From: Draconibacterium aestuarii
GTDB lineage: Bacteria; Bacteroidota; Bacteroidia; Bacteroidales; Prolixibacteraceae
NCBI GenBank assembly: GCA_026671195.1
Contig: JAPOHD010000027.1
Location: forward strand, 558,001-622,000
Length of the DNA: 64,000 bases
Reading direction: 5' to 3'
The translations under genes were made by a program, and so were the position numbers. This document shows positions 1-64,000 of the stretch, piece after piece. Each line of letters opens with the position of its first letter. The stretch's first letter is position 1. Below the pieces are notes generated by a model, which was not told the origin of the DNA, ran no database searches, and saw only the letters and a list, made by a program, of their open reading frames with translations.

Positions 1-181
1 TACCAGCACTAAAAAAATCAACGCTGTGTTGTTTAATTTGTGCAAGTCTTTCGGGGTCGTCTTTGTACGGCAGAAAACGAGCATTTACTGCTGGATTATT
101 CATGTGGGTATCGATTGCATCGTCCACTATTTTTTTTATACCCTGCGTCCCCCCAAGTCGTTCAAATAAAGTATCATTCAT
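1..181 (-). CDS. glbN: Truncated haemoglobin, group I (partial, 3' end outside window)
   Basis: The first 60 codons on the minus strand read MNDTLFERLGG, then GIKKIVDDAID and HMNNPAVNARFLPYK, the N-terminal pattern of group I truncated haemoglobins (2-on-2 globins). The family binds haem and O2 or NO and usually serves NO detoxification or O2 chemistry in the cytoplasm. The distal and proximal haem ligands lie beyond the visible part, so subgroup and function cannot be confirmed. The ATG at 181 is chosen because it begins the conserved N-terminus directly. The 5' region holds the first copy of the promoter-operator module shared with the two TonB_C/TPR genes to its right, so it is probably co-regulated with them. 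Confidence 0.8.
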   Translation of the reverse strand, partial: MNDTLFERLGGTQGIKKIVDDAIDTHMNNPAVNARFLPYKDDPERLAQIKQHSVDFFSAG

Positions 182-277
182 TGGTAATTATTTTTACTTA
201 GTTATATGTCTCATTGTTTGTGTTTTCATGTTGGCGAGGTATTTTTATTTTTATAAACGAAACTCTTAGTTGTTAAG

Positions 278-354
278 CAAATTTACTGCACTTAGCAAAG
301 GGGTAACTATCATTTTTAGACCAAAAAAAAGCAAAAAAAGACCAAAAGGTATTT
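278..354 (-). promoter_or_regulatory. Promoter-operator module, copy 1 (upstream of truncated haemoglobin)
   Basis: Read on the minus strand: an A/T-tract element (308-354) with two direct GGTC-type half-sites, CCAAAA on the plus strand, at 321 and 342 (21 bp apart). A 22-bp gap follows, then TAAATTTG (278-285), a match to the Bacteroidota -7 consensus TAnnTTTG. The same element with the same 22-bp gap occurs at 1411-1486 and 2555-2630. No good -33 TTTG is present at the expected distance, which suggests dependence on an activator bound at the repeats. Confidence 0.7.
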
Positions 355-451
355 AAAATGAAATATAGATCCGGGAATCTAATTTTAAAGCTTCAGAACG
401 TCAGTGTGGATCATTTTCCTTGAATAAAAATGTTTCGAATTAAGCAATAAT

Positions 452-476
452 AAAACCCGGAATTGCCCCCGGGTTC
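452..476 (-). terminator. Rho-independent terminator of TonB_C/TPR gene A
   Basis: Inverted repeat AACCCGG/CCGGGTT with a short loop; on the minus strand it is followed by a T-rich run. A closely similar hairpin follows the paralogous gene (1566-1592), so the terminator belongs to the duplicated unit. Confidence 0.75.
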
Positions 477-508
477 TTTTGTAAACGATATTTTGTTATT
501 TGTTTTAA

Positions 509-1240
509 TTAGTCGCCGGAGAGCATCGAAGTTAATAGCTCGAAGCTTTCTAAGTTTTTCAAATTTTCATCCAGGCTTGCAGTGTGAACATCAATTCCAC
601 CCAGTTCTTCAATTCTTGAAATTACTTGTTGGGCTGATTTAACTTGTCCCAATTCCGACATGCATATTGCATGCATAAATAGTAATCCTTTGTCGTATGG
701 CTTGTAGCGAATTGCTTTGGCAAAAAACTTTGAGGCACTTTTGGTTTTACCCTTAATAAGAAGTGTTTTTGCTCCTTTTGTATAGTACATGCTGGCAATC
801 TTCGAAAAGTCTTTGTATAGCGCAATCTGATCTGTCTCTCCAATTTTAACCGCAATGGATAGTTCCTTTTCCACAGGAACCGGAACTCCGTTGTCATAGC
901 CTGGTATCCACATGTTAGTCGTTTTCTTTAGAACTCGTACAACTTCTTTATCAATTAATGGTGAAACACTGTTTATAATTTTGATATCGCTTACCTGACC
1001 GGTTGGACCTACAACAAACTGAACTACTTCAGTTCCTTCATAAGCCAGACCAGTAACTTCCGGATAGACGAAATTTTCGCTCATGTATTGGTTAAGAGAT
1101 TTTTTCTGATCGGTGTTTTTGACCGCTGTAAATTGAGGATCACTAGCCTCGTGCTCTGATAATGTGTAAGGAGGTACTTCTTGTGCAAAAACGTATGCTG
1201 ATAAGCATATGCAGATAATTAGCATTTTAATTGTTTTCAT
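509..1240 (-). CDS. Exported TonB_C-domain protein with TPR-like tail, paralogue A
   Basis: 243 residues. A signal peptide (MKTIKMLIICICLSAYVFAQ, cleavage after about residue 19) is followed by a TonB C-terminal-like fold at about residues 45-130 (EGTEVVQFVVGPTGQVSDIKI, then a valine/lysine-rich strand region) and a TPR-like helical segment at about 150-215 (FFAKAIRYKPYDKGLLFMHA). There is no N-terminal membrane anchor after signal cleavage and no proline-rich spacer, so it is not a classical TonB; such proteins are annotated as energy-transducer-like and their role is unknown. It is a tandem paralogue of the gene at 1617-2333, colinear throughout, including the flanking operator and terminator. 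The start is supported by the signal peptide. It is probably periplasmic and monocistronic. Confidence 0.75.
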   Translation of the reverse strand: MKTIKMLIICICLSAYVFAQEVPPYTLSEHEASDPQFTAVKNTDQKKSLNQYMSENFVYPEVTGLAYEGTEVVQFVVGPTGQVSDIKIINSVSPLIDKEVVRVLKKTTNMWIPGYDNGVPVPVEKELSIAVKIGETDQIALYKDFSKIASMYYTKGAKTLLIKGKTKSASKFFAKAIRYKPYDKGLLFMHAICMSELGQVKSAQQVISRIEELGGIDVHTASLDENLKNLESFELLTSMLSGD

Positions 1241-1410
1241 GACTTTGAGTTTAATGTTTCTAACTTGTTCAAATTGTATTTTCTTGTTTCTGGTGCATTA
1301 CTATTCTACATTTAAGATTAATGACATATAACTATGGATGGAAAAATCACAAATTGTATAGGGTACGTTTGTTGCCGTGTTTTTCATGCCTGGGGCAAAG
1401 TTTTTTTTAA

Positions 1411-1486
1411 CAAATTTACGGCATGATATAAAGCGTGAGTTATCATTTTTGAATCAAAAAACAGCAAAAAAAGACCAAAAGGTATT
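1411..1486 (-). promoter_or_regulatory. Promoter-operator module, copy 2 (upstream of paralogue A)
   Basis: The A-tract element at 1441-1486 has CAAAA half-sites starting at 1455 and 1476 (21 bp apart). After a 22-bp gap comes TAAATTTG on the minus strand (1411-1418). The start codon of paralogue A (1240) lies about 170 bp downstream, leaving a long 5' leader. Layout and spacing match copies 1 and 3 exactly. Confidence 0.72.
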
Positions 1487-1565
1487 AAAATACTTGTGTT
1501 TTTGTGAATCGATAATTTTGGGGCGATTTCTGTTAAGATTTGAAGGGCTGGTTTAATACAAAAAT

Positions 1566-1592
1566 AAAACCCGGAATAACAACCGGGTTTTT
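1566..1592 (-). terminator. Rho-independent terminator of TonB_C/TPR gene B
   Basis: AAAACCCGG and CCGGGTTTT arms (9 bp) around an 8-nt loop, with a T-run on the minus strand. It ends the transcript of paralogue B about 25 bp after its stop codon. Confidence 0.8.
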
Positions 1593-1616
1593 GCGTGTAA
1601 AAATGGAGTAACCTTT

Positions 1617-2333
1617 TTATTCATTTGTCGAAAGCATTGCATTTATCTGTGCATAACTTTCACGCTCTTTTACGTTTTCTGCTATGGTAATCGAACGGTT
1701 GTCGATGCCACCCAGTTCTTCAATCCTTGAAACGGCTTGTTTGACTGATTCAACATCGCCCATTTCCGACATGCATAACGCATTCATAAAAAGTAATCCT
1801 TTGTCGTTGGGATTGTAGCGAATAGCTTTGGCAAAACATTTTGACGCAGCCTGTGTCTTCCCCTCGACAAGAAACTTTTTTGCTCCTTTAGTGAAATAAT
1901 TTCTTGCAACCTGTTGAAAGTTTGTTCCGTTGGGATTAATTTCAATTGTTATTTCTTTTTGAATAGCTACCGGAAATCCGTTGGTGTAACCAGGTGTCCA
2001 CATGTGATTGGTTTTTCGAAGTACTCGTATAATCTCCTGGTTGATATAAAACGAAACACCGTTTATAATTTTGAAATCGGAAACCTGACCCGATGGGCCT
2101 ATTACAAATTTAACTACAGCTGTTCCTTCTTCACTCCAGCCGTTATTTGAGCGGGGCTTAAAATTTTCGTCAATGAATTGTTCCAGTGACTTTTGGTGAT
2201 TGGTGTTTTCAACTGCAGTAAATTCAGGTGGATCATTGTTTCTGTCTGATAATGTATACGGAGGTACATTCTCTTGTGCGAATACGTATGTGGATACGAA
2301 TAAGCAGGCAATAAAAATTTTAATTGTTTTCAT
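1617..2333 (-). CDS. Exported TonB_C-domain protein with TPR-like tail, paralogue B
   Basis: 238 residues with the same layout as the neighbour at 509-1240: signal peptide (MKTIKIFIACLFVSTYVFAQ), TonB_C-like domain (GTAVVKFVIGPSGQVSDFKI at about residues 69-88) and a TPR-like C-terminus (CFAKAIRYNPNDKGLLFMNA). Most positions can be aligned between the two proteins without gaps except in the region around residues 130-145, where A has extra residues. Shared operator, leader and terminator show that a whole transcription unit of about 1.1 kb was duplicated. The function is unknown; cell-envelope location is inferred from the signal peptide. The AraC-type gene lies just upstream on the same strand, separated by operator copy 3. 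Confidence 0.75.
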   Translation of the reverse strand: MKTIKIFIACLFVSTYVFAQENVPPYTLSDRNNDPPEFTAVENTNHQKSLEQFIDENFKPRSNNGWSEEGTAVVKFVIGPSGQVSDFKIINGVSFYINQEIIRVLRKTNHMWTPGYTNGFPVAIQKEITIEINPNGTNFQQVARNYFTKGAKKFLVEGKTQAASKCFAKAIRYNPNDKGLLFMNALCMSEMGDVESVKQAVSRIEELGGIDNRSITIAENVKERESYAQINAMLSTNE

Positions 2334-2554
2334 GACTTTGAGTTTTAATGTAATGTTTGTGAACTTTTTAAAAAAAGACTTGTATTTTTCCTCCTTTCTT
2401 TGTTTAAATTGTTTTAGTTGTAACTATTGTTTTCTTTTCTGAATAAACAAATACTAACATATGTTCCGATTTATCAGGCTGGTAGCATCAAAAAAATCAA
2501 TTGGGTATGTATCGTTGGAAGTCTAACATCGTTGAGGAAAAGTTTTCCGTTCAA

Positions 2555-2630
2555 CAAATGTAAAGCAAGTTAAAACGTAAGGGGTATCAATTTTGATTCA
2601 AAAAAAAGAAAAAAAAGACCAAAAGGTATT
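2555..2630 (-). promoter_or_regulatory. Promoter-operator module, copy 3 (upstream of paralogue B)
   Basis: The A-tract element at 2585-2630 has CAAAA half-sites starting at 2599 and 2620 (21 bp apart), a 22-bp gap, then TACATTTG on the minus strand (2555-2562), again TAnnTTTG. It lies between the stop of the AraC-type gene (2657) and the start of paralogue B (2333). No hairpin terminator separates it from the AraC gene, so read-through from that gene is possible. Confidence 0.72.
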
Positions 2631-2656
2631 TAAAGTAATTTTAAGTAGAGCCAGAA

Positions 2657-3763
2657 TCACAATTGTTCATTTATTAAAAGGTAGTCGGAAGGTTTTATTT
2701 TATATTCTTGCTGAAAACACTTACTAAAATACGAAGGGCTGTTAAAACCGGTATCGAAAGCTATTTCAGAGATATTGCCTTTTTTTTGTTTAAGAAGTTC
2801 AACGGCACGGTTTAAGCGATATTCTTTAATAAATGCATTGGGCGACTGGCCTATTAGCGAGATCATTTTTCGGTAGACCTGCGATTTGCTGGCTCCCAAA
2901 TGTCGTTCAAATGCTTCAATATGTAAATTTGGATCTTTCCAATTTTCGATCATGTAATCCATAACCGAGTTAATAAACTTTACATCTTCAGGTGGGACTG
3001 TTTTTATTCTGTCGCCTTTGAATATTACTTTTAAGCTCTTACTTTGAAACAGATTTTTAACTTCAAGTGTGACTAAAATCTTTTCCTGTGCAATATAACA
3101 AAGGCGTTTTGCCAATATTATAGAATTCTGATAATTGGCTGTTTCTATGTTATCGGGAACACAACCGCTAATACCGATTTTTAGCTTAAACTTTTTTGCA
3201 GTTGAAGATTCCAATGAGTGAAATTCTTTATGAATTTTTAAGGCACATGTTATGGCTGCAGAGCCTGATTCGAAGGCTACAATGTATGATAATCCGGTTT
3301 GAGATATAATATTTCCATGGTAATTTCCAATCATCCTGAGTATTAAGTCGCGATGGTTTTTATAGAATGTTTTTAATTCCTTTGATTCAAGACTGTTTAT
3401 CCCATATTGTTCCAGGCTGCTTGCCATTATTGTGGTTAAAGCGAACGGAGCAATTTTTGGATCAAATTTCGCAGGTATTTGTGAAGAGTCTATTTGCTTT
3501 ATAAACGATTCGATAATGGTTGGGCTAACTTCACTAATCTGGTTCGGAATACCATTATGTGCATGGTTATGCATTGCTTCCATGCTTTTTCTGTCGGGAG
3601 CTTCGAATAAACAAAAAGCGACGTTTTGTTTTTCGTCGTACCAATAGCTTATTTTTCGGCAGTTGAATTTATGCTGAATCTTGATATCGTCAAGATGCCT
3701 TTGTGCCATGTGTTCGGCAGACATTACACGCTGTAGGTTATGGCGATCGATAAAAAAAGGCAT
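2657..3763 (-). CDS. AraC-type regulator with DUF4242 and degenerate nucleotide-cyclase domains
   Basis: 368 residues in three parts. Residues 1-80 (MPFFIDRHNLQRV, YWYDEKQNVAFCLFEAPD, AHNGIPNQISEV) match the DUF4242 pattern of SCO4226-like nickel-binding proteins. Residues about 100-255 follow a class III nucleotide-cyclase fold (FYKNHRDLILRMIGNYHG, AFESGSAAITCALKIHKEF, LKIGISG, ILAKRLCYIAQEKILV). The metal-binding aspartates are not where expected, and the usual GDG is GLS, so it is probably a non-catalytic sensor. Residues about 265-365 are an AraC double helix-turn-helix (ISEIAFDTGFNSPSYFSKCF). It is a DNA-binding transcription factor, possibly metal- or ligand-responsive. It sits beside three copies of an operator with half-sites 21 bp apart, the spacing AraC proteins use, so it may control those promoters; that is inference. 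Confidence 0.8.
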   Translation of the reverse strand: MPFFIDRHNLQRVMSAEHMAQRHLDDIKIQHKFNCRKISYWYDEKQNVAFCLFEAPDRKSMEAMHNHAHNGIPNQISEVSPTIIESFIKQIDSSQIPAKFDPKIAPFALTTIMASSLEQYGINSLESKELKTFYKNHRDLILRMIGNYHGNIISQTGLSYIVAFESGSAAITCALKIHKEFHSLESSTAKKFKLKIGISGCVPDNIETANYQNSIILAKRLCYIAQEKILVTLEVKNLFQSKSLKVIFKGDRIKTVPPEDVKFINSVMDYMIENWKDPNLHIEAFERHLGASKSQVYRKMISLIGQSPNAFIKEYRLNRAVELLKQKKGNISEIAFDTGFNSPSYFSKCFQQEYKIKPSDYLLINEQL

Positions 3764-3825
3764 AACTGTAGATTTAGTATTAATTGCAATGCATTTGAAA
3801 ATCCTAAATATTCTACGGGCGGGGG

Positions 3826-3850
3826 ACTTTTTATTGTTACAATAAAAAGT
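3826..3850. repeat. 11-bp perfect inverted repeat upstream of the AraC-type gene
   Basis: ACTTTTTATTG and CAATAAAAAGT are separated by TTA, about 60 bp upstream of the AraC-type start codon. It could be an operator for autoregulation or a hairpin in the leader. It is not followed by a clear T-run, and no gene ends nearby, so a terminator is less likely. Confidence 0.5.
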
Positions 3851-3993
3851 TAACGTCTATCAAATAGCAATTGTTCAGGAACGCAAATTATAATTTCCAA
3901 GATACACCTGCTTAATTTTATGAATTTAATTGCCCATCCTAACTATCATAAAAAAATCTATTTTCAGTCAGCCGAAACTCAATAGGAAGTGTT

Positions 3994-4101
3994 CTGTCCC
4001 TGTCACCCTGTCATAAATTCTGTCATTGAGTTTAAGTGATTGTAATTCAGGAGAAAGAGTCGAATATTGCTGCATTTGATTAATTGTGTAGTGTAATTTT
4101 G
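3994..4101 (+). promoter_or_regulatory. groES-groEL promoter region with CTGTC direct repeats
   Basis: Four CTGTC(A) copies begin at 3994, 4000, 4008 and 4020. Further down, TAATTTTG (4094-4101) fits the -7 consensus TAnnTTTG, leaving a leader of about 100 nt before groES. No CIRCE inverted repeat is visible. The repeats may be a heat-shock regulatory site, which is inference; the -7 box assignment is tentative because the nearest TTTG upstream is spaced only 15 bp away. The rest of 3764-4205 shows no gene. Confidence 0.4.
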
Positions 4102-4205
4102 TCTTCGTTTTTTTAGGGTTTGCAGCGTTTTCCCATTTGGCACAAAATATGATAAAGCGACGGTGTCAATTAAAAAATAAATATTAAATAATAAAACAAT
4201 CGAAA

Positions 4206-4484
4206 ATGGCAGATTTAAAAGGTAGAATTCTTGCAGGCAAAATCCTTGTTCAACCTAAGGAAGCCGAAGAAAAAACAGTTAGTGGAATCATTATTCCTGA
4301 TTCAGCAAAAGAAAAACCACAAGTGGGTACCGTTGTATTGGCAGGTGCTGCAAAAGCAGATGAGCCAATGGAGGTAAAAATTGGAGACACTGTATTCTAT
4401 GGTAAATACTCAGGTACAGAGTTAAACATCGACGGAGTAGATTATTTGTTGATGTCGCAAACTGATGTAATGTATATTCTGTAA
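4206..4484 (+). CDS. groS: Co-chaperonin GroES
   Basis: 92 residues, normal for the family. The order of motifs is typical: GRILAGKILVQPKEAEEKTVSGIIIPDSAKEKPQ with the mobile loop around residues 18-33, VKIGDTVFYGKYSGTE, and the C-terminal LLMSQTDVMYIL. The heptameric ring caps GroEL and closes the folding chamber in the cytoplasm. It is followed after 20 bp by groEL in the usual bicistronic order. The start codon follows an A-rich leader; Shine-Dalgarno sequences are weak here, as is common in Bacteroidota. Confidence 0.97.
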   Translation: MADLKGRILAGKILVQPKEAEEKTVSGIIIPDSAKEKPQVGTVVLAGAAKADEPMEVKIGDTVFYGKYSGTELNIDGVDYLLMSQTDVMYIL

Positions 4485-4498
4485 TCAAAAAAAATTAA

Positions 4499-6142
<1,644 letters not shown>

Positions 6143-6169
6143 AATCAGCTCATAATTGATAATATATAT

Positions 6170-6202
6170 AAAGGCTCTTTCCTGCGGGGAAGGGCTTTTT
6201 TT
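6170..6202 (+). terminator. Terminator of groES-groEL
   Basis: An imperfect hairpin (GGCTCTTTCC with GGAAGGGCT, including G-U pairs) is followed by seven T residues, starting about 28 bp after the groEL stop codon. Confidence 0.7.
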
Positions 6203-6687
6203 GCAGATGTAACCTGTTGATGTATAATAGAGGTGGCTGCAACTCTATTTTAATAGACCATATTTTTATCCTTATTTATCACTTTAAAAGAGGAATGAAC
6301 ACAAAAATTACAAGTTGAAACAGAAATAATAAGCTCCAGTATAGTTTGCAACAAGAATGAGTAAAATGCTTACAAATGCCTGTTTCTTAGTAAATATCGT
6401 GTTTGCTGCCCAAAATCCTGACTTACGTCACACCCTGTTTTTTAACATCTTTTTTGTGTGGTGTAATGTGCATGAAATCAAACAGATAATATGAGTCTGA
6501 AATTTTAAAGAAAGCTTGTTTTTTCATTTTTAAGTTGCCTACTTTGAAGCGTTATAATTAGCAATTATCAGGAATAAAATTTAAGAGCCTGAATAATTCC
6601 CAGTTTAAAACTTCGGATAATGGTTTCCGGTCTTCGGTGGTTAATCTTCCGATTTCCAGCTTCCTACTTCCGGCAATTCTTTACACT
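6203..6687. other. Intergenic region upstream of gdhA
   Basis: No coding sequence is supported across these 485 bp. The last 65 bp contain a degenerate pyrimidine array with repeated CTTCC/TTTCC units (about 6623-6675). It runs up to the gdhA start, and an open frame extends through it, which would wrongly lengthen the protein N-terminus. A similar array lies at 36041-36082. No convincing promoter box was identified. Confidence 0.5.
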
Positions 6688-8022
6688 ATGAAAACAGATA
6701 TAAACGACTTCATTGCAAATTTGGAGAGAAGAACTCCGGGTGAAAAAGAATTTCACCAGGCAGTAGAAGAAGTAATTGGTTCGGTTTGGGAATTTTACGA
6801 GAAAAATCCGCGCTACCAGCGTGCAAAAATTTTAGAGCGAATGGTTGAGCCGGAGCGCGTAATCATGTTTCGTGTTCCCTGGGTCGACGATAGAGGAGAA
6901 GTGCAAATCAACCGGGGGTATCGCGTTGAGTTCAATTCGGCACTCGGTCCTTACAAAGGTGGTTTGCGTTTTCATGCCAGCGTAACTTTAAGTATTCTCA
7001 AGTTTTTGGGATTCGAGCAGACCTTTAAAAACAGTTTAACAACACTGCCAATGGGGGGAGGGAAAGGTGGTTCCGATTTTAGTCCAAAAGGAAAAACCGA
7101 TGGCGAAATTATGCGTTTCTGCCAGAGTTTTATGACTGAATTGTATCGTCATATTGGTCCAAATACTGATGTGCCTGCAGGCGATATTGGTGTTGGAGGC
7201 CGCGAAATTGGTTACTTGTTTGGTCAGTATAAGCGATTGAAAAACGAATTTACTGGTGTTCTTACCGGGAAAGGTTTGGCCTGGGGCGGCAGTTTAATTC
7301 GCCCGGAAGCAACAGGTTTTGGCGCTGTGTATTTTGCTCAGCACATGTTGCATCGCCTGGGGAAAGACATTGAAGGGCAAACAGTCGCAGTTTCTGGTTT
7401 TGGAAACGTTGCCTGGGGAGCAATCTCAAAAATAAACGAGTTGGGAGGAAAAGTTGTTACACTTTCTGGACCTGACGGATATATTTACGATAAGGAAGGA
7501 ATTACAGGCGATAAAGTAGAATATTTGTTGGAGTTGCGGGCTACCAATAACGATATTGTTGAGCCGTATGCACAGGAATTCGGAGCAAGGTTTGTTGCTG
7601 ATAAACGACCATGGGAAGTACCTGTTGATTTGGCTATGCCTTGTGCAACCGAAAATGAAGTTGATTTGGCAGATGCGAAAGAACTGGTTAAAAATGGTTG
7701 TAAATTACTTGCCGAAGCTTCAAATATGGGATGTACAGCCGCGGCTGTTGATTATCTCCATGAGACTATGGATTATGCTCCGGGCAAAGCGGTAAATGCC
7801 GGGGGAGTCGCTGTTTCGGGTTTGGAAATGTCGCAAAACAGTATGCGAATTAACTGGCCACGCGAAGAAGTTGACACACGTTTAAAGGGAATAATGAAAG
7901 ACATTCACGAAACATGTGTTAATTATGGCAAAAACGGTGAGAAAATCGACTATGTAAAAGGAGCTAATGTAGGCGGTTTTGTAAAAGTGGCAGAAGCTAT
8001 GCTTGCTCAGGGAGTTGTGTAA
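6688..8022 (+). CDS. gdhA: NADP-type glutamate dehydrogenase
   Basis: 444 residues from the ATG at 6688 (MKTDINDFIANLERRTPGEK), the length of hexameric NADP-dependent enzymes. It carries out reductive amination of 2-oxoglutarate to glutamate for ammonium assimilation in the cytoplasm. Substrate-site motifs are clear: GPYKGGLRFH, LPMGGGKGGSDF with the catalytic lysine region, and NTDVPAGDIGVGGREIGYL. The Rossmann segment VAVSGFGNVAWGAI follows near residue 233. An upstream in-frame start (6637) would add 17 residues encoded by a CTTCC-repeat array and is rejected. The gene stands alone with its own terminator. Confidence 0.95.
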   Translation: MKTDINDFIANLERRTPGEKEFHQAVEEVIGSVWEFYEKNPRYQRAKILERMVEPERVIMFRVPWVDDRGEVQINRGYRVEFNSALGPYKGGLRFHASVTLSILKFLGFEQTFKNSLTTLPMGGGKGGSDFSPKGKTDGEIMRFCQSFMTELYRHIGPNTDVPAGDIGVGGREIGYLFGQYKRLKNEFTGVLTGKGLAWGGSLIRPEATGFGAVYFAQHMLHRLGKDIEGQTVAVSGFGNVAWGAISKINELGGKVVTLSGPDGYIYDKEGITGDKVEYLLELRATNNDIVEPYAQEFGARFVADKRPWEVPVDLAMPCATENEVDLADAKELVKNGCKLLAEASNMGCTAAAVDYLHETMDYAPGKAVNAGGVAVSGLEMSQNSMRINWPREEVDTRLKGIMKDIHETCVNYGKNGEKIDYVKGANVGGFVKVAEAMLAQGVV

Positions 8023-8056
8023 TTGGTAAAGAAATAAAGAAGAGAAAATAATAATG

Positions 8057-8090
8057 AAAATCCGCCGGTGGCTTCCGGTGGATTTTTTTT
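8057..8090 (+). terminator. Terminator of gdhA
   Basis: The 11-bp stem AAATCCGCCGG/CCGGTGGATTT (one G-U pair) with a 6-nt loop is followed by a run of T, 35 bp after the gdhA stop codon. Confidence 0.88.
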
Positions 8091-8185
8091 GTCTGAACCA
8101 GCCTGTAATAGATCTTAATTTTCTTATAATGTTAAATTTAATTTTTAGGTAAAGTTAAAAACAGGGGTTGGATGAAACACTTTTC

Positions 8186-8193
8186 TACATTTG
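8186..8193 (+). promoter_or_regulatory. -7 promoter element of tatD-ansA
   Basis: TACATTTG matches TAnnTTTG. Transcription would begin near 8200, giving a leader of only about 12 nt to the ATG at 8212. This argues against the alternative TTG start at 8191, which lies inside the promoter box. A clear -33 element was not seen. Confidence 0.5.
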
Positions 8194-8211
8194 TTGAAAT
8201 TTTGTTTTAAT

Positions 8212-8976
8212 ATGCTAATAGATACGCATTCTCATATATATTCGGAAGATTTTTTACACGACCGCGATGAAGCTCTGCAACGAGCTTACGAAAGCGGGGT
8301 GAAGAAAATTGTTTTGCCGAATATTGATTCTGGTTCCATAAAACACATGCTCGATTTAACCGATGCATACCCGCATTTGTGTTTCCCTTTGATGGGATTG
8401 CATCCAACTTCGGTTGACGAAGATTACAAAGAAGAGTTGCAAGCCATTGAATATTGGCTCGAAAAGCGAAAATTTTATGGAATCGGTGAAATAGGTATCG
8501 ATTTATATTGGGATAAAAAGTTTATTGAAGAACAAAAGGATGCTTTTCGATATCAGATTCAGCTAGCTAAAAAATATGCGCTACCTGTTGTTATTCATGT
8601 TCGGAATTCGTTCGAAGAAACCTACCAGATCGTTCAGGAAGAGCAGGATGGTTCGCTGAAGGGAGTTTTTCATTGTTTTACTGGTAGCGAAGACGAAGCG
8701 AAAAAAATTGTTGATTTAGGATTTCTGCTCGGTATAGGTGGAGTGGTGACTTTTAAAAACAGTAAGCTGGACGAAGTTTTACAACAAACAGATATTAATA
8801 ATCTGGTGCTGGAAACCGATGCGCCTTATTTGTCGCCGGTGCCAAAACGAGGAAAAAGAAACGAAAGTTCTTATTTAATGTTTACTGCTCTTAAGGTGGC
8901 CGAAATTTACAATGTTCCCGTAAGGCGTGTTGCTGAAATTACCACATCGAACGCCCGCAATTTGTTTGGAATTTAA
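8212..8976 (+). CDS. tatD: TatD-family metal-dependent deoxyribonuclease
   Basis: 254 residues from the ATG at 8212 (MLIDTHSHIYSEDF). TatD proteins are TIM-barrel amidohydrolase-fold nucleases that act on DNA ends using divalent metals. The metal ligands are visible in order: DTHSH near the N-terminus, GEIGIDLYWD (Glu at about 93), HVRNSFEE, HCFTGS, and ETDAPYLSP with the final Asp. The C-terminus (VAEITTSNARNLFGI) is typical and complete. ansA follows 31 bp downstream on the same strand without a terminator, so the two are probably co-transcribed. Confidence 0.92.
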   Translation: MLIDTHSHIYSEDFLHDRDEALQRAYESGVKKIVLPNIDSGSIKHMLDLTDAYPHLCFPLMGLHPTSVDEDYKEELQAIEYWLEKRKFYGIGEIGIDLYWDKKFIEEQKDAFRYQIQLAKKYALPVVIHVRNSFEETYQIVQEEQDGSLKGVFHCFTGSEDEAKKIVDLGFLLGIGGVVTFKNSKLDEVLQQTDINNLVLETDAPYLSPVPKRGKRNESSYLMFTALKVAEIYNVPVRRVAEITTSNARNLFGI

Positions 8977-9007
8977 TAACTTGCAAGCCGTAAAGCTTCA
9001 CGCAACA

Positions 9008-10051
9008 ATGAATAAAAAGGTTGTCAAAAAAACTTCGATTTTAATTATTTATACCGGTGGTACTATTGGGATGGTTCAGGATCCGAAGAATGGTACGCTA
9101 ATTCCGGTAAAGTTCGAAAAGATTCAGGAGGTGGTGCCTGAATTAAAGAAATTTGACTTTATAATTAAAACAATCACCTTTACTCCTGCACTCGATTCAT
9201 CGAATATGAATCCGATTGTGTGGATAAAGATTGCACGAACCATTGAGCGAAATTATAATCTTTTCGATGGATTTGTAGTATTGCATGGAACAGATACGAT
9301 GGCGTATACTGCTTCTGCCTTGAGCTACATGTTTGATAACCTGGATAAACCCATTATTTTTACGGGGTCGCAGCTCCCCATCGGGATGATCCGGACGGAT
9401 GGCAAAGAAAACCTGATTACGGCTGTTGAAATTGCCGCAGCAAAAATCGACGGAATGTGCATGGTGCCCGAAGTATGTATTTATTTTGATTTTAAATTAT
9501 ACCGCGGGAATCGGACTTTAAAAAGAGACGCCGAATTGTTTAGTGCGTTCCGTTCTGTTAATTATCCCGAGTTAGCGGTGGCCGGAATTGACATAAAATA
9601 CAATCCTGAATTTATATATTATCCTGAAAACAAGGGTATTCTGAAAGTAAATACCAATTTCGATGATAATGTGGTTATCCTTAAAATGTTTCCGGGGATT
9701 AACCAGAACGTTATGAATTCGGTATTAAATACTCCGGGATTAAAAGGGGTAATTTTGGAAACATTTGGTTCGGGAAATGTGCCCACTGCAAGGTGGCTGA
9801 CGAATTGTATAAAAAAGACCATTAAGCGTGGAGTGATTGTGTTAAATATTACGCAATGCGAAGGTGGAAAGGTTGTTATGGGGCAGTATGAAACCAGTTT
9901 GGAACTACTGAATGCCGGAGTGGTGTCAGGAAAGGATATGACAACAGAAGCTGCAATAACCAAATTAATGTTCCTTTTGGGACAGGACTTAAAACCGGCA
10001 GAAATAAAAATGTATCTCAATAAAAGTTTGAGAGGGGAAATTAGTGAATAG
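9008..10051 (+). CDS. ansA: L-asparaginase, type I (cytoplasmic)
   Basis: 347 residues from the ATG at 9008; the longer open frame overlapping tatD is not used because family homology begins at KKTSILIIYTGGTIGM. The enzyme hydrolyses asparagine to aspartate and ammonia. Both catalytic threonine motifs are present: YTGGTIG near residue 17 and VLHGTDTMAYTASALS near residue 92, followed by FTGSQLPIGMIRTDGKENL. No signal peptide, so the cytoplasmic type I is favoured over the exported type II. It probably shares the tatD promoter. Confidence 0.93.
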   Translation: MNKKVVKKTSILIIYTGGTIGMVQDPKNGTLIPVKFEKIQEVVPELKKFDFIIKTITFTPALDSSNMNPIVWIKIARTIERNYNLFDGFVVLHGTDTMAYTASALSYMFDNLDKPIIFTGSQLPIGMIRTDGKENLITAVEIAAAKIDGMCMVPEVCIYFDFKLYRGNRTLKRDAELFSAFRSVNYPELAVAGIDIKYNPEFIYYPENKGILKVNTNFDDNVVILKMFPGINQNVMNSVLNTPGLKGVILETFGSGNVPTARWLTNCIKKTIKRGVIVLNITQCEGGKVVMGQYETSLELLNAGVVSGKDMTTEAAITKLMFLLGQDLKPAEIKMYLNKSLRGEISE

Positions 10052-10106
10052 CCCTGTTTTTTTTTCATATTTTTTTATTAATTTGCACCCCTCATTTTTG
10101 GGGGAG

Positions 10107-10123
10107 CCAGTAAAAATTACTGG
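10107..10123 (+). repeat. Perfect inverted repeat abutting the tRNA-Ser 5' end
   Basis: CCAGTAA and TTACTGG with a 3-nt loop; the right arm ends on the first two bases of the tRNA. Just upstream, CCCC and GGGG (around 10088-10104) could form a second stem. They may act in 5' processing or end the ansA transcript; neither is shown. Confidence 0.4.
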
Positions 10124-10209
10124 AGAGGTGCAGGAGTGGCTGAACTGGCACGCCTGGAAAGCGTGTGTACTGCGAAACGGTACCGAGGGTTCGAATCCCT
10201 CTCTCTCCG
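10122..10209 (+). tRNA. tRNA-Ser (anticodon GGA)
   Basis: An 88-nt class II tRNA. Acceptor arms GGAGAGG and TCTCTCC pair with one G-U; the T-arm has GAGGG TTCGAAT CCCTC; the anticodon stem CACGC/GCGTG holds the loop CTGGAAA with anticodon GGA at 10156-10158, reading UCC and UCU serine codons. A long variable arm (GTACTGCGAAACGGTAC) is characteristic of serine tRNAs. CCA is not encoded at the 3' end (discriminator G at 10209). Confidence 0.97.
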
Positions 10210-10357
10210 CTCAACCAGAAAAACGTTCTTAATTATTTATTGAATATTGTGCGGAATTAAACAAGGCATATTTTTTGTAGAAAAAGCAATTAATATTTTA
10301 AAAGTCAATACAAAAGAAAAATCAAAAAAGATTATTAATTAAAAATTCAAATCAATT

Positions 10358-11161
10358 ATGAAAAGACTATTCGCGTTAATAGCCGTATTTGGGATGCTGT
10401 TTTTTATGGCATCGAATGCTGTGGTTGCACAAGATGAGGCACCCGCAACAGAAGAAACAGCTACCGAGCAGGTAGATTTAACTGCTGATGCAGAAGAAGA
10501 TGCTGCTGCTGCTGCTGAGGAAGGTAAATCTTTACACAGCCAGTTAAAGCAAAAGTTTATCGAAGGTGGTCCAACTTTCATGTCATTCGTATTAATCGCC
10601 CTTATTTTAGGTCTTGCGTTTGCTATCGAAAGAGTACTATACCTTAACCTTGCAACTAGTAATACTAAAAAATTGTTAGCTAAAGTTGAAGAAGCTTTGG
10701 AAAACGGTGGTGTTGAAGCTGCAAAAGACGTATGTCGTAACACCCGCGGTCCTGTTGCAAGTATCTTCTATCAAGGTCTTGACAGATTTGATCACGGTAT
10801 CGATGTAGTTGAAAAAACTGTTATTTCTTATGGTGGTGTTCAGGCTGGTCTTTTGGAAAAAGGATTAAGCTGGATTTCACTTTTCATTGCTCTTGCTCCT
10901 ATGCTTGGTTTCATGGGTACAGTAATCGGTATGATTGGTGCTTTCGATGCTATCGAGGTAGCCGGTGATATTTCTCCTTCTCTTGTAGCAGGTGGTATTA
11001 AAGTAGCTTTGATTACAACAGTAACAGGTCTTGTAGTTGCTATTATCCTACAGATTTTCTACAATTATTGTGTAGCTAAAATCGACAGTATTATTAACAA
11101 TATGGAAGATGCTTCTATTTCGTTATTAGACTTGTTAGTAAAACACAACATGAAAAAATAA
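10358..11161 (+). CDS. exbB: ExbB/TolQ/MotA-family proton channel subunit
   Basis: 267 residues. A signal-like hydrophobic N-terminus (MKRLFALIAVFGMLFFMAS) is followed by an acidic, alanine-rich segment (to about residue 55), then the three transmembrane helices of the ExbB family: FMSFVLIALILGLAFAIERV, LFIALAPMLGFMGTVIGMIG and IKVALITTVTGLVVAIILQI. The conserved TVIGMIGAF and TGLVVAI blocks are present. With ExbD it converts proton-motive force into TonB movement at the inner membrane. It is the first gene of an exbB-orf-exbD-exbD operon with gaps of 12-35 bp. The N-terminal extension is common in Bacteroidota ExbB proteins. Confidence 0.9.
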   Translation: MKRLFALIAVFGMLFFMASNAVVAQDEAPATEETATEQVDLTADAEEDAAAAAEEGKSLHSQLKQKFIEGGPTFMSFVLIALILGLAFAIERVLYLNLATSNTKKLLAKVEEALENGGVEAAKDVCRNTRGPVASIFYQGLDRFDHGIDVVEKTVISYGGVQAGLLEKGLSWISLFIALAPMLGFMGTVIGMIGAFDAIEVAGDISPSLVAGGIKVALITTVTGLVVAIILQIFYNYCVAKIDSIINNMEDASISLLDLLVKHNMKK

Positions 11162-11173
11162 GGAGTAGAAAAA

Positions 11174-11635
11174 ATGGGTAAAACAGGAAAAATAGTTACT
11201 ATAGTTCTGTGGGCTCTACTCATCGTTTCAGCTGTTCTTATCGTTTCGTTAATGGTAAATATTAACGAAGATGTGGATACTGATCCTGCAATGAATAGTT
11301 GGGTAAACACCAACTTAATTTGGGCTTACATACTAACAGCAATTGGTGCAGGTGTTGCAATCTTTGCTGGATTAGCGCATACAGCAACCGATAAAAAAGC
11401 TGCAAAAAACGGAATTATCTCTCTGGCTTTTATGGGAGGTGTTGTTCTTATTTCGTATTTATTGGCATCACCAGAAATTCCACAATTTATTGGTGTCGAT
11501 AAATTTATTAACGACGGAACCTTAACTGAGAGTGTCGCAAAATTGGTAGACACTGGTTTGTATGCAACATACATTCTGCTGGCCCTTGCAATTTTATCAA
11601 TTGCAGGAATGTCAGTGGCGCGTTTGTTCAAATAG
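11174..11635 (+). CDS. Four-helix membrane protein of the exb operon, function unknown
   Basis: 153 residues with about four hydrophobic helices: IVTIVLWALLIVSAVLIVSL, LIWAYILTAIGAGVAIFAGL, GIISLAFMGGVVLISYLLAS and ATYILLALAILSIAGMSVA. No enzymatic motif is recognised. Its place between exbB and exbD, 12 bp after exbB, implies a role with the ExbBD complex in the inner membrane, perhaps assembly or regulation; this is inference from position only. I recall similar small membrane proteins in exb operons of this phylum but cannot name a family. Confidence 0.7.
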   Translation: MGKTGKIVTIVLWALLIVSAVLIVSLMVNINEDVDTDPAMNSWVNTNLIWAYILTAIGAGVAIFAGLAHTATDKKAAKNGIISLAFMGGVVLISYLLASPEIPQFIGVDKFINDGTLTESVAKLVDTGLYATYILLALAILSIAGMSVARLFK

Positions 11636-11670
11636 TATTAATCGTGGTATAAAAAAACAGGAAATTAATT

Positions 11671-12243
11671 ATGGCAAGAAATACACCTGAAGTACCGGCA
11701 ACGTCATTAGCAGATATTGCATTTATGTTGCTAATCTTTTTCCTGGTAACAACCACGATGGACGTTGACAGCGGTCTTCGAAGAAAACTTCCGCAATGGG
11801 TTGATAAAGAACAACTTGACGATAATGCAGAAATTAAAGAACGAAATGTTTTTGTTGTTTTGGTAAACCGAAACAACGATCTGCTTGTGGATGGAGACTA
11901 CGAACGTGTTGAAAATTTACGTGATAGGGCAAAAGAGTTTATGGCAAACCCTTATAATGATGAAAATCTACCTGAAAAAGAACCAAAAGATGTTCCATAT
12001 TTTGGACAATATATGGTTACAAAAGGGGTAATCTCATTGCGTAATGATAACGACACTCAATACGGAACGTATTTAGCTGTGCAGAACGAACTGGTTGCTG
12101 CCATTAATGAACTAAGAGATGAATTGGCAATAGATAAATGGGGGAAAGCATATTTGGATTTGGATGTGGATCAGCAAAATGCTGTGAAAACGATCTACCC
12201 TCAAAAAATATCTGAAGCAGAACCAAAGGGTAAAAACTTTTAA
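11671..12243 (+). CDS. exbD: ExbD-family biopolymer transport protein, copy 1
   Basis: 190 residues. The single N-terminal transmembrane helix contains the conserved aspartate (SLADIAFMLLIFFLVTTTMD, Asp near residue 15) that carries protons in ExbD. A periplasmic domain follows; it is longer than in classical ExbD (about 140 residues) because of extra sequence around residues 85-130. It works with ExbB at the inner membrane. A second, divergent exbD follows 12 bp downstream; such paired exbD genes are usual in Bacteroidota. Confidence 0.88.
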   Translation: MARNTPEVPATSLADIAFMLLIFFLVTTTMDVDSGLRRKLPQWVDKEQLDDNAEIKERNVFVVLVNRNNDLLVDGDYERVENLRDRAKEFMANPYNDENLPEKEPKDVPYFGQYMVTKGVISLRNDNDTQYGTYLAVQNELVAAINELRDELAIDKWGKAYLDLDVDQQNAVKTIYPQKISEAEPKGKNF

Positions 12244-12255
12244 AAGAGTATAATT

Positions 12256-12726
12256 ATGAGCAAGTTTAGAAAAGACGATGGTAAGGAATTACCTCCAATA
12301 TCAACGGCATCACTGCCTGATATCGTGTTCATGTTGTTATTCTTTTTTATGGTTAGTACAACAATGCGCGAGGTTACAGTAAATGTATCTCAGAAATTAC
12401 CTGAAGCAACAGAATTGAGCAAATTGGAAAAAAAATCACTGGTAAGTTATATCTATATCGGTGAACCAAAGCCTCAGTTCCAAAAAGTTTTTGGTAAAGC
12501 GCCTCGTATTCAATTAAATGATCAGTTTGCGAATGTAGAAGATATAACCGATTATATCACTGCAGAAAGAGAAGCAAGGACTGAAGCTGAAAGACCTTCG
12601 ATGGTTACTTCATTAAAGGTTGATGTGAATACAAAAATGGGATTAGTTACTGACGTGAAGCAGGAATTGCGGAAAGCAGCAGCTTTGAACATTAACTATT
12701 CAGCGAGGAAAGCGGTTGAAAGATAA
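12256..12726 (+). CDS. exbD: ExbD-family biopolymer transport protein, copy 2
   Basis: 156 residues. The N-terminal helix has the channel aspartate (ASLPDIVFMLLFFFMVSTTM), followed by VNVSQKLPEATEL and a periplasmic domain ending in a DVKQELRKAAALNINYSARK segment. It is the last gene of the exb operon; a strong bidirectional terminator begins about 20 bp after the stop. Two different ExbD subunits suggest a mixed ExbD dimer within one ExbB pentamer or alternative complexes; which applies cannot be told from sequence. Confidence 0.88.
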   Translation: MSKFRKDDGKELPPISTASLPDIVFMLLFFFMVSTTMREVTVNVSQKLPEATELSKLEKKSLVSYIYIGEPKPQFQKVFGKAPRIQLNDQFANVEDITDYITAEREARTEAERPSMVTSLKVDVNTKMGLVTDVKQELRKAAALNINYSARKAVER

Positions 12727-12744
12727 AAGTTTATCGATCTATAT

Positions 12745-12780
12745 AACAAAAAAGGGAAGCATTTGCTTCCCTTTTTTGTT
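12745..12780. terminator. Bidirectional terminator between exbD and DEAD-box helicase genes
   Basis: A perfect 16-bp inverted repeat AACAAAAAAGGGAAGC with a 4-nt loop. It has A-runs and T-runs on both sides, so it can end transcription from both convergent genes. Confidence 0.92.
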
Positions 12781-12795
12781 TGCCGAATTTTGTAA

Positions 12796-14118
12796 TTAAC
12801 GTTTCCTCTTTTTCCTTTTTTGCCGTTCTTTTGTTCTGGTAAATTTATCTTCAAACGAACGTTTCGACGAGCCTCGTCTTTTCTTTTGATGAAAAGCCCC
12901 CTGGTAACTCGGATCATCAATTTTACGCTGGCGATCGATTTCTCGGAGTTGATCCTGGTTTTCCTTAAATTCGGTTCCCAAAGCTTCAATTCCTTCCGGT
13001 AACTCCTGGAGTACAATTTCCTGTCGAATCATTTCTTCAATTTTCTTCCAGTGCCACTCGTCCGAAGGATCGATTAATGTAATTGCATCACCTTTATTTC
13101 CGGCTCGCGCAGTGCGACCAATACGGTGAATATAGTCGTCGTAATCGTTAGGTAAATCAAAGTTAATTACATGACTTACCTGGCTCACATCCATTCCACG
13201 GGCCGAAACATCGGTAGTAATAAGGATGCGTACATCACCATTTTTAAAAGCCTGAATAGCATTAATTCGTGTGTTTTGTGCTTTGTTCGAATGAAGCAGC
13301 CGTGTTTCTCCTTCTGCTTTTCGCTCAATCACTTTAAAAACCCCATCGGCATGTTCTTTTGTTTTTACAAAAATCACAACACGTGTAAATGTTTCTACGT
13401 CATCCAACAGGTGTTTGATAAGATTTAGTTTGGTACGATAATTAGGTACTTTATAAGCAATTTGTGTAACTAAATCTACCGGTGTGGCCGAAGGAGCAAT
13501 CTCCATTTTATCGTAATGATCAAGAAACTCTTCAGCAAGCTTTTCGATACTTTCTGAGAATGTAGCTGAAAAAAGAAGGTTCTGTTTTTTGGTCGGAATA
13601 ATTTCCTGTAATTGGCGAAGTTGTGGCATAAAACCCATATCAAGCATACGGTCGGCTTCGTCAATAACAAGGTATTTTACCTTTTTTAAACGCAAGGCAC
13701 CAACCTGGTATAAATCCCACATACGGCCTGGTGTTGCAATCAAAATGTCAATTCCTTCTTCCACCAAAGCCGCATGTTTGGTCCAGCCAATTCCTCCGTA
13801 TACTGCAGCATGACGTAGTTCTGAGTAAGTTGTTAATTCTTCCACATCCTGGCCAACCTGAATGGCAAGTTCACGTGTTGGTACAATTATTACTACACGG
13901 GGATCATTGCCTTCCGGTTTTTTTAATTTTGTTAGCAGTGGCAAAAGGTAGGCAGCTGTTTTACCGGTCCCGGTTTGTGCAACTCCAACGATATTTACTC
14001 CCGAATTAATTTTTGGGATTGCCCTCAGTTGAATAGGTGTTGGCTCAACAAATCCAATGTCGTCAAGCGCCTTTAATATTGATTTGGAGACTTTAAGTTC
14101 CGCAAAAGTTTTCTTCAT
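12796..14118 (-). CDS. DEAD-box ATP-dependent RNA helicase, RhlE-like
   Basis: 440 residues with the full motif set: Q-motif region (FVEPTPIQLRAIP), motif I AQTGTGKTAAYLLP, Ia PTRELA, Ib TPGRMWD, II DEADRMLDMGF, III SATF, IV VIFVKTK, V TTDVSARGMDV, VI HRIGRTARAG. The C-terminus (about residues 385-440) is basic and low in complexity (KKRRGSSKRSFEDKF, RQKRKKRKR), as in RNA-binding tails of RhlE-type helicases. It probably unwinds RNA duplexes in ribosome assembly or mRNA decay. It could also be labelled DbpA/CsdA-like; the subfamily is not certain. Confidence 0.93.
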   Translation of the reverse strand: MKKTFAELKVSKSILKALDDIGFVEPTPIQLRAIPKINSGVNIVGVAQTGTGKTAAYLLPLLTKLKKPEGNDPRVVIIVPTRELAIQVGQDVEELTTYSELRHAAVYGGIGWTKHAALVEEGIDILIATPGRMWDLYQVGALRLKKVKYLVIDEADRMLDMGFMPQLRQLQEIIPTKKQNLLFSATFSESIEKLAEEFLDHYDKMEIAPSATPVDLVTQIAYKVPNYRTKLNLIKHLLDDVETFTRVVIFVKTKEHADGVFKVIERKAEGETRLLHSNKAQNTRINAIQAFKNGDVRILITTDVSARGMDVSQVSHVINFDLPNDYDDYIHRIGRTARAGNKGDAITLIDPSDEWHWKKIEEMIRQEIVLQELPEGIEALGTEFKENQDQLREIDRQRKIDDPSYQGAFHQKKRRGSSKRSFEDKFTRTKERQKRKKRKR

Positions 14119-14181
14119 TCTGATAATTTTTCCAGGAAAATGTATTCCTGTTCCGGGTGCAAAAGTAGGAATTTCAATTGA

Positions 14182-15285
14182 TTACCTCAACTTATATATT
14201 TGTCCGGGCAATGCATTCAACACATTCTTAAACTCAAGGTTCAGCAAAATGGCGGAAATACGGCTGACAGGGAGTGACATTTGCGAGGAAATCTGGTCTA
14301 TAAAAAGTTCACCTTCTTTTTGAAGTAGGTCAACTATTTTTTGTTCGTCGTGATTTAATTCGATAAACAAACTGGACTGAACGGCATCGGTTTTGGGTGT
14401 GTTTTCCCAACCCATAAAATATTCGAGGTCGTCGATGTCTTCGATTAAAGTGGCACCATTGTTTCGAATAAGTTGATTACACCCTTTTGAATAGATATCG
14501 CCCGAGCGACCGGGGAACGCGAAAACATCGCGGTTGTAAGACGAAGCAATATCGGCAGTAACCAAGGCACCTCCCTTTTTTGCCGATTCAACAACAATGG
14601 TCGCATCGGCCAATCCGGCAATAATTCGGTTACGTTTTATAAAATTGGAAGGATCGATTCTTGTTCCGCTGGCAAAATCGCTAACCAAGCCACCATTTTG
14701 TAACATTTTTTCAGCAGTTGACCGGTGTAGGGAAGGATATAGTAAATCAAGACCATGGGCAATTACACCCACTGTGGGCAGATTATATTTTAGAGCCGAC
14801 CGATGTGCAGTAATATCAATCCCGTATGCAAGGCCGCTAACGACCAGTATCTTGTATTTTCGGGCAGAAAATTGTTTCACAAGATTGTCAACCACATTTT
14901 TTCCGTACTCTGTCGAATTTCGTGTGCCAACAATGCTGATAACGCGCTCTTCGTTCAAATTCATATTTCCTTTGGAGTATATCAACAGGGGCGCATCAAT
15001 ACATCTTTTTAGCCTTCGGGGATATTTTGTATCTGTATAAAAATGAAGTTGAATACCGTTCTCATAAATGTAATCCAATTCTTTTTCTGCACGAGGCAAA
15101 ACGTTTGCGTTTTTTATTTGCCTGGCATTTAACTCACCAATTCCAGGAATTTTCATTAACGATTTTATCGACTGCGAAAATACTTCTTCAACACTGCCGG
15201 CATAGGCCACCAGATTTCTTGCCAGAATTCCGCCAATACCGGGAAGCATTGAAAGTGCGATTTTATATTTGAGATTTTCGTGCAT
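14182..15285 (-). CDS. dprA: DNA-processing protein DprA (Smf)
   Basis: 367 residues. A helix-hairpin-helix region lies at about residues 10-65 (IALSMLPGIGGILARNLVA, KIPGIGELNARQI), the Rossmann-like DprA core at about 75-285 (SIVGTRNSTEYG, VSGLAYGIDITAHRSAL, RNRIIAGLADATIVVES, ALVTADIASSYNRDVFAFPG), and a C-terminal winged-helix domain at about 300-367. DprA loads RecA on incoming single-stranded DNA in natural transformation. It is co-directional with the small membrane-protein gene upstream (15-bp gap). No other competence gene is in the window. Confidence 0.94.
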   Translation of the reverse strand: MHENLKYKIALSMLPGIGGILARNLVAYAGSVEEVFSQSIKSLMKIPGIGELNARQIKNANVLPRAEKELDYIYENGIQLHFYTDTKYPRRLKRCIDAPLLIYSKGNMNLNEERVISIVGTRNSTEYGKNVVDNLVKQFSARKYKILVVSGLAYGIDITAHRSALKYNLPTVGVIAHGLDLLYPSLHRSTAEKMLQNGGLVSDFASGTRIDPSNFIKRNRIIAGLADATIVVESAKKGGALVTADIASSYNRDVFAFPGRSGDIYSKGCNQLIRNNGATLIEDIDDLEYFMGWENTPKTDAVQSSLFIELNHDEQKIVDLLQKEGELFIDQISSQMSLPVSRISAILLNLEFKNVLNALPGQIYKLR

Positions 15286-15300
15286 GAAGGTACATATTTG

Positions 15301-15753
15301 TTATCTGCCAAGAATTTTTCTTAACGATTCCTGAATGCGTATTCTGTCTTCCAAAGGAAGGGCAGAAAGGCTAACTGTTGGGTATTCTGCAATTCCTCGT
15401 TTTGTCTTTATAAACAGAGTGAGGTCTGATAATTTTCCGAATATGGAATTTTCGAACTGGGCATTTTTTAAAATCGCCACTGGGAATTCAATCGAGTTAA
15501 ATTCATTTTTCCCAAATCCAATGGCTTTGTAATAGCGCAAAACTATTTTGTTCTTTTCATCAATATATTCGATGTACTGATAATCTGCCACAAGGAAAAA
15601 TATAAACCAGATGGAAAATACTCCAATTGCTCCAAACGCATAAATAATTAAATCGAGCATTAGAAGTCCCAATGCAGCAATAGCAATTACACCACTTACC
15701 ATAAAGAATATTCGTTTCAATCTTGTTGTTGCCTTTCTGTTCGTAATTTTCAT
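15301..15753 (-). CDS. Small membrane protein, possible bacterial PH-like fold
   Basis: 150 residues. Two adjacent hydrophobic helices (about residues 14-60: FFMVSGVIAIAALGLLMLDL, FGAIGVFSIWFIFFLVADY) are followed by a soluble beta-rich part (NKIVLRYYKAIGFGKNEFNS, LTLFIKTKRGIAEYPTVSLS) and a C-terminal helix (LEDRIRIQESLRKIL). That order resembles bacterial PH-domain membrane proteins, but no diagnostic motif exists. Function unknown. It lies 15 bp upstream of dprA on the same strand and is probably co-transcribed with it. Confidence 0.65.
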   Translation of the reverse strand: MKITNRKATTRLKRIFFMVSGVIAIAALGLLMLDLIIYAFGAIGVFSIWFIFFLVADYQYIEYIDEKNKIVLRYYKAIGFGKNEFNSIEFPVAILKNAQFENSIFGKLSDLTLFIKTKRGIAEYPTVSLSALPLEDRIRIQESLRKILGR

Positions 15754-15849
15754 TTTCGTTATTAAATGTCTAAGACTGTTTTATTCGTACTCCCTGAGAA
15801 ATCCAAAACCTATTTTTATTGTAACTTTATCGCAATTTAGCAGCTACAT

Positions 15850-16914
15850 ATGGGAAATTCAAAAATTTACTCTAAAATAATTTATAGCCGGGCACTTGAG
15901 CAAGAACTTCAGACTTTCGTTGAAGCATATCCGAAAGGGAAAGTGTTTTTGGCAACGGAAGAAACAGTTGATCAACTTTGGGTATCGAAGCTTGATATAT
16001 TTTGTGAAAAAAATACGATCCGGAAAGTTGTAATTCCTGCAGGTGAGAACAATAAAAAGATTGAATCAGTTGCAAAAATCTGGGAGTTTTTGTCGAATAA
16101 TGGTGGCGACCGCAAATCGTTGTTAATAAATATTGGGGGGGGAATGCTAACCGATTTGGCCGGATTTGCGGCATGTTCTTTTAAACGTGGAATCGATTTT
16201 CTGAATATTCCAACAACACTGCTTTCGCAAGTCGATGCTTCGGTAGGAGGAAAAACAGGGATTAATTTTGGCGGTTTAAAAAACGAGGTGGGAGCTTTTA
16301 AAGAGCCTGTTGCGGTTATTATAAACACCGATTTTCTGAAAACCATCGACAGGCAGAACTTTATTTCAGGTTATGCCGAAATGATTAAACATGGTTTGAT
16401 TTACAGCCCGAAACATTTGGCCGAATTAAAAGATTTTGATTTTGAAAATATAGACTACGATTTACTTCAGGAGATTATCAGGCATTCGGTAAATGTAAAA
16501 GAATACTTTGTAGCCAATGATTTAACCGAGCAAAATATTCGGAAGGCACTGAACTTGGGACACACGGTTGGGCATGCATTCGAAAGTATGGCAATGGAAC
16601 AAAGCCGCCCGATCTTGCACGGTTACGCAGTAGCCTACGGTGTGATAGCCGAACTTTTTCTTTCGGTTAAAAAGTGTGGTTTCCCGGAAACTGATTTTGC
16701 TGAATTAACAAAATGGATGCTTGATATTTATGGCAAAATCGAGATTGAAGAAACCGATTTTGAACGTCTTTTTCAGTTGATGACTCACGATAAAAAGAAC
16801 GAATCGGGAAAAATAAATTTTACACTCTTGCCTGAAATTGGTGAGATTGCCATCAATCAAAATTGTGAGAAAGAATTGATTTTTGAAGCTCTGCATTATT
16901 ATAAAAGTTTATAG
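15850..16914 (+). CDS. aroB: 3-dehydroquinate synthase
   Basis: 354 residues, the usual length. It converts DAHP to 3-dehydroquinate, step two of the shikimate pathway, with NAD+ and a divalent metal. NAD-binding and active-site motifs: NIGGGMLTDLAGFAACSFKR, FLNIPTTLLSQVDASVGGKT and GLKNEVGAFKEP. The metal ligands fall in SGYAEMIKHGLI, NLGHTVGHAFE and LHGYAVAYG. It is followed after 44 bp by aroA on the same strand, forming a small aromatic-biosynthesis operon. Confidence 0.95.
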   Translation: MGNSKIYSKIIYSRALEQELQTFVEAYPKGKVFLATEETVDQLWVSKLDIFCEKNTIRKVVIPAGENNKKIESVAKIWEFLSNNGGDRKSLLINIGGGMLTDLAGFAACSFKRGIDFLNIPTTLLSQVDASVGGKTGINFGGLKNEVGAFKEPVAVIINTDFLKTIDRQNFISGYAEMIKHGLIYSPKHLAELKDFDFENIDYDLLQEIIRHSVNVKEYFVANDLTEQNIRKALNLGHTVGHAFESMAMEQSRPILHGYAVAYGVIAELFLSVKKCGFPETDFAELTKWMLDIYGKIEIEETDFERLFQLMTHDKKNESGKINFTLLPEIGEIAINQNCEKELIFEALHYYKSL

Positions 16915-16958
16915 CAGATTTTTCACCATTCATATCTCATGTTCTCAAATCTATCAGA

Positions 16959-18191
16959 ATGATTTATCAAGTTTCAGCCAATCTAAAATCAATTTCAGGA
17001 AGTATCAATCTTCCGGCATCGAAAAGTATCAGCAACCGTGCATTGATTATTAATGCTTTAAGTTACAGTCCGTATCCAATCATGAATCTGTCGGACAGCG
17101 ATGATACAAAAGTGTTGGAAGCAGCGCTTTTTTCGAATAATTCAAAATTCGATATTGGCCATGCCGGAACTGCTATGCGTTTCCTAACTGCTTTTCTGGC
17201 CAAAATTACCGGCGAATGGGAAATTACCGGTTCGGAACGAATGCAACAACGCCCAATTGCAATTTTGGTTGATGCGCTGAATCAGTTGGGAGCGAAAATC
17301 GAGTACCTGAAAAACGAGGGGTGTCCTCCATTAAAAATATTCGGATCGCATTTGAAAGGACAAACCATAGACTTGGACGGTAGTATTTCAAGCCAGTATA
17401 TTTCAGCTTTGTTGTTAATTGCACCAACGGTTGAGAATGGTTTGACCTTGAAATTGAAAGGAAATATTACTTCAAAATCGTATATAAAACTTACGCTTGA
17501 GTTAATGGCAAAATTTGGTATTCAGTACCAATGGAATGGCAATGAGATTTTTGTGCCTGAGCAAAACTATTTTGCACGCGATTTTACCTGCGAAGCCGAC
17601 TGGTCAGGGGCATCGTACTGGTACCAGATTATGGCGTTGCTTGAGTCGGGTGAGGTACTTTTGGAAAATTTACAACTGGAAAGTTTACAGGGTGATGTAA
17701 ATATTGCTTTGTGGTTTGAGCAATTTGGAGTGGAGTCGTTACAAAAAAATGAAGGAGTACTACTTTCAAAAACTGCTACTGTTCAACCCGAAAAACTAGT
17801 TCTGGATTTTATTGAAAATCCTGATGTGGCACAAACCATGGCCTGTTTATGTGTGGCAAAAAAAATTCCTTTTCACTTTTCAGGACTAAAAACCCTGAAA
17901 ATTAAGGAAACCGACCGTATTGCGGCTTTGCAAAACGAACTTGGGAAATTTGGCGCCAAACTAACCGAGCCTTTACCTGGAGAATTGGCTTGGGACGGAA
18001 CTTTCAGTTCTGTATTAAAACAAATGAATCCTGTAATTAATACCTATCACGATCATCGAATGGCGCTGGCTTTTGCACCAATGGCTTTGTCTGGTTTAAA
18101 TCTTCAGATTGACGATCCGATGGTGGTAACCAAATCTTATCCCGGTTTCTGGGAGGATTTAGGGAAAGTGGGATTTGAGATTACTGAGTGA
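16959..18191 (+). CDS. aroA: 3-phosphoshikimate 1-carboxyvinyltransferase (EPSP synthase)
   Basis: 410 residues, slightly shorter than the E. coli enzyme. It joins shikimate-3-phosphate and phosphoenolpyruvate. Conserved blocks: SGSINLPASKSISNRALII at the N-terminus, GHAGTAMRFLTAFLA (the usual Asn-Ala-Gly is His-Ala-Gly), SERMQQRPI, SSQYISALLL, LKIKETDRIAALQNELGKFG, YHDHRMALAFAPMALSG and VTKSYPGFWEDL. The start follows a short pyrimidine-rich spacer after aroB. The order aroB-aroA points to co-expression. Confidence 0.95.
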   Translation: MIYQVSANLKSISGSINLPASKSISNRALIINALSYSPYPIMNLSDSDDTKVLEAALFSNNSKFDIGHAGTAMRFLTAFLAKITGEWEITGSERMQQRPIAILVDALNQLGAKIEYLKNEGCPPLKIFGSHLKGQTIDLDGSISSQYISALLLIAPTVENGLTLKLKGNITSKSYIKLTLELMAKFGIQYQWNGNEIFVPEQNYFARDFTCEADWSGASYWYQIMALLESGEVLLENLQLESLQGDVNIALWFEQFGVESLQKNEGVLLSKTATVQPEKLVLDFIENPDVAQTMACLCVAKKIPFHFSGLKTLKIKETDRIAALQNELGKFGAKLTEPLPGELAWDGTFSSVLKQMNPVINTYHDHRMALAFAPMALSGLNLQIDDPMVVTKSYPGFWEDLGKVGFEITE

Positions 18192-18552
18192 ATGAATAAG
18201 ATCGCACGCAGTCCGAGTCATAGATGACAATTCTTTTTTATATGACAATCTTTTTCTTGTAGAATATAAGCAGGAATAAAGTTGTTGCAGATAATAAGTA
18301 CGGTATAAATAATACAGCCAAACTTGAAGTTCCCATCATAAACGAACCGGTTCATTGGAGGAATAACATCACGCCTGCTTCCGGGGTTATTCGCCATTAT
18401 CATTGTCGAAATTGTAAATATGCCAAATGTATCTGATGAAATTGGATGTTTAATTCCGGCCAATTTGGGGCGTTTGTTTTCGGAATATATTTCGATATAT
18501 TTGAATCGTTCTTAAAAAAATTAGAATGTCAAATGCGTATAAAGAATCTGTC
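18192..18552. other. Intergenic region between aroA and the hexosaminidase gene
   Basis: A minus-strand open frame (about 18218-18463, extending upstream without an ATG to about 18503) encodes a short unrecognised sequence containing ISSDTFGIFTISTMIMANN and RFVYDGNFKFG. It looks more protein-like than random but has no start codon supported by a ribosome site and no known domain. It may be a decayed gene end or chance. I see no terminator for aroA and no clear promoter for the next gene. Confidence 0.3.
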
Positions 18553-21135
18553 ATGAAAAGAAATCTTGTTTTAATATTCAGTTTTATCTTAGTAATAATG
18601 TTTGAAAGCTGTTCGAATAAAATACCAAGCGAAGAAGATTTAAAACTTTCGTGGGAGATAGTAAGTAATAATTACTCGGAAGATGCCAAAGTAAAGGCCA
18701 GGTTTATCATTGAAAACAACAGTGAGTTTAAATTTAATGAAAACAATTGGGCACTTTTCTACAATCAGGCACCGCGCGATCCACTGAGTTCTGATAACAA
18801 CACAAAAGTTGAGCACATTAGTGGCGATTGGTTTAAGCTCTCTCCTGAAAAGGGTTTTAAGCTAAATCCTGGCGAAACCAAAGAAATTGAATACGAAAGT
18901 GAAGCATGGTTTATTAAAGAAAGTGACGCTGCTGTTGGTCCATATTTTGTATTTTACGACAAAAATGGAAATGAAACTGCGGTAGTAGCAGCAAAGGATT
19001 ATACTATTTTACCTTTTACTTTGCCCGAACAAATAAACCGACATAAAAACGATGCGGAACCCATCCCTGCAGCCGCCTGGCAATTTGATGAAAATAGGAA
19101 GCTGAAAGAACTTGATGCTTCTGAATTGTTGCGCATTATACCAAGTCCGGTGAGTTATAAAGTGACCGGAGGACGAGTGGCTTTTGATGAGCATATTGAA
19201 ATCCTCTACCAAAAAGGACTTGAAAATGAAGCGCATTACTTAAGTGAATTTTTGGGCAAAACATTCCATGCTGAGTTTTCTGCAACGGAGGCTACTGAAC
19301 CAAAAGCCAACAGTGTTTTTCTTTCGCTTAACACGATTACAGTGAATGGCAAATCAAAAGAAGCCTATCAACTGGATGTAAAAAAGAATAAATCAGTCAT
19401 AATTCAGGGAAGCGATGCTGCCGGTGTTTTTTATGGTATCCAGAGTTTAATTGCGCTTTTACCCATCGATTTGTTTGTAGGAACTGAAGTGCCCGTTGTG
19501 TTGGATGAAATGCAAATAAAAGATGCTCCCCGTTTTGAATACAGGGGAATGCATTTAGATGTTGCCCGTAATTTTCAAACCAAAGAAACCGTAAAAAAGG
19601 CTATCGATATTCTCTCGTTTTATAAAGTAAACAACCTGCTTTTGTACATCACCGAAGATGAAGGATGGCGGGTTGAAATTGAGGAATTACCCGAGTTAAC
19701 CGAAGTTGGCAGCCATCGCGAACATACTTCGAAAGATGCAATTGCACTTCATCCGTCGTATGGATCTGGACCGGAAGCGTATGCCGAAGGAAGTTACGGA
19801 AGCGGATTCTACACACGTGCAGAATTTATTGATATTATTCAATATGCAAAAGCACGTCACATCAATGTCATTCCTGAAATTGGATTTCCCGGTCACTCGC
19901 GGGCTGCTATTAAGGCCATGGAAGCACGTTACGAAAAATACATGGCTTTGGGAGACGAAGATAAGGCCAACGAGTTTCGCCTGATCGATCCTGAAGAAAC
20001 CTCAAAATATCGCTCGGCACAATGGTATTCCGATAATATTGTAAATGTTGCCCGTCCATCTACCTATAAGTTTTATGAAACCGTTGTTGATGATATTATT
20101 GAAATATACAAAGAAGCAGGTGTGGAACTCGAATTCCTGCACACCGGAGGAGATGAAGTTCCGGAAGGATCGTGGAGCGAATCGCCAATGTGTGCAGCGT
20201 TAATGAAAGAATTTCCGGAATATAAAGATCCTAAAAACCTGCAGGCTTACGGAACCCGGAAAGTGGTTGAAATGCTGAGAAGCAAAAACCTTAAAATTGG
20301 CGGTTGGGAAGAGGTCGCTTTGTTAAAAGACGAAACAGGACGTTACAATCCCAATCCTGAATTTGCGGATAAAGAGGTGTACCCTTATGTTTGGAATACG
20401 CTGGGATCCAACACCGAATTGTCGTACCGTTTGGCAAATGCCGGCTATCCGGTGATTATGTGTAATGTAAGCAACTTTTATTTCGATTTGGCTTACAACA
20501 AAGATCCGCGCGAACCCGGTTTGTATTGGGGAGGCATGGGCAATGTGCGCGATGCCTGGCAGGTTGCTCCGTTTGATGTTTTTAAAACCACTATCCAGTC
20601 GGCGATGGGAGCAGAGATTGATACAGAAATTGCATACGCCGGATTGGAACGGATTAAACCGGAAGCAAAAAAGAATATAATTGGTGTGCAAGCTCAGATT
20701 TGGGCCGAAACCATAAAAGATGGAGAAGACGATTTAATGTTGCGGATTCTTCCAAAATTAATGGGATTTGCCGAAACGGCATGGTCACCTGAACGCGAAT
20801 GGGAAACCATTTCGGATAAAAACGAAAGAGAAGCCAGCTGGGACAAGGGCTGGAATATTTTTGCAAATACATTGGCACAAAAAGAACTGCCGCGCCTAAC
20901 CCTTTTTTATGGAGGTTTTAATTACCATGTACCTGCTCCGGGAGGAAAAATTATCGACGAAAAATTACATGCAAATTCAACTTATCCCGGCTTGATTATT
21001 CGTTATTCAACGGATGGAACCGAGCCGGATATAAATTCAAGCATCTACAAAGAACCTGTTTTGGTTTCAGGAACCGTAAAAATTAAAGCCTTTGATATTG
21101 CCGGGAAAGGAAGTTTGAGTATGGATGTGAACTAA
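18553..21135 (+). CDS. GH20 beta-N-acetylhexosaminidase, lipoprotein
   Basis: 860 residues from the ATG at 18553; the upstream ATG at 18526 would put nine polar residues before the signal. The lipoprotein signal MKRNLVLIFSFILVIMFESC ends in the lipobox cysteine. Domains in order: an N-terminal carbohydrate-binding CHB_HEX-like domain (to about 170), GH20b (about 195-330), the GH20 catalytic barrel (about 335-740) with the acid/base pair in HTGGDEVPEGSW at about residues 533-534, and a C-terminal chitobiase-like domain (YSTDGTEPDIN). It removes terminal N-acetylhexosamine from glycans or peptidoglycan/chitin oligomers, probably at the cell surface. It is convergent with tadA across a palindromic repeat. 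Confidence 0.93.
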   Translation: MKRNLVLIFSFILVIMFESCSNKIPSEEDLKLSWEIVSNNYSEDAKVKARFIIENNSEFKFNENNWALFYNQAPRDPLSSDNNTKVEHISGDWFKLSPEKGFKLNPGETKEIEYESEAWFIKESDAAVGPYFVFYDKNGNETAVVAAKDYTILPFTLPEQINRHKNDAEPIPAAAWQFDENRKLKELDASELLRIIPSPVSYKVTGGRVAFDEHIEILYQKGLENEAHYLSEFLGKTFHAEFSATEATEPKANSVFLSLNTITVNGKSKEAYQLDVKKNKSVIIQGSDAAGVFYGIQSLIALLPIDLFVGTEVPVVLDEMQIKDAPRFEYRGMHLDVARNFQTKETVKKAIDILSFYKVNNLLLYITEDEGWRVEIEELPELTEVGSHREHTSKDAIALHPSYGSGPEAYAEGSYGSGFYTRAEFIDIIQYAKARHINVIPEIGFPGHSRAAIKAMEARYEKYMALGDEDKANEFRLIDPEETSKYRSAQWYSDNIVNVARPSTYKFYETVVDDIIEIYKEAGVELEFLHTGGDEVPEGSWSESPMCAALMKEFPEYKDPKNLQAYGTRKVVEMLRSKNLKIGGWEEVALLKDETGRYNPNPEFADKEVYPYVWNTLGSNTELSYRLANAGYPVIMCNVSNFYFDLAYNKDPREPGLYWGGMGNVRDAWQVAPFDVFKTTIQSAMGAEIDTEIAYAGLERIKPEAKKNIIGVQAQIWAETIKDGEDDLMLRILPKLMGFAETAWSPEREWETISDKNEREASWDKGWNIFANTLAQKELPRLTLFYGGFNYHVPAPGGKIIDEKLHANSTYPGLIIRYSTDGTEPDINSSIYKEPVLVSGTVKIKAFDIAGKGSLSMDVN

Positions 21136-21141
21136 ATTTCT

Positions 21142-21225
21142 TGTCATTTCGAAGGATTAACGACTGAGAAATCTGTTACTGAATCTATAAATGGCAACAG
21201 ATTTCTCACTTTGTTCGAAATGACA
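21142..21225. repeat. Composite extragenic palindrome between convergent genes
   Basis: Outer arms TGTCATTTCGAA (21142-21153) and TTCGAAATGACA (21214-21225), and inner arms GAGAAATCTGTT (21166-21177) and AACAGATTTCTC (21196-21207), are all perfect 12-bp matches, giving a long hairpin of about 84 bp. It starts 6 bp after the hexosaminidase stop and ends 5 bp before the tadA stop. Similar extragenic repeats are scattered in Bacteroidota genomes, as I recall. Here it probably serves as a bidirectional transcript end. Confidence 0.85.
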
Positions 21226-21230
21226 GCTTT

Positions 21231-21674
21231 TTATCGTTTCGTTTTAAAAAACTCCAGCATTAACTCTCTGCATTCCGTTTCCAGAATACCACCAACAATC
21301 TCTGTTTTCGGATGGGGAGCTTTGGTGGCCAGTCTTTGGTAGCCACGTTTTTCGTCGGAAGCACCGTAAACTATTTTGCCAATTTGTGCCCAGGCCAAAG
21401 CCCCGGCACACATTACGCAAGGTTCCAGTGTTACGTACAGCGTGCAATCGTTCAGGTATTTTCCACCCAGCAAGTTGGCTGCCGCAGTAATCGCCTGCAT
21501 CTCGGCATGTGCAGTAACATCGTTTAATGTTTCTGTTAAGTTGTGCGCGCGGGCAATAATTTTACCTTTCGAAACCACAACGGCACCCACCGGAATTTCA
21601 CCTTCTTCAAAAGCCTGCAATGCCTCAGCAAAGGCTTTTTTCATAAAATATTCGTCGTTAAACGGTTCAATCAT
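21231..21674 (-). CDS. tadA: tRNA-specific adenosine deaminase TadA
   Basis: 147 residues from the ATG at 21674 (MIEPFNDEYFMKKAFAEALQ). Zinc and catalytic motifs of the cytidine-deaminase fold: HAEMQAI (His and proton-shuttle Glu) and LEPCVMCAGALAWAQI (Pro-Cys-x-x-Cys). TadA converts A34 to inosine in tRNA-Arg(ACG). The open frame continues 40 codons further upstream, but that part is encoded by a degenerate CTTTGTG-type intergenic repeat and is not family-like, so the shorter start is used. A plain nucleoside or guanine deaminase is possible but less likely. Confidence 0.9.
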   Translation of the reverse strand: MIEPFNDEYFMKKAFAEALQAFEEGEIPVGAVVVSKGKIIARAHNLTETLNDVTAHAEMQAITAAANLLGGKYLNDCTLYVTLEPCVMCAGALAWAQIGKIVYGASDEKRGYQRLATKAPHPKTEIVGGILETECRELMLEFFKTKR

Positions 21675-21708
21675 ATTCTCAACTTCTAATTCTGCGAAGT
21701 AAATAAAA

Positions 21709-21780
21709 CTTTGCGATACTTTGTGCCTGCTTTGGGTAACTTCGTGGTTTGCCCATTTAACCACAAAGAATACGAAGGTT
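21709..21780. repeat. Degenerate CTTTG/CTTCG intergenic repeat upstream of tadA
   Basis: ACTTTGCGATACTTTGTGCC, then CTTTGGGTAACTTCGTGG and, after a gap, ACCACAAAGAATACGAAGG. The units recur at about 10-11 bp and the last part is inverted relative to the first. Such CACAAAG arrays are a known class of intergenic filler in this phylum, from memory. Confidence 0.55.
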
Positions 21781-21900
21781 TCTTTAAGTTTCATAAAGAA
21801 CTTCGCTAATCTTCATTAATTCAACGAAAAGCTGTCAAAGGTTTCAAATATTATTCCCAAAATATCCTTATTTTCGCAACCTAATTAAAAGAAAGATATC

Positions 21901-23658
21901 ATGTACAGAACTCATACGTGTGGCGAACTGCGCATCGAGAATATAAATACTGAAGTCACATTGGCCGGTTGGGTACAACGAATCCGCGATTTGGGTGCCA
22001 TGTCGTTTATCGACTTGCGCGACCGCTACGGAATTACACAACTGGTAATCGACGAAGAAACAGATGCAGCAATAGCAGAACAACTGGATGGATTGGGAAG
22101 AGAATTTGTAATTCAGGCAACCGGTCTTGTTCGCGAGCGTCAGAGTAAAAACAAAAATATACCTACCGGAGAGGTTGAAATCGCTTTAAAAGGCATTAAA
22201 GTTTTAAGTCCTTCGGCCATTCCTCCGTTTACCATCGAAGACAAAACCGATGGTGGCGACGATTTACGAATGAAATACCGTTACCTCGATTTACGTCGTA
22301 ACGCTGTTCGCGAGAACCTGGTACTTCGCTCGAAAATGGCACATGCCGTTCGGAATTATTTGAACGATAAGGATTTTATTGAAACAGAAACGCCTGTTCT
22401 CATTAAATCTACTCCCGAAGGAGCACGCGATTTTATTGTTCCTTCGCGCATGAACGAAGGGCAGTTTTATGCCTTACCACAGTCGCCGCAAACCTTTAAG
22501 CAGCTTTTGATGGTAGCCGGTTTCGACCGCTATTTTCAAATTGTAAAATGTTTCCGCGACGAGGATTTACGTGCCGACCGTCAGCCTGAGTTTACACAAA
22601 TCGACTGCGAAATGTCGTTTGTGGAGCAAAAAGATGTGCTCGAAATGTTTGAAGGATTGACCAAACACATGTTTAAAGAGACTTTAAACATTGACGTGGA
22701 AGATTTTCCGTGGATGCCTTATTCCGAGGCCATGGAGAAATACGGTTCGGATAAACCCGACACACGTTTCGAAATGTGCATCAGCGATATTACCGAAACG
22801 GTAAAAGGAAACAACTTTGTGGTGTTCGATTCGGCCGAATACATTGGCGCTATTTGTGCCAAAGGTTGTGCCGAATACACACGTAAACAACTTGACGGTT
22901 TAACCAAATGGGTACAGCGTCCGCAAGTTGGAGCCAAGGGATTGGTGTATGTAAAATGCAACGAAGATGGTTCGTTTAAATCGTCGGTAGATAAATTCTA
23001 CGCGCAAGACGATTTAAAAGTCTGGGCCGAAAAAACAGGAGCCGAAGCCGGCGATTTAATTCTTGTCCTTTCGGGCGACAAAGATAAAATGCAGGGTGCT
23101 TTGGGCGACCTGCGTTTGGAAATGGCCAAACAACTGAACTTACTCGATAAAAATATCTTTAAACCACTTTGGGTGGTTGATTTCCCCTTGCTGGAGTGGG
23201 ACGAAGATACACAGCGCTATCATGCCATGCATCACCCGTTTACAGCGCCAAAACCCGAGGATATTGCTTTAATGGATACCGACCCGGGGAAAGTACGCGC
23301 CAATGCCTACGACCTTGTTATTAACGGTGTGGAGATTGGTGGAGGTTCGGTTCGTATTTTCGATGCCGAACTGCAGGCTAAAATGTTTAAACTGCTTGGT
23401 TTTACCAAAGAAGATGCTGAAGCTCAGTTTGGCTTCCTGATGAATGCTTTTAAATACGGTGCGCCGCCACATGCTGGTATCGCTTTTGGTTTCGACCGTT
23501 TGGTGTCGTTGTTTGCCGGTTTAGATACCATTCGCGACGTAATTGCTTTCCCAAAAAACAATTCAGGCCGCGATGTGATGATCGATTCGCCGGCACCGGT
23601 TGCCGATGCTCAATTGGACGAATTGAATCTGAAACTGGATTTGAAGGAGAAGGAGTAG
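21901..23658 (+). CDS. aspS: Aspartyl-tRNA synthetase
   Basis: 585 residues, the bacterial type with the GAD insertion domain. An N-terminal OB-fold anticodon-binding domain (about 1-110: [20 protein letters not shown]) is followed by the class II catalytic core with motif 1 around [18 protein letters not shown], motif 2 [18 protein letters not shown], the GAD insert at about 280-410, and motif 3 [15 protein letters not shown]. It charges tRNA-Asp. A likely -7 element TATTTTCG (21869-21876) lies 25 bp upstream of the start. Monocistronic with a clear terminator. Confidence 0.97.
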
Positions 23659-23690
23659 AATCAATAGTAAGACATAAGAATCAAAATACT

Positions 23691-23716
23691 TAAAGGAGCT
23701 GAGAGGCTCCTTTTTC
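23691..23716 (+). terminator. Terminator of aspS
   Basis: Stem AAGGAGC/GCTCCTT with a short loop, followed by a T-run, about 33 bp after the aspS stop codon. Confidence 0.9.
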
Positions 23717-23723
23717 AATGCTG

Positions 23724-23938
23724 CTAAAAAGCCCTGTTATCATGCCTTTTCATAACATCGAACAAGGCATATAGCACCGCGCGTGTGTTGGTTCCGTTTA
23801 CCGTACTAACCTTCATAATTTGTGAAGAAAGTTTGGCCAGCGTTATTGTCTGTTTGCCGGTGTTGAGATACTTTTTTCAACATCTTTCGGATCATCACTC
23901 ACCACCTTTCTCATAAGTTCAACCAGACAAAACTGTAT
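23724..23938 (-). pseudogene. Remnant of an HU-like (HU-HIG type) DNA-binding protein gene
   Basis: On the minus strand one frame reads IQFCLVELMRKVVSDDPKDV then runs into a stop. Shifting frame at the A-rich stretch near 23870 gives KQTITLAKLSSQIMKVSTVN and GTNTRAVLYALFDVMKRH before a second stop. Together this resembles the N-terminal half of Bacteroidota HU-family proteins (pattern: Leu-Ala-x-x-Ile, ST-V-N, x-x-AVL-x-AL-x-x-V). The rest of the gene, including the DNA-binding arm, is missing. It sits directly downstream of the beta-barrel gene. The family assignment is moderate; decay is clear from the frameshift and truncation. Confidence 0.5.
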
Positions 23939-23941
23939 CTA

Positions 23942-24682
23942 TTATTGCGACTGTGTATTCTTTTTAAAATTCAGAGTGTAATCCATTCCAAGTAATAACC
24001 GTACACCCGACCAGTTGGCCTCAATATCTGTTTTTTCGCTGTGTAATTTCATGTCATTTTTAAAGGTGTAATTGTAGCCGGCGCAAAAATGAACATTCAA
24101 CCGATCGAATACGTTCCGCGTTATCTTTAACGAAGGCTCAACAAATATTCCAGCGCCTTCGAGCTTCATATTTTCGTTTACTATTTCTTCTTCGTAAACA
24201 ATTATTGTTTCATCTATTCGCAGCAGTGACTCACTTGCCCCACCTTCCAACTGTAACCAAAGTCCAAATTTATTATCCATAAAAAGGGCATACTGAAACT
24301 TTAGCCCGGTAGTGTAGCCTTTCAGTATCATATCCAGTTTATATTCACCCGAATAATCGGCCAGGTGATTACGGCCTCCTGTTGTTGCAGAAGCAAACCC
24401 GATTCCAACACTGATGCGTGGCGTTACCATATAATTCACCGAGGCCGAATAAAAGATATTATTGGGAAATGTTTCCACCGCCTTCAAATTGGGAAGGTTC
24501 ATTGCATCCAACAATGATTTTTGGAAGTTTTTGATATCGTTTAAACTGTAAAAACCATATCCGGCGTTTAACTCGAAGTTGATATTCTGACTTTTTGCAT
24601 GAAAGGTAATTCCTGAAAACAGTATTGCAAACAGGATGTTCTTCACAAGAACAGATCGTATTTTAAGTGGCTCTTTGTTCAT
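23942..24682 (-). CDS. Outer-membrane beta-barrel protein, unknown function
   Basis: 246 residues. After a polar N-terminus (MNKEPLKIRSVL) a hydrophobic stretch VKNILFAILFSGITFHAKSQ forms a signal peptide. The mature part alternates hydrophobic and polar residues with aromatic strand ends (FELNAGYGFYSL, IFYSASVNYMVTPRISVGIG, GLWLQLEGGASES, NVHFCAGYNYTFK, GVRLLLGMDYTLNF), the pattern of an 8-10-strand OprF/OmpW-like barrel. No catalytic motif. The gene upstream on the same strand (24722-26536) is a lipoprotein 39 bp away, so the two probably form one envelope operon. Confidence 0.7.
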   Translation of the reverse strand: MNKEPLKIRSVLVKNILFAILFSGITFHAKSQNINFELNAGYGFYSLNDIKNFQKSLLDAMNLPNLKAVETFPNNIFYSASVNYMVTPRISVGIGFASATTGGRNHLADYSGEYKLDMILKGYTTGLKFQYALFMDNKFGLWLQLEGGASESLLRIDETIIVYEEEIVNENMKLEGAGIFVEPSLKITRNVFDRLNVHFCAGYNYTFKNDMKLHSEKTDIEANWSGVRLLLGMDYTLNFKKNTQSQ

Positions 24683-24721
24683 TTTATACGGTATAACAAT
24701 TGGTAATTTCTTTAGCAGGAT

Positions 24722-26536
24722 TTATTGAATTTTATTAGTAATGTCGAGGGCATACCCGGTGTTGGTAAACAAATGGTTTTTGTACAACCAGCTTTTCGAT
24801 TCGTCGCAGGGAACTTTTAACAAGGTTTCGTGTGTACCTGGGTCGATCACAAACAAATGCTTGTAGTCGGTTACCAGTATATTGTCGGTTTCCGGGTCGA
24901 TGTTTCGGATCACCATCTCAGCCGGGATATTTATTTCGTCTATCAATGTAAAGGAAGAAGGATCTCTTATTTCTATGCCTGCTTTTTCATTTAGTGTCAG
25001 GTAAAGTCGATCGGGATGAATCGGGTTGAAATAGGCCGACCGATAATTGCGCAAATCCGAAAAGAATTCATCGAATTCCCCGGTGCCGACGTCATACATT
25101 TTTAAGCCGTTATTGGTAACGATACACATGTACTTCCCATTCTGCGAGGTAGTAATACAGGCCCATTTGCTGTAAACGGGGTAGTCGGAAATGTCGAGGG
25201 TAAGCAGGAGTTGTTGTGTATTCACATCAAACAGCTTGTACATGTTGTTGTAAGCAATTGCAACACGGTCGTTGTCGGTCAGCAAAAAGTGGTCGACAGA
25301 GTAAGCACCATATGTTTTGTAGGTAATGACTGTCGGGTTTTCAAGCTTTTGATCATTGAAAACGTATAGTTCATCCTTGGTCGTGGCTGCCACCTTTGAT
25401 GAGTTGGTGGGACAGGAATACAATCCCCCATAGCTGATCTGATTTACATCGGCGGAATGGATCAGTGACCAGGTATCGATGTCAAAACACTTCATGTGGT
25501 CGTACTCGTTGGAATACAGTACCTTGTCGTTGAAGTTGTATCCGAATTCGGGCCAGTTGGCACCGATTAGCCGGGTACCCAGGTAGTATTCCTTATAGCT
25601 TGTAATGTCGCATGCATACGACAAGTCGGCCCAGTCTTCTTCGTACTGCGATTTGGTACACAACTGGAAATTCGTCCAGTTTCCGAACCCTATTTGCGGG
25701 ATCACACAAACCGTATCTTCTGTGGATGGGAAATACAGCGGCGTAGAACTGTTTTTCAAGGTAAGTCTGTATTTGGCCTTATATGCCGATTTATTCCAGC
25801 TAACCCTTAAGCTGTCGAGACCGATTTCTTCAACACTGGGCTGAGGTGGTTCTTCATAAAAACGCAAAATTTCGCCCCAGGCATGGTCGTTTTGCAATCG
25901 GCAACTTACCCTGACAGAAAAGTTGCCTCCCACGTAAAAACTGTCTACGTAAAAATTATGAGAAGGGTCGGTAATAATTCTGTTGGTTGAGCGGTTGCTC
26001 GATGTGGAGCTGATTTCGTAGGAAGCAAAATTGTACAGATCGTATTCGGGCCATTCGATTACAAGCAGGCCATCGTCGTTAATTCTTTTGGTTGGGGTAA
26101 TGGTCGGAGCCGGCCTTCCATCTGCAATAACAATCCACTCCATTTGCAATAAGTAACCTTCCATACCTGAAAGATCGGCGATACTTCCAGTTCCGCTGTT
26201 CAGATAAAAAGCAAGTTTCAGGGTGTCGATTCCGGCATCAAATTGCTTGGGATCGATGGTGAATGATCCTGATTTGGAATAGAAATCCCAGGTTTTATCC
26301 TGAAAGGTTATGGTGCCGTACAGCACTGTAGATCCGTTAGTTTGAAGGTTGTATGTTAACGTGGTTTCTTGGAATATGGAAATGGTATCATCTTCGGGTA
26401 GTAACTGTAAATCGACATACTGCATGTCTGACGGCGGATCGATTTCCACAAAATTTTCTTTTGTAAGGTTGTATTCGCAACTATAAATTAATGTAATAAG
26501 CAGTAGAAAAGCCGATATTTTCGTTAGTTGTATCAT
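24722..26536 (-). CDS. Surface lipoprotein with Ig/FN3-like and beta-propeller-like regions
   Basis: 604 residues from the ATG at 26536. The signal MIQLTKISAFLLLITLIYSC ends in a lipobox cysteine; the longer open frame adds 25 residues before it and is not used. The middle (about 140-290) has FN3-like segments (LRVSWNKSAYKAKYRLTL). The C-terminal 300 residues show repeated strand blocks with Asp/Tyr/Leu (YVFNDQKL, VDHFLLTDNDRVAIAYN, YMCIVTNNGLKMYDVGTGEF, NILVTDYKHLFVIDPGTHET) as in YncE/WD40-like propellers. There is no recognised enzyme domain; substrate or partner binding at the cell surface is likely. It is the first gene of a two-gene unit with the beta-barrel gene. Confidence 0.7.
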   Translation of the reverse strand: MIQLTKISAFLLLITLIYSCEYNLTKENFVEIDPPSDMQYVDLQLLPEDDTISIFQETTLTYNLQTNGSTVLYGTITFQDKTWDFYSKSGSFTIDPKQFDAGIDTLKLAFYLNSGTGSIADLSGMEGYLLQMEWIVIADGRPAPTITPTKRINDDGLLVIEWPEYDLYNFASYEISSTSSNRSTNRIITDPSHNFYVDSFYVGGNFSVRVSCRLQNDHAWGEILRFYEEPPQPSVEEIGLDSLRVSWNKSAYKAKYRLTLKNSSTPLYFPSTEDTVCVIPQIGFGNWTNFQLCTKSQYEEDWADLSYACDITSYKEYYLGTRLIGANWPEFGYNFNDKVLYSNEYDHMKCFDIDTWSLIHSADVNQISYGGLYSCPTNSSKVAATTKDELYVFNDQKLENPTVITYKTYGAYSVDHFLLTDNDRVAIAYNNMYKLFDVNTQQLLLTLDISDYPVYSKWACITTSQNGKYMCIVTNNGLKMYDVGTGEFDEFFSDLRNYRSAYFNPIHPDRLYLTLNEKAGIEIRDPSSFTLIDEINIPAEMVIRNIDPETDNILVTDYKHLFVIDPGTHETLLKVPCDESKSWLYKNHLFTNTGYALDITNKIQ

Positions 26537-27079
26537 TGTCTTTTTTTTGAATGAAAGAGGTGCTGCAAAATGATTTGAATTACCAATCTGATCTCGCTTT
26601 ATTAAACACATTATATCGCTTAGAACCAGTATGGAACATGTAAGATCTGTTGGAATTTGTATGGCTTTGTTTCTGCACAGGGGGAGTATTTGTTATGATC
26701 ACTTCAATTTGGATTAATTGGTTTTATGTGCTTAAAAATAAGCATAAATCCAATAATGTGATTTTAATTAACCAACAAAATTATGATTGCCATTTTCAAA
26801 CATACAACAGTAAAAAGTGGAATATGTACCCACGCCGTGATTCCGGTAATTTAAATTTGGGGCAGTTAAGGTGTATTGGTGGTTCTGCATTGTGAGAGTA
26901 AGATTTTTATTAGTGTTGTTATGAGACTAATTACTGTTTTGTTCTGTTACCCTGACGAATAAGGCAGCAATGGTCATGTTGTTTCTACAAAGATTTTTTG
27001 TAACTTTTCATTCGTTTTTAACCAAATTGAGTGGTCTTTAAATGATTTAGTCAAATAACTATCCTAAAAATTTATTAAA
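26537..27079. other. Intergenic region with divergent promoters, no gene seen
   Basis: 543 bp between divergent genes. A plus-strand open frame at 26650-26895 encodes an 81-residue sequence with no domain and poor codon pattern and is not accepted. The last 150 bp are AT-rich and should contain the promoter of the M16 protease gene (TAACTTTT near 27000 is a weak -7 candidate). No repeat or RNA structure was recognised. Confidence 0.4.
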
Positions 27080-30067
27080 ATGAAAAGAAAAACTGCATAT
27101 CTCTTTTTGGGTGTGATTCTGGCTTTCTTAACCGCCTGCGCTCCCAACGAAAAATTTCAAACCGGTAAACAATACCACGGTTTTACCCTAGTCGAGAAAA
27201 AATTTGTTGACGAAGTAAACGCTGAATGTTTGTTGTTTCAACACGATAAGAGTGGCGCACGTTTGCTTAAAATTGCAGCCGACGATCCCAACAAACTGTT
27301 TAATATTGCCTTTAAAACCGCACCCGAAAATGATTGCGGAACCCCGCACATTATGGAACATTCGGTACTTAATGGCTCAAAAAATTTCCCTGTAAAGAGC
27401 CCTTTCGATGTGCTGATGAAAGGTTCGCTTAATACTTTTCTGAACGCCATGACCGGGTCTGATATTACTACTTATCCGGTGGCCAGTATGAACAACAAAG
27501 ACTATTTTAACCTGGTGCACGTGTACCTCGATGCTGTGCTGAATCCGCTGATTTACGAGGATCCAAAAATACTGCAGCAGGAAGGCTGGCACCACGAACT
27601 GGAAAGCAAAGACGGTGAGGTGGTTTACAAAGGAGTGGTGTATAACGAAATGAAAGGGGCCTATTCGAGCCCGCAAAGAGAATTGGATTACCAAATCAAT
27701 AAAATACTTTTCCCCGATAATACGTATGGCGTTTCGTCGGGCGGTTATCCAACCGAAATTCCAAAACTTACCTACGAAGCTTTTGTCGATTTTCATAAAA
27801 AATACTACCATCCCGGGAACAGCTACATTTTGTTGTATGGCGATGCTGATCTGGACAAGGAGCTTCAGTTTATCGATGTCGAATATTTGTCGGGCTACGA
27901 TTTATCAACCGAAAAGGTGGAAATCCCTCTGCAAAAACCTTTTTCGGCCATGCAGGAAGCGGAAAAAACATATGCCGCTTCTGATGACGCTCCAACAAAC
28001 GATCAAACGTTTTTAAGCCTTAGTTTTGTTGCAGGACAAAGTACCGACCGTGCCCTGGCCATGACTTTTGATGTATTAACCGAAGCATTGGTTAACCACG
28101 AATCAGCACCCCTGCGTTTGGCCTTGCAAGAGGCAGGCATTGGAAAAGATGTTCGGGCTTCGTTTAACGAGGCCAAACAAAACACCTTCCAGATTACTGT
28201 TCAGAATGCCAATCCTGAAGATAAAGACCGGTTTAAAGAAGCTGTTTTTTCAACCCTGGAAAGGGTGGTGGAAGAAGGTTTGGATAAAACCATGGTTGAA
28301 GGCATACTCAACCGTATGGAGTTTAATATGAAAGAAGGAAATACTCCACAAAAAGGGCTGATGTATCTGATGTTAAGCTACCAAACCTGGTTTTTTGCCG
28401 ACAATCCTTTTATCGGGCTTGAATTTAATGCGCCACTCGAAGAAGCTAAAAAATCGCTCGAAACCAATTTGCTTGAAACTACGGTTGCCCGGCAGCTGTT
28501 AAATAATCCGCATGCCCTGTTAATGGTTTTAAAACCGGAACCCGGGTTACAGGCAAAAATTGCGGAAGCAACAGAACAAGAACTTAAAGCTTTTCAGGAA
28601 GGATTGAGCGAAGCCGATAAAGACAAATTAATTGTCGAAACAGAGGCATTGATTGAGCACCAGAAAAGAGAAGATACTCCGGAAGCACTGGCAACCATCC
28701 CAATGCTCGAACTGGCCGACATAAGCAGCGACATTGAGTGGTTTGAAGTCAACAAAAAAACGGTTTCCGATGTGTCAGTTCTTCATCACGATGCCTTTAC
28801 AAACGGAATTTTGTATAGCAATCTTTATTTTGATATGCGTACTTTGCCCGTTGAGCTCATTCCATACGCCCGTTTGCTTTCGTCGGTATTGGGAAAACTG
28901 AATACCGAAAATTATTCGTTTGGCGAGCTTGACAATGAATTAAATATTCATACCGGAGGATTTAATACCTATACAACTACTTACCTTGAAGGCCACTCCG
29001 ACGAGAACCTGATTCCGAAATATGTGGTGTACGGGAAATCGACCACCGCAAAAGCCGGTAAAATGTTTGAACTAACAAACGAGGTGCTGAACAACTCGAT
29101 ATTTAACGATACTGAACGGCTTAAAGAACTGATCAGTCGTCACCAGGCACGGGTTGATTCGGATATTAAAAACAATGGATTTGGCTATGCTATGACCCGC
29201 CTGCGTTCGTATTACTCAAAATCAGGGATGTACAGCGAACAGACCAACGGCGTGGAATACTACCGGTTTATTACCGATCTTTCGGAAAATTTTGACGACA
29301 AAAGCGAAGAAATTATCGCACAACTTGCAAAAACAGCAGAGTTGCTTTTTGTAAAAGAAAATATGATAGGAGCCATTACCTGCGACAAAAAGGACTTTGA
29401 GGCCTATTCAGCAAACTTCGAGACTTTTGCCTCAAACTTAAATGCAGATGCTCCTCAATTAAATAACTGGGAATTCAATTTTGAAATGAAAAATGAAGGA
29501 TTAACATCAGCATCGAAAGTTCAATATGTTGTAAAAGGCTACGATTTTAAAAAATTGGGCTACGAATATAATGGTAAAATGCGCGTGTTAAACCAAATCA
29601 TTTCTACGGATTGGCTTCAAAACCAGGTACGTGTTATAGGTGGAGCTTACGGAGGTTTTTCCGGAATTTCGCAAAGCGGGAATGTGTTTTTTGGATCGTA
29701 TCGCGATCCGAATCTGGCAGAAACAATTGAAAATTACAACAATACTCCGACATATCTTGAAGAGTTTGAAGCCGATGAAAAAGAAATGACCCGATACATT
29801 ATTGGCACCATTGCGCAGATGGACGGACCCATGACAGCTTCTCAAAAAGGTAACCGTGCCGTTCAGTATTATTTCGAGAAAACAACCCCCGAAGAATTGA
29901 AAGCTGAGCGTGAAGCAGTTCTGTCAACCACTTCGGATGATATTAAGGGAATGAAAGAAATGGTTGAAGACATACTGAATCAGGGGGCAATTTGTGTGTA
30001 TGGGAACGAGGAGAAGGTAAAAGAAAATGCTGATTTGTTTGGTGAGGTGGTGAACCTTTCTGAATAA
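27080..30067 (+). CDS. M16 family zinc metalloprotease, PreP/M16C-like lipoprotein
   Basis: 995 residues, the length of single-chain M16C proteases. The lipoprotein signal MKRKTAYLFLGVILAFLTAC has a lipobox cysteine. The inverted zinc motif HIMEHSVLNGS (His-x-x-Glu-His, about residues 92-96) lies in the N-terminal M16 domain; the later catalytic Glu lies in GVVYNEMKGAYSSPQ. Four M16 repeats and the linker follow through to the C-terminus. The family degrades short unfolded peptides within a closed chamber. Here it is exported and anchored, so periplasmic or surface peptide degradation is inferred. Monocistronic. Confidence 0.92.
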   Translation: MKRKTAYLFLGVILAFLTACAPNEKFQTGKQYHGFTLVEKKFVDEVNAECLLFQHDKSGARLLKIAADDPNKLFNIAFKTAPENDCGTPHIMEHSVLNGSKNFPVKSPFDVLMKGSLNTFLNAMTGSDITTYPVASMNNKDYFNLVHVYLDAVLNPLIYEDPKILQQEGWHHELESKDGEVVYKGVVYNEMKGAYSSPQRELDYQINKILFPDNTYGVSSGGYPTEIPKLTYEAFVDFHKKYYHPGNSYILLYGDADLDKELQFIDVEYLSGYDLSTEKVEIPLQKPFSAMQEAEKTYAASDDAPTNDQTFLSLSFVAGQSTDRALAMTFDVLTEALVNHESAPLRLALQEAGIGKDVRASFNEAKQNTFQITVQNANPEDKDRFKEAVFSTLERVVEEGLDKTMVEGILNRMEFNMKEGNTPQKGLMYLMLSYQTWFFADNPFIGLEFNAPLEEAKKSLETNLLETTVARQLLNNPHALLMVLKPEPGLQAKIAEATEQELKAFQEGLSEADKDKLIVETEALIEHQKREDTPEALATIPMLELADISSDIEWFEVNKKTVSDVSVLHHDAFTNGILYSNLYFDMRTLPVELIPYARLLSSVLGKLNTENYSFGELDNELNIHTGGFNTYTTTYLEGHSDENLIPKYVVYGKSTTAKAGKMFELTNEVLNNSIFNDTERLKELISRHQARVDSDIKNNGFGYAMTRLRSYYSKSGMYSEQTNGVEYYRFITDLSENFDDKSEEIIAQLAKTAELLFVKENMIGAITCDKKDFEAYSANFETFASNLNADAPQLNNWEFNFEMKNEGLTSASKVQYVVKGYDFKKLGYEYNGKMRVLNQIISTDWLQNQVRVIGGAYGGFSGISQSGNVFFGSYRDPNLAETIENYNNTPTYLEEFEADEKEMTRYIIGTIAQMDGPMTASQKGNRAVQYYFEKTTPEELKAEREAVLSTTSDDIKGMKEMVEDILNQGAICVYGNEEKVKENADLFGEVVNLSE

Positions 30068-30091
30068 CATTACATTAGAGAAAGTACTATC

Positions 30092-30119
30092 AAAGGAGCT
30101 TACGGGCTCCTTTTTTTTG
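30092..30119 (+). terminator. Terminator of the M16 protease gene
   Basis: Stem AAGGAGC/GCTCCTT with a 5-6-nt loop and eight T residues; it begins 25 bp after the stop codon. The stem is the same as that of the aspS terminator. Confidence 0.9.
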
Positions 30120-30161
30120 TGGAATGTTTTTGACGATGTGGAAATGATAAATTCGAACCAA

Positions 30162-30461
30162 TTAACAAGTATGAAGGACTTGCATAGCTACATTTTCCTT
30201 CAACCTTTCAAAAGTACTGGTTGCAGATTCGGATGAATAAAATGCAATATTTGGACAGAATTGACTGATTCAGAGGGAATAGTTACCAATATTTGCTCCT
30301 CCATCGATAATTACGGCCGGGTTGAGTTTAGCATTTTTTTAACACGGTTAACTCTCCATTGCTGTATAAATCATGATTCCTGTTTTCATAATCTGTTTTG
30401 AGATCTACCTAAAGCCGCAAGAGCCTTAAAAAAATTAGTATGTGAGTTTCTTTTGAAACAT
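30162..30461 (-). pseudogene. Decayed FkbM-type methyltransferase gene fragment
   Basis: Conceptual minus-strand translation across several frames gives MFQKKLTY, FFKALAALG, VDLKTDYENRNHDLYSNGEL then TVLKK, and, after a frameshift at an A7 run, AKLNPAVIIDGGANIGNYSL, a TGA stop, and ISQFCPNIAFYSSESATSTF then ERLKENVA. The block IIDGGANIGNYSL followed by a Glu about 20 residues on and ERLKENV is the SAM-binding core of FkbM-family methyltransferases. Three frame breaks and one nonsense codon, and loss of everything past about residue 110, show it is dead. It lies between the M16 and AlkC-like genes. Confidence 0.65.
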
Positions 30462-30511
30462 GATTTTGCTTTTCGTTTTATGTTGGAATTCAAGTTTTAC
30501 TTTTTTCCGTT

Positions 30512-31597
30512 TTACGAATGAAGCATTAAAACAGCTTCTGTTCTTACCTCGCCGTTAATCACTATTTCAAACTTGTGCTGTCCCGGGTAATGTTTGCGCG
30601 TTGACATGTTTATAAAGGTATGTTTTTTTGTGATAATATGTTGCCCCGGCTGCATTTCCACTTCTTTAATCTGGAATACCTTGGGTAATGTTTTTCCGTT
30701 GGCTTTTACATAGTGAACGATGTATTCGATTCGTACTTTTTGCTTTTGGGGAATATCCAGTTTCAGTTCAAAACTAAAGGTAATATCATCGCCGATTTTA
30801 GGTGCGGTGTCCGACAACTCCAGCTTTTCAACCTTCATAAGTTCGGGGTTGGCAAAACCAAACAATAGCATGGCCCGTTTGTTCCCCTGCTTCAGTAATG
30901 TACGGCAGGCATGTTTAATTATCCAGTCGGTATTTTTCGAAAGGCCCTGCCAGCGTTCGCAAATTTCGAGCACCAGTTCAGGGTGGCCTTTCGAAATATC
31001 GTTGAGGTTATTGGCTACACTTTTTCGCACAAATTCTTCGGGATCGTCTTTTAACTTTTCCAAAATCGGTAGAATCAGGCTCGGATCTTTTTTGAGTGCC
31101 GGTACTCCCGAAGCCCAGGGCAATCGTGGGCGGCATCCTTCGCTGGCAAACCGTCTGACTTTAAAATCGGCATCATCGGCCCAGCAGTTCATGTATTTCA
31201 TCGCACCTTCCAAATCTTTGTTCAAAAATGGCCTTATGCCAAATTCTGAACTTCCGCATTTGGTGAGTTCGCCCAGTGCTGGCAACGAAATGTCCCAGTC
31301 ATCCTGCCCGTAAACTTCAATGTAATCGGGTAAAACAATGGCTTCAAAACCGGTAACTTTCGGAACAATAGCCACCAGAATATCTACCGCTTGTTTAAAA
31401 TCAGTTGGTAAAAACTGGTGCAAACACAAAGTAGTGTGGCGCATTTTTTCTTTTAATTCGCGATCGGGCCACTGTTGGTCGCACACGGCCGCTACAAATT
31501 TATCCGACTGAAATTCAGGATATACCTCTTTTAAAACACTTCCGAAAAGTTGTACTTTTTCGAGTGGGAACAAGGTGTCTTTTAGTTTTTCGGCCAT
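30512..31597 (-). CDS. alkC: DNA alkylation repair protein, AlkC-like HEAT-repeat glycosylase
   Basis: 361 residues. Residues about 90-245 form HEAT-like helical repeats (RRFASEGCRPRLPWASGVPA, LILPILEKLKDDPEEFVRKS, VANNLNDISKGHPELVLEIC, WIIKHACRTLLKQGN). The C-terminal 100 residues (KLELSDTAPKIGDDITFSFE, VRIEYIVHYVKANG, HKFEIVINGEVRTEAVL) look like an Ig-like domain. That pairing is typical of AlkC, a base-excision glycosylase for N3-methylated purines and 3-methylcytosine. AlkD lacks the Ig-like part. Cytoplasmic. A TTTAAAG repeat separates it from the acyltransferase gene, whose stop lies at 31635. Confidence 0.8.
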   Translation of the reverse strand: MAEKLKDTLFPLEKVQLFGSVLKEVYPEFQSDKFVAAVCDQQWPDRELKEKMRHTTLCLHQFLPTDFKQAVDILVAIVPKVTGFEAIVLPDYIEVYGQDDWDISLPALGELTKCGSSEFGIRPFLNKDLEGAMKYMNCWADDADFKVRRFASEGCRPRLPWASGVPALKKDPSLILPILEKLKDDPEEFVRKSVANNLNDISKGHPELVLEICERWQGLSKNTDWIIKHACRTLLKQGNKRAMLLFGFANPELMKVEKLELSDTAPKIGDDITFSFELKLDIPQKQKVRIEYIVHYVKANGKTLPKVFQIKEVEMQPGQHIITKKHTFINMSTRKHYPGQHKFEIVINGEVRTEAVLMLHS

Positions 31598-31602
31598 GGT
31601 GT

Positions 31603-31629
31603 TAGTTTAAAGTTTAAAGTTCAGAGTTA
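31603..31629. repeat. Short TTTAAAG/TTCAGAG tandem array
   Basis: GTTTAAAGTTTAAAGTTCAG with a 7-bp period, just upstream of the AlkC-like start codon. A related GTTCAAAGTTCAAAGTTTA array is at 35982-36002. Such short AT-rich arrays recur between genes in this phylum, as I recall. Confidence 0.6.
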
Positions 31630-31634
31630 GCTCA

Positions 31635-32972
31635 TCAAATGAGTTGATCCAGTTTTTCAAACAACTGTTTTTGTTTATTCTGCAAGTCGAAGTACCGTTT
31701 CTTATTTAATAATTTCAGGAAAAATAACCGGCCACGTCCCCAGCTTTTTAGCCAAACAATGTACCAGCGAAAAGCAATTTTCCCGGTGATGGGCATGGCA
31801 ATTAATGTAAGTAACTTTAGCCAGAAACCAGGTATGAAAGTGGAAACGACCCCGAGTTCGAGTAAATAAACAATGGGAAAAAGAACAATCCCACTTCCCA
31901 AAAAGAAGGTACTCCAGAAGGCAAAATCCTTTATCTTTTTACGTACAAAAATGTCGGTAATAAAGAATGGGATGGCGTTGAAAACAAAACCAAACAGAAA
32001 TATGGGAAGCCCGAGTAGTAAAATGAGTTTGTTTCCAACAATTTTTAAAAGGTTGTTTCCTGGATTTTCAATTAACCAGTTTCTGAGTTTGTATTTTCGA
32101 ACCAGTGAATTGTAGGTCTTTGTTTCGTTAACAATCGCCGAAATAGTATCCGGATTTTCCAGTTCCAACGCATCAAGTTTTTGCGTAAGAACACGGTCTG
32201 ATGTCAGCAAATTCACATCTGAAAATTTTTTCCCTTGCCTTTTTAGAAAGTGGTTCCCGTAGATCTCCCTGATCAGTTCAAAACCGGCATAGTGTTCTTT
32301 GCTTTTTATATTGATGGTAAGCCCGTCAATGGCATGGCAAATGCTATCACGAAGCGCCATAGTTGCCGAGCTCACATTTGTGGTGTATTCTTCCAGAAAA
32401 TCATTTACCAGAATAGGTTGCCCAAAGTTTACAATTACTGTGCGGTTAAATTTCCAATAACTGCTGTAGCAAATTCCCACGGGAACAATGTGAATGTCGA
32501 GGTTTTGTTTGGCTTTTTCTTCGGCCATAAAAACAATTCGTGGAACAGCTTTTTTGTGTGCCAGCATTTGCCGTTTCGACGAATGGGCAGCTTCTGGAAA
32601 CAGTGCCAACGCAAAATTGTTCTCCAAAACCTTTATGGAATCGGCAAAGGTTTTATCATTTTTTGCCAGCTGGTCTTTCCCGTCGCGCATACGATACACG
32701 GGCATAATTTTCAGAAAGCGGAGAATCAGCGTAATAATGCCTTCCTTAAAAATGTCGGCACGGGCCAACCACACCGGCTGAAATCGGGTGTGCAAAAGAA
32801 TTGCCATCGGATCGCTTAACGCATTCTGATGGTTGGGTGCAAAAAGTATAGGTTTGCTTGGAGGGATATTTTCAGTTCCGTTAAGAATAACTTTTTTATG
32901 AATAATCCAGTCGATAAAACGAACATATTGTTTCAGACACCAATATCCCCGCGACCACTTCTCATATTTCAT
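31635..32972 (-). CDS. PlsC-type acyltransferase, membrane protein
   Basis: 445 residues. The N-terminal half is a glycerolphosphate/lysophosphatidate acyltransferase domain: motif I PNHQNALSDPMAIL, where the catalytic His and Asp are five residues apart, then FPEAAHSS as motif III (usually FPEG). The second half has two long hydrophobic hairpins (about residues 300-410: LILLLGLPIFLFGFVFNAIP, FGSG-type region, FPIVYLLELGVVS). The fold places acyl transfer at the cytoplasmic face of the membrane. The acceptor is unknown: glycerol-3-phosphate, lysophosphatidate or another lipid. The stop-to-start gap to the AlkC-like gene is 37 bp. Confidence 0.82.
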   Translation of the reverse strand: MKYEKWSRGYWCLKQYVRFIDWIIHKKVILNGTENIPPSKPILFAPNHQNALSDPMAILLHTRFQPVWLARADIFKEGIITLILRFLKIMPVYRMRDGKDQLAKNDKTFADSIKVLENNFALALFPEAAHSSKRQMLAHKKAVPRIVFMAEEKAKQNLDIHIVPVGICYSSYWKFNRTVIVNFGQPILVNDFLEEYTTNVSSATMALRDSICHAIDGLTINIKSKEHYAGFELIREIYGNHFLKRQGKKFSDVNLLTSDRVLTQKLDALELENPDTISAIVNETKTYNSLVRKYKLRNWLIENPGNNLLKIVGNKLILLLGLPIFLFGFVFNAIPFFITDIFVRKKIKDFAFWSTFFLGSGIVLFPIVYLLELGVVSTFIPGFWLKLLTLIAMPITGKIAFRWYIVWLKSWGRGRLFFLKLLNKKRYFDLQNKQKQLFEKLDQLI

Positions 32973-33001
32973 TTTTTGAAAATCTTTATTTTTGGGTTTT
33001 A

Positions 33002-33949
33002 CTATTTTGTGAGTTTAAATTTAGCCATAAATGATGAAATTCCCAGACCACTTAGTATGTGCCATACGCCCCACCAGGCTGCAATAATTGTCATCCCGCC
33101 CAATTCCAGTTCGGGGGGGAATATTTTCGGATTAAACATTAGTACCAATGCAAGTCCCGAATTCTGAATTCCGGTTTCAATGGTAATTGTACGTTTATCT
33201 ATTCGTGGTAACCGAAATAGAGAACTGATGCTAAAACCCGTGAGTAGTGCCAGTGCATTGTGAATTAATACGATAATAAAAACCAGATGGATAAAACGTT
33301 TAAAATTGTCGAAATTGGCGCTGAGTAAGGCAACCACAAAACCAATAAATATTACAATCGATAATTGCCTGATTGGTTTTTTAATTCTAAAGGTAATTCT
33401 TGGCAGATACTGAGCAAACATCAGACCTGCAACCACAGGTATACCCAGCAAAATTACAACGGTTTGTACCATTTGTAAGAAATCGATTTTTATAGGTACA
33501 AGGTAATCGCCGGCACCGGCATTGTTATAAAACCGGATAAAAAGATCGCCCCAAAGTGCAAAATTTATAGGTGTCATAAAAGTGGCTGCAAGTGTGGCAA
33601 TGGCCGTTAAACTTACCGAAAGAGCCAGGTTTCCTTTGGCCATGGCACTCATAAAATTCGAAATATTTCCTCCGGGGCAGGAAGCAATAAGTATCATTCC
33701 AAGTGCCACCGTTGGAGTCGGATTTAGCACAATTATAAACAGAAATGTTACCGCGGGTAATAAAACAAATTGAGAAATGACACCAATTATCACCGACTTT
33801 GGCCGCATCACTAATTCTTTAAAATGTTGCAGTTTTATGTCGAGTGCTACACCAAACATAATAAAGGCAATGGTAATATTTAAAGCAAGTAATCCTGCCG
33901 GAGAAAAGTTGAGCCTGACATGGTCTAGCACTTCTAGAGCTTCCTTCAT
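33002..33949 (-). CDS. Bile acid:sodium symporter (BASS/SLC10) family transporter
   Basis: 315 residues with about nine or ten hydrophobic helices. Conserved elements include LLPAVTFLFIIVLNPTPT, ALGMILIASCPGGNISNF (the CPGG-x-x-SN motif of the family at about residues 87-97), MAKGNLALSVSLTAIATLAA and the C-terminal crossover TIETGIQNSGLALVLM. It is an inner-membrane sodium-coupled importer of an organic anion. The substrate cannot be read from sequence; pantoate, pyruvate and sterol-like anions are known family substrates. It follows the phosphatase gene after a terminator and precedes the acyltransferase by 29 bp. Confidence 0.9.
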   Translation of the reverse strand: MKEALEVLDHVRLNFSPAGLLALNITIAFIMFGVALDIKLQHFKELVMRPKSVIIGVISQFVLLPAVTFLFIIVLNPTPTVALGMILIASCPGGNISNFMSAMAKGNLALSVSLTAIATLAATFMTPINFALWGDLFIRFYNNAGAGDYLVPIKIDFLQMVQTVVILLGIPVVAGLMFAQYLPRITFRIKKPIRQLSIVIFIGFVVALLSANFDNFKRFIHLVFIIVLIHNALALLTGFSISSLFRLPRIDKRTITIETGIQNSGLALVLMFNPKIFPPELELGGMTIIAAWWGVWHILSGLGISSFMAKFKLTK

Positions 33950-33998
33950 ACATTAAATTTTAGCGCACGAAATGTACTAAACAATGAGGGAAAAACAT

Positions 33999-34040
33999 AA
34001 AAAAGCCGAAAACAAAGACTTTTCTTTTTTTTCGGCTTTC
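33999..34040 (-). terminator. Terminator of the alkaline phosphatase gene
   Basis: On the minus strand AGAAAGCCGAAAA pairs with TTTTCGGCTTTTT around a loop of about 15 nt, followed by T residues, 17 bp after the phosphatase stop codon. Confidence 0.82.
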
Positions 34041-34056
34041 TGTATCTTTTTGAAAA

Positions 34057-35217
34057 TTAGTTGTCTGAAAGCAGTTTCTTTATTTTTGCATGAATGTCGG
34101 TGTTTTCCATAATTCCAATAAATTGTTCGGCACCCGGACCGTAAGAAAATATCGGAACCATTACTGCTGAGTGACCTTTGGTTGTGTAATTTGCTTTTAC
34201 CATTCCGGTATTCATGTCACCACCTTCAACTGCCATTCCCCCTGTTTCGTGGTCGGCAGTTACAACAACAAGTGTTTCTCCGTTTTTTGCTGCAAATTTT
34301 ATTGCTTCGCCAACGGCTTTGTCGAAGTCGAGCATTTCTTCGGTAATATAAATGGTGCTGTTGGCGTGTCCACCCCAGTCAATTTGCGAGCCTTCCACCA
34401 TTACAAAAAAGCCATTCCCGTTGCTGTTGTTATCCAAAATGTTAATTGCCGTTTTTGTTGCAACAGGCAACATTTCGCCTCGTTCCGGTACTCGATCAGT
34501 ATGCACATTGGCAGTTAATCCAACCAATTTGCCTTTTTTTACTTTTTTGATTTTGTTCATTTCCGACTCCACCTGGTACCCATTTTTTTCCAAATCAACC
34601 AACAAATTTTTTCCATCGGCACGTTTCGAAAAATGTTCGATGCCTCCACCAATAAAAACGTCAATGTCGGTTTTTAGAAAATCGGCTGCAATTTCTTCGT
34701 ACATACCGCGGTTTTTTTGATGCGCAATAAACGATGCCGGAGTGGCATGCGTGATGGCTGAACTGGATACCAAACCGGTTGCCATACCTTTTTCATCGGC
34801 TTCTTCCAGAATAGTTTTTACCGGAATAGTGTCGGTATCAACACCTATTGCTCCGTTATATGTTTTTATTCCACACGAAAGTGCTGTTCCACCGGCTGCC
34901 GAGTCGGTAGTATAATTGTCAGCCGACTGGGTTTTTGAGAAGCCAATGTGCCGGCAGTTCTCAATAAAAAGTTTGCCCTGGTTTGCTGTTAATCCCGCAA
35001 AAACCTGTGCAACACCCATACCATCACCAATCATGAAAATAATGTTTTTTGGTTTATCCGATTTGAATTTCTGAGTATAGGTTTTTACCTCATATGCTTT
35101 CCCTCCAGTATATGTTTTCTCAATCTCCTGGGCTTGTGCGTCCATGTATGCATCCTGTGCAAACGTTGTGAAGCCTATTGCTAAAGCAAGTAGTAGTGTA
35201 AATAAATTTCTAATCAT
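34057..35217 (-). CDS. phoA: Alkaline phosphatase, PhoA superfamily, exported
   Basis: 386 residues, shorter than E. coli PhoA. Signal peptide MIRNLFTLLLALAIGFTTFAQ. Motifs: IIFMIGDGMGVAQVFAG (metal Asp), TTDSAAGGTALSCG with the nucleophile serine at about residue 103, THATPASFIAHQKNRG, VMVEGSQIDWGGHANS, and VVTADHETGG (metal His/Asp). The protein hydrolyses phosphomonoesters in the periplasm for phosphate supply, using two zinc ions. It stands alone with its own terminator; no PHO-box could be judged. A secreted pyrophosphatase-type member is a less likely alternative. Confidence 0.93.
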   Translation of the reverse strand: MIRNLFTLLLALAIGFTTFAQDAYMDAQAQEIEKTYTGGKAYEVKTYTQKFKSDKPKNIIFMIGDGMGVAQVFAGLTANQGKLFIENCRHIGFSKTQSADNYTTDSAAGGTALSCGIKTYNGAIGVDTDTIPVKTILEEADEKGMATGLVSSSAITHATPASFIAHQKNRGMYEEIAADFLKTDIDVFIGGGIEHFSKRADGKNLLVDLEKNGYQVESEMNKIKKVKKGKLVGLTANVHTDRVPERGEMLPVATKTAINILDNNSNGNGFFVMVEGSQIDWGGHANSTIYITEEMLDFDKAVGEAIKFAAKNGETLVVVTADHETGGMAVEGGDMNTGMVKANYTTKGHSAVMVPIFSYGPGAEQFIGIMENTDIHAKIKKLLSDN

Positions 35218-35310
35218 TTCTGCATTTTAAAATTTGAAGTGTAAATGTAAAGATTTTTATAATTTATAATTAATCAAAACAATAAATATATGTTAAAGTT
35301 GGGTTCCCGA

Positions 35311-35973
35311 CTATGTGAATTTGTCTAGTTCATTTTTGTCGAAATCCTCATTCAGACTGAATGTTGTTCCTTCGCTTGTAGTATGTATTTTTATAATTTC
35401 AATTATTACAAAGTTGCTTAGCACTTCTTCAGCTTCTTTTCTTGATATGCGGGCTTTTCGCATAAACCTTGAAAAAGAAATGGAATTGTGCTTTTGAAGA
35501 TATTCGATAAGAAAACGTTCGTTATCGGAGTAAGTAAAATAAATTCCTTTGAGGCTTTTTTGTTTTTTCCAGACTTCGATTTGAATTCTATGAGCAAGAA
35601 TGTTTTCGTCATCCACTCTGATGTAGGCCATCCATTTGCCACTTTCATCTTTGGCAAAGTGGGGTTTTTCGGTGCTTGGCTCAATACCAATTTCTAAAAC
35701 CGTTTTGCCTTCAACCTGCCATTGTTTTGTTGTGAAATTAATTTGTGGCTTGCTGTATATTTTTGCGGCAGCTTCAACCATATAAAATTCTTCGTCGCTG
35801 CTGATGCCTGCAATTTTGCCATTATCTTTTACCCCAATTAACAATCTGCCTCCATGGGTATTAGCAAAAGCCACCAGCGATTTTGCAATTTTTTTCGAAT
35901 CGTTTATACAGTATTTAAAATCTTGCTGCTGATGTTCGCCTTCCTCTATTAATTTATGTAACTGCCTGCTCAT
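35311..35973 (-). CDS. AlbA_2/Schlafen-like nucleic-acid-binding protein
   Basis: 220 residues from the ATG at 35973; the TTG five codons upstream lies next to a TTCAAAG repeat and is not preferred. The N-terminal 120 residues (EGEHQQQDFKYCINDSKKIA, SLVAFANTHGGRLLIGVKDN and GKIAGI) are the AlbA_2 (Schlafen AlbA_2, formerly AAA_4) domain. The C-terminal 70 residues (YLQKHNSISFSRFMRKARIS then RKEAEEVLSNFVII) look like a winged helix. There is no Walker ATPase motif. It may bind DNA or RNA and regulate; targets are unknown. Flanked by the phosphatase and a GNAT gene, no obvious operon. Confidence 0.78.
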   Translation of the reverse strand: MSRQLHKLIEEGEHQQQDFKYCINDSKKIAKSLVAFANTHGGRLLIGVKDNGKIAGISSDEEFYMVEAAAKIYSKPQINFTTKQWQVEGKTVLEIGIEPSTEKPHFAKDESGKWMAYIRVDDENILAHRIQIEVWKKQKSLKGIYFTYSDNERFLIEYLQKHNSISFSRFMRKARISRKEAEEVLSNFVIIEIIKIHTTSEGTTFSLNEDFDKNELDKFT

Positions 35974-35981
35974 TCCAATTG

Positions 35982-36002
35982 TGTTCAAAGTTCAAAGTTT
36001 AT
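35982..36002. repeat. TTCAAAG tandem array upstream of the AlbA_2 gene
   Basis: GTTCAAAGTTCAAAGTTTA, 7-bp period. It resembles the array at 31603-31629. It lies 10 bp upstream of the chosen start. Confidence 0.6.
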
Positions 36003-36040
36003 AACACACCGTCATAGAATATGGCGCATTTTGCTTTTGT

Positions 36041-36082
36041 CTTCTCACTTCCAGTTTCGTGCTTCCAACTTTTAACTTTCTT
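36041..36082. repeat. Pyrimidine-rich CTTCC array overlapping the end of the GNAT gene
   Basis: Repeated CTTCNCACTTCC/GCTTCC/ACTTT units on the plus strand, resembling the array before gdhA (6623-6675). It overlaps the last residues and stop region of the GNAT gene and its downstream flank. Confidence 0.5.
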
Positions 36083-36524
36083 TTAGCCACTCAAACGTAA
36101 TATAATGATCTTGGTTCATCCCCAGCGTTTCGTAAGTTTTATGGGCGGGGTGATTCGATTTGTCGGCATACAGGCGAATTCCATTTAAGTTTTCTGAATT
36201 TAAAACCAGGTTTTTAATGTGCGTATACATGTTTCGGTATACTCCTTTCCTCCTGAATTCAGGTAAAACATATACCGACTGAATCCATAAAATGGTTCCG
36301 TTTCGCCAGTCGCTCCACTCAAAAGTGGTCATTAACGAACTTACTACTTGCCCGTTTATTTCAGCCACATAATAATGTCCTTTTGTAGAATCAGAAATAA
36401 TTGCGTTAACTCCTTTTTCAACAACTGGTCTGTTCAATTCAATGCCTTCGGTTTCGTTTGCCATGGCCAATTGGAAATTTACTATATGTTGATGGTCGTT
36501 TATTGTGGCTTGTCGTACTATCAT
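36072..36524 (-). CDS. GNAT-family N-acetyltransferase
   Basis: 150 residues, a single GNAT domain. The acetyl-CoA-binding motif is in IQSVYVLPEFRRKGVYRNMY (R-R-K-G-x-x-R pattern; the usual G-x-G/A is G-V-Y). NHPAHKTYETLGM near the C-terminus is the typical C-terminal element (Asn, Tyr, Gly-Met). Cytoplasmic transfer of an acetyl group to a small amine or a protein; the substrate cannot be predicted. It is divergent from yjjX with a 74-bp promoter region between them. Confidence 0.88.
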   Translation of the reverse strand: MIVRQATINDHQHIVNFQLAMANETEGIELNRPVVEKGVNAIISDSTKGHYYVAEINGQVVSSLMTTFEWSDWRNGTILWIQSVYVLPEFRRKGVYRNMYTHIKNLVLNSENLNGIRLYADKSNHPAHKTYETLGMNQDHYITFEWLKES

Positions 36525-36598
36525 TTTATTTTACTTTATATGGATTGACGAAAGTAATAATTCCTCTGAAATCATTAATTTTCGCCAAAATATTTTTT

Positions 36599-37117
36599 AT
36601 GAATGTTGTTGTTGCATCAAAAAATCCGGTTAAAATTGAAGCTACCCGTTTGGGATTTGAGAGTTATTTTACAGAAGTTAACGTACAGGGAATTACGATA
36701 GAGTCAGATGTTGCCGACCAGCCCGTTAGCGATGAAGAAACACTGAGAGGGGCACGGAATCGGGCGGAGGCTGCACGTAAATTGTATGCTGATGCCGATT
36801 ATTGGGTGGGAATCGAAGGCGGAATCGAAGCCCGGGGTGAAGGCTTAACTGCTTTTGCCTGGATGGTAATTACAGGCAAAGAAAATCTGGGGGAATCAAG
36901 AACAACAAGTTTTCAAATCCCTAATAAAGTAGTAGAATTAATAAATCAGGGGTACGAACTAGGGGAGGCCAATGACATTTTATTTAAGAAGGAAAACTCA
37001 AAACAGAAATCAGGAGCAGTTGGAATTCTTACCAACGATACAATAACCCGAACTGAACTGTATAAACAAGCCGTTCAGCTGGCACTGATCCCATTTTTAA
37101 ATCCCGGTTTGTATTAA
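36599..37117 (+). CDS. yjjX: Inosine/xanthosine triphosphatase, YjjX family
   Basis: 172 residues from the ATG at 36599 (MNVVVASKNPVKIEATRLGF); the upstream open frame is antisense to the GNAT gene. Motifs: SKNPVK at the substrate loop, DVADQPVSDEETLRGARNRA, WVGIEGGIE and FKKENSKQKSGAVGILTN. The enzyme hydrolyses ITP and XTP (house-cleaning of damaged nucleotides) in the cytoplasm. Its last 4 bp overlap the stop region of the convergent NifX-like gene. Transcription probably starts in the 74-bp gap; TAATTTTC near 36576 is a -7 candidate. Confidence 0.9.
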   Translation: MNVVVASKNPVKIEATRLGFESYFTEVNVQGITIESDVADQPVSDEETLRGARNRAEAARKLYADADYWVGIEGGIEARGEGLTAFAWMVITGKENLGESRTTSFQIPNKVVELINQGYELGEANDILFKKENSKQKSGAVGILTNDTITRTELYKQAVQLALIPFLNPGLY

Positions 37118-37434
37118 CCGCTGATTCTGTCCATTATCTCTTCAACTTTAATGCGCTCTTCCGCCAATAGTACTAATTGTAGTTTCTCCTTTTCCAAGCG
37201 TGTACTAACCATTGGACCAACTTCGCCTGTGATGATTGTGGTTACACCGCGTTCTTTTAAAAAATCAACCAATTTAATTCCACTATGACTTTCTCCGATA
37301 AATTTATTTTCTTCAATGGAATATTGGTTTTTGTCAACATCGAAAAGCACAACAAATTCGCATTTTCCAAAGCGTAAATCAAGAAACGATTTTTCTGTTT
37401 TTCCTGTGCAGGTAATGGCGTAAACTTTATTCAT
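37114..37434 (-). CDS. NifX/NifB-like dinitrogenase cofactor-domain protein
   Basis: 106 residues: MNKVYAITCTGKTEKSFLDL, RFGKCEFVVLFDVDKNQY, HSGIKLVDFLKERGVTTIIT, GEVGPMVSTRLEKEKLQLVL. This is the stand-alone dinitrogenase iron-molybdenum cofactor biosynthesis domain (ribonuclease H-like fold; MTH1175/NifX type), usually binding Fe-S or metal clusters. No nif genes are near, so a nitrogenase role is unlikely; a metal-cluster carrier or regulator is inferred. It is convergent with yjjX (4-bp overlap) and downstream of the AhpD-like gene on the same strand, so likely co-expressed with it. Confidence 0.85.
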   Translation of the reverse strand: MNKVYAITCTGKTEKSFLDLRFGKCEFVVLFDVDKNQYSIEENKFIGESHSGIKLVDFLKERGVTTIITGEVGPMVSTRLEKEKLQLVLLAEERIKVEEIMDRISG

Positions 37435-37482
37435 AGTTTATTTCTCTTTTAAAATCAATAATAACAATTTAAATTTAAATAA

Positions 37483-37836
37483 TTACAATTTTGAAGAATT
37501 GTTTAGTTCTTCCCAGTATTCTACGGCTCTGCGGGTGTGTGGAATACAAATTGTTCCACCAACTACATTGGCTACGCTTAATATCTCAAACATTTCATCA
37601 GTGGTAACTCCTTGCTCGAAACATTTCTCCAGATGGTATTTTACACAATCGTCACAGCGAAGTACCATGGATGTTGCCAACCCCAGCATTTCCTTTACCT
37701 TCGAACTCAGTGCGCCTTCCTGATAGGTTAAAGTGTCGAGACCGTATAAACGTTTCATTACTTTATTGTCCGATCCCAAAATCTTATCATTCATTTTCGC
37801 CCGATACGTATTAAACTCGTCAACTAATTTTCCCAT
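37483..37836 (-). CDS. Carboxymuconolactone decarboxylase/AhpD-like protein
   Basis: 117 residues. The motif VLRCDDCVKYHLEKCFEQGV contains Cys-x-x-Cys and the proton-relay His of AhpD-type peroxidase partners (about residues 59-66), followed by TTDEMFEILSVANVVGGTIC and PHTRRAVEYWEEL. The family acts as disulphide reductases or in thiol redox relay; a true decarboxylase role is unlikely for the short AhpD-like form. It lies 48 bp upstream of the NifX-like gene on the same strand, possibly a two-gene unit for redox or metal-cluster handling. Confidence 0.85.
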   Translation of the reverse strand: MGKLVDEFNTYRAKMNDKILGSDNKVMKRLYGLDTLTYQEGALSSKVKEMLGLATSMVLRCDDCVKYHLEKCFEQGVTTDEMFEILSVANVVGGTICIPHTRRAVEYWEELNNSSKL

Positions 37837-37983
37837 GCCGTTTCAGTTTTATTTAATGCGTGCAAAGTTATTTTATATTTAGAAAGGTGAAAATCAAAAA
37901 AATATCAACCGCAAAAAATGATACGACTCCCGAATTCACATTACCTAATGATTAAGGGCAATGTTGTGTGGATAAATCCGTTC

Positions 37984-38012
37984 TTGTTTTATACGTTTTT
38001 AATTTATATTTG
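37984..38012 (+). promoter_or_regulatory. Promoter of the SPOR-protein/purF operon
   Basis: TTG (37984-37986), 18 bp, then TATATTTG (38005-38012) matching TAnnTTTG. Transcription would start near 38019, 17 bp before the ATG. Confidence 0.6.
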
Positions 38013-38035
38013 CACACTCAAAATAAAAGGGAATA

Positions 38036-38500
38036 ATGAGGATTCTTTTTTTGTGTTTAATATGTCTTTTGGGTAACCAGTTGCTTTTTGCGCAGAATGT
38101 TTTTTTTGAAGAACAAGCTGTTGATTCAACAAGGATAGCTATACTGGATGAGGTGGAAGTTAACAGCGACCCCCGTTTGGAGAAAATGCTAAAATGGCAT
38201 ATCGAAAAAAATAAGAAAAGAGAGGGGATTGATGGTTTTCGTGTTGAAATTTTCTTTAGCTCAAAATTAGATGCTAAAGAAGAATCCCTTGCTATTAAAG
38301 CCGAATTTTTATCGGAGTATCCTAATCATGCTGTGCATATAAAATTTGTTGCACCCAACTTTCGGGTTCGTGTTGGCGATTTTAGAACCAAAAACGAAGC
38401 CTGGAGATTGTATAAACAAATTCAGCACAACTATCCGGCAGCCTTTATTGTTCCAGATGTAATCGATTTTCCATTGCTGAAACAAAATCAAAATGAGTGA
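38036..38500 (+). CDS. Exported SPOR-domain protein
   Basis: 154 residues. Signal peptide MRILFLCLICLLGNQLLFAQ, a linker to about residue 60, then a SPOR-like domain at about 65-150 (GFRVEIFFSSKLDAKEESLA, PNFRVRVGDFRTKNEAWRLY and QIQHNYPAAFIVPD). SPOR domains bind peptidoglycan stripped of stem peptides at division sites. It is therefore probably a periplasmic protein linked to division or the cell wall. Its end overlaps the PurF-type start by 8 bp, so translation is coupled although the functions look unrelated. Confidence 0.85.
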   Translation: MRILFLCLICLLGNQLLFAQNVFFEEQAVDSTRIAILDEVEVNSDPRLEKMLKWHIEKNKKREGIDGFRVEIFFSSKLDAKEESLAIKAEFLSEYPNHAVHIKFVAPNFRVRVGDFRTKNEAWRLYKQIQHNYPAAFIVPDVIDFPLLKQNQNE

Positions 38501-40391
38501 CCAAATTAAACATGAGTGTGGTATAGCACTAATTCGGTTGTTAAAACCCCTGTCTTATTATCATGAAAAGTACGGCACGTGGAAATACGGGCTAAACAAG
38601 TTGTATCTGTTAATGGAGAAACAACATAACCGCGGACAGGATGGTGCCGGAATATGTTGTGTGAAAAGTAATCTCGATCCTGGAAATCCTTACATTAGCC
38701 GGTTTCGTTCAGTAGAGCAAAATCCGATTAAGGATATCTTTGATAAAGTGAACAAACCGCTAAAAAAAGCAAAGCGCCACGATATAGATATAAACGATCC
38801 GGAATGGGCACAAAAAAACTTCCCTTTTGCCGGATCTTTGTATTTAGGACACTTGCGTTACGGTACTTTTGGGAAAAACAGCATTGATTTTACCCATCCG
38901 GTAATGCGTCAAAATAATTGGAAATCGAGAAATCTTGTGCTGGCCGGAAACTTTAATCTTACAAACACCGACGAGCTATTTGATGTTTTAGTTGGATTGG
39001 GACAACATCCGAAAGCCTATACCGATACCGTTACCGCGCTCGAAAAAGTGGGGCATTTTTTGGACGAGGAAAACCAATTACTTTTTAGAAGATATAAAAA
39101 CGAAGGATACAGCAACGATGAAATTTCTCCGCTGATTGAAAAAAATCTGGATATCCCAACTATTTTAGAACGGGCCTCAAAAGACTGGGACGGTGGGTAT
39201 GCCATGGCCGGATTAATTGGGCATGGAGATGCTTTTGTGGTTCGCGATCCCTGGGGAATTCGTCCGGCTCACTATTATTACGATGATGAAATTGTGGTGG
39301 TGGCATCCGAACGTCCGGTTATTCAGACCGTTATGGATGTTGGTGTTGGCGATGTAAAAGAATTGGGACCCGGAGAAGGCCTTATTGTTAAAAATAATGG
39401 TGCGATCAGTAAAGAAATGATTCGGGTTCCGCACAAAAGAAAATCCTGCTCTTTTGAGCGGATTTATTTTTCGCGCGGAAGCGATAAAGATATTTATAAA
39501 GAACGCAAAGAGCTTGGACACTTAATTGCGCCTATTGTATTGGAAGCAGTTGACTATGACTATGTAAATACAGTATTCTCATTTATCCCAAATACCGCAG
39601 AAACTGCCTTTTACGGTATGGTAGAGGGTATTAAAAATCATCTGGTTGATTGGAAAATTGAACAGATTCAGCAAAAAAACGGTTCGCTTACAAATGCCGA
39701 GATTAAGCGAATTCTTTCGTTTGAACCTCGTGTTGAAAAGATTGCCATTAAAGATGTGAAACTGCGGACATTTATTGCCGACGATGCCAGCCGGGACGAT
39801 TTAGTCGCTCACGTATACGATGTTACCTATGGTATAATCAGAAATGATCAAGATACCTTAGTAATTATCGACGACTCAATTGTGCGGGGTACTACATTAA
39901 AACAAAGTATTCTGAAAATACTGGATCGACTCCATCCTAAAAAAATAATAGTGGTTTCTTCTGCGCCTCAAATTCGTTACCCCGATTGTTATGGGATTGA
40001 CATGGCTCGCCTCGATAAGTTTATTGCGTTTAACGCAGCCATCGAATTGTTGAAAGATCATGGGAAAGAGTCGATTATTCAGGATGTGTACCGAAAATGT
40101 AAGGAGCAGGAAAATCTACCTAAAGAGGAGATGGTGAATTATGTTCGGGAGATTTATAAGCCTTTCACTCCAGAGCAGGTTTCGGCAAAAATTGCAGAGT
40201 TATTGACTCCTGAAGATTGTAAAGCCGAAGTTGAAATTGTTTATCAAACGATTGAGAATTTACACAAAGCATGCCCGAACGATTTGGGCGACTGGTACTT
40301 TACCGGAAACTATCCAACGCCCGGCGGAAATCGTGTGGTAAATGGTTCGTTTATAAACTTTGTTGAAGGGAAAGACGAAAGAGCTTATTAA
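38493..40391 (+). CDS. purF: PurF-type amidophosphoribosyltransferase (long form)
   Basis: 632 residues, longer than the usual 470-510. Class II glutamine amidotransferase N-terminus with the nucleophile Cys at residue 9 (IKHECGIALI), so an 8-residue propeptide is removed if processed. It has RGQDGAG, YLGHLRYGTFG and NFNLTNTDELF blocks, then a PRT domain with the PRPP motif VIIDDSIVRGTTLKQS (about residues 463-478). This would make phosphoribosylamine, the first purine step. The extra length is internal and C-terminal. Bacteroidota often carry a second long paralogue, so this may not be the only PurF. Coupled to the SPOR gene. Confidence 0.88.
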   Translation: MSDQIKHECGIALIRLLKPLSYYHEKYGTWKYGLNKLYLLMEKQHNRGQDGAGICCVKSNLDPGNPYISRFRSVEQNPIKDIFDKVNKPLKKAKRHDIDINDPEWAQKNFPFAGSLYLGHLRYGTFGKNSIDFTHPVMRQNNWKSRNLVLAGNFNLTNTDELFDVLVGLGQHPKAYTDTVTALEKVGHFLDEENQLLFRRYKNEGYSNDEISPLIEKNLDIPTILERASKDWDGGYAMAGLIGHGDAFVVRDPWGIRPAHYYYDDEIVVVASERPVIQTVMDVGVGDVKELGPGEGLIVKNNGAISKEMIRVPHKRKSCSFERIYFSRGSDKDIYKERKELGHLIAPIVLEAVDYDYVNTVFSFIPNTAETAFYGMVEGIKNHLVDWKIEQIQQKNGSLTNAEIKRILSFEPRVEKIAIKDVKLRTFIADDASRDDLVAHVYDVTYGIIRNDQDTLVIIDDSIVRGTTLKQSILKILDRLHPKKIIVVSSAPQIRYPDCYGIDMARLDKFIAFNAAIELLKDHGKESIIQDVYRKCKEQENLPKEEMVNYVREIYKPFTPEQVSAKIAELLTPEDCKAEVEIVYQTIENLHKACPNDLGDWYFTGNYPTPGGNRVVNGSFINFVEGKDERAY

Positions 40392-40484
40392 ACGGGTTGG
40401 TGCCTGCCTGTTGAGAAACAGGTTTTAAAGATCAGAAGAGGTAGCCTTTTACTGATGGCTTGAAAAATATATTTAAAGAAAGAT

Positions 40485-40523
40485 GTTCAGGTTTCTGTTT
40501 TTAAGGAATCTGAACTTTTTTTT
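40485..40523 (+). terminator. Terminator of the SPOR-protein/purF operon
   Basis: Stem GTTCAG/CTGAAC with inner TTTC/GGAA pairing, then eight T residues. A weaker hairpin CCTGTT/AACAGG followed by TTTT lies nearer the stop codon (40407-40426). Confidence 0.8.
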
Positions 40524-40596
40524 GGATAAAAGTTTGTAGTGTTACAATACTTAGTCCAGGTGATGAAGTTCTGGGACAATCCGAAAGATTAAAAAA

Positions 40597-41316
40597 TCAG
40601 AGTTCGAAATTAAATCCCTTTTGAAGTAGTTCTTCGTACTTTTCTTTATTGAACTGATAGTAATAAGCCCCTTTTTTCGAAGTCTCTTTTTCTTTTTCGT
40701 CCATTTTTTCCAGCAATCCCATCGAGAGTAACTTTCTTCTGAAATTCCTTTTGTCGAAAGGCATTTGGTAAATTGCTTCGTATAGGCGCTGAAGCTGAGG
40801 TATGGTGAATTTCTCGGGAAGTAATTCAAAACCGATGGGCTGTGTACGTGCTCTGATACGCAATTTGCGCAAAGCATTTTCAACCATTTCCGAGTGGTCG
40901 AAAATCAATTCCGGAATTTCCGACAGAGGAATCCAGCGTGCCCCATTCTCTTTGGCCAGTTGCCTGTCGTATTCGTTTATTTTTATTAACGAGAAATAAG
41001 ATATGGATACAATTCTTCCACCCGGGTCGCGGTCCAGTTCTCCAAAAGCGTAAAGCTGTTCCATGTAAACATCCGCTAACCCCGTAAGCTGAAGTACGAT
41101 TCTCTTGGCTGCATCGTCAAGGCTTTCGTCGGGCTGCAGAAACCCACCCATTAACGACCATTCGCCTTTTGCTGGCTCGAAATTTCTTTTTAATAAAAGT
41201 AATTTTAATTCCAGATCATTCTGGTTGAATCCAAAAATAATGGAGTCAACAGCAACAAGCGTTTTTGGGTATTTCGAATAAAAATCCATCTGGTGGTTTA
41301 TTGTGGTTCCGGCCAT
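40597..41316 (-). CDS. NUDIX-domain transcriptional regulator (NrtR/AraR-like)
   Basis: 239 residues. The N-terminal 145 residues are NUDIX-like, but the NUDIX box GFLQPDESLDDAAKRIVLQL lacks the REUxEExGU glutamates, so hydrolase activity is probably lost. The C-terminal 85 residues (FTIPQLQRLYEAIYQMPFDK then RNFRRKLLSMGLLEKMDEK) are the winged helix of NrtR/AraR regulators. Such proteins sense sugars or NAD-related ligands and repress or activate DNA. It overlaps the glsB-like gene end by 19 bp on the same strand, an unexpected partner, so it may be translationally coupled to glycine-lipid synthesis. Its target is unknown. Confidence 0.85.
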   Translation of the reverse strand: MAGTTINHQMDFYSKYPKTLVAVDSIIFGFNQNDLELKLLLLKRNFEPAKGEWSLMGGFLQPDESLDDAAKRIVLQLTGLADVYMEQLYAFGELDRDPGGRIVSISYFSLIKINEYDRQLAKENGARWIPLSEIPELIFDHSEMVENALRKLRIRARTQPIGFELLPEKFTIPQLQRLYEAIYQMPFDKRNFRRKLLSMGLLEKMDEKEKETSKKGAYYYQFNKEKYEELLQKGFNFEL

Positions 41317-42260
41317 TCGCTATCCTCTTCCTTCCCTTTTATGTAAGTTTCAATATGTCGATCTACTTTTACATCGTAAATATCCTTAATAGTAAGTATG
41401 ATTCCGGTTTCGAGTACATTGCCAAATTTTTCGTTACTAATGGTACCAAAAGTTTTCATCGATGGCGACAAATTCATGTAAGCATTTACCAGTGGCGGGA
41501 TGTTCTCTCCAAACTGGCGCACATTTTGAACCAATATTTTGTAATCTTCTTTGTAGCTTTCTCCGGTAAATAGTTTTTGCATGGCATCCATGTCGATATC
41601 AAATTCTACCGGAATTTTCGGATAGCAAAGATTTTCTTTGTCTCTGAAATATTTTAAGAAGAAATACTGGATTAAGTTTCTGGCTTCGTTGTGGAAGTGT
41701 TGGTACATGGTAATTTTCCCAAAAAAGTATTTTATTTCAGGATGATCAACTGTGAGTGCGCCAAGTCCGTCCCATAAATTATCGAGGGCAAACAGTGCCT
41801 TTGCACCTGCTTTACTCGATTGATAAGCCGGCTGTACAAACGAACGACCTAACTCGAGAGTGTAAGGCAAATAGTTCTTCAGAAAATCTTTTGAAAAATG
41901 AAACACGCGTGATGTTGCCATTAAGGGAACACCGTTTTCATCGTTTGGAGCTTCATTGCAAAGCATGTAACGGTAGCCACCAAGAATTTCTTTCGCATCA
42001 GGGTCCCAAACAATTAATTGTTTATATGGATTTTCCTGTGTGTCGTAGTTGTCGATGTCTGTTTCTTTGCCGGTTCCTCCACCTGCTTCACGAAATGTGA
42101 TCTCTCGTAACCGTCCAAGCTCATGCATAATCGCCGGAGAATCGTGGGCTGTTACAATGTAAATTTCATTCCCCCCCTTATTGGTTTTTCTAAGAAGTTT
42201 CTCCGTAGTAAGTTCTGCGTAAATTTCTTCCCTTGGGATCGGTGTTATTATATCTTTCAT
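41298..42260 (-). CDS. glsB: N-acyltransferase, GlsB/OlsB-like
   Basis: 320 residues with a hemolysin-type GNAT fold: IYIVTAHDSPAIMHELGRLR, ITFREAGGGTG, GGYRYMLCNEAPND, YTLELGRSFVQPAYQ and GKITMYQHFHNEARNLIQYF. It resembles the N-acyltransferases that attach a 3-hydroxy fatty acid to glycine or ornithine. In Bacteroides the pair glsB-glsA makes glycine lipids, and here the probable glsA is directly upstream (178-bp gap). A role in membrane aminolipid synthesis is inferred. The N-terminal part (1-35) is outside the core. Confidence 0.8.
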   Translation of the reverse strand: MKDIITPIPREEIYAELTTEKLLRKTNKGGNEIYIVTAHDSPAIMHELGRLREITFREAGGGTGKETDIDNYDTQENPYKQLIVWDPDAKEILGGYRYMLCNEAPNDENGVPLMATSRVFHFSKDFLKNYLPYTLELGRSFVQPAYQSSKAGAKALFALDNLWDGLGALTVDHPEIKYFFGKITMYQHFHNEARNLIQYFFLKYFRDKENLCYPKIPVEFDIDMDAMQKLFTGESYKEDYKILVQNVRQFGENIPPLVNAYMNLSPSMKTFGTISNEKFGNVLETGIILTIKDIYDVKVDRHIETYIKGKEEDSEWPEPQ

Positions 42261-42438
42261 GTGTTTAAAATCCTTTAATTATATCGTAACACATGGAACT
42301 TGTCTTGGGCTGCCATGCTAATAAATTTGTTTCCCTCGACTTGTTTCATTTACGTTCTTTAGAAAAATGGAATACAAAATTAAAAAAAACCAGTAAAAGC
42401 TAGTCTGTTCATTCATTTTAATTCACTGAAACTACTTT

Positions 42439-43281
42439 TTATTGTAATTCATACACTTTCCCTTTTACCCAGTGCGCCCATTCGGTATGCGATTTCGTCT
42501 TGTCGAATGTGGTGTACGGAATAGGTTTTCCAAAATATAAGTGAACATCGGTATTTCTATGTTTCATAGTTTCATCAACGAGATAAAACATTTCCAGGTT
42601 CCATTTTATGCGAAAGAATTTCCTGATCTTCGCAATTCGGTAAAAGCGATTTGAGTTTCTGCCACTTATAAATACAGGGATTACATCGCGTTTGTGTTGC
42701 ACCGATTTTTGTATAAAATGTTTCTTCCATTCCAAATCAACAATCTTCCCTTTTATTTTTCTGCTCGCCAAGCCTGATGGGAAAATTAATATCTGATAGT
42801 CAGAGTTGTATGCCTCGGTTAATGCCCGGGCTGCTTCACGCGGGTGGCCGCCATGTTTGTTCACTGGTACAAATACCGGGCTTAGGTTGGGAATGCTCAT
42901 TAAAATGTCGTTGGCCAAGAATTTAAGCTCTCCAAGCCTGTTGTTTACATTTTTCATAAGCAACAAAGAGTCGAAACCTCCCAGCGGATGATTGCTTGCA
43001 AAAATGTATTTGCCCGAATCCGGTATGTTGTCAGCATTGTGTACATGCTCTGTTACATTAAAGTCTTCCACAACCTTATCTACAAAGTCGATCCCTTTCA
43101 AGTGTCCGTAGTCTTTTAGTGCATGATTAATGTAGTCGAGGTGTAAAATTTTGTTGAAGTATCGGTAGACAAAACCGGGCACAAACTTTGCCAGTCCAGG
43201 ACTTTTTTCTGCAAAAATTTCCCTTATGCATATCGGTTTATAAGCATCGTTTTTTTTCTCTTCGATCATCCTAAATTTCAA
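42439..43281 (-). CDS. glsA: O-acyltransferase, GlsA/PlsC-like
   Basis: 280 residues, LPLAT/PlsC fold: SNHPLGGFDSLLLMKNVNNR (His-x4-Asp at about residues 95-100), PVFVPVNKHGGHPREAARAL, IFPSGLASRKIKGKIVDLEW (FPSG motif) and a C-terminal HLYFGKPIPY. In the glycine-lipid pathway GlsA adds the second acyl chain to the hydroxyl of the N-acylated amino acid. Adjacency to the glsB-like gene supports that over ordinary phosphatidate synthesis. It is divergent from mraZ, with a 370-bp region between them. The first gene of the glsA-glsB-NUDIX group. Confidence 0.8.
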   Translation of the reverse strand: MKFRMIEEKKNDAYKPICIREIFAEKSPGLAKFVPGFVYRYFNKILHLDYINHALKDYGHLKGIDFVDKVVEDFNVTEHVHNADNIPDSGKYIFASNHPLGGFDSLLLMKNVNNRLGELKFLANDILMSIPNLSPVFVPVNKHGGHPREAARALTEAYNSDYQILIFPSGLASRKIKGKIVDLEWKKHFIQKSVQHKRDVIPVFISGRNSNRFYRIAKIRKFFRIKWNLEMFYLVDETMKHRNTDVHLYFGKPIPYTTFDKTKSHTEWAHWVKGKVYELQ

Positions 43282-43572
43282 TTATAAAAAGCAATTAACT
43301 AAAAATTGATCAATCTGAAAAATCAAATGAAGATTTGTCGGAAAAATTGTGAAGGAAGGCCTGTAAAACAACACAGTTTATTGTTTAGTTCTACCGTTCT
43401 GGAGGTAATCGGTTTTTGTTTCTTTTTTCTGAGTTATTAACGGCTGTTAAGAGTTGTTTGAGTATATGTTAATGTGTAGATAATCTGACACATATCATAT
43501 TTTATCAACAAAGTAGCGGTGGTTTTTAACACTTTACAAATGGTTTATTAACATGCAGTCGTGTTGTTGTGG
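43282..43572. other. Intergenic region between glsA and the dcw cluster
   Basis: 290 bp with no coding potential on either strand. It is AT-rich and should contain the glsA promoter (minus) and perhaps part of the mraZ upstream region. TGTGTAGA and TCTGACACA around 43470-43490 are partly inverted. Nothing else recognised. Confidence 0.4.
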
Positions 43573-43607
43573 TGGAATGAAGTGGAAGAATATGGCATAA
43601 AATGGAA
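43573..43607 (+). promoter_or_regulatory. MraZ operator: four TGG boxes at 10-bp spacing
   Basis: TGGAA, TGGAA, TGGCA and TGGAA begin at 43573, 43583, 43593 and 43603, exactly 10 bp apart, ending 45 bp before the mraZ start. In other bacteria MraZ binds a set of three or more TGGGA-like boxes with 5-bp spacers in its own promoter. A -7-like TATTTTTA (43616-43623) follows. Autoregulation of the dcw operon by MraZ is inferred. Confidence 0.7.
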
Positions 43608-43651
43608 TAATATTGTATTTTTACACTTGATAAAAAGGCAAAAAGCACAAA

Positions 43652-44098
43652 ATGGCACTTTTCGCAGGAATTCATAACGCAACCATTGACGACAAAGGAC
43701 GAGTAGTTCTTCCCGCTGCTTTTAAGAAAGCGCTGGGTGTGATGAAGGTGGATCAAGTTATCCTGGAAAAGAATCGTTTAGGAGGGTGTTTGGATATTCA
43801 TCCGATGGAAACCTGGGAGAAAAAAGTGGAAGCCTTTCAGTCGAAATTGCGCCCGGGTACAAATCCAAAGCACTACGAGATGCTTAAGAAATTCTATCGG
43901 AATTTTACGCAGGTGGGATTGGCAGCAAACGGAAGAATTAATATTCCGGGCCATTTTCTTGAATACGCCGACTTGAAAGATAAAGTCACTTTTCTCGGGA
44001 TGGGGGCTTCAATTAGTCTCAGCTCTGCAAGTGCTTTTGATAACGAAGATATTTCTGATGATGATTACTTGGATATGTTAAGAGAATTTGACGAATAG
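43652..44098 (+). CDS. mraZ: Transcriptional regulator MraZ
   Basis: 148 residues. Two SpoVT-AbrB-like halves: FAGIHNATIDDKGRVVLPAA then FKKAL at the N-terminus, and GLAANGRINIPGHFLEYADL in the second half. MraZ forms a ring-shaped oligomer and controls the dcw cluster, in some species by repressing its own promoter. Its candidate operator is just upstream. It is the first gene of the long operon, 8 bp before rsmH. The acidic C-terminus (NEDISDDDYLDMLREFDE) is not part of the AbrB fold. Confidence 0.95.
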   Translation: MALFAGIHNATIDDKGRVVLPAAFKKALGVMKVDQVILEKNRLGGCLDIHPMETWEKKVEAFQSKLRPGTNPKHYEMLKKFYRNFTQVGLAANGRINIPGHFLEYADLKDKVTFLGMGASISLSSASAFDNEDISDDDYLDMLREFDE

Positions 44099-44106
44099 AG
44101 GAAGTT

Positions 44107-45009
44107 ATGACAGACGCTTATCACATACCAGTTTTGGCCGAAGAGAGTATTCTTGGATTGCAAATCAGGCCCGGTCAGGATATAATTGACGCAACATTTG
44201 GAGGTGGTGGTCACTCCCGGCTAATTCTCGACCATTTAAAAGGAGGCAGGCTTTTTGCCTTTGATCAGGATGAAGACGCTGCCGGGAATACCATTGAGGA
44301 TGACCGGCTTTTTTTTATAAGGCATAATTTTCGTTATGCCAAGAATTTTCTGCGTTTTCATGGTGTGGAGCAAGTCGATTCGGTTTTTGCCGACCTTGGT
44401 GTTTCGTCGCACGATTTTGATGTTCCGGAACGTGGTTTTTCATTTCGTTTTGATGCGAGTCTGGATATGCGTATGAATCAAAATGCAAATGTTGACGCAG
44501 CAAAAGTTGTTAATGAATATTCAGAAGATCGGCTGAGAACTATTTTTAGAATGTATGGCGAGATTAAAAATGCCGGGCGACTGGTTTCTGAAATCGTAAA
44601 ATACAGAAACAATCAGCCCATAAAAACAACTACTCAGTTAAAAGAAATTGCTTCGGGATGTTCGCCAAAAGCAATCGAGAATAAATATCTGGCTCAGGTT
44701 TTTCAGGCACTTCGAATTGAAGTAAATGAAGAAATGGATGCATTGAAAGAGTTTCTTGAGGCTTCGTTGGATTTACTAAAACCCGGTGGGCGTTTGGTGA
44801 TTATTACCTACCATAGTTTGGAAGACAGGCTTTGTAAAAACTTTATGCGTTCCGGTAATTTTGAAGGGAAAGTGGAAAAGGATTTTTACGGGAACGTTAC
44901 TTCGCCCTTTAAATTAATAAACCGAAAAGTGATTGTGCCCGGCAAAGAGGAACTGGTAGCAAATACACGCTCAAGAAGTGCAAAACTTAGAATAGTAGAA
45001 AAGATCTGA
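44107..45009 (+). CDS. rsmH: 16S rRNA (cytosine-1402-N4)-methyltransferase RsmH
   Basis: 300 residues, the usual length. SAM-binding motif IDATFGGGGHSRLILDHL (about residues 28-45), FADLGVSSHDFDVPERGFSF, FRFDASLDMRMNQ, and C-terminal ITYHSLEDRLCKNFM and NTRSRSAKLRIVEKI. It methylates C1402 of 16S rRNA at the P-site. Its position after mraZ is conserved in nearly all dcw clusters. The next gene starts 1 bp after its stop. Confidence 0.97.
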   Translation: MTDAYHIPVLAEESILGLQIRPGQDIIDATFGGGGHSRLILDHLKGGRLFAFDQDEDAAGNTIEDDRLFFIRHNFRYAKNFLRFHGVEQVDSVFADLGVSSHDFDVPERGFSFRFDASLDMRMNQNANVDAAKVVNEYSEDRLRTIFRMYGEIKNAGRLVSEIVKYRNNQPIKTTTQLKEIASGCSPKAIENKYLAQVFQALRIEVNEEMDALKEFLEASLDLLKPGGRLVIITYHSLEDRLCKNFMRSGNFEGKVEKDFYGNVTSPFKLINRKVIVPGKEELVANTRSRSAKLRIVEKI

Positions 45010-45010
45010 T

Positions 45011-45361
45011 ATGGCAGAACAAACAAAAAATACAAAAAAAATACCGGGAATGAAGTCGTTTATTGGCGGCACAATTCTAACCGACGACAGAATTACACGT
45101 CAGTTGCCTTTTGTATTGTTCCTGGCATTTCTCGGACTATTGCTCATCGCAAACAGAAACTGGTCGGGGAGCACAATCCGGGAGATTGAGGTTTTGAATG
45201 AGGAGCTGGAGGAGCTTCGTTCCGAGTCGATCACTTTGTCGGCAAAATTGATGGATGCAAGTCGCCCTTCGGAGGTGGCTAAGAAAGTTGAGCAGGCCAA
45301 TATTGGGCTTGAGGAGCCGGTGAGACCTCCGCAAAGATTAATTGTAGAAAAAGAAAAATAG
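45011..45361 (+). CDS. ftsL: FtsL-like divisome protein
   Basis: 116 residues. A cytoplasmic N-terminus of about 35 residues, one transmembrane helix (FVLFLAFLGLLLIANRNW) and a periplasmic coiled coil (EIEVLNEELEELRSESITLS). That topology and its place between rsmH and ftsI define FtsL, although sequence conservation is low. It forms a complex with FtsQ (DivIB) and DivIC/FtsB that activates FtsWI. No ftsB-like gene is present in this cluster. Confidence 0.85.
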   Translation: MAEQTKNTKKIPGMKSFIGGTILTDDRITRQLPFVLFLAFLGLLLIANRNWSGSTIREIEVLNEELEELRSESITLSAKLMDASRPSEVAKKVEQANIGLEEPVRPPQRLIVEKEK

Positions 45362-45364
45362 AGA

Positions 45365-47461
45365 GTGGGAATTCGGAAAACCATATTGTCGCGCATTGCA
45401 ATTGTGTACTTCGTACTTTTTTTGTTCGGAGTGGTAGTGGTGTTTAAAATGATTTCTGTTCAGCAAATTAATAACGATCGCTGGCAGCAGATTGAGAAAA
45501 ATCTGAGTAAAAACACCGTGCTAATTCCTCCGGTTCGTGGAACGATTTGTGCTTCCGACGGTAGTGTGTTGGCTACTTCGGTGCCGGGTTACAAGGTGCG
45601 CATTGATCTGGCTGCTGAAGGCGTGAAAAAGGTTTTTGAAAAAGAGAGTGATTCGCTCGCCTATTACTTGTCCGCATTTTATAAAGACGCATCAAAAAAT
45701 GAATACAAAAGAAAATTGCGATCGGCCTATAATGCCGGTAATCGTGGTTTTTTGCTTACACCCACAAAAATTGATTACACCGAACTTCAAAAGTTCAAAA
45801 AATTCCCGATTCTTCGACATGGCCATTTTGGGGGAGGGATGATTATTGAGCAGGAAAATAAAAGACTTAATCCGCTTGGTATTCTGGCGGCCCGTACAAT
45901 TGGCGGCATGAATAAAGCCGGAGCTTTAACACCTGTGCCAATCGGACACAACGGATTGGAACGCGCTTACGAAATGTATTTAAGGGGCGAAAACGGGATT
46001 AGTTACAAGCAAAATATCGCCGGAAGGTGGATAACACGTACCGAGATTGAGCCGCAAAATGGCATGGACATTATTACCACTATTGATGTAAAAATGCAGG
46101 ATATTGCAGAAAGTGCATTGTTCGATCAAATCGTTAAATCGAATGCCGAGTGGGCGACTGCTGTTTTAATGGAGGTTAAAACCGGTGAAATAAAAGCCAT
46201 TGCAAATCTTGGAAAAACAAGTGATGGATTTGCCGAAAAAGATAATTATGCATTAGGATATCGTGGATGTTACGAACCCGGATCAACATTTAAGTTGGTT
46301 TCGCTAATGGTGGCCTTGGAAGATGGAGTTGTGGATACCAGCGATGTATTTGATACAGGAAACGGGTACTGGGCAACCGAAAAAATTTACGACGACCATG
46401 CATGTGGAAAAATTAATGTGAAACAAATTTTGGAGCAATCGTCGAATATCGGTACAGCGAAAGTTATTCTTGAAAATTATAGAAATAAACCACGCGATTA
46501 TGTCGACAGGGTATACAGTTTTGGGATTCACAAGCCGCTTGGATTGGAATTGAATGGAGAAGGTCAACCCTACATAAAATACCCGGGCAATGCCGATTGG
46601 TGGGGAACCACACTTGGCCGGATGTCGTATGGCTATGATTTGCGTCTGACACCATTACAGGTACTTAATTTTTATAATGCGGTTGCCAACGGAGGCAAAA
46701 TGGTAAAACCACAATTGGTTCGCGAAATACGAAAAAATGGTGCTTTGATACGATCGTACAAAACCGAATATATAAATCCTATGATTGCTTCGAAAGAAAC
46801 GATCTCGAAGGCGCAGGCTATGCTGAAAGGTGTATGTCAGAACGGAACAGGAAGGGCCGTGCAGGGCGAGCATTTTAAAGTGGCAGGGAAAACCGGAACA
46901 GCCAGAGTTGCCCGCGAAGACGGTGCTGGTTATGTGCAGGGGGCATATTATGCTTCGTTTGTAGGGTACTTTCCTGCTGATGATCCTATGTTTTCGTTGA
47001 TTGTAACCTTTAAGCGACCACGGAATTCAATTTATGGGGCTGCAGTTGCAGGACCTGTGTTTAAAGAGATTTCGGAGAAAGTTTTTGCGGGTCAGGTAAT
47101 GGATGGTGGAATCAAAGAAGAAAAGAAGGAAAATGAATCGACTCCGTTAATTAAACCTGGGGAAGCAGATCAAATTCTGAAAATTGCACAAGAACTTCAA
47201 CTTCAGAATGTGGAAGGAAAACCCGGTTCAAAAATGGCTACTGTTTCAATTGTCGAAAACAAAGTGGTTTTAACGGAAAAGGAAATTTCAGCCGGCACAG
47301 TTCCCGATGTTCGGGGAATGGGTGCCAGCAATGCAATATACCTGATGGAAAATGCAGGGTTAAAAGTTAAAATAAAGGGAGTGGGAAAAGTGAGTCAGCA
47401 ATCGTTGCAACCGGGCAGTAAATACCGCACCGGGCAAACGGTTTATCTCGCATTGAAATAG
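45365..47461 (+). CDS. ftsI: Peptidoglycan transpeptidase FtsI/PBP3-like with one PASTA domain
   Basis: 698 residues starting with GTG 3 bp after ftsL. One N-terminal transmembrane helix (IAIVYFVLFLFGVVVVFKMI), a PBP dimerisation domain (about 50-230), then the transpeptidase: nucleophile serine in GSTFKLVS (about residue 305), SSN at about 360, KTGTARV at about 510. The last 60 residues are a PASTA domain (TVPDVRGMGASNAIYLMENA). Division-specific cross-linking of septal peptidoglycan, paired with FtsW. A single C-terminal PASTA domain is common in Bacteroidota FtsI. Confidence 0.95.
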   Translation: MGIRKTILSRIAIVYFVLFLFGVVVVFKMISVQQINNDRWQQIEKNLSKNTVLIPPVRGTICASDGSVLATSVPGYKVRIDLAAEGVKKVFEKESDSLAYYLSAFYKDASKNEYKRKLRSAYNAGNRGFLLTPTKIDYTELQKFKKFPILRHGHFGGGMIIEQENKRLNPLGILAARTIGGMNKAGALTPVPIGHNGLERAYEMYLRGENGISYKQNIAGRWITRTEIEPQNGMDIITTIDVKMQDIAESALFDQIVKSNAEWATAVLMEVKTGEIKAIANLGKTSDGFAEKDNYALGYRGCYEPGSTFKLVSLMVALEDGVVDTSDVFDTGNGYWATEKIYDDHACGKINVKQILEQSSNIGTAKVILENYRNKPRDYVDRVYSFGIHKPLGLELNGEGQPYIKYPGNADWWGTTLGRMSYGYDLRLTPLQVLNFYNAVANGGKMVKPQLVREIRKNGALIRSYKTEYINPMIASKETISKAQAMLKGVCQNGTGRAVQGEHFKVAGKTGTARVAREDGAGYVQGAYYASFVGYFPADDPMFSLIVTFKRPRNSIYGAAVAGPVFKEISEKVFAGQVMDGGIKEEKKENESTPLIKPGEADQILKIAQELQLQNVEGKPGSKMATVSIVENKVVLTEKEISAGTVPDVRGMGASNAIYLMENAGLKVKIKGVGKVSQQSLQPGSKYRTGQTVYLALK

Positions 47462-47467
47462 AGCGTA

Positions 47468-48925
47468 ATGAAACTAGAGCATTTATTGGAAAATATTGAG
47501 GTTGCAGGAAAAATTGGTTCTGTTGATAGGGAAATCAAAGGAATTGAATTTGACTCGCGAAAAGTGGAGCAGGATTTTGCTTTTGTGGCGCAGCGTGGTG
47601 TTCATGTCGATGGTCATAAATTTATAAATAAGGCTATTGAAATGGGGGCAAGTGTAGTGGTATGTGAAGAAATTCCTGCTGAAATTCCTGCTGAAATAAC
47701 TTTTGTAGAAGTGGCCGATTCGAACCAGGTACTTGGGGAGCTGGCTTCTGCATTTTATGATTTTCCATCTAAAAAAATGAAGGTGGTTGGCGTTACCGGA
47801 ACCAACGGAAAAACAAGTATTGCAACCTTGTTACACAAGTTGTTCTTATTGCAGGGATACAATGTCGGGCTTATTTCAACTATTTCGTATAAAATAAACG
47901 AACACGAGGAAACAGCATCGCATACCACACCCAATGCACTGAAAATTCAGAAATTATTAGCCGAAATGGTCAGTGAAGGTTGCGGATTCTGTTTTATGGA
48001 GGTAAGCTCGCATGCCATTCATCAGAAACGAATTGCGGGTATTGAATTTGCCGGTGGCATTTTTACCAATATCACGCACGACCATTTAGATTATCACAAG
48101 ACTTTTGCGGAATATATAAAAGCTAAAAAATCATTTTTTGACGAACTTTCCGGGGATGCTTTTGCCATTACCAATATCGACGATAAAAACGGTTTGGTGA
48201 TGCTGCAAAATACGAAAGCAACAAAGCTGACCTATTCGAACCGCGCAATGGCAGATTATCGTTGTAAAGTAATTGAAAGTCATTTTGATGGAATGTTACT
48301 GAATCTCGATAGCCAGGAAATCTGGACAAGGTTTGTAGGCTTGTTCAATGCGTCCAATCTTTTAGCTGTTTATGCTACAGCTGTTGAATTGGGGCAGGAT
48401 AAAGACGAAGTGCTGGCAGTTATAAGTAATCTTCATCCGGTGCAGGGAAGGTTCGAAACCATCCGTAGTTTAGATGGGAAATATGCCGTTGTTGATTATG
48501 CGCATACTCCCGATGCATTAAAGAATGTGTTGGCTGCAATTACCGAAATACGCACTCGAAATGAGCAGGTAATTACCGTGGTTGGTGCCGGTGGCGATCG
48601 CGATAAAATCAAACGTCCCGAAATGGCAAGAGAAGCTTTGCTGGCAAGCGATAAGGTGATTCTTACTTCGGATAATCCGCGCACCGAAAATCCGGTAGAA
48701 ATATTAAAAGATATGGAGGCAGGTGTTGAGCCTAAGTACAAAAATAAAGTGGTAACCATTGAAAGCCGCCGGGATGCAATTAAAACGGCAGCAATGCTGG
48801 CACAGCCCGGCGATATCATTTTAATTGCAGGGAAAGGCCACGAAAACTACCAGGAAATTAACGGTGTGAAACATCATTTTGATGATTTGGAAGAGATTAA
48901 GAACTGTTTTGGAATTGAAGATTAA
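47468..48925 (+). CDS. murE: UDP-MurNAc-tripeptide ligase MurE
   Basis: 485 residues. Mur ligase motifs: GIEFDSRKVEQDFAFVAQRG at the N-terminus, ATP loop VTGTNGKTSIATLLHKL (about residue 108), HTTPNALKIQ, FMEVSSHA, and VVDYAHTPDALKNVL in the third domain. The amino-acid specificity loop SDNPRTENP (DNPR) predicts meso-diaminopimelate. Cytoplasmic addition to UDP-MurNAc-L-Ala-D-Glu. A 12-bp exact tandem repeat (47669-47692) adds an IPAE repeat in the N-terminal domain. No murF follows, unlike in Proteobacteria. Confidence 0.95.
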   Translation: MKLEHLLENIEVAGKIGSVDREIKGIEFDSRKVEQDFAFVAQRGVHVDGHKFINKAIEMGASVVVCEEIPAEIPAEITFVEVADSNQVLGELASAFYDFPSKKMKVVGVTGTNGKTSIATLLHKLFLLQGYNVGLISTISYKINEHEETASHTTPNALKIQKLLAEMVSEGCGFCFMEVSSHAIHQKRIAGIEFAGGIFTNITHDHLDYHKTFAEYIKAKKSFFDELSGDAFAITNIDDKNGLVMLQNTKATKLTYSNRAMADYRCKVIESHFDGMLLNLDSQEIWTRFVGLFNASNLLAVYATAVELGQDKDEVLAVISNLHPVQGRFETIRSLDGKYAVVDYAHTPDALKNVLAAITEIRTRNEQVITVVGAGGDRDKIKRPEMAREALLASDKVILTSDNPRTENPVEILKDMEAGVEPKYKNKVVTIESRRDAIKTAAMLAQPGDIILIAGKGHENYQEINGVKHHFDDLEEIKNCFGIED

Positions 48926-48935
48926 ATACTGAACT

Positions 48936-50186
48936 ATGTTTTATTGGTTATACGAATTATTGGCAGAATACGACATCCCCGGAATTGGAATGCTTCCGGG
49001 TATTTCATTTCGTTCTGCAGCAGCTATTATTCTCTCACTTTTTATCACCACTGTTTTTGGTAAAAAAATGATTCGCATTTTGCAGCGAAAACAAATTGGC
49101 GACGAGGTGCGCGACCTTGGTCTGGAAGGACAAATGCAAAAACAGGGAACGCCAACAATGGGAGGGATAATTATTTTAATGGGCATAATAATTCCAACGC
49201 TTCTTTTTGCCCGCCTCGATAATATCTATATTCTGTTGATGTTGATAACCACGGCCTTTCTCGGCCTGATTGGTTTTATCGACGATTACATAAAAGTTTT
49301 CCTGAAGAATAAAGAAGGTCTGGCTGGAAAATTCAAAATTCTGGGACAGGTAAGTTTGGGGCTTTTTGTAGCAGCAGCACTTTTTATCAGCGACGATGTA
49401 AAAGTTCGCGAACATGTAAAAGACGAGAACGGAAAAAATATGACCATGGTGAAAACTGATCCGGTTACCGGACAGGAGGTGGTTCAGTTTGTTACCGAAG
49501 ATGTAAAATCAACCAAAACAACCATCCCGTTTATTAAGTCGAACGAGTTTGATTACGGGTGGTTGGTGGCTTTTGCGGGCAGTGCAGCCAGTTGGTTAAA
49601 ATGGGTGGTTTATGCGTTTGCAATCATACTCATAATAACAGCGGTTTCGAATGCAGCCAACCTTACCGACGGAATAGATGGTTTGGCCACCGGAACCTCA
49701 GCAATTAGTGGGGCAACTCTGGGAATACTGGCCTATGTAAGCGGTAACATAATTTATGCCGATTACCTGAATATCATGTATATCCCAAATATTGGTGAAT
49801 TGACCGTATTTATTGCAGCATTTATTGGAGCTACGGTTGGCTTTTTGTGGTACAACTCGTTCCCTGCGCAAGTATTTATGGGCGATACCGGAAGTTTGGC
49901 TCTGGGCGGAATTTTGGCGGTTTTTGCCATTATTATCCGGAAAGAAATTTTAATACCGCTGCTTTGCGGAATATTTCTTATTGAAAATCTTTCTGTAGTA
50001 ATTCAGGTGAGCTGGTTTAAATACACCAAACGTAAATATGGCGAAGGTCGCCGGGTGTTTTTAATGAGTCCGATTCATCATCATTTTCAGAAAAAAGGAT
50101 TCCCCGAACCCAAAATTGTAACCCGCTTTTGGATAGTTGGAATTATTCTGGCAGTGCTTACAATTGTAACATTAAAAATGAGGTAG
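48936..50186 (+). CDS. mraY: Phospho-MurNAc-pentapeptide translocase MraY
   Basis: 416 residues, longer than the 360 of E. coli MraY because of a polar insertion (about residues 150-200: [20 protein letters not shown]) between membrane helices, which is usual in this phylum. About ten transmembrane helices. Catalytic motifs: [79 protein letters not shown] and [12 protein letters not shown]. It transfers phospho-MurNAc-pentapeptide to undecaprenyl phosphate, making lipid I. The stop is 1 bp before the murD start. Confidence 0.96.
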
Positions 50187-50187
50187 T

Positions 50188-51525
50188 TTGAAAAAATTGG
50201 TAGCCATATTGGGAGCAGGTGAAAGCGGGGTTGGGGCAGCCATTCTTGCACAGAAAAAAGGATATAAGGTTTTTGTTTCCGACCTGGGTAAAATAAAGGA
50301 AAAATATAAAAACGTTCTTTCAAATTATACTATCGATTTTGAAGAGGAGAAACATTCTGTTGATAAAATACTGTGTGCAGAATTAGTGGTGAAAAGTCCG
50401 GGGATTCCCGAAACTGCACCATTAATTGTTCAGCTAAAAGAAAAAGGTATTCCTGTAATTTCTGAAATTGAATTTGGAGGGAGGTATACTTCTGCCAAAA
50501 CAATTTGTATAACCGGAAGTAACGGTAAAACAACAACAACTTTGCTGACTTATCACATTCTGAAAAATGCGGGATTAAAAGTTGGACTGGCCGGAAATGT
50601 AGGGAAAAGTTTTGCCTGGCAGGTAGCCGACGAAGAGCACGAGGTTTATGTAATTGAGTTGAGTAGTTTTCAGTTGGACAGGATGTATGAGTTTAAGGCC
50701 GATGTGTCTGTAATAATGAATATTACACCCGATCATCTCGATCGTTACGGGTACGATATGCAAAACTACATCGACTCAAAATTCAGGATTCTTCAAAATC
50801 AAACAAGCAACGATTACTTCATTTATTGCGAAGATGATGAAGTGATAAAAAACGAATTAAGAAAAAGAGAGATAAAACCTGTTCAAATTCCTTTTGGGTT
50901 GGGAATGGCAGCCGAGCCGGGAGCAGGCGTACACGAGAATCGGATAATTATAAATTTTAATCAAAACCAATTCAGCATGTCTATACTGGATTTATCATTA
51001 CAGGGAAAACACAACACGTACAACAGCATGGCAGCAGGTATTGCCAGTATGGTGTTTGAGATCAGAAACGAGCAGTTGAGGGAGAGTATGGCCGACTTTA
51101 AGGGGGTTGAGCATCGTTTGGAACGCTTTCTGAAAGTACACGGAATTGAGTTTGTAAATGACTCGAAGGCGACAAATGTGAACTCTACCTGGTATGCGCT
51201 GGAAAGTGTGCACAAACCAATAATCTGGATTGCCGGAGGCGTTGACAAAGGCAACGATTATTCCATGTTGCAGGGATTGGTTACCAACAAAGTAAAAGCA
51301 ATTGTTTGTTTGGGAAAAAACAACGCAAAATTGCACGAAGCTTTCGGCGATTCGGTGGCCAATATTGTTGATGCAACAAGTATGGAAGAAGCGGTAAAAG
51401 CAGCTTATTACCTGGCGCGTAATGGCGATACTGTTTTGCTTTCGCCGGCTTGCGCCAGCTTCGATTTATTTGAAAATTACGAAGACAGGGGAAATCAGTT
51501 TAAAGAACAAGTAAGGAATTTATAA
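50188..51525 (+). CDS. murD: UDP-MurNAc-L-alanine:D-glutamate ligase MurD
   Basis: 445 residues, starting with TTG one base after the mraY stop. Motifs: VAILGAGESGVGAAILAQKK, CITGSNGKTTTTLLTYHILK, VIELSSFQLDRM, NITPDHLDRYG, LQGKHNTYNSMAAGIASMVF, HRLERF, NDSKATNVNSTWYALES and LSPACASFDLFENYEDRGNQ. It adds D-glutamate to UDP-MurNAc-L-Ala in the cytoplasm. The ORF ends in TAATG, sharing a base with ftsW, so translation is coupled. Confidence 0.96.
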   Translation: MKKLVAILGAGESGVGAAILAQKKGYKVFVSDLGKIKEKYKNVLSNYTIDFEEEKHSVDKILCAELVVKSPGIPETAPLIVQLKEKGIPVISEIEFGGRYTSAKTICITGSNGKTTTTLLTYHILKNAGLKVGLAGNVGKSFAWQVADEEHEVYVIELSSFQLDRMYEFKADVSVIMNITPDHLDRYGYDMQNYIDSKFRILQNQTSNDYFIYCEDDEVIKNELRKREIKPVQIPFGLGMAAEPGAGVHENRIIINFNQNQFSMSILDLSLQGKHNTYNSMAAGIASMVFEIRNEQLRESMADFKGVEHRLERFLKVHGIEFVNDSKATNVNSTWYALESVHKPIIWIAGGVDKGNDYSMLQGLVTNKVKAIVCLGKNNAKLHEAFGDSVANIVDATSMEEAVKAAYYLARNGDTVLLSPACASFDLFENYEDRGNQFKEQVRNL

Positions 51526-52745
51526 TGGAACTTTCCGTAGGGAAAATATTTAAAGGCGACCGTGTTATATGGATGGTGTTGATGTTTTTGTCGCTGCTTT
51601 CGCTGTTGATAGTATACAGTGCAACCGGCGCATTGGCGTATCGTGTGGCATCCGGGAATACCTTTAAGTACTTGTTGAGGCAGGTCGGATTTTTAAGTGC
51701 AGGTATTGGTGTAATTTTATTAATGGTAAACGTTTTTCCTATAAAATTATATTCAAAATTGGCACTTTGGGCTGTATGGGCAAGTATTGGTTTTTTAATG
51801 TTTGCGGTTGCAATGAAAGGAACCCAGTTTGTATCTACCAGTGGCCGGACACTTAACTTCTTTGGAGTAACATTTCAGCCTGCTGAATTGGCAAAAATAT
51901 CGCTGATTATATATACCGCCAGAATATTAGGCAAAAGGCAAAAAACCAAAGGTGATCTTTGGGATGCTTTTAAACGAATTTTATTGTTTACCGGCGCGAT
52001 TTGTGGTCTTATATTTATATCCGATTTTTCAACATCAGCGCTGCTTTTTGCTACGATAATGACAATGATGTTTGCCGGCCGAATTCCTTTGTTGTATTTG
52101 TTCTCTGTTGTGGGAGCAGGAATTGCGCTGATTGTGGTGATTTATTTTACTGCCGATATTTTGCCATCCAGTTTTGGCCGGGTGCAAACCATGAAAGGGC
52201 GGATTGAACGATTTGCCGATAAAGATGCAAGTACAAAACAGGGAATTACCCAGGCAGATTATGCCAAACTGGCTATTTATTCAGGTGGGATTTTTGGAAA
52301 AGGTCCGGGACATTCAGATGTTGCTAACTACATGGCTGCAGCGTATAACGATTTTATTTTTGCAATTATAGTTGAAGAATACGGCCTGATTGGCGGAACA
52401 GTGGTAATCTTACTTTTCCTGATCTTTTTTTTCAGGGGAGTGACAATTGTAAGGCGGGCCACACGAACTTTTCCGGCTTTTTTAGTAATCGGGCTCACTT
52501 TGGTACTCGTTTATCAGGCAATGATAAATATTGGTGTTTCCAGCGGGGCGTTACCGGTTACCGGACAGCCGTTGCCTTGGATAAGTCTGGGCGGAACATC
52601 GTTACTTTTTACTTCGGTAGCTTTTGGGTTGATTTTAAGTGTTAGTCATCAAAACCAAAAGAACCAGGAGATTGCAGAACAGCCACTGATGATAAAAGCA
52701 CCCGATGAAGATTATGAAATTGAGAATGAAGAAACGAGCAAATAA
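51525..52745 (+). CDS. ftsW: Septal peptidoglycan glycosyltransferase FtsW (SEDS)
   Basis: 406 residues, about ten transmembrane helices. SEDS signatures: FKYLLRQVGFLSAGIGVILL, GRTLNFFGVTFQPAELAKIS (the conserved F-Q-P-x-E), GPGHSDVANYMAAAYNDFIF with AIIVEEYGLIGGTVVI and GALPVTGQPLPWISLGGTSL. FtsW polymerises lipid II at the septum with FtsI. The C-terminal tail (PLMIKAPDEDYEIENEETSK) is cytoplasmic and acidic. The gene is followed by a 76-bp gap, the only sizeable break in this operon. Confidence 0.96.
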   Translation: MELSVGKIFKGDRVIWMVLMFLSLLSLLIVYSATGALAYRVASGNTFKYLLRQVGFLSAGIGVILLMVNVFPIKLYSKLALWAVWASIGFLMFAVAMKGTQFVSTSGRTLNFFGVTFQPAELAKISLIIYTARILGKRQKTKGDLWDAFKRILLFTGAICGLIFISDFSTSALLFATIMTMMFAGRIPLLYLFSVVGAGIALIVVIYFTADILPSSFGRVQTMKGRIERFADKDASTKQGITQADYAKLAIYSGGIFGKGPGHSDVANYMAAAYNDFIFAIIVEEYGLIGGTVVILLFLIFFFRGVTIVRRATRTFPAFLVIGLTLVLVYQAMINIGVSSGALPVTGQPLPWISLGGTSLLFTSVAFGLILSVSHQNQKNQEIAEQPLMIKAPDEDYEIENEETSK

Positions 52746-52821
52746 TAATTCGATACAGGCTGATGATTAAAACGTATACGAGTTCCATCTGTTACCATAA
52801 GAAATAAACAAGTATAAACAG

Positions 52822-53922
52822 ATGAAAAAGATAAATAAGGTAATATTAAGCGGAGGAGGCACCGGGGGGCATATTTTCCCGGCACTGGCCATTGCAAACG
52901 AGATTAAAAAGCGTAATCCTGACGCTGAAATTTTGTTTGTTGGCGCTTTGGGACGAATGGAAATGGATCGTGTTCCGGCAGCCGGTTACAAAATAATAGG
53001 TTTGCCTGTAATGGGATTTCCGCGTAAACCAAGCCTGAAAATATTTGCGTTCTTTCGGAAGTTAATACAAAGCGCTTCGATGGCAAAACAAATAGTTAGA
53101 GATTTTAAGCCTGAAGTAGCTATTGGGGTTGGAGGATATGCCAGTGGTCCGTTGTTGCGTGCTGCTGCCAAAAAGAATGTTCCTTCGTTAATCCAGGAAC
53201 AAAATTCGTATGCCGGAATCACCAATAAATTACTTGGTAAAAAGGTGAATTCCATTTGTGTGGCCTACGATAATATGGAGAAGTTCTTTCCGGCTGGTAA
53301 AATTATAATTACCGGAAATCCGGTTCGGGAGAATTTAATTCAGGAACAAGACAAAAAGGAGGCACTGGAATATTTTAAATTGAACAAAGACGATAAGGTG
53401 ATTCTGATTGTGGGCGGAAGTCTTGGTGCGCGTTCAATTAACAATTCAGTTCTTAAAAATATAAAGAAAATAGCAGATTCCGGAGTAAAAGTGATCTGGC
53501 AAACCGGGGCTATTTATTTCGATCGAATTCAGAACGAATTAAAAGAATCAAAACCGGAGAACCTGCAGATTCATAAATTTATTACACACATGGATTTGGC
53601 TTATTCTGTAGCTGACCTGGTGATTTCAAGAGCAGGCGCCGGAACCATTTCGGAGTTGTGTTTGGTGGGAAAAGCTTCGATTTTGGTACCCTCACCAAAT
53701 GTGTCGGAAGATCATCAAACAAAAAATGCCATGGCGCTGGTTGAGAAGAATGCCGCATTAATGGTGTACGACCACGAAATAGACGAAAAACTATTCCCAC
53801 TGGCGTTTCAGGTCGTATCAGATACGAAAAAGTGCGAAACCTTTTCTGTAAAAATTAAAGAGCTGGCAAAACCTGATGCCACAAAAACAATTGTTGACGA
53901 AGTAGAGAAATTAATAAAATGA
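52822..53922 (+). CDS. murG: Undecaprenyl-PP-MurNAc-pentapeptide-GlcNAc transferase MurG
   Basis: 366 residues, GT-B fold. N-terminal GGGTGGHIFPALAIANEI, then AIGVGGYASGPLLRAAAKKN and NSYAGITNKLL; C-terminal SLGARSINNSVL and LVISRAGAGTISELCLVGKA with VPSPNVSEDHQTKNAMAL. It adds GlcNAc to lipid I on the cytoplasmic face. The gene start is 76 bp after ftsW, and its last four bases (ATGA) overlap the murC start. Confidence 0.96.
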   Translation: MKKINKVILSGGGTGGHIFPALAIANEIKKRNPDAEILFVGALGRMEMDRVPAAGYKIIGLPVMGFPRKPSLKIFAFFRKLIQSASMAKQIVRDFKPEVAIGVGGYASGPLLRAAAKKNVPSLIQEQNSYAGITNKLLGKKVNSICVAYDNMEKFFPAGKIIITGNPVRENLIQEQDKKEALEYFKLNKDDKVILIVGGSLGARSINNSVLKNIKKIADSGVKVIWQTGAIYFDRIQNELKESKPENLQIHKFITHMDLAYSVADLVISRAGAGTISELCLVGKASILVPSPNVSEDHQTKNAMALVEKNAALMVYDHEIDEKLFPLAFQVVSDTKKCETFSVKIKELAKPDATKTIVDEVEKLIK

Positions 53923-55301
53923 AGGGCATTGAAAATATAAAGAATGTGTATTTCCTTGGAATTGGGGGAATTGGGATGAGTGCGTTGGCCCGTTACTTTA
54001 AATTTACAGGACGAAATGTGGCGGGTTACGACCGTACTCAAACTGCCTTAACCGATACCTTGCAGGAAGAAGGAATTGATGTTCATTTTGAAGACGATAT
54101 AAAACATATCCCGAGTAACTGGAATCCTGCAAGTACTATTGCGGTTTATACACCGGCTTTGCCTGATGATAACGAGGAATTGGCCTGGTTTAAATCCCAA
54201 CCCATTGGATTGTTTAAGCGGGCCAAAGTTTTGGGAATTATTTGCAACGAGAAAAGTGGAATTGGTGTGGCCGGAACACACGGTAAGACCACAACCAGTA
54301 CAATGGTTGCCAATATTCTGAATAAAACAGAAAAAGGTTGCGGAGCTTTTTTAGGTGGAATTTCAAAAAATTTCAGAAGTAATTTGTTGTTGCCAAAAGC
54401 CGATTCTCCCTGGATAGTGGCCGAGGCCGATGAGTTCGATCGTTCGTTTTTGCATTTGAAGCCACAGTTGGCTTTAATCACTTCAATTGATGCCGATCAT
54501 TTGGATATTTATGGCGAAAAGGAAAAAATTGTAGAGTCGTTTGAAAAATATATTTCACAGATTAAAGAGGGGGGGAAACTGGTAATCAAAAAGGGTGTCG
54601 AAATAGACAGATCGAAAACCTCTGCCGATATTTTTACATACGCTTTAACCGAAGACGCCGATTTTGCACCCGTGAACTTGAAGCTTGATGAGGAAAATAG
54701 TTTTTACCGTTTCGATTTAAAAACACCCGAAGGAACGATTGCAAATTGCCGGATGAATTACCCTGGACTCGTGAATGTTGAGAATACCATTGGAGCAAGT
54801 GCGCTGGCTTTTTTTGCAGGAGCAACTGCAAACGAAATAAAAGCAGGAATTGAAGATTACGAAGGTGTTGCACGCAGATTTGATATTCGGTTTAAGTCGG
54901 ATCAGAAAATTTATATCGACGATTATGCACACCATCCTGAAGAGTTGAAGGCGTTTATATCGTCTGTTAGGGCTTTATACCCTGGCAAAAAAATAACCGG
55001 AGTTTTTCAGCCGCATTTGTACTCACGCACCCAGGATTTTGCTGCCGAATTTGCCACCAGTCTTGATTTGCTGGACAGGGCAATTTTGATACCGCTATAC
55101 CCTGCACGCGAAGAACCGATTCCCGGGGTTTCTTCTGAAATCATCTTTGATAAAATGATGATTGACGCAAAGGTACTGGCAGAAAAAGAAGAGGCGTTGG
55201 AATTGCTTAAAACCGATTCCAACGATATAATTGTAACCATGGGAGCCGGTGATATCGACCGTATGGTAAACGGAATTGTTGATTATTTAGAGAATAAATA
55301 A
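53919..55301 (+). CDS. murC: UDP-MurNAc:L-alanine ligase MurC
   Basis: 460 residues. Motifs: VYFLGIGGIGMSALARYFKF near the N-terminus, GVAGTHGKTTTSTMVANILN (about residue 115), EADEFDRSFLHLKP, SIDADHLDIYG, RRFDIRF and DYAHHPEELKAFISSVRALY. It adds L-alanine to UDP-MurNAc, the first stem-peptide step. Coupled by a 4-bp overlap to murG; ftsQ follows 2 bp after the stop. Confidence 0.96.
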   Translation: MKGIENIKNVYFLGIGGIGMSALARYFKFTGRNVAGYDRTQTALTDTLQEEGIDVHFEDDIKHIPSNWNPASTIAVYTPALPDDNEELAWFKSQPIGLFKRAKVLGIICNEKSGIGVAGTHGKTTTSTMVANILNKTEKGCGAFLGGISKNFRSNLLLPKADSPWIVAEADEFDRSFLHLKPQLALITSIDADHLDIYGEKEKIVESFEKYISQIKEGGKLVIKKGVEIDRSKTSADIFTYALTEDADFAPVNLKLDEENSFYRFDLKTPEGTIANCRMNYPGLVNVENTIGASALAFFAGATANEIKAGIEDYEGVARRFDIRFKSDQKIYIDDYAHHPEELKAFISSVRALYPGKKITGVFQPHLYSRTQDFAAEFATSLDLLDRAILIPLYPAREEPIPGVSSEIIFDKMMIDAKVLAEKEEALELLKTDSNDIIVTMGAGDIDRMVNGIVDYLENK

Positions 55302-55303
55302 AG

Positions 55304-56056
55304 ATGTTTGGGAAGTTAGCCAAAATAGGAGGATTTATATTGTTGGCAGTGTTTGTGCTGGTAACCTTGGCATTTACTACCTTAAGGTATAAAAATGCTA
55401 CTTGCCAAAACATTCAGGTCGATTACAGTAACAATGAGGTCATCCGTGTCGACAAAGATGAAATTGTTCGTTTGGTAACCACTGCCGATAATAAAATTAT
55501 GGGGAAAAAGTTCGATCAGATAAATGCCGAACTACTTGAAACTGCCATTGAAAAACACGATGCTATTTTAAAGGCAGAAGTGTATAAAATAGTAACTGCA
55601 ACTGACAGTTTAACATACAAAGGTGTTTTAAAGGTGAAAGTAAAACATCGCAAACCGGTGGTTCGGATTATTACTGATACAGGGAATTATTATCTCGATC
55701 AATATGGAGGGAGAATTCCCATTTCGTCAAATTACACAGCCAATGTTTTGGTATGCACCGGGACTTTCGATGAGAAATTTGCCAAAGAAAAACTGTTGCC
55801 CTGTGTCCTTTTTATGGAACTCGATGATTTTTGGAATGCACAAATCGAACAGATACACATTGAGAAAAACGGCGAGGTTGTTTTAACGCCTTTGGTTGGC
55901 AATCATTTTATCGAACTTGGTAAATTTGATAATTACGAGGAAAAGCTCAGGAATATGAAAGCCTTTTACAAGAAGGTTTTAGCCAATAATAATTGGAATA
56001 AATACGAATCAGTAAGTTTAAAATATAAGAATCAGGTAATAGCAAAAAGAAGATAA
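55304..56056 (+). CDS. ftsQ: Divisome protein FtsQ/DivIB-like
   Basis: 250 residues. A short cytoplasmic N-terminus, one transmembrane helix (IGGFILLAVFVLVTLAFTTL), and a periplasmic part with a POTRA-like stretch (about 40-115: VDKDEIVRLVTTADNKIM, VLKVKVKHRKPVVRII) and a beta domain (about 125-235). FtsQ links FtsL/FtsB with FtsWI at the septum. Weak conservation outside the POTRA region is normal; its place before ftsA supports the call. The downstream ftsA starts 2 bp after its stop. Confidence 0.88.
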   Translation: MFGKLAKIGGFILLAVFVLVTLAFTTLRYKNATCQNIQVDYSNNEVIRVDKDEIVRLVTTADNKIMGKKFDQINAELLETAIEKHDAILKAEVYKIVTATDSLTYKGVLKVKVKHRKPVVRIITDTGNYYLDQYGGRIPISSNYTANVLVCTGTFDEKFAKEKLLPCVLFMELDDFWNAQIEQIHIEKNGEVVLTPLVGNHFIELGKFDNYEEKLRNMKAFYKKVLANNNWNKYESVSLKYKNQVIAKRR

Positions 56057-56058
56057 AT

Positions 56059-57345
56059 ATGGCTTCAAAATCAAATCTTTCGGTTGTTATTGATATAGGG
56101 ACATCAAAACTGGTAGCACTTGCAGGCAGGGCCACCGAGTTGGGCAAAATGGAAATTCTTGGCATGGCAAAAGCGCCATCGAAGGGAATAAAACGGGGTG
56201 TTATTTTTAATCTGGCCGATGTAATTGAATCGGTTACCCGGGTTTTGGAATTACTGGATGACCAGCTTGAAGACGAAATTGATGTGGTTGATGTCACTTA
56301 TGCCGGAAAACAAATGAAAACACTGAGCTACACGGCTTCGCGTTTTACGGGAGAAGGTGGTGTAGTTTCCAATTTCGACATCGACGAACTCTACAATGAG
56401 GCAAAAAATGTGGAGCTAAAAAGCGGCTACCAAATTCTAAAGGTAATTCCAACTTCGTTTATTATTGACGATGAAATTGAGGAATTAAAACCGGTGGGTG
56501 TAACCGGGAAGAAGATTGAAGCACATTATAAATTAGTTGTTATTCCTGAAAACGATTTAATTAACCTGCATCGAGTATTTGAAAGTGTTGGTGTTGAGTT
56601 GGGAGAGGTTTTTCATTCGTCGCTGGCCATTGCCGAAGCAGTTTTGCCAAAGTCGGAAAAGGAAATGGGAACCGTGGTGCTGGATATGGGGGCTGGCACA
56701 ACCAATCTGGCTGTGTACCACGAAAATGCTTTGGTGCACACAGCCGTTATTCCATTTGCAGGAGAGGTAATTACCAACGACTTAAAGTGCGGTTGTGCCA
56801 CATTTCTCGAAAAAGCAGAACTGCTAAAAGTGAAATACGGCCAGGCTTTAGGCGATCAAATTAAGAATGAAGACAAAGTTACCATTGCCAAAAACAATGG
56901 CTGGGAACCCAAAGAAATATCGATAAAAAGTCTGGCCTATATTATTCAGGCACGATTGGAGGAAATTGTTGAAATAGTCAATACTGAAATCGAGAAATCG
57001 GGAGTGAAAGACCTGTTAGGAACAGGAATTGTAGTAACCGGAGGTACTGCTAACCTGGAAAATATAATAACGCTGGTAAAATACCATACCGGGATGGATG
57101 CACGAAAGGCGCATTGTATTGTTCATCCGATTAACCAGAAGGATGAAGTTAAACATCCTGATTTGTTTACTGCGGTTGGTGCACTAAAACTGGCCCTTAC
57201 CAGCATGGAAACTCCGGTCCGTATTTTTCCGGAATCGACTCGTGGAAATAAAACTGGGAAAAGTATTTTTCCAAATTTTAAAGGCGCACTGCAAAGTGCC
57301 ATTAATTTTTTCGACGATGGGAATGAAGATTTAGAATTCAAATAA
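56059..57345 (+). CDS. ftsA: Cell division protein FtsA
   Basis: 428 residues, actin/HSP70 fold: VVIDIGTSKLVALAG (phosphate 1), GVIFNLADVIESVTRVLELL, VVLDMGAGTTNLAVYHENAL (phosphate 2, about residue 210), TGIVVTGGTANLENIITLVK (adenosine motif). It has a 1C-type SHS2 subdomain. The C-terminus (FPNFKGALQSAINFFDD) may form the membrane-targeting amphipathic helix, followed by an acidic tail. It tethers FtsZ to the membrane. Here it must serve two FtsZ proteins; which one it binds is unknown. ftsZ1 begins 10 bp downstream. Confidence 0.95.
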   Translation: MASKSNLSVVIDIGTSKLVALAGRATELGKMEILGMAKAPSKGIKRGVIFNLADVIESVTRVLELLDDQLEDEIDVVDVTYAGKQMKTLSYTASRFTGEGGVVSNFDIDELYNEAKNVELKSGYQILKVIPTSFIIDDEIEELKPVGVTGKKIEAHYKLVVIPENDLINLHRVFESVGVELGEVFHSSLAIAEAVLPKSEKEMGTVVLDMGAGTTNLAVYHENALVHTAVIPFAGEVITNDLKCGCATFLEKAELLKVKYGQALGDQIKNEDKVTIAKNNGWEPKEISIKSLAYIIQARLEEIVEIVNTEIEKSGVKDLLGTGIVVTGGTANLENIITLVKYHTGMDARKAHCIVHPINQKDEVKHPDLFTAVGALKLALTSMETPVRIFPESTRGNKTGKSIFPNFKGALQSAINFFDDGNEDLEFK

Positions 57346-57355
57346 AATAAACGAT

Positions 57356-58708
57356 ATGACCGAAAATTTAGCAAATTTTGAATTTCCCAAGGCATCATCC
57401 TCCATTATAAAGGTGGTTGGAGTAGGTGGTGGGGGCTGCAACGCGGTCAATCATATGTATGAAGAGGGAATAAACGGTGTTGACTATATGATCTGTAATA
57501 CCGATTCCCAGGCGTTGGAGAACAGTCCTGTACCCATTAAACTTCAATTGGGGGTGACGCTAACCGAAGGTCGCGGGGCCGGAAACAAACCGGAAATGGG
57601 AGAAGAAGCTGCCCGCGAAAATTACGAAGATCTGAAAAATGTCCTGAAAGACAATACAAAAATGTTGTTTATCGCTGCAGGAATGGGCGGGGGTACCGGC
57701 ACCGGTGCTGCCCCTGTAATTGCCAGCCTTGCCCGCGAATTGGATATTTTAACAATTGCCGTTGTTACCATTCCGTCACGTGCCGAGGGTAAAAAACGCC
57801 ACGAACAAGCACAGGAAGGTCTGAAAAAGCTGGGAGAGTATGTCGATAGTATGTTGGTAATTAGTAACGATCGTTTGCACCACATATATGGGGATTTGCC
57901 GGCAAGCCAGGCGTTTAAAATGGCCGATAATATTGTGGCAACTGCCGTTAAAGGAGTTGCCGAAATAATTACGGTGCACGGAAATGTAAACATTGACTAT
58001 ACCGATGTGCATACTGTAATGCACAAAAGCGACGTATTTATTATGGGAACTGGGTTTGCTAACGGAGAAGGCCGTGCCATGGATGCAGTTAACACAGCAC
58101 TTGAATCGCCACTGCTTGATAGTAATGACATTTTCGGCACAAAAAACATATTGTTGAATATTATTTCCGGAAGCGAAGAAATTCGGATCGGAGAAATAGG
58201 CGAAATTATTGAAACACTTCAGGAAAAGGCGGGACAGGAAGCCGATATTATTTGGGGTAACGGGTACGATGAACGTTTAGGTGACAGAATAAGTGTTACA
58301 ATTCTGGCCACCGGTTTTGTTACCAATCCCAATCAGGAGCTTCAACCGAAAAAAGTTGTACAAAACTTCGATCTGGAGGAAGAGGAAATATTGGAACCGG
58401 AAGTTCCTGTGAACCAGGTTGAGGACAACTTTTATATGCCTGAAGAAGAAGAGATTATTTTGAAACGACCTCAGTCGCCTCAACAGCCAGAACCTGAGCC
58501 GGCTGTTGAAGAAACCATCATGTTTACACCACCTCCGAAAACTGTTGTGGAGAAACAGAAAAAGAGATCGTGGATCAAGAAAGATAAGCCAATGAAGACC
58601 AAAGCCAAAAAAGATGAACCGGTTACTGAATCGAACATCGATAATTGGTTTTATAAAAATTTTGGAAGCAAGATTTTTAGTGACGATGAGGATCAACCTC
58701 TGCAGTAA
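57356..58708 (+). CDS. ftsZ: FtsZ paralogue 1 (divergent, tail unlike the usual one)
   Basis: 450 residues. The tubulin-type GTPase domain is intact: VVGVGGGGCNAVNHMYEEGI, CNTDSQALENS, the signature [20 protein letters not shown] and T7-loop residues NIDYTDVHTVM, which keep the Asn and both Asp but differ from the usual NVDFADV. The linker (about 330-440) is acidic/proline-rich, then basic (KKRSWIKKDKPMKTKAKKDE). It ends in IDNWFYKNFGSKIFSDDEDQ, not the tail I associate with Bacteroidota FtsZ. GTP binding and filament formation are expected. Functional specialisation or a modulating role is inferred. It lies between ftsA and the second ftsZ, 26 bp apart. Confidence 0.9.
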   Translation: MTENLANFEFPKASSSIIKVVGVGGGGCNAVNHMYEEGINGVDYMICNTDSQALENSPVPIKLQLGVTLTEGRGAGNKPEMGEEAARENYEDLKNVLKDNTKMLFIAAGMGGGTGTGAAPVIASLARELDILTIAVVTIPSRAEGKKRHEQAQEGLKKLGEYVDSMLVISNDRLHHIYGDLPASQAFKMADNIVATAVKGVAEIITVHGNVNIDYTDVHTVMHKSDVFIMGTGFANGEGRAMDAVNTALESPLLDSNDIFGTKNILLNIISGSEEIRIGEIGEIIETLQEKAGQEADIIWGNGYDERLGDRISVTILATGFVTNPNQELQPKKVVQNFDLEEEEILEPEVPVNQVEDNFYMPEEEEIILKRPQSPQQPEPEPAVEETIMFTPPPKTVVEKQKKRSWIKKDKPMKTKAKKDEPVTESNIDNWFYKNFGSKIFSDDEDQPLQ

Positions 58709-58733
58709 TTTTAAAAACAAAGAGGGATAGAAG

Positions 58734-60119
58734 ATGGAGAAAATGGCAGACTTTGTATTAGAAAAAAAGCCGGGCGCCGAAATAAAAGTGATAGGTGTTG
58801 GCGGTGGCGGTGGAAACGCTGTTAACCACATGTATATGCACGGTATTCGCGATGTTGATTTTGTTATTTGCAATACCGATGCACAGGCAATGGCCTCAAG
58901 TCCAGTTCACACGAGGGTACAATTAGGTGAAGCTTTAACCGAAGGACGCGGTGCCGGAAATAAACCCGAAGTGGGGAAAGAGGCTGCTCTTGAAAATATC
59001 GACGATGTAAAACGAACACTTTCCGAAAATACGAAAATGGTTTTTGTTACTGCCGGAATGGGAGGTGGAACCGGTACCGGGGCTGCACCTGTGATAGCTA
59101 AAACCTGCCAGGAACTGGGCTATCTTACGGTTGCTATTGTAACCATTCCGTTTCGAAACGAAGGTCGTCGAAGGATTCGCCAGGCATACGAAGGGATAAA
59201 AGAACTGGCATCGTATGTTGATTCACTACTGGTGGTGAACAACGAGCGGATTCGAGATATGTTTGGCGATTTTGGAATATCGGAAGCATTTGCCAAAGCC
59301 GATAATATTTTGGCAACAGCAGCCAAAGGTATTGCTGAAATCATTACGGTTCCTGGTTACATAAATGTTGATTTTGCCGATGTTGAAACGGTAATGCGCA
59401 AAAGTGGTATGGCCATAATGGGAACCGGAATCGCCTCGGGTGAAAACCGTGCTGAAATTGCCGTTGAAAAGGCTTTGAATTCGCCTTTATTAAATGATAA
59501 TGAGATTCGGGGAGCGCAAAATATTCTTTTAAATATTACATCAGGGAACATTGAGGTTACCATGGATGAAGTGGGACGAATTACTGATTATGTGCAGAAT
59601 AAGGCCGGTTTTGATGCTGATTTGATCTGGGGTAATGGGAAGGATGATATCCTGGAAGACAATTTGTCGGTGACGGTTATTGCTACCGGTTTTCCAACCA
59701 GTATCATTTCGGAACTTTCAGAAAAAAGCAAAACAAAACCGGTAGTTCACAATCTGGAAACGGAAGCCGCGACAAAGACGATTAAGAAACCCACTTTTGT
59801 GAAAAGAGACGATGAAGAAAGGCGCGAGCAAAAGACGTTTGAGTTTAATCCAAAACAGGAAAAAGAAGAAGACGATTTTGAGGTGTTGTATCCAACCACA
59901 TCGAAAGAAAGAAGCATGCCTGAAAAACCAATTCGCGCAACCGACTATGCAACAATGAGCGACGATGATGTGGATGAATTGGAGAATATACCGGCCTATA
60001 AGCGCCGGCAAATAAGAATGAATGATCCAAAATATGACCGAAAAGTTTCGGGGTATTCGGTAACACGCGATAACCGTATTTCGGATAGGAACAGTTATTT
60101 GCACGATAATGTAGATTAG
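58734..60119 (+). CDS. ftsZ: FtsZ paralogue 2 (canonical)
   Basis: 461 residues, the likely principal division Fts[81 protein letters not shown], and T7-loop residues [12 protein letters not shown] are close to family consensus. An acidic/charged linker (about 330-440) leads to the end NSYLHDNVD, the type of C-terminal peptide used for FtsA binding in this phylum, as I recall it. It shares about half or more of its GTPase positions with FtsZ1 by eye. yqeY follows 26 bp downstream, so it is still within the operon. Confidence 0.95.
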
Positions 60120-60145
60120 AAACATATGAATTTAAAATAGAAATT

Positions 60146-60595
60146 ATGGCAATATTTGATCAGATAAACGATGATATTAAGGCGGCAATGAAAGCCCGTG
60201 AAAAGGGAAAATTGGAAGCTTTAAGGGGAATAAAAAAAGTAATGATTGAGGCGAAAACGGCCAAAGGTGCTGGCGCTGAACTTGCCGACGATGAGGTTTT
60301 AAAGATTATTTCGAAACTGGCAAAGCAGGGAGCTGATTCGGCTGCTATTTATAAAAGCCAGGGCCGGGAAGATTTATATGAACAGGAAATGGCTCAAGTG
60401 GCTGTTTTTGAGCAATATCTGCCGGAAAAAATGTCGGACGAAGATTTGGCAGATATTATTAAAGGAATTATTGCTGAAGTGGGTGCCAGTAGCATGAAAG
60501 ATATGGGGAAAGTTATGGGGATTGCATCGAAAAAATTGGCTGGACAAGCCGACGGTGCAGCTATTTCTGCAAAGGTAAAAGCACTTCTAACTTAA
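60146..60595 (+). CDS. yqeY: GatB/YqeY-domain protein
   Basis: 149 residues, complete for the family: MAIFDQINDDIKAAMKAREK then GKLEALRGIKKVMIEAKTAK; DEVLKIISKLAKQGADSAAI with YKSQGREDLYEQEMAQ; QYLPEKMSDEDLADIIKGI; and KDMGKVMGIASKKLAGQADG. The fold is that of the GatB C-terminal tRNA-binding tail; the stand-alone protein's role is unresolved. It is often found next to ftsZ in Bacteroidota; here it is last in the operon, before a terminator. Confidence 0.92.
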   Translation: MAIFDQINDDIKAAMKAREKGKLEALRGIKKVMIEAKTAKGAGAELADDEVLKIISKLAKQGADSAAIYKSQGREDLYEQEMAQVAVFEQYLPEKMSDEDLADIIKGIIAEVGASSMKDMGKVMGIASKKLAGQADGAAISAKVKALLT

Positions 60596-60632
60596 AATAT
60601 TGATTTGAATTTTTACCAACACATTAAATAGA

Positions 60633-60663
60633 GAAGGCTTGCAAATTTGCAGGCCTTTTTTTA
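60633..60663. terminator. Terminator of the dcw operon (bidirectional)
   Basis: AAGGC-TGCAAA pairs with TTTGCA-GGCCTT and is followed by seven T on the plus strand, about 40 bp after yqeY. The right end touches the stop codon of the convergent gene, and an A-rich left flank lets it act for the minus strand as well. Confidence 0.88.
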
Positions 60664-60996
60664 GTCCTCATCATCATCTGAAATTTGGTCGGCAATGTGA
60701 TCAAGTTCCGCATATTTATCTTCGTAGTTTTGCTTTACCTGGTCTTTTAAGAAACCTTCATCGTCGTAATCGTCATCCTTGTCGATTAAAGTAACTGCTT
60801 CCATTTCAGTCATTCGAAGCATGTAGTATTTGTCCTCTGTTTCAAAAGGCAGCACGGTTATTTTAGTTCCGTTTTTATCGAAAAAATGAATCAGGTTATC
60901 GGCAAAGCCATCTGCATAAACCAACTTGATTTGTTCCTGCATGTCTTTGTCGAGTTTATTGTAGCTCTTAATTACTTTTGGTTTACTATTTGTCAT
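60661..60996 (-). CDS. Small acidic cytoplasmic protein, function unknown
   Basis: 111 residues with no signal or membrane segment. It begins KPKVIKSYNKLDKDMQEQIK and has a long C-terminus of Asp/Glu (VTLIDKDDDYDDEGFLKDQV and HIADQISDDDED). Helical N-terminal part with LVYADGFADNLIHFF, then LPFETEDKYYMLRMTEMEA. I recognise no domain, though it looks like a conserved small protein of this phylum. Its stop codon lies in the dcw terminator. Transcribed toward the dcw operon, with no partner gene. Confidence 0.7.
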   Translation of the reverse strand: MTNSKPKVIKSYNKLDKDMQEQIKLVYADGFADNLIHFFDKNGTKITVLPFETEDKYYMLRMTEMEAVTLIDKDDDYDDEGFLKDQVKQNYEDKYAELDHIADQISDDDED

Positions 60997-61199
60997 GTTG
61001 TACTAATTTAATGGTTGATAAACGAATTCGTGTATCGCGTTTGATCTACTAAATAAAAGGTTTAATTTTCTTCCAAATCAACACTATTTTCTCAGCAAAT
61101 AAATAGTATCAAAACGACATTTGCAATAGCCCAGAGTTAAATTTGCATATTTTCTAAAACTTTAATTTTTGAATCAGAAGTTAGAAAACTGAAGCTGTC

Positions 61200-61892
61200 T
61201 CATTTGCGTTTGATTTTCCCGTAGATACAGTTTTTATCTGAGCACCATTTACACTGATATCCTTTCTGTTGTAATTCTTTTCCAATCCCAATCATTCCGC
61301 TGACTGATTTAATAGGGTGCATTAACGCCGAATTAGAAAGTACTATGCCGCAAAAGTTACGGGGAAGGAGTAAAAAAAGGTTGTGTTGTTCTTCAACACT
61401 CCATTCACAGTATCCTGGCGAAAATCTGTCGGAAATATTCATGCCGCCTGGTTGCAGATGTGTTTTCAGAGCTTCCTGAATTTTATCGGTAGCCTTTTCT
61501 ACCGTAATCGAGCCTAAAATGTCGAAAACATAGCCTAATATAGGATCGGTTTCGGTGCTTATTTTTTTTGAATATTCTGAAATAGCTGCACCGGCAGTGC
61601 ATAAAAACAATGCGGCCTGGTCCGATTTTTTTAGTTGAGTTGTAACAATTTTTGAAGGAGAAAAATTTTGGTTCTCAATTTGAATGGTGTGGTTGTCGGT
61701 ATCGACTTTTACCGACCTGAAGATTTTAAATCCTCCGCGAATTTTGCATAATTTGGTTGCTTTGTTTATTGCGGTCCGAATGTATTCCGGGAAAGGCTCC
61801 GGTATGTCGTTGTTCTCAAATCCAAGTAGTTGGTGGAAATCTTCCGGTACCACCCCAAGTTCATCAAATTCATATTGAAATTCCTTGATCAT
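61200..61892 (-). CDS. Stand-alone methionine-synthase activation-domain-like protein
   Basis: 230 residues. The C-terminal half matches the MetH activation (SAM-binding) domain: ITVEKATDKIQEALKTHLQP, SDRFSPGYCEWSVEEQHNLF with SNSALMHPIKSVSGMIGIGK, and a cysteine cluster KGYQCKWCSDKNCIYGK. Such stand-alone proteins accompany short or split cobalamin-dependent methionine synthases, where reductive reactivation of cob(II)alamin needs SAM. No metH is in the window. Divergent/neighbouring genes give no further clue. An enzyme reactivating another corrinoid protein is an alternative. Confidence 0.85.
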   Translation of the reverse strand: MIKEFQYEFDELGVVPEDFHQLLGFENNDIPEPFPEYIRTAINKATKLCKIRGGFKIFRSVKVDTDNHTIQIENQNFSPSKIVTTQLKKSDQAALFLCTAGAAISEYSKKISTETDPILGYVFDILGSITVEKATDKIQEALKTHLQPGGMNISDRFSPGYCEWSVEEQHNLFLLLPRNFCGIVLSNSALMHPIKSVSGMIGIGKELQQKGYQCKWCSDKNCIYGKIKRK

Positions 61893-61942
61893 CGGTTAAA
61901 AGTTTGTTTTCTGAAAAGTAGTATAATTTGGTAAAAGCACAT

Positions 61943-61973
61943 AAAAAAGGGGAAATGTTTACCAAATCCCCTT
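61943..61973 (-). terminator. Terminator of ppiB
   Basis: AAGGGGA/TCCCCTT arms around a loop of about 13 nt, with T residues after it on the minus strand; about 22 bp after the ppiB stop codon. Confidence 0.85.
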
Positions 61974-61994
61974 CAATTATTTCAAAAAAGTTGT

Positions 61995-62432
61995 TTACTC
62001 TTCAGTAATTACAATCTTTTCAATTTCATCTCCTTGTCTGATATCATCAATAATATCAAGTCCTTGGTAAATTTTTCCGAAACACGTGTGGTGACCGTCC
62101 AGGTGTTGCGTATTTTCGCGGTTATGGCAAATAAAAAACTGAGAACCACCGGTGTTTTTACCTGCGTGAGCCATCGAAAGAACACCTTTTTCGTGGTATT
62201 GGTTGTTACCGTTTGTTTCACAATCAATTGAATAACCAGGTCCGCCAGCTCCTGTGCCGTCTGGACATCCGCCCTGAATTACAAAATTAGGAATAACACG
62301 GTGAAAAGTTAGACCATCATAAAAACCCGACTCTGAAAGTTTTACAAAGTTAGCAACCGTACCAGGTGCATCTTCTTCATAAAACTTAACTTTCATAACT
62401 CCTTTCGAAGTATGAATCTCTGCTATCTTCAT
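61995..62432 (-). CDS. ppiB: Peptidyl-prolyl cis-trans isomerase, cyclophilin type
   Basis: 145 residues, a minimal cyclophilin: VKFYEEDAPGTVANFVKLSE, FHRVIPNFVIQGGCPDGTGA with the catalytic Arg (FHRV), GVLSMAHAGKNTGGSQFFIC, LDGHHTCFGKIYQGLDIID. It accelerates proline isomerisation in the cytoplasm (no signal peptide). The start ATG at 62432 lies about 16 nt after a good TACATTTG promoter. Confidence 0.96.
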   Translation of the reverse strand: MKIAEIHTSKGVMKVKFYEEDAPGTVANFVKLSESGFYDGLTFHRVIPNFVIQGGCPDGTGAGGPGYSIDCETNGNNQYHEKGVLSMAHAGKNTGGSQFFICHNRENTQHLDGHHTCFGKIYQGLDIIDDIRQGDEIEKIVITEE

Positions 62433-62454
62433 ATTAATCTTCTTAAATTTTGGA

Positions 62455-62482
62455 CAAATGTAGAAAAATTGATTTAAATCAA
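62455..62482 (-). promoter_or_regulatory. Promoter of ppiB
   Basis: On the minus strand: TTG (62480-62482), 17 bp, TACATTTG (62455-62462), matching TAnnTTTG. Transcript start near 62448. Confidence 0.62.
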
Positions 62483-62509
62483 TAACTCAATCTGCAAAGT
62501 GGTATAACG

Positions 62510-62583
62510 GAAAGAAGGAGACTCAATAGTCTCCTTCCTAAATGTTAACCCCCAAACACACAATATGGGATGAATCCCAAATG
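62510..62583 (-). ncRNA. Candidate small RNA (about 74 nt) with own promoter and terminator hairpin
   Basis: On the minus strand the promoter at 62589-62618 would start a transcript near 62583. It contains the short palindrome TGGGATTCATCCCA (62566-62579), an unpaired G-rich stretch (GGGGGTTAAC), and ends in a perfect hairpin GAAGGAGACT-ATTG-AGTCTCCTTC (62514-62537) followed by TTT. No ATG or open frame. It lies 78 bp upstream of the ppiB start, so it could also be an attenuator-like leader of ppiB. Sequence homology to a known RNA family was not recognised. Confidence 0.5.
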
Positions 62584-62588
62584 CCTTA

Positions 62589-62618
62589 CAAAGTTAGACA
62601 AAATTAAATAAATTCAAA
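62589..62618 (-). promoter_or_regulatory. Promoter of the candidate small RNA
   Basis: TTTG (62615-62618), 18 bp, then TAACTTTG (62589-62596) on the minus strand; both boxes match the Bacteroidota -33/-7 consensus. No gene start follows within 150 bp other than ppiB, which has its own promoter. Confidence 0.6.
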
Positions 62619-62786
62619 ACTGATATATATCATTTAACTTTTTTATGCATATACTGATAGGTGTTTAGGAAGGGTATACCAGCAAAATTAAATGATGAAC
62701 ACAACTCGATTGATAGTTTGTAAGTGTTAGATGGTTGACATGTTTACAGTTTTTGTTTTAACTTTATAGCTTGTAACTTAATAATT

Positions 62787-63431
62787 ATGATCGCAAAGAG
62801 TATACCTGTTGTTATGTTGGTGCTTCTGGCTTTTTTTAATGTTCAGGCGCAATATCCGAAAGTTGAAAATAACCTCGATAAAAAAGTAAAATTATTTTTG
62901 GAAGAAAATGCTACCGATTGGCGGGATATGAATGTTCCTCTTTCGGATGGCAAAATTCTTTATGATATTATTGTGAAAAATGGATATACTTCCGCTGTCG
63001 AGATTGGAACATCAACCGGTCACTCGGCCATTTGGATTGCCTGGGCATTAAGTAAAACAGGCGGTAAATTGGTTACTATTGAAATAAACAAAGACCGTTA
63101 TTTGGAGGCCAAAGCCAATTTTAAAAAGGCTGGAGTTTCAAAATATATTGATGTACGCCTTGCCGATGCACACGATTTAGTTCCCAATTTAAAGGGGGAA
63201 TACGATTTTGTTTTTTGCGATGCAGATAAATATTGGTATAAAAATTACTTTATCGACATGGATCCTAAGCTAAAAGTTAGAGCTTGTTATACTGCACACA
63301 ACACAGCTTTGCATGTAAATGGTATTGGCGATTTTGTGGAGTATGTTAAAAGCCTGGATAATTATGAAACAACAATAAACCGGAGTAGTCGCTCGGGTAT
63401 TTCAATTAGCTACAAAAAGGCAAATAAATAA
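62787..63431 (+). CDS. Exported SAM-dependent O-methyltransferase-like protein
   Basis: 214 residues. A clear signal peptide MIAKSIPVVMLVLLAFFNVQ then AQYPK precedes a class I SAM methyltransferase domain: AVEIGTSTGHSAIWIAWALS (motif I, about residues 72-91), LVTIEINKDRYLEAKANFKK, VRLADAHDLVP, FVFCDADKYWYKNYF (the DADK-x-x-Y of caffeoyl-CoA/catechol O-methyltransferases). Fold and motifs are those of cytoplasmic O-methyltransferases, so export is odd because SAM is not normally available in the periplasm. A degenerate or moonlighting role is possible. The permease gene follows 5 bp downstream. Confidence 0.82.
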   Translation: MIAKSIPVVMLVLLAFFNVQAQYPKVENNLDKKVKLFLEENATDWRDMNVPLSDGKILYDIIVKNGYTSAVEIGTSTGHSAIWIAWALSKTGGKLVTIEINKDRYLEAKANFKKAGVSKYIDVRLADAHDLVPNLKGEYDFVFCDADKYWYKNYFIDMDPKLKVRACYTAHNTALHVNGIGDFVEYVKSLDNYETTINRSSRSGISISYKKANK

Positions 63432-63436
63432 TCTTA

Positions 63437-64000
63437 TTGGAGGTACTTAATAAAAAACTGGAGCGTAAACTTGGCTTGTTTCCGGTTACAAATATTGTAA
63501 TCGCCAATATTATTGGTGCCGGAATTTTTACAACCACCGGTTATCTAATGGAATTTTTAAATAATCCGATTTTAATGCTTTCGCTATGGGTGGCGGGTGG
63601 AATTATTGCTTTTTGCGGAGCCATAGCTTTTGGCGAACTTGGTGCAGCCTTTCCTGAAGCTGGTGGCGAGTATGTTTTTATAACAAAACTCTTCCATCCT
63701 TTGCCCGGTTTTTTAAGTGGTTGGTTGTCGTTAATTGTTGGTTTCTCGGCTCCAATTGCTGCTTCTGCTATTGGATTTAGTAAATATTTTATTTGGGCAT
63801 TTCCAAAATTTCAGGAAGCACTACTTTTAAATGAAATACTGAGTTCAGAACTTTTTAGCCAATTACTTGCCATTGTTATTATTGTGGCTTTTATTCTTAT
63901 TCATTCAAGGGGTGTTGTTTTCGGCGCAAAGGTGCAAAATGGCCTTACCATACTAAAAATACTTTTAGTGATAGGTTTAATAATTGTTGGTTTTACAGCT
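63437..64000 (+). CDS. Amino-acid permease, APC superfamily (partial, 3' end outside window)
   Basis: 188 codons visible. Helix 1 VTNIVIANIIGAGIFTTTGY has the G-A-G-I-F motif of the family, followed by LSLWVAGGIIAFCGAIAFGE, LGAAFPEAGGEYVFITKLFH, then FLSGWLSLIVGFSAPIAAS. It is an inner-membrane amino-acid importer or exchanger; substrate unknown. The start is uncertain: TTG at 63437 is the first codon compatible with the N-terminus (EVLNKKLERKLG), and a GGAGG just after it could be a ribosome site for an internal start. It follows the methyltransferase gene by 5 bp, suggesting one operon. Confidence 0.85.
   Translation, partial: MEVLNKKLERKLGLFPVTNIVIANIIGAGIFTTTGYLMEFLNNPILMLSLWVAGGIIAFCGAIAFGELGAAFPEAGGEYVFITKLFHPLPGFLSGWLSLIVGFSAPIAASAIGFSKYFIWAFPKFQEALLLNEILSSELFSQLLAIVIIVAFILIHSRGVVFGAKVQNGLTILKILLVIGLIIVGFTA

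Follow-up and report, generated by a model that had tools for sequence, protein, structure and literature searches.

Near one end of the 64,000-nucleotide window of the Draconibacterium aestuarii genome analysed here, a gene encoding an AraC-type regulator shares its direction with two genes for TonB_C proteins and one for a truncated haemoglobin, and each of these three genes is preceded by a copy of the same short element (Table 1). The locus therefore raises the question of what the element is: DNA that was merely copied along with a gene, or a site that is bound, and in the latter case by which protein and with what effect. We favour the reading that it is the operator-promoter of a class-II activator of the AraC type whose regulon is tiny and local, and assign this reading a probability of roughly 0.8.

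Table 1. Features of the locus, with positions given in the window
Feature	Position	Strand	Parts, evidence or remarks
Element, copy A	278-345	minus	half-site 1 329-345; half-site 2 308-324; spacer 286-307; -7 box TAAATTTG 278-285; profile E 1.7e-15
Element, copy B	1411-1478	minus	half-site 1 1462-1478; half-site 2 1441-1457; spacer 1419-1440; -7 box TAAATTTG 1411-1418; profile E 6.2e-19
Element, copy C	2555-2622	minus	half-site 1 2606-2622; half-site 2 2585-2601; spacer 2563-2584; -7 box TACATTTG 2555-2562; profile E 4.7e-17
AraC-type regulator, 368 aa	2657-3763	minus	Pfam, profile versus PDB sequences, AlphaFold model; proposed binder of the three elements
TonB_C protein, proposed copy C target	1617-2333	minus	PF03544 E 2.8e-6
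TonB_C/TPR protein, proposed copy B target	509-1240	minus	PF03544 E 1.5e-8; PF14559 below cut-off
Truncated haemoglobin, proposed copy A target	1-181, runs off window start	minus	PF01152 (Bac_globin) E 2.3e-9 at G000:C20:557822-558172
Terminator-like hairpin after the TonB_C gene	1566-1591	minus	consensus scan
Terminator-like hairpin after the TonB_C/TPR gene	452-477	minus	consensus scan

Three copies of one element

Read on the minus strand, each copy consists of two 17-bp half-sites with 4 bp between them, giving a 21-bp period, followed after exactly 22 bp by a TAnnTTTG box. This is the three-copy module of fixed geometry that the first-pass annotation had described, and the CAAAA repeat that it had noted at a 21-bp period appears, on the minus strand, as TTTTG. 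Copy C, which begins 34 bp past the araC stop codon, lies upstream of the first TonB_C gene, copy B precedes the second and copy A the haemoglobin gene. Both TonB_C genes had been labelled TonB_C/TPR; the TonB_C domain is found in both, but TPR only below the cut-off in one and not at all in the other, for which the label depends on the kinship of the two proteins.

Pairwise identity between the window copies is 0.88-0.94 in half-site 1, 0.71-0.88 in half-site 2 and 0.88-1.0 in the TAnnTTTG box, versus 0.32-0.50 in the 22-bp spacer and 0.26-0.31 in the flanks (100 bp each side), the likeness ending at the element edges. Across 18 sites the half-sites have identities of 0.73 and 0.83, the mid-spacer 0.36 and the box 0.99. 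The earlier argument that this is a bound site rather than copied DNA is supported: conservation is high in the half-sites and the box and lower in the spacer, the flanks are unrelated, and the layout recurs near orthologues. The two half-sites are weak direct repeats of one another in the window, alike mainly in a TTTTG core, with 10/17 (A), 7/17 (B) and 6/17 (C) bases equal inside one copy. Over 21 training sites the number ranges from 4 to 13 of 17, and the repeat is clear only in some relatives, the value of 13/17 being reached in G035 and G049.

The three copies are the only convincing ones in the 6.37-Mb genome, in which neither the composite pattern nor a profile revealed distant members. 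The composite pattern, allowing up to 3 mismatches, occurs 3 times, compared with 0 occurrences of a reversed control pattern. A sequence-only profile made from the 18 sites finds the three window sites at E 6e-19 to 2e-15 and its next best match at E 0.12. TAnnTTTG by itself is too frequent to serve as a genome query (7,360 matches), and a sigma-70 promoter scan gave no signal (7 found versus 14.9 expected).

Promoter geometry and a proposed mechanism

TAnnTTTG is located at -12 to -5 in Flavobacterium psychrophilum (PMC9723704, in extract). Relative to such a box the window copies have class II geometry, with the proximal half-site abutting the -35/-33 position and 22 bp to the box. We propose that the adjacent AraC-type regulator uses the element as its operator-promoter: two of its monomers would occupy one 17-bp half-site each, on the same DNA face and two helical turns apart. 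With the box at -12 to -5, the half-sites would span about -51 to -35 (proximal) and about -72 to -56 (distal). The proximal monomer would then occupy the place where a -33 box is read and recruit RNA polymerase to a promoter that has only the -7 box, that is, by class II activation. Transcripts are predicted to start at about 273, 1406 and 2550, and the regulon in this genome would comprise three local units, the two TonB_C genes and the truncated haemoglobin gene. The three proposed targets are probably separate units because terminator-like hairpins follow both TonB_C genes, although a consensus scan finds such hairpins no more often than chance (3 versus 2.8 expected in shuffles). Both hairpins, however, lie in a pair of repeats, the one after the proposed copy C target being paired with 445-478.

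The arrangement resembles that of a classical activator. In Escherichia coli, araI1 and araI2 are 17-bp sites in tandem with 4 bp between them, the nearer of which adjoins the promoter, and the half-site positions given above are what we take to be those of araI2 and araI1 at pBAD. Binding of AraC at araI2 recruits RNA polymerase at araBAD (PMC4760080, in extract). The present system shares with it two tandem 17-bp sites of which the proximal one lies by the promoter, but differs in a regulator without an arabinose-type sensor domain, in the letters of the half-sites and in the Bacteroidota -7 box, and no looping site was found here.

The lack of a good -33 box had been taken by the first-pass annotation to fit activator-dependent promoters. 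This stands in so far as TTTG is found 19-21 bp before the box in 0/18 aligned sites, but at 18 bp it occurs in 2/18, and the absence is a weak sign of activator dependence because no -33 motif was identified in F. johnsoniae either (PMC7366714, in extract). Position alone points to activation rather than repression, and position is no proof of sign; AraC itself can act as a repressor when it loops to a distant site (PMC6018408, in extract). Nevertheless, tandem sites upstream of a -7 box, together with the lack of TTTG at 19-21 bp in 18/18, fit activation, and no further site of the profile was found in the genome, and we consider a role of the regulator as repressor, or as dual regulator, unlikely at these sites.

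The element accompanies the regulator gene

The sites, their conservation, their spacing and their linkage to the regulator gene were all computed from genome sequences. In the family as a whole, 136/140 genomes match the full-length regulator query, many of them only via the HTH part of other proteins. Within the genus the best match reaches E<1e-40 in 20/37 genomes, and at this threshold the AraC gene and a site (E<1e-3) occur together in 18 genomes, the gene only in 2, the site only in 0 and neither in 17. The first-pass annotation had left the choice between AraC-type and LytTR-type binding; we prefer the former because the element tracks the AraC gene, with a site in 18 of the 20 genomes that have the gene versus none of the 17 that do not. 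The association has a Fisher p of 1.2e-8 over the 37 genus genomes, a value to be read with thresholds picked afterwards, relatedness uncorrected and a profile partly made from the same sites. No site was found in G047, in which 273 bp of contig lie 3' of the gene, or in G063, whose homologue is only 33% identical. Sites adjoining a gene would be co-inherited with it even if another protein read them.

At E<=2.3e-8 there are 24 sites in 17/37 genus genomes. Seventeen of them lie directly 3' of the regulator gene, one per genome, and six further along the regulator locus (window copies A and B, one in G064 and three in G057). The remaining site is on another contig (G060), still upstream of a protein resembling the TonB_C targets. 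The next-best site in the genus, at E 2.6e-4, is in G066 and away from the regulator. The 22-bp distance is fixed in the 18 training loci, a result that is partly circular since most were found using that spacing. When only the operator was searched for and the box was not required (the window and L044-L077), 19 matches were followed by the box within 70 bp at a single common distance and 1 at a different one; the remaining matches, mostly due to chance, had no box. In L060-L061 the N-terminal SCO4226-like part of the regulator is degenerate, and the HTH domain and the element are retained.

Held-out homologues

The rule was then applied to regulator homologues outside the training sites. A half-site weight matrix from the 21 genus training sites was used throughout, with scores clipped at -3, and the best tandem of 21-bp period within the 300 bp that follow each stop codon was compared with 300 dinucleotide shuffles, the box not being required. 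The first set comprised 27 homologues, 29-44% identical, that remained of 50 regulator rows after removal of the 18 training rows and five paralogue rows (27-28% identical). Several of its sites had already been seen before counting, and the second set was fetched afterwards; it came from two other families, with 28 of 31 loci scored and the three without a recognised AraC frame left out.

A tandem site at shuffle p<=0.01 was found in 19/27 homologues of the first set and 13/28 of the second; in the latter, of the periods from 17 to 26, that of 21 scored best in 16/28. TAnnTTTG followed the best tandem of the first set at 22 bp in 6 loci and at 21 bp in 11, that is, in 17/27, and one other locus had the box elsewhere in the next 50 bp. 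In the second set it stood at 21 bp in 10/28, with three matches elsewhere, and the relaxed box TAnnTTT[GA] stood at 21 bp in 18/28, with five matches elsewhere in the 30 bases examined. At the box frequencies per base of the window (1/1524 for TAnnTTTG and 1/749 for TAnnTTT[GA]), chance would provide 0.035, 0.018 and 0.037 loci where 17/27, 10/28 and 18/28, respectively, were found. Class II geometry is thus present in these same 17/27 and 10/28 held-out loci, training loci not being counted. The distance of exactly 22 bp claimed earlier is that of all three window copies, but not a general one, since it is 21 bp in 11/17 positive loci of the first set and in 10/10 of the second.

There are also homologues that depart from the rule. 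No site at p<=0.01 was found in 8/27 of the first set and 15/28 of the second, and a perfect box at 21/22 bp is absent in 10/27 and 18/28, respectively. Loci with no recognisable site include L054, L072, L076 and L133 of the first set and, of the second, L157, L159, L165, L171 and L172. Among individual Bacteroidota, Ilyomonas limi has the site, at 21 bp, and Aestuariivivens insulae has the tandem site and lacks the perfect box. The N-terminal part of the regulator was matched in 48/199 genomes of one other family and 8/201 of another, and wider searches gave matches in 8/295 and 10/395 genomes, the window's own included and some of them partial. The first-pass annotation had looked to orthologues for a decision, and an element of the same geometry is indeed found 3' of AraC orthologues both inside and outside the genus, in keeping with its reading.

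Domain composition of the regulator

A profile of 26 sequences searched against PDB sequences matched residues 1-79 of the regulator to SCO4226, about 84-244 to class III cyclases and 258-366 to AraC DNA-binding domains. The HTH region matches PF12833 (E 3.4e-18) and PF00165 (E 7e-12) as well as AraC-family structures, its best PDB match by sequence profile being a hybrid two-component system (HTCS) protein (12aw). An AlphaFold model (mean pLDDT 83.6) has cyclases and AraC-type regulators as its fold matches. The regulator linked to the element is hence AraC-type and has no LytTR DNA-binding domain.

Comparison with the nickel-binding protein SCO4226 (PMC4186839, in extract; PDB 4oi3) places His23, Trp41 and Asp43 in the same positions of the regulator, and all three are invariant among 12 aligned sequences. 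The Ni-1 ligands of SCO4226 are Asp43, Ser46 and His76 (same extract), of which only Asp43 is retained. The window protein has Gln at position 46, where most homologues have Arg, and the His76 position is Ser or Ile. Nickel as the signal is therefore unsupported, two of the three Ni-1 ligands being lost.

Class III cyclases carry two Asp residues, both of which bind metal. The regulator is similar over about 84-244 to the class III adenylyl cyclase Ma1120 (PDB 4wp3), by profile and by model, but has other residues at the metal-binding Asp positions of that enzyme (FTDI and GDGF). An active cyclase was rejected for the window protein, whose cyclase-like domain is probably not catalytic, as judged from its sequence, because both metal-binding Asp positions hold other residues; the L069 homologue has Asp at both. 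We treat the SCO4226-like and cyclase-like parts as putative sensor folds, with the ligand left unassigned.

Regulators of the AraC/XylS family bind direct rather than inverted repeats, with a period of about 21 bp. LytTR proteins likewise bind direct repeats, and HTH domains of long proteins, probably HTCSs, are common matches in these genomes. In Bacteroides thetaiotaomicron, 16 HTCSs have predicted direct-repeat motifs averaging 21 bp between tandem sites (PMC3878776, in extract), and an operator of this type is thus already known in Bacteroidota. The element could accordingly be the site of another direct-repeat regulator encoded elsewhere, such as a LytTR protein or another AraC-type or HTCS regulator. 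It occurs, however, with the AraC gene in the genus (18/2/0/17 over 37 genomes, in the order given above), and it stays by homologues of 29-44% identity while the downstream gene changes, which makes a foreign reader of the site decidedly unlikely. The adjacent AraC-type regulator itself shares with the Bacteroides HTCSs the AraC-type DNA-binding domain and, in its putative operator, a 21-bp tandem layout, the repeats of which are imperfect in the window copies. It differs in its 368 residues with SCO4226-like and cyclase-like domains, over which Pfam at E<=0.001 reports only the SCO4226-like and AraC HTH domains and no periplasmic sensor, histidine kinase or receiver, and in putative targets that lie outside polysaccharide use. 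A fixed distance of 21/22 bp to a -7 box was not met with in the extracted HTCS account.

Putative target genes and possible history of the locus

The first gene after the best site was surveyed in 50 rows, with the box required. In the genus the first genes mostly encode proteins like the TonB_C proteins of the window (TonB_C confirmed for L045). By N-terminal sequence a truncated haemoglobin is the first gene in 11/50 rows, only one of which (L063) is in the genus, and the globin match was confirmed for L043, L124 and the G057 haemoglobin in L044. Among the other first genes, that of L055 encodes a cupin-like protein, matched below the Pfam cut-off, that of L058 an FAD oxidoreductase of the berberine-bridge type and that of L136 a single-domain protein like SCO4226. 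Five of the 28 first genes of the second held-out set look like truncated haemoglobins by sequence (L149, L153, L154, L158 and L173), L153 being without a convincing site. Outside the genus, the partner gene of the regulator is thus often a truncated haemoglobin.

Gene orders within the locus suggest how the window arrangement may have arisen. In G049, AraC is followed by a site and the haemoglobin gene. In G066 a TonB_C-like gene stands between the site and the haemoglobin gene, and a single element was found in that locus. In G057 two sites follow AraC, and after them come a TonB_C-like gene, a site, a second TonB_C-like gene, a further site and the haemoglobin gene. The combination of regulator, operator and haemoglobin may be the older arrangement, into which TonB_C genes with their own operator copies would have been inserted and duplicated in the genus.

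That the copies are alike only via promoter DNA copied with the TonB_C duplication, their geometry being inherited and without function, is very improbable: the two TonB_C genes are tandem paralogues with larger matching blocks that are 71-84% identical, and the G066 locus suggests that copy A may well stem from the duplication, but half-sites and box are conserved within unrelated flanks while the spacer is not, and the same layout is found beside homologues of the regulator that are followed by a gene other than TonB_C. The first-pass annotation had itself raised a recent duplication that includes the haemoglobin upstream region, and the homology of the copies stays inside the element. Duplication as a complete explanation is contradicted by the cross-species data, whereas as the history of copies A-C it is likely.

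Discussion

The reading of the element as the operator-promoter of the adjacent AraC-type regulator combines a known type of operator with features that appear to be new. As far as open-licence titles and abstract starts show, the new features are this class of regulator together with its operator, the rule of 21/22 bp between operator and -7 box, and the link to haemoglobin. By the same measure, none of the open-licence literature on DUF4242, or on SCO4226 with nickel, is about an AraC fusion, and the word AraC is absent from PMC4186839.

A broader reading, to which we give somewhat less than even odds, is that the regulator is an ancient one-component protein in which a metal-type ferredoxin fold and a mostly inactive nucleotide cyclase are joined to an AraC domain. 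In much of Bacteroidota it would have kept its operator-promoter 3' of its own gene as an unchanging cassette, and the gene downstream would have been exchanged (truncated haemoglobin, TonB_C protein, FAD oxidoreductase, cupin or SCO4226-like protein). Such a regulator would sense a nucleotide or a metal/gas signal, and its targets would make up one unnoticed stress or redox response.

For the biology of the group, an AraC-family regulator of this domain make-up gains a predicted operator, promoter geometry and targets from sequence alone. The class II geometry of AraC is suggested to carry over to promoters that have only the Bacteroidota -7 box, and the truncated haemoglobins of the group would be linked to a dedicated regulator.

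Related elements and regulator homologues

Two other Bac_globin family globins are encoded in the D. aestuarii genome (G000), and neither is among the element positions given by the profile search of that genome. An additional weak profile match (E 2.6e-4), distant from the regulator, lies at 2330057-2330117 on contig C4 of genome G066. Matches to the SCO4226-cyclase-like part are grouped as 2-4 adjacent copies in several genomes of family f173.

Locations of globins, SCO4226-cyclase-like clusters and an example second element
Feature	Genome or locus	Contig	Position
Bac_globin family globin	G000	C13	49875-50207
Bac_globin family globin	G000	C66	124603-124953
SCO4226-cyclase-like cluster	G938	C18	
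SCO4226-cyclase-like cluster	G994	C16	
SCO4226-cyclase-like cluster	G989 (L172)	C7	
SCO4226-cyclase-like cluster	G892 (L171)	C1	
Second tandem element	L050		near 12375

At three loci (L060, L061 and L062), AraC homologues adjoin groES/groEL, and their similarity to the window protein begins only near residue 124. The HTH and the element are both kept, the latter standing before a lipoprotein-like gene, which at L060 has no Pfam match.

A second tandem element, with letters unlike those of the first (ATGAT.CA or ATGA.TCA occurring twice, 21 bp apart), is present at six loci (L046, L047, L048, L050, L052 and L053), where TAAATTTG or TAATTTTG begins exactly 22 bp after it. At L050, L052 and L053 a cupin-like gene begins immediately 3' of it, and a paralogue of the SCO4226-AraC type comes next; at L046 and L047 it is upstream of a different gene, after which that paralogue again follows. 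The second element shares the geometry of the first and has a putatively different specificity.
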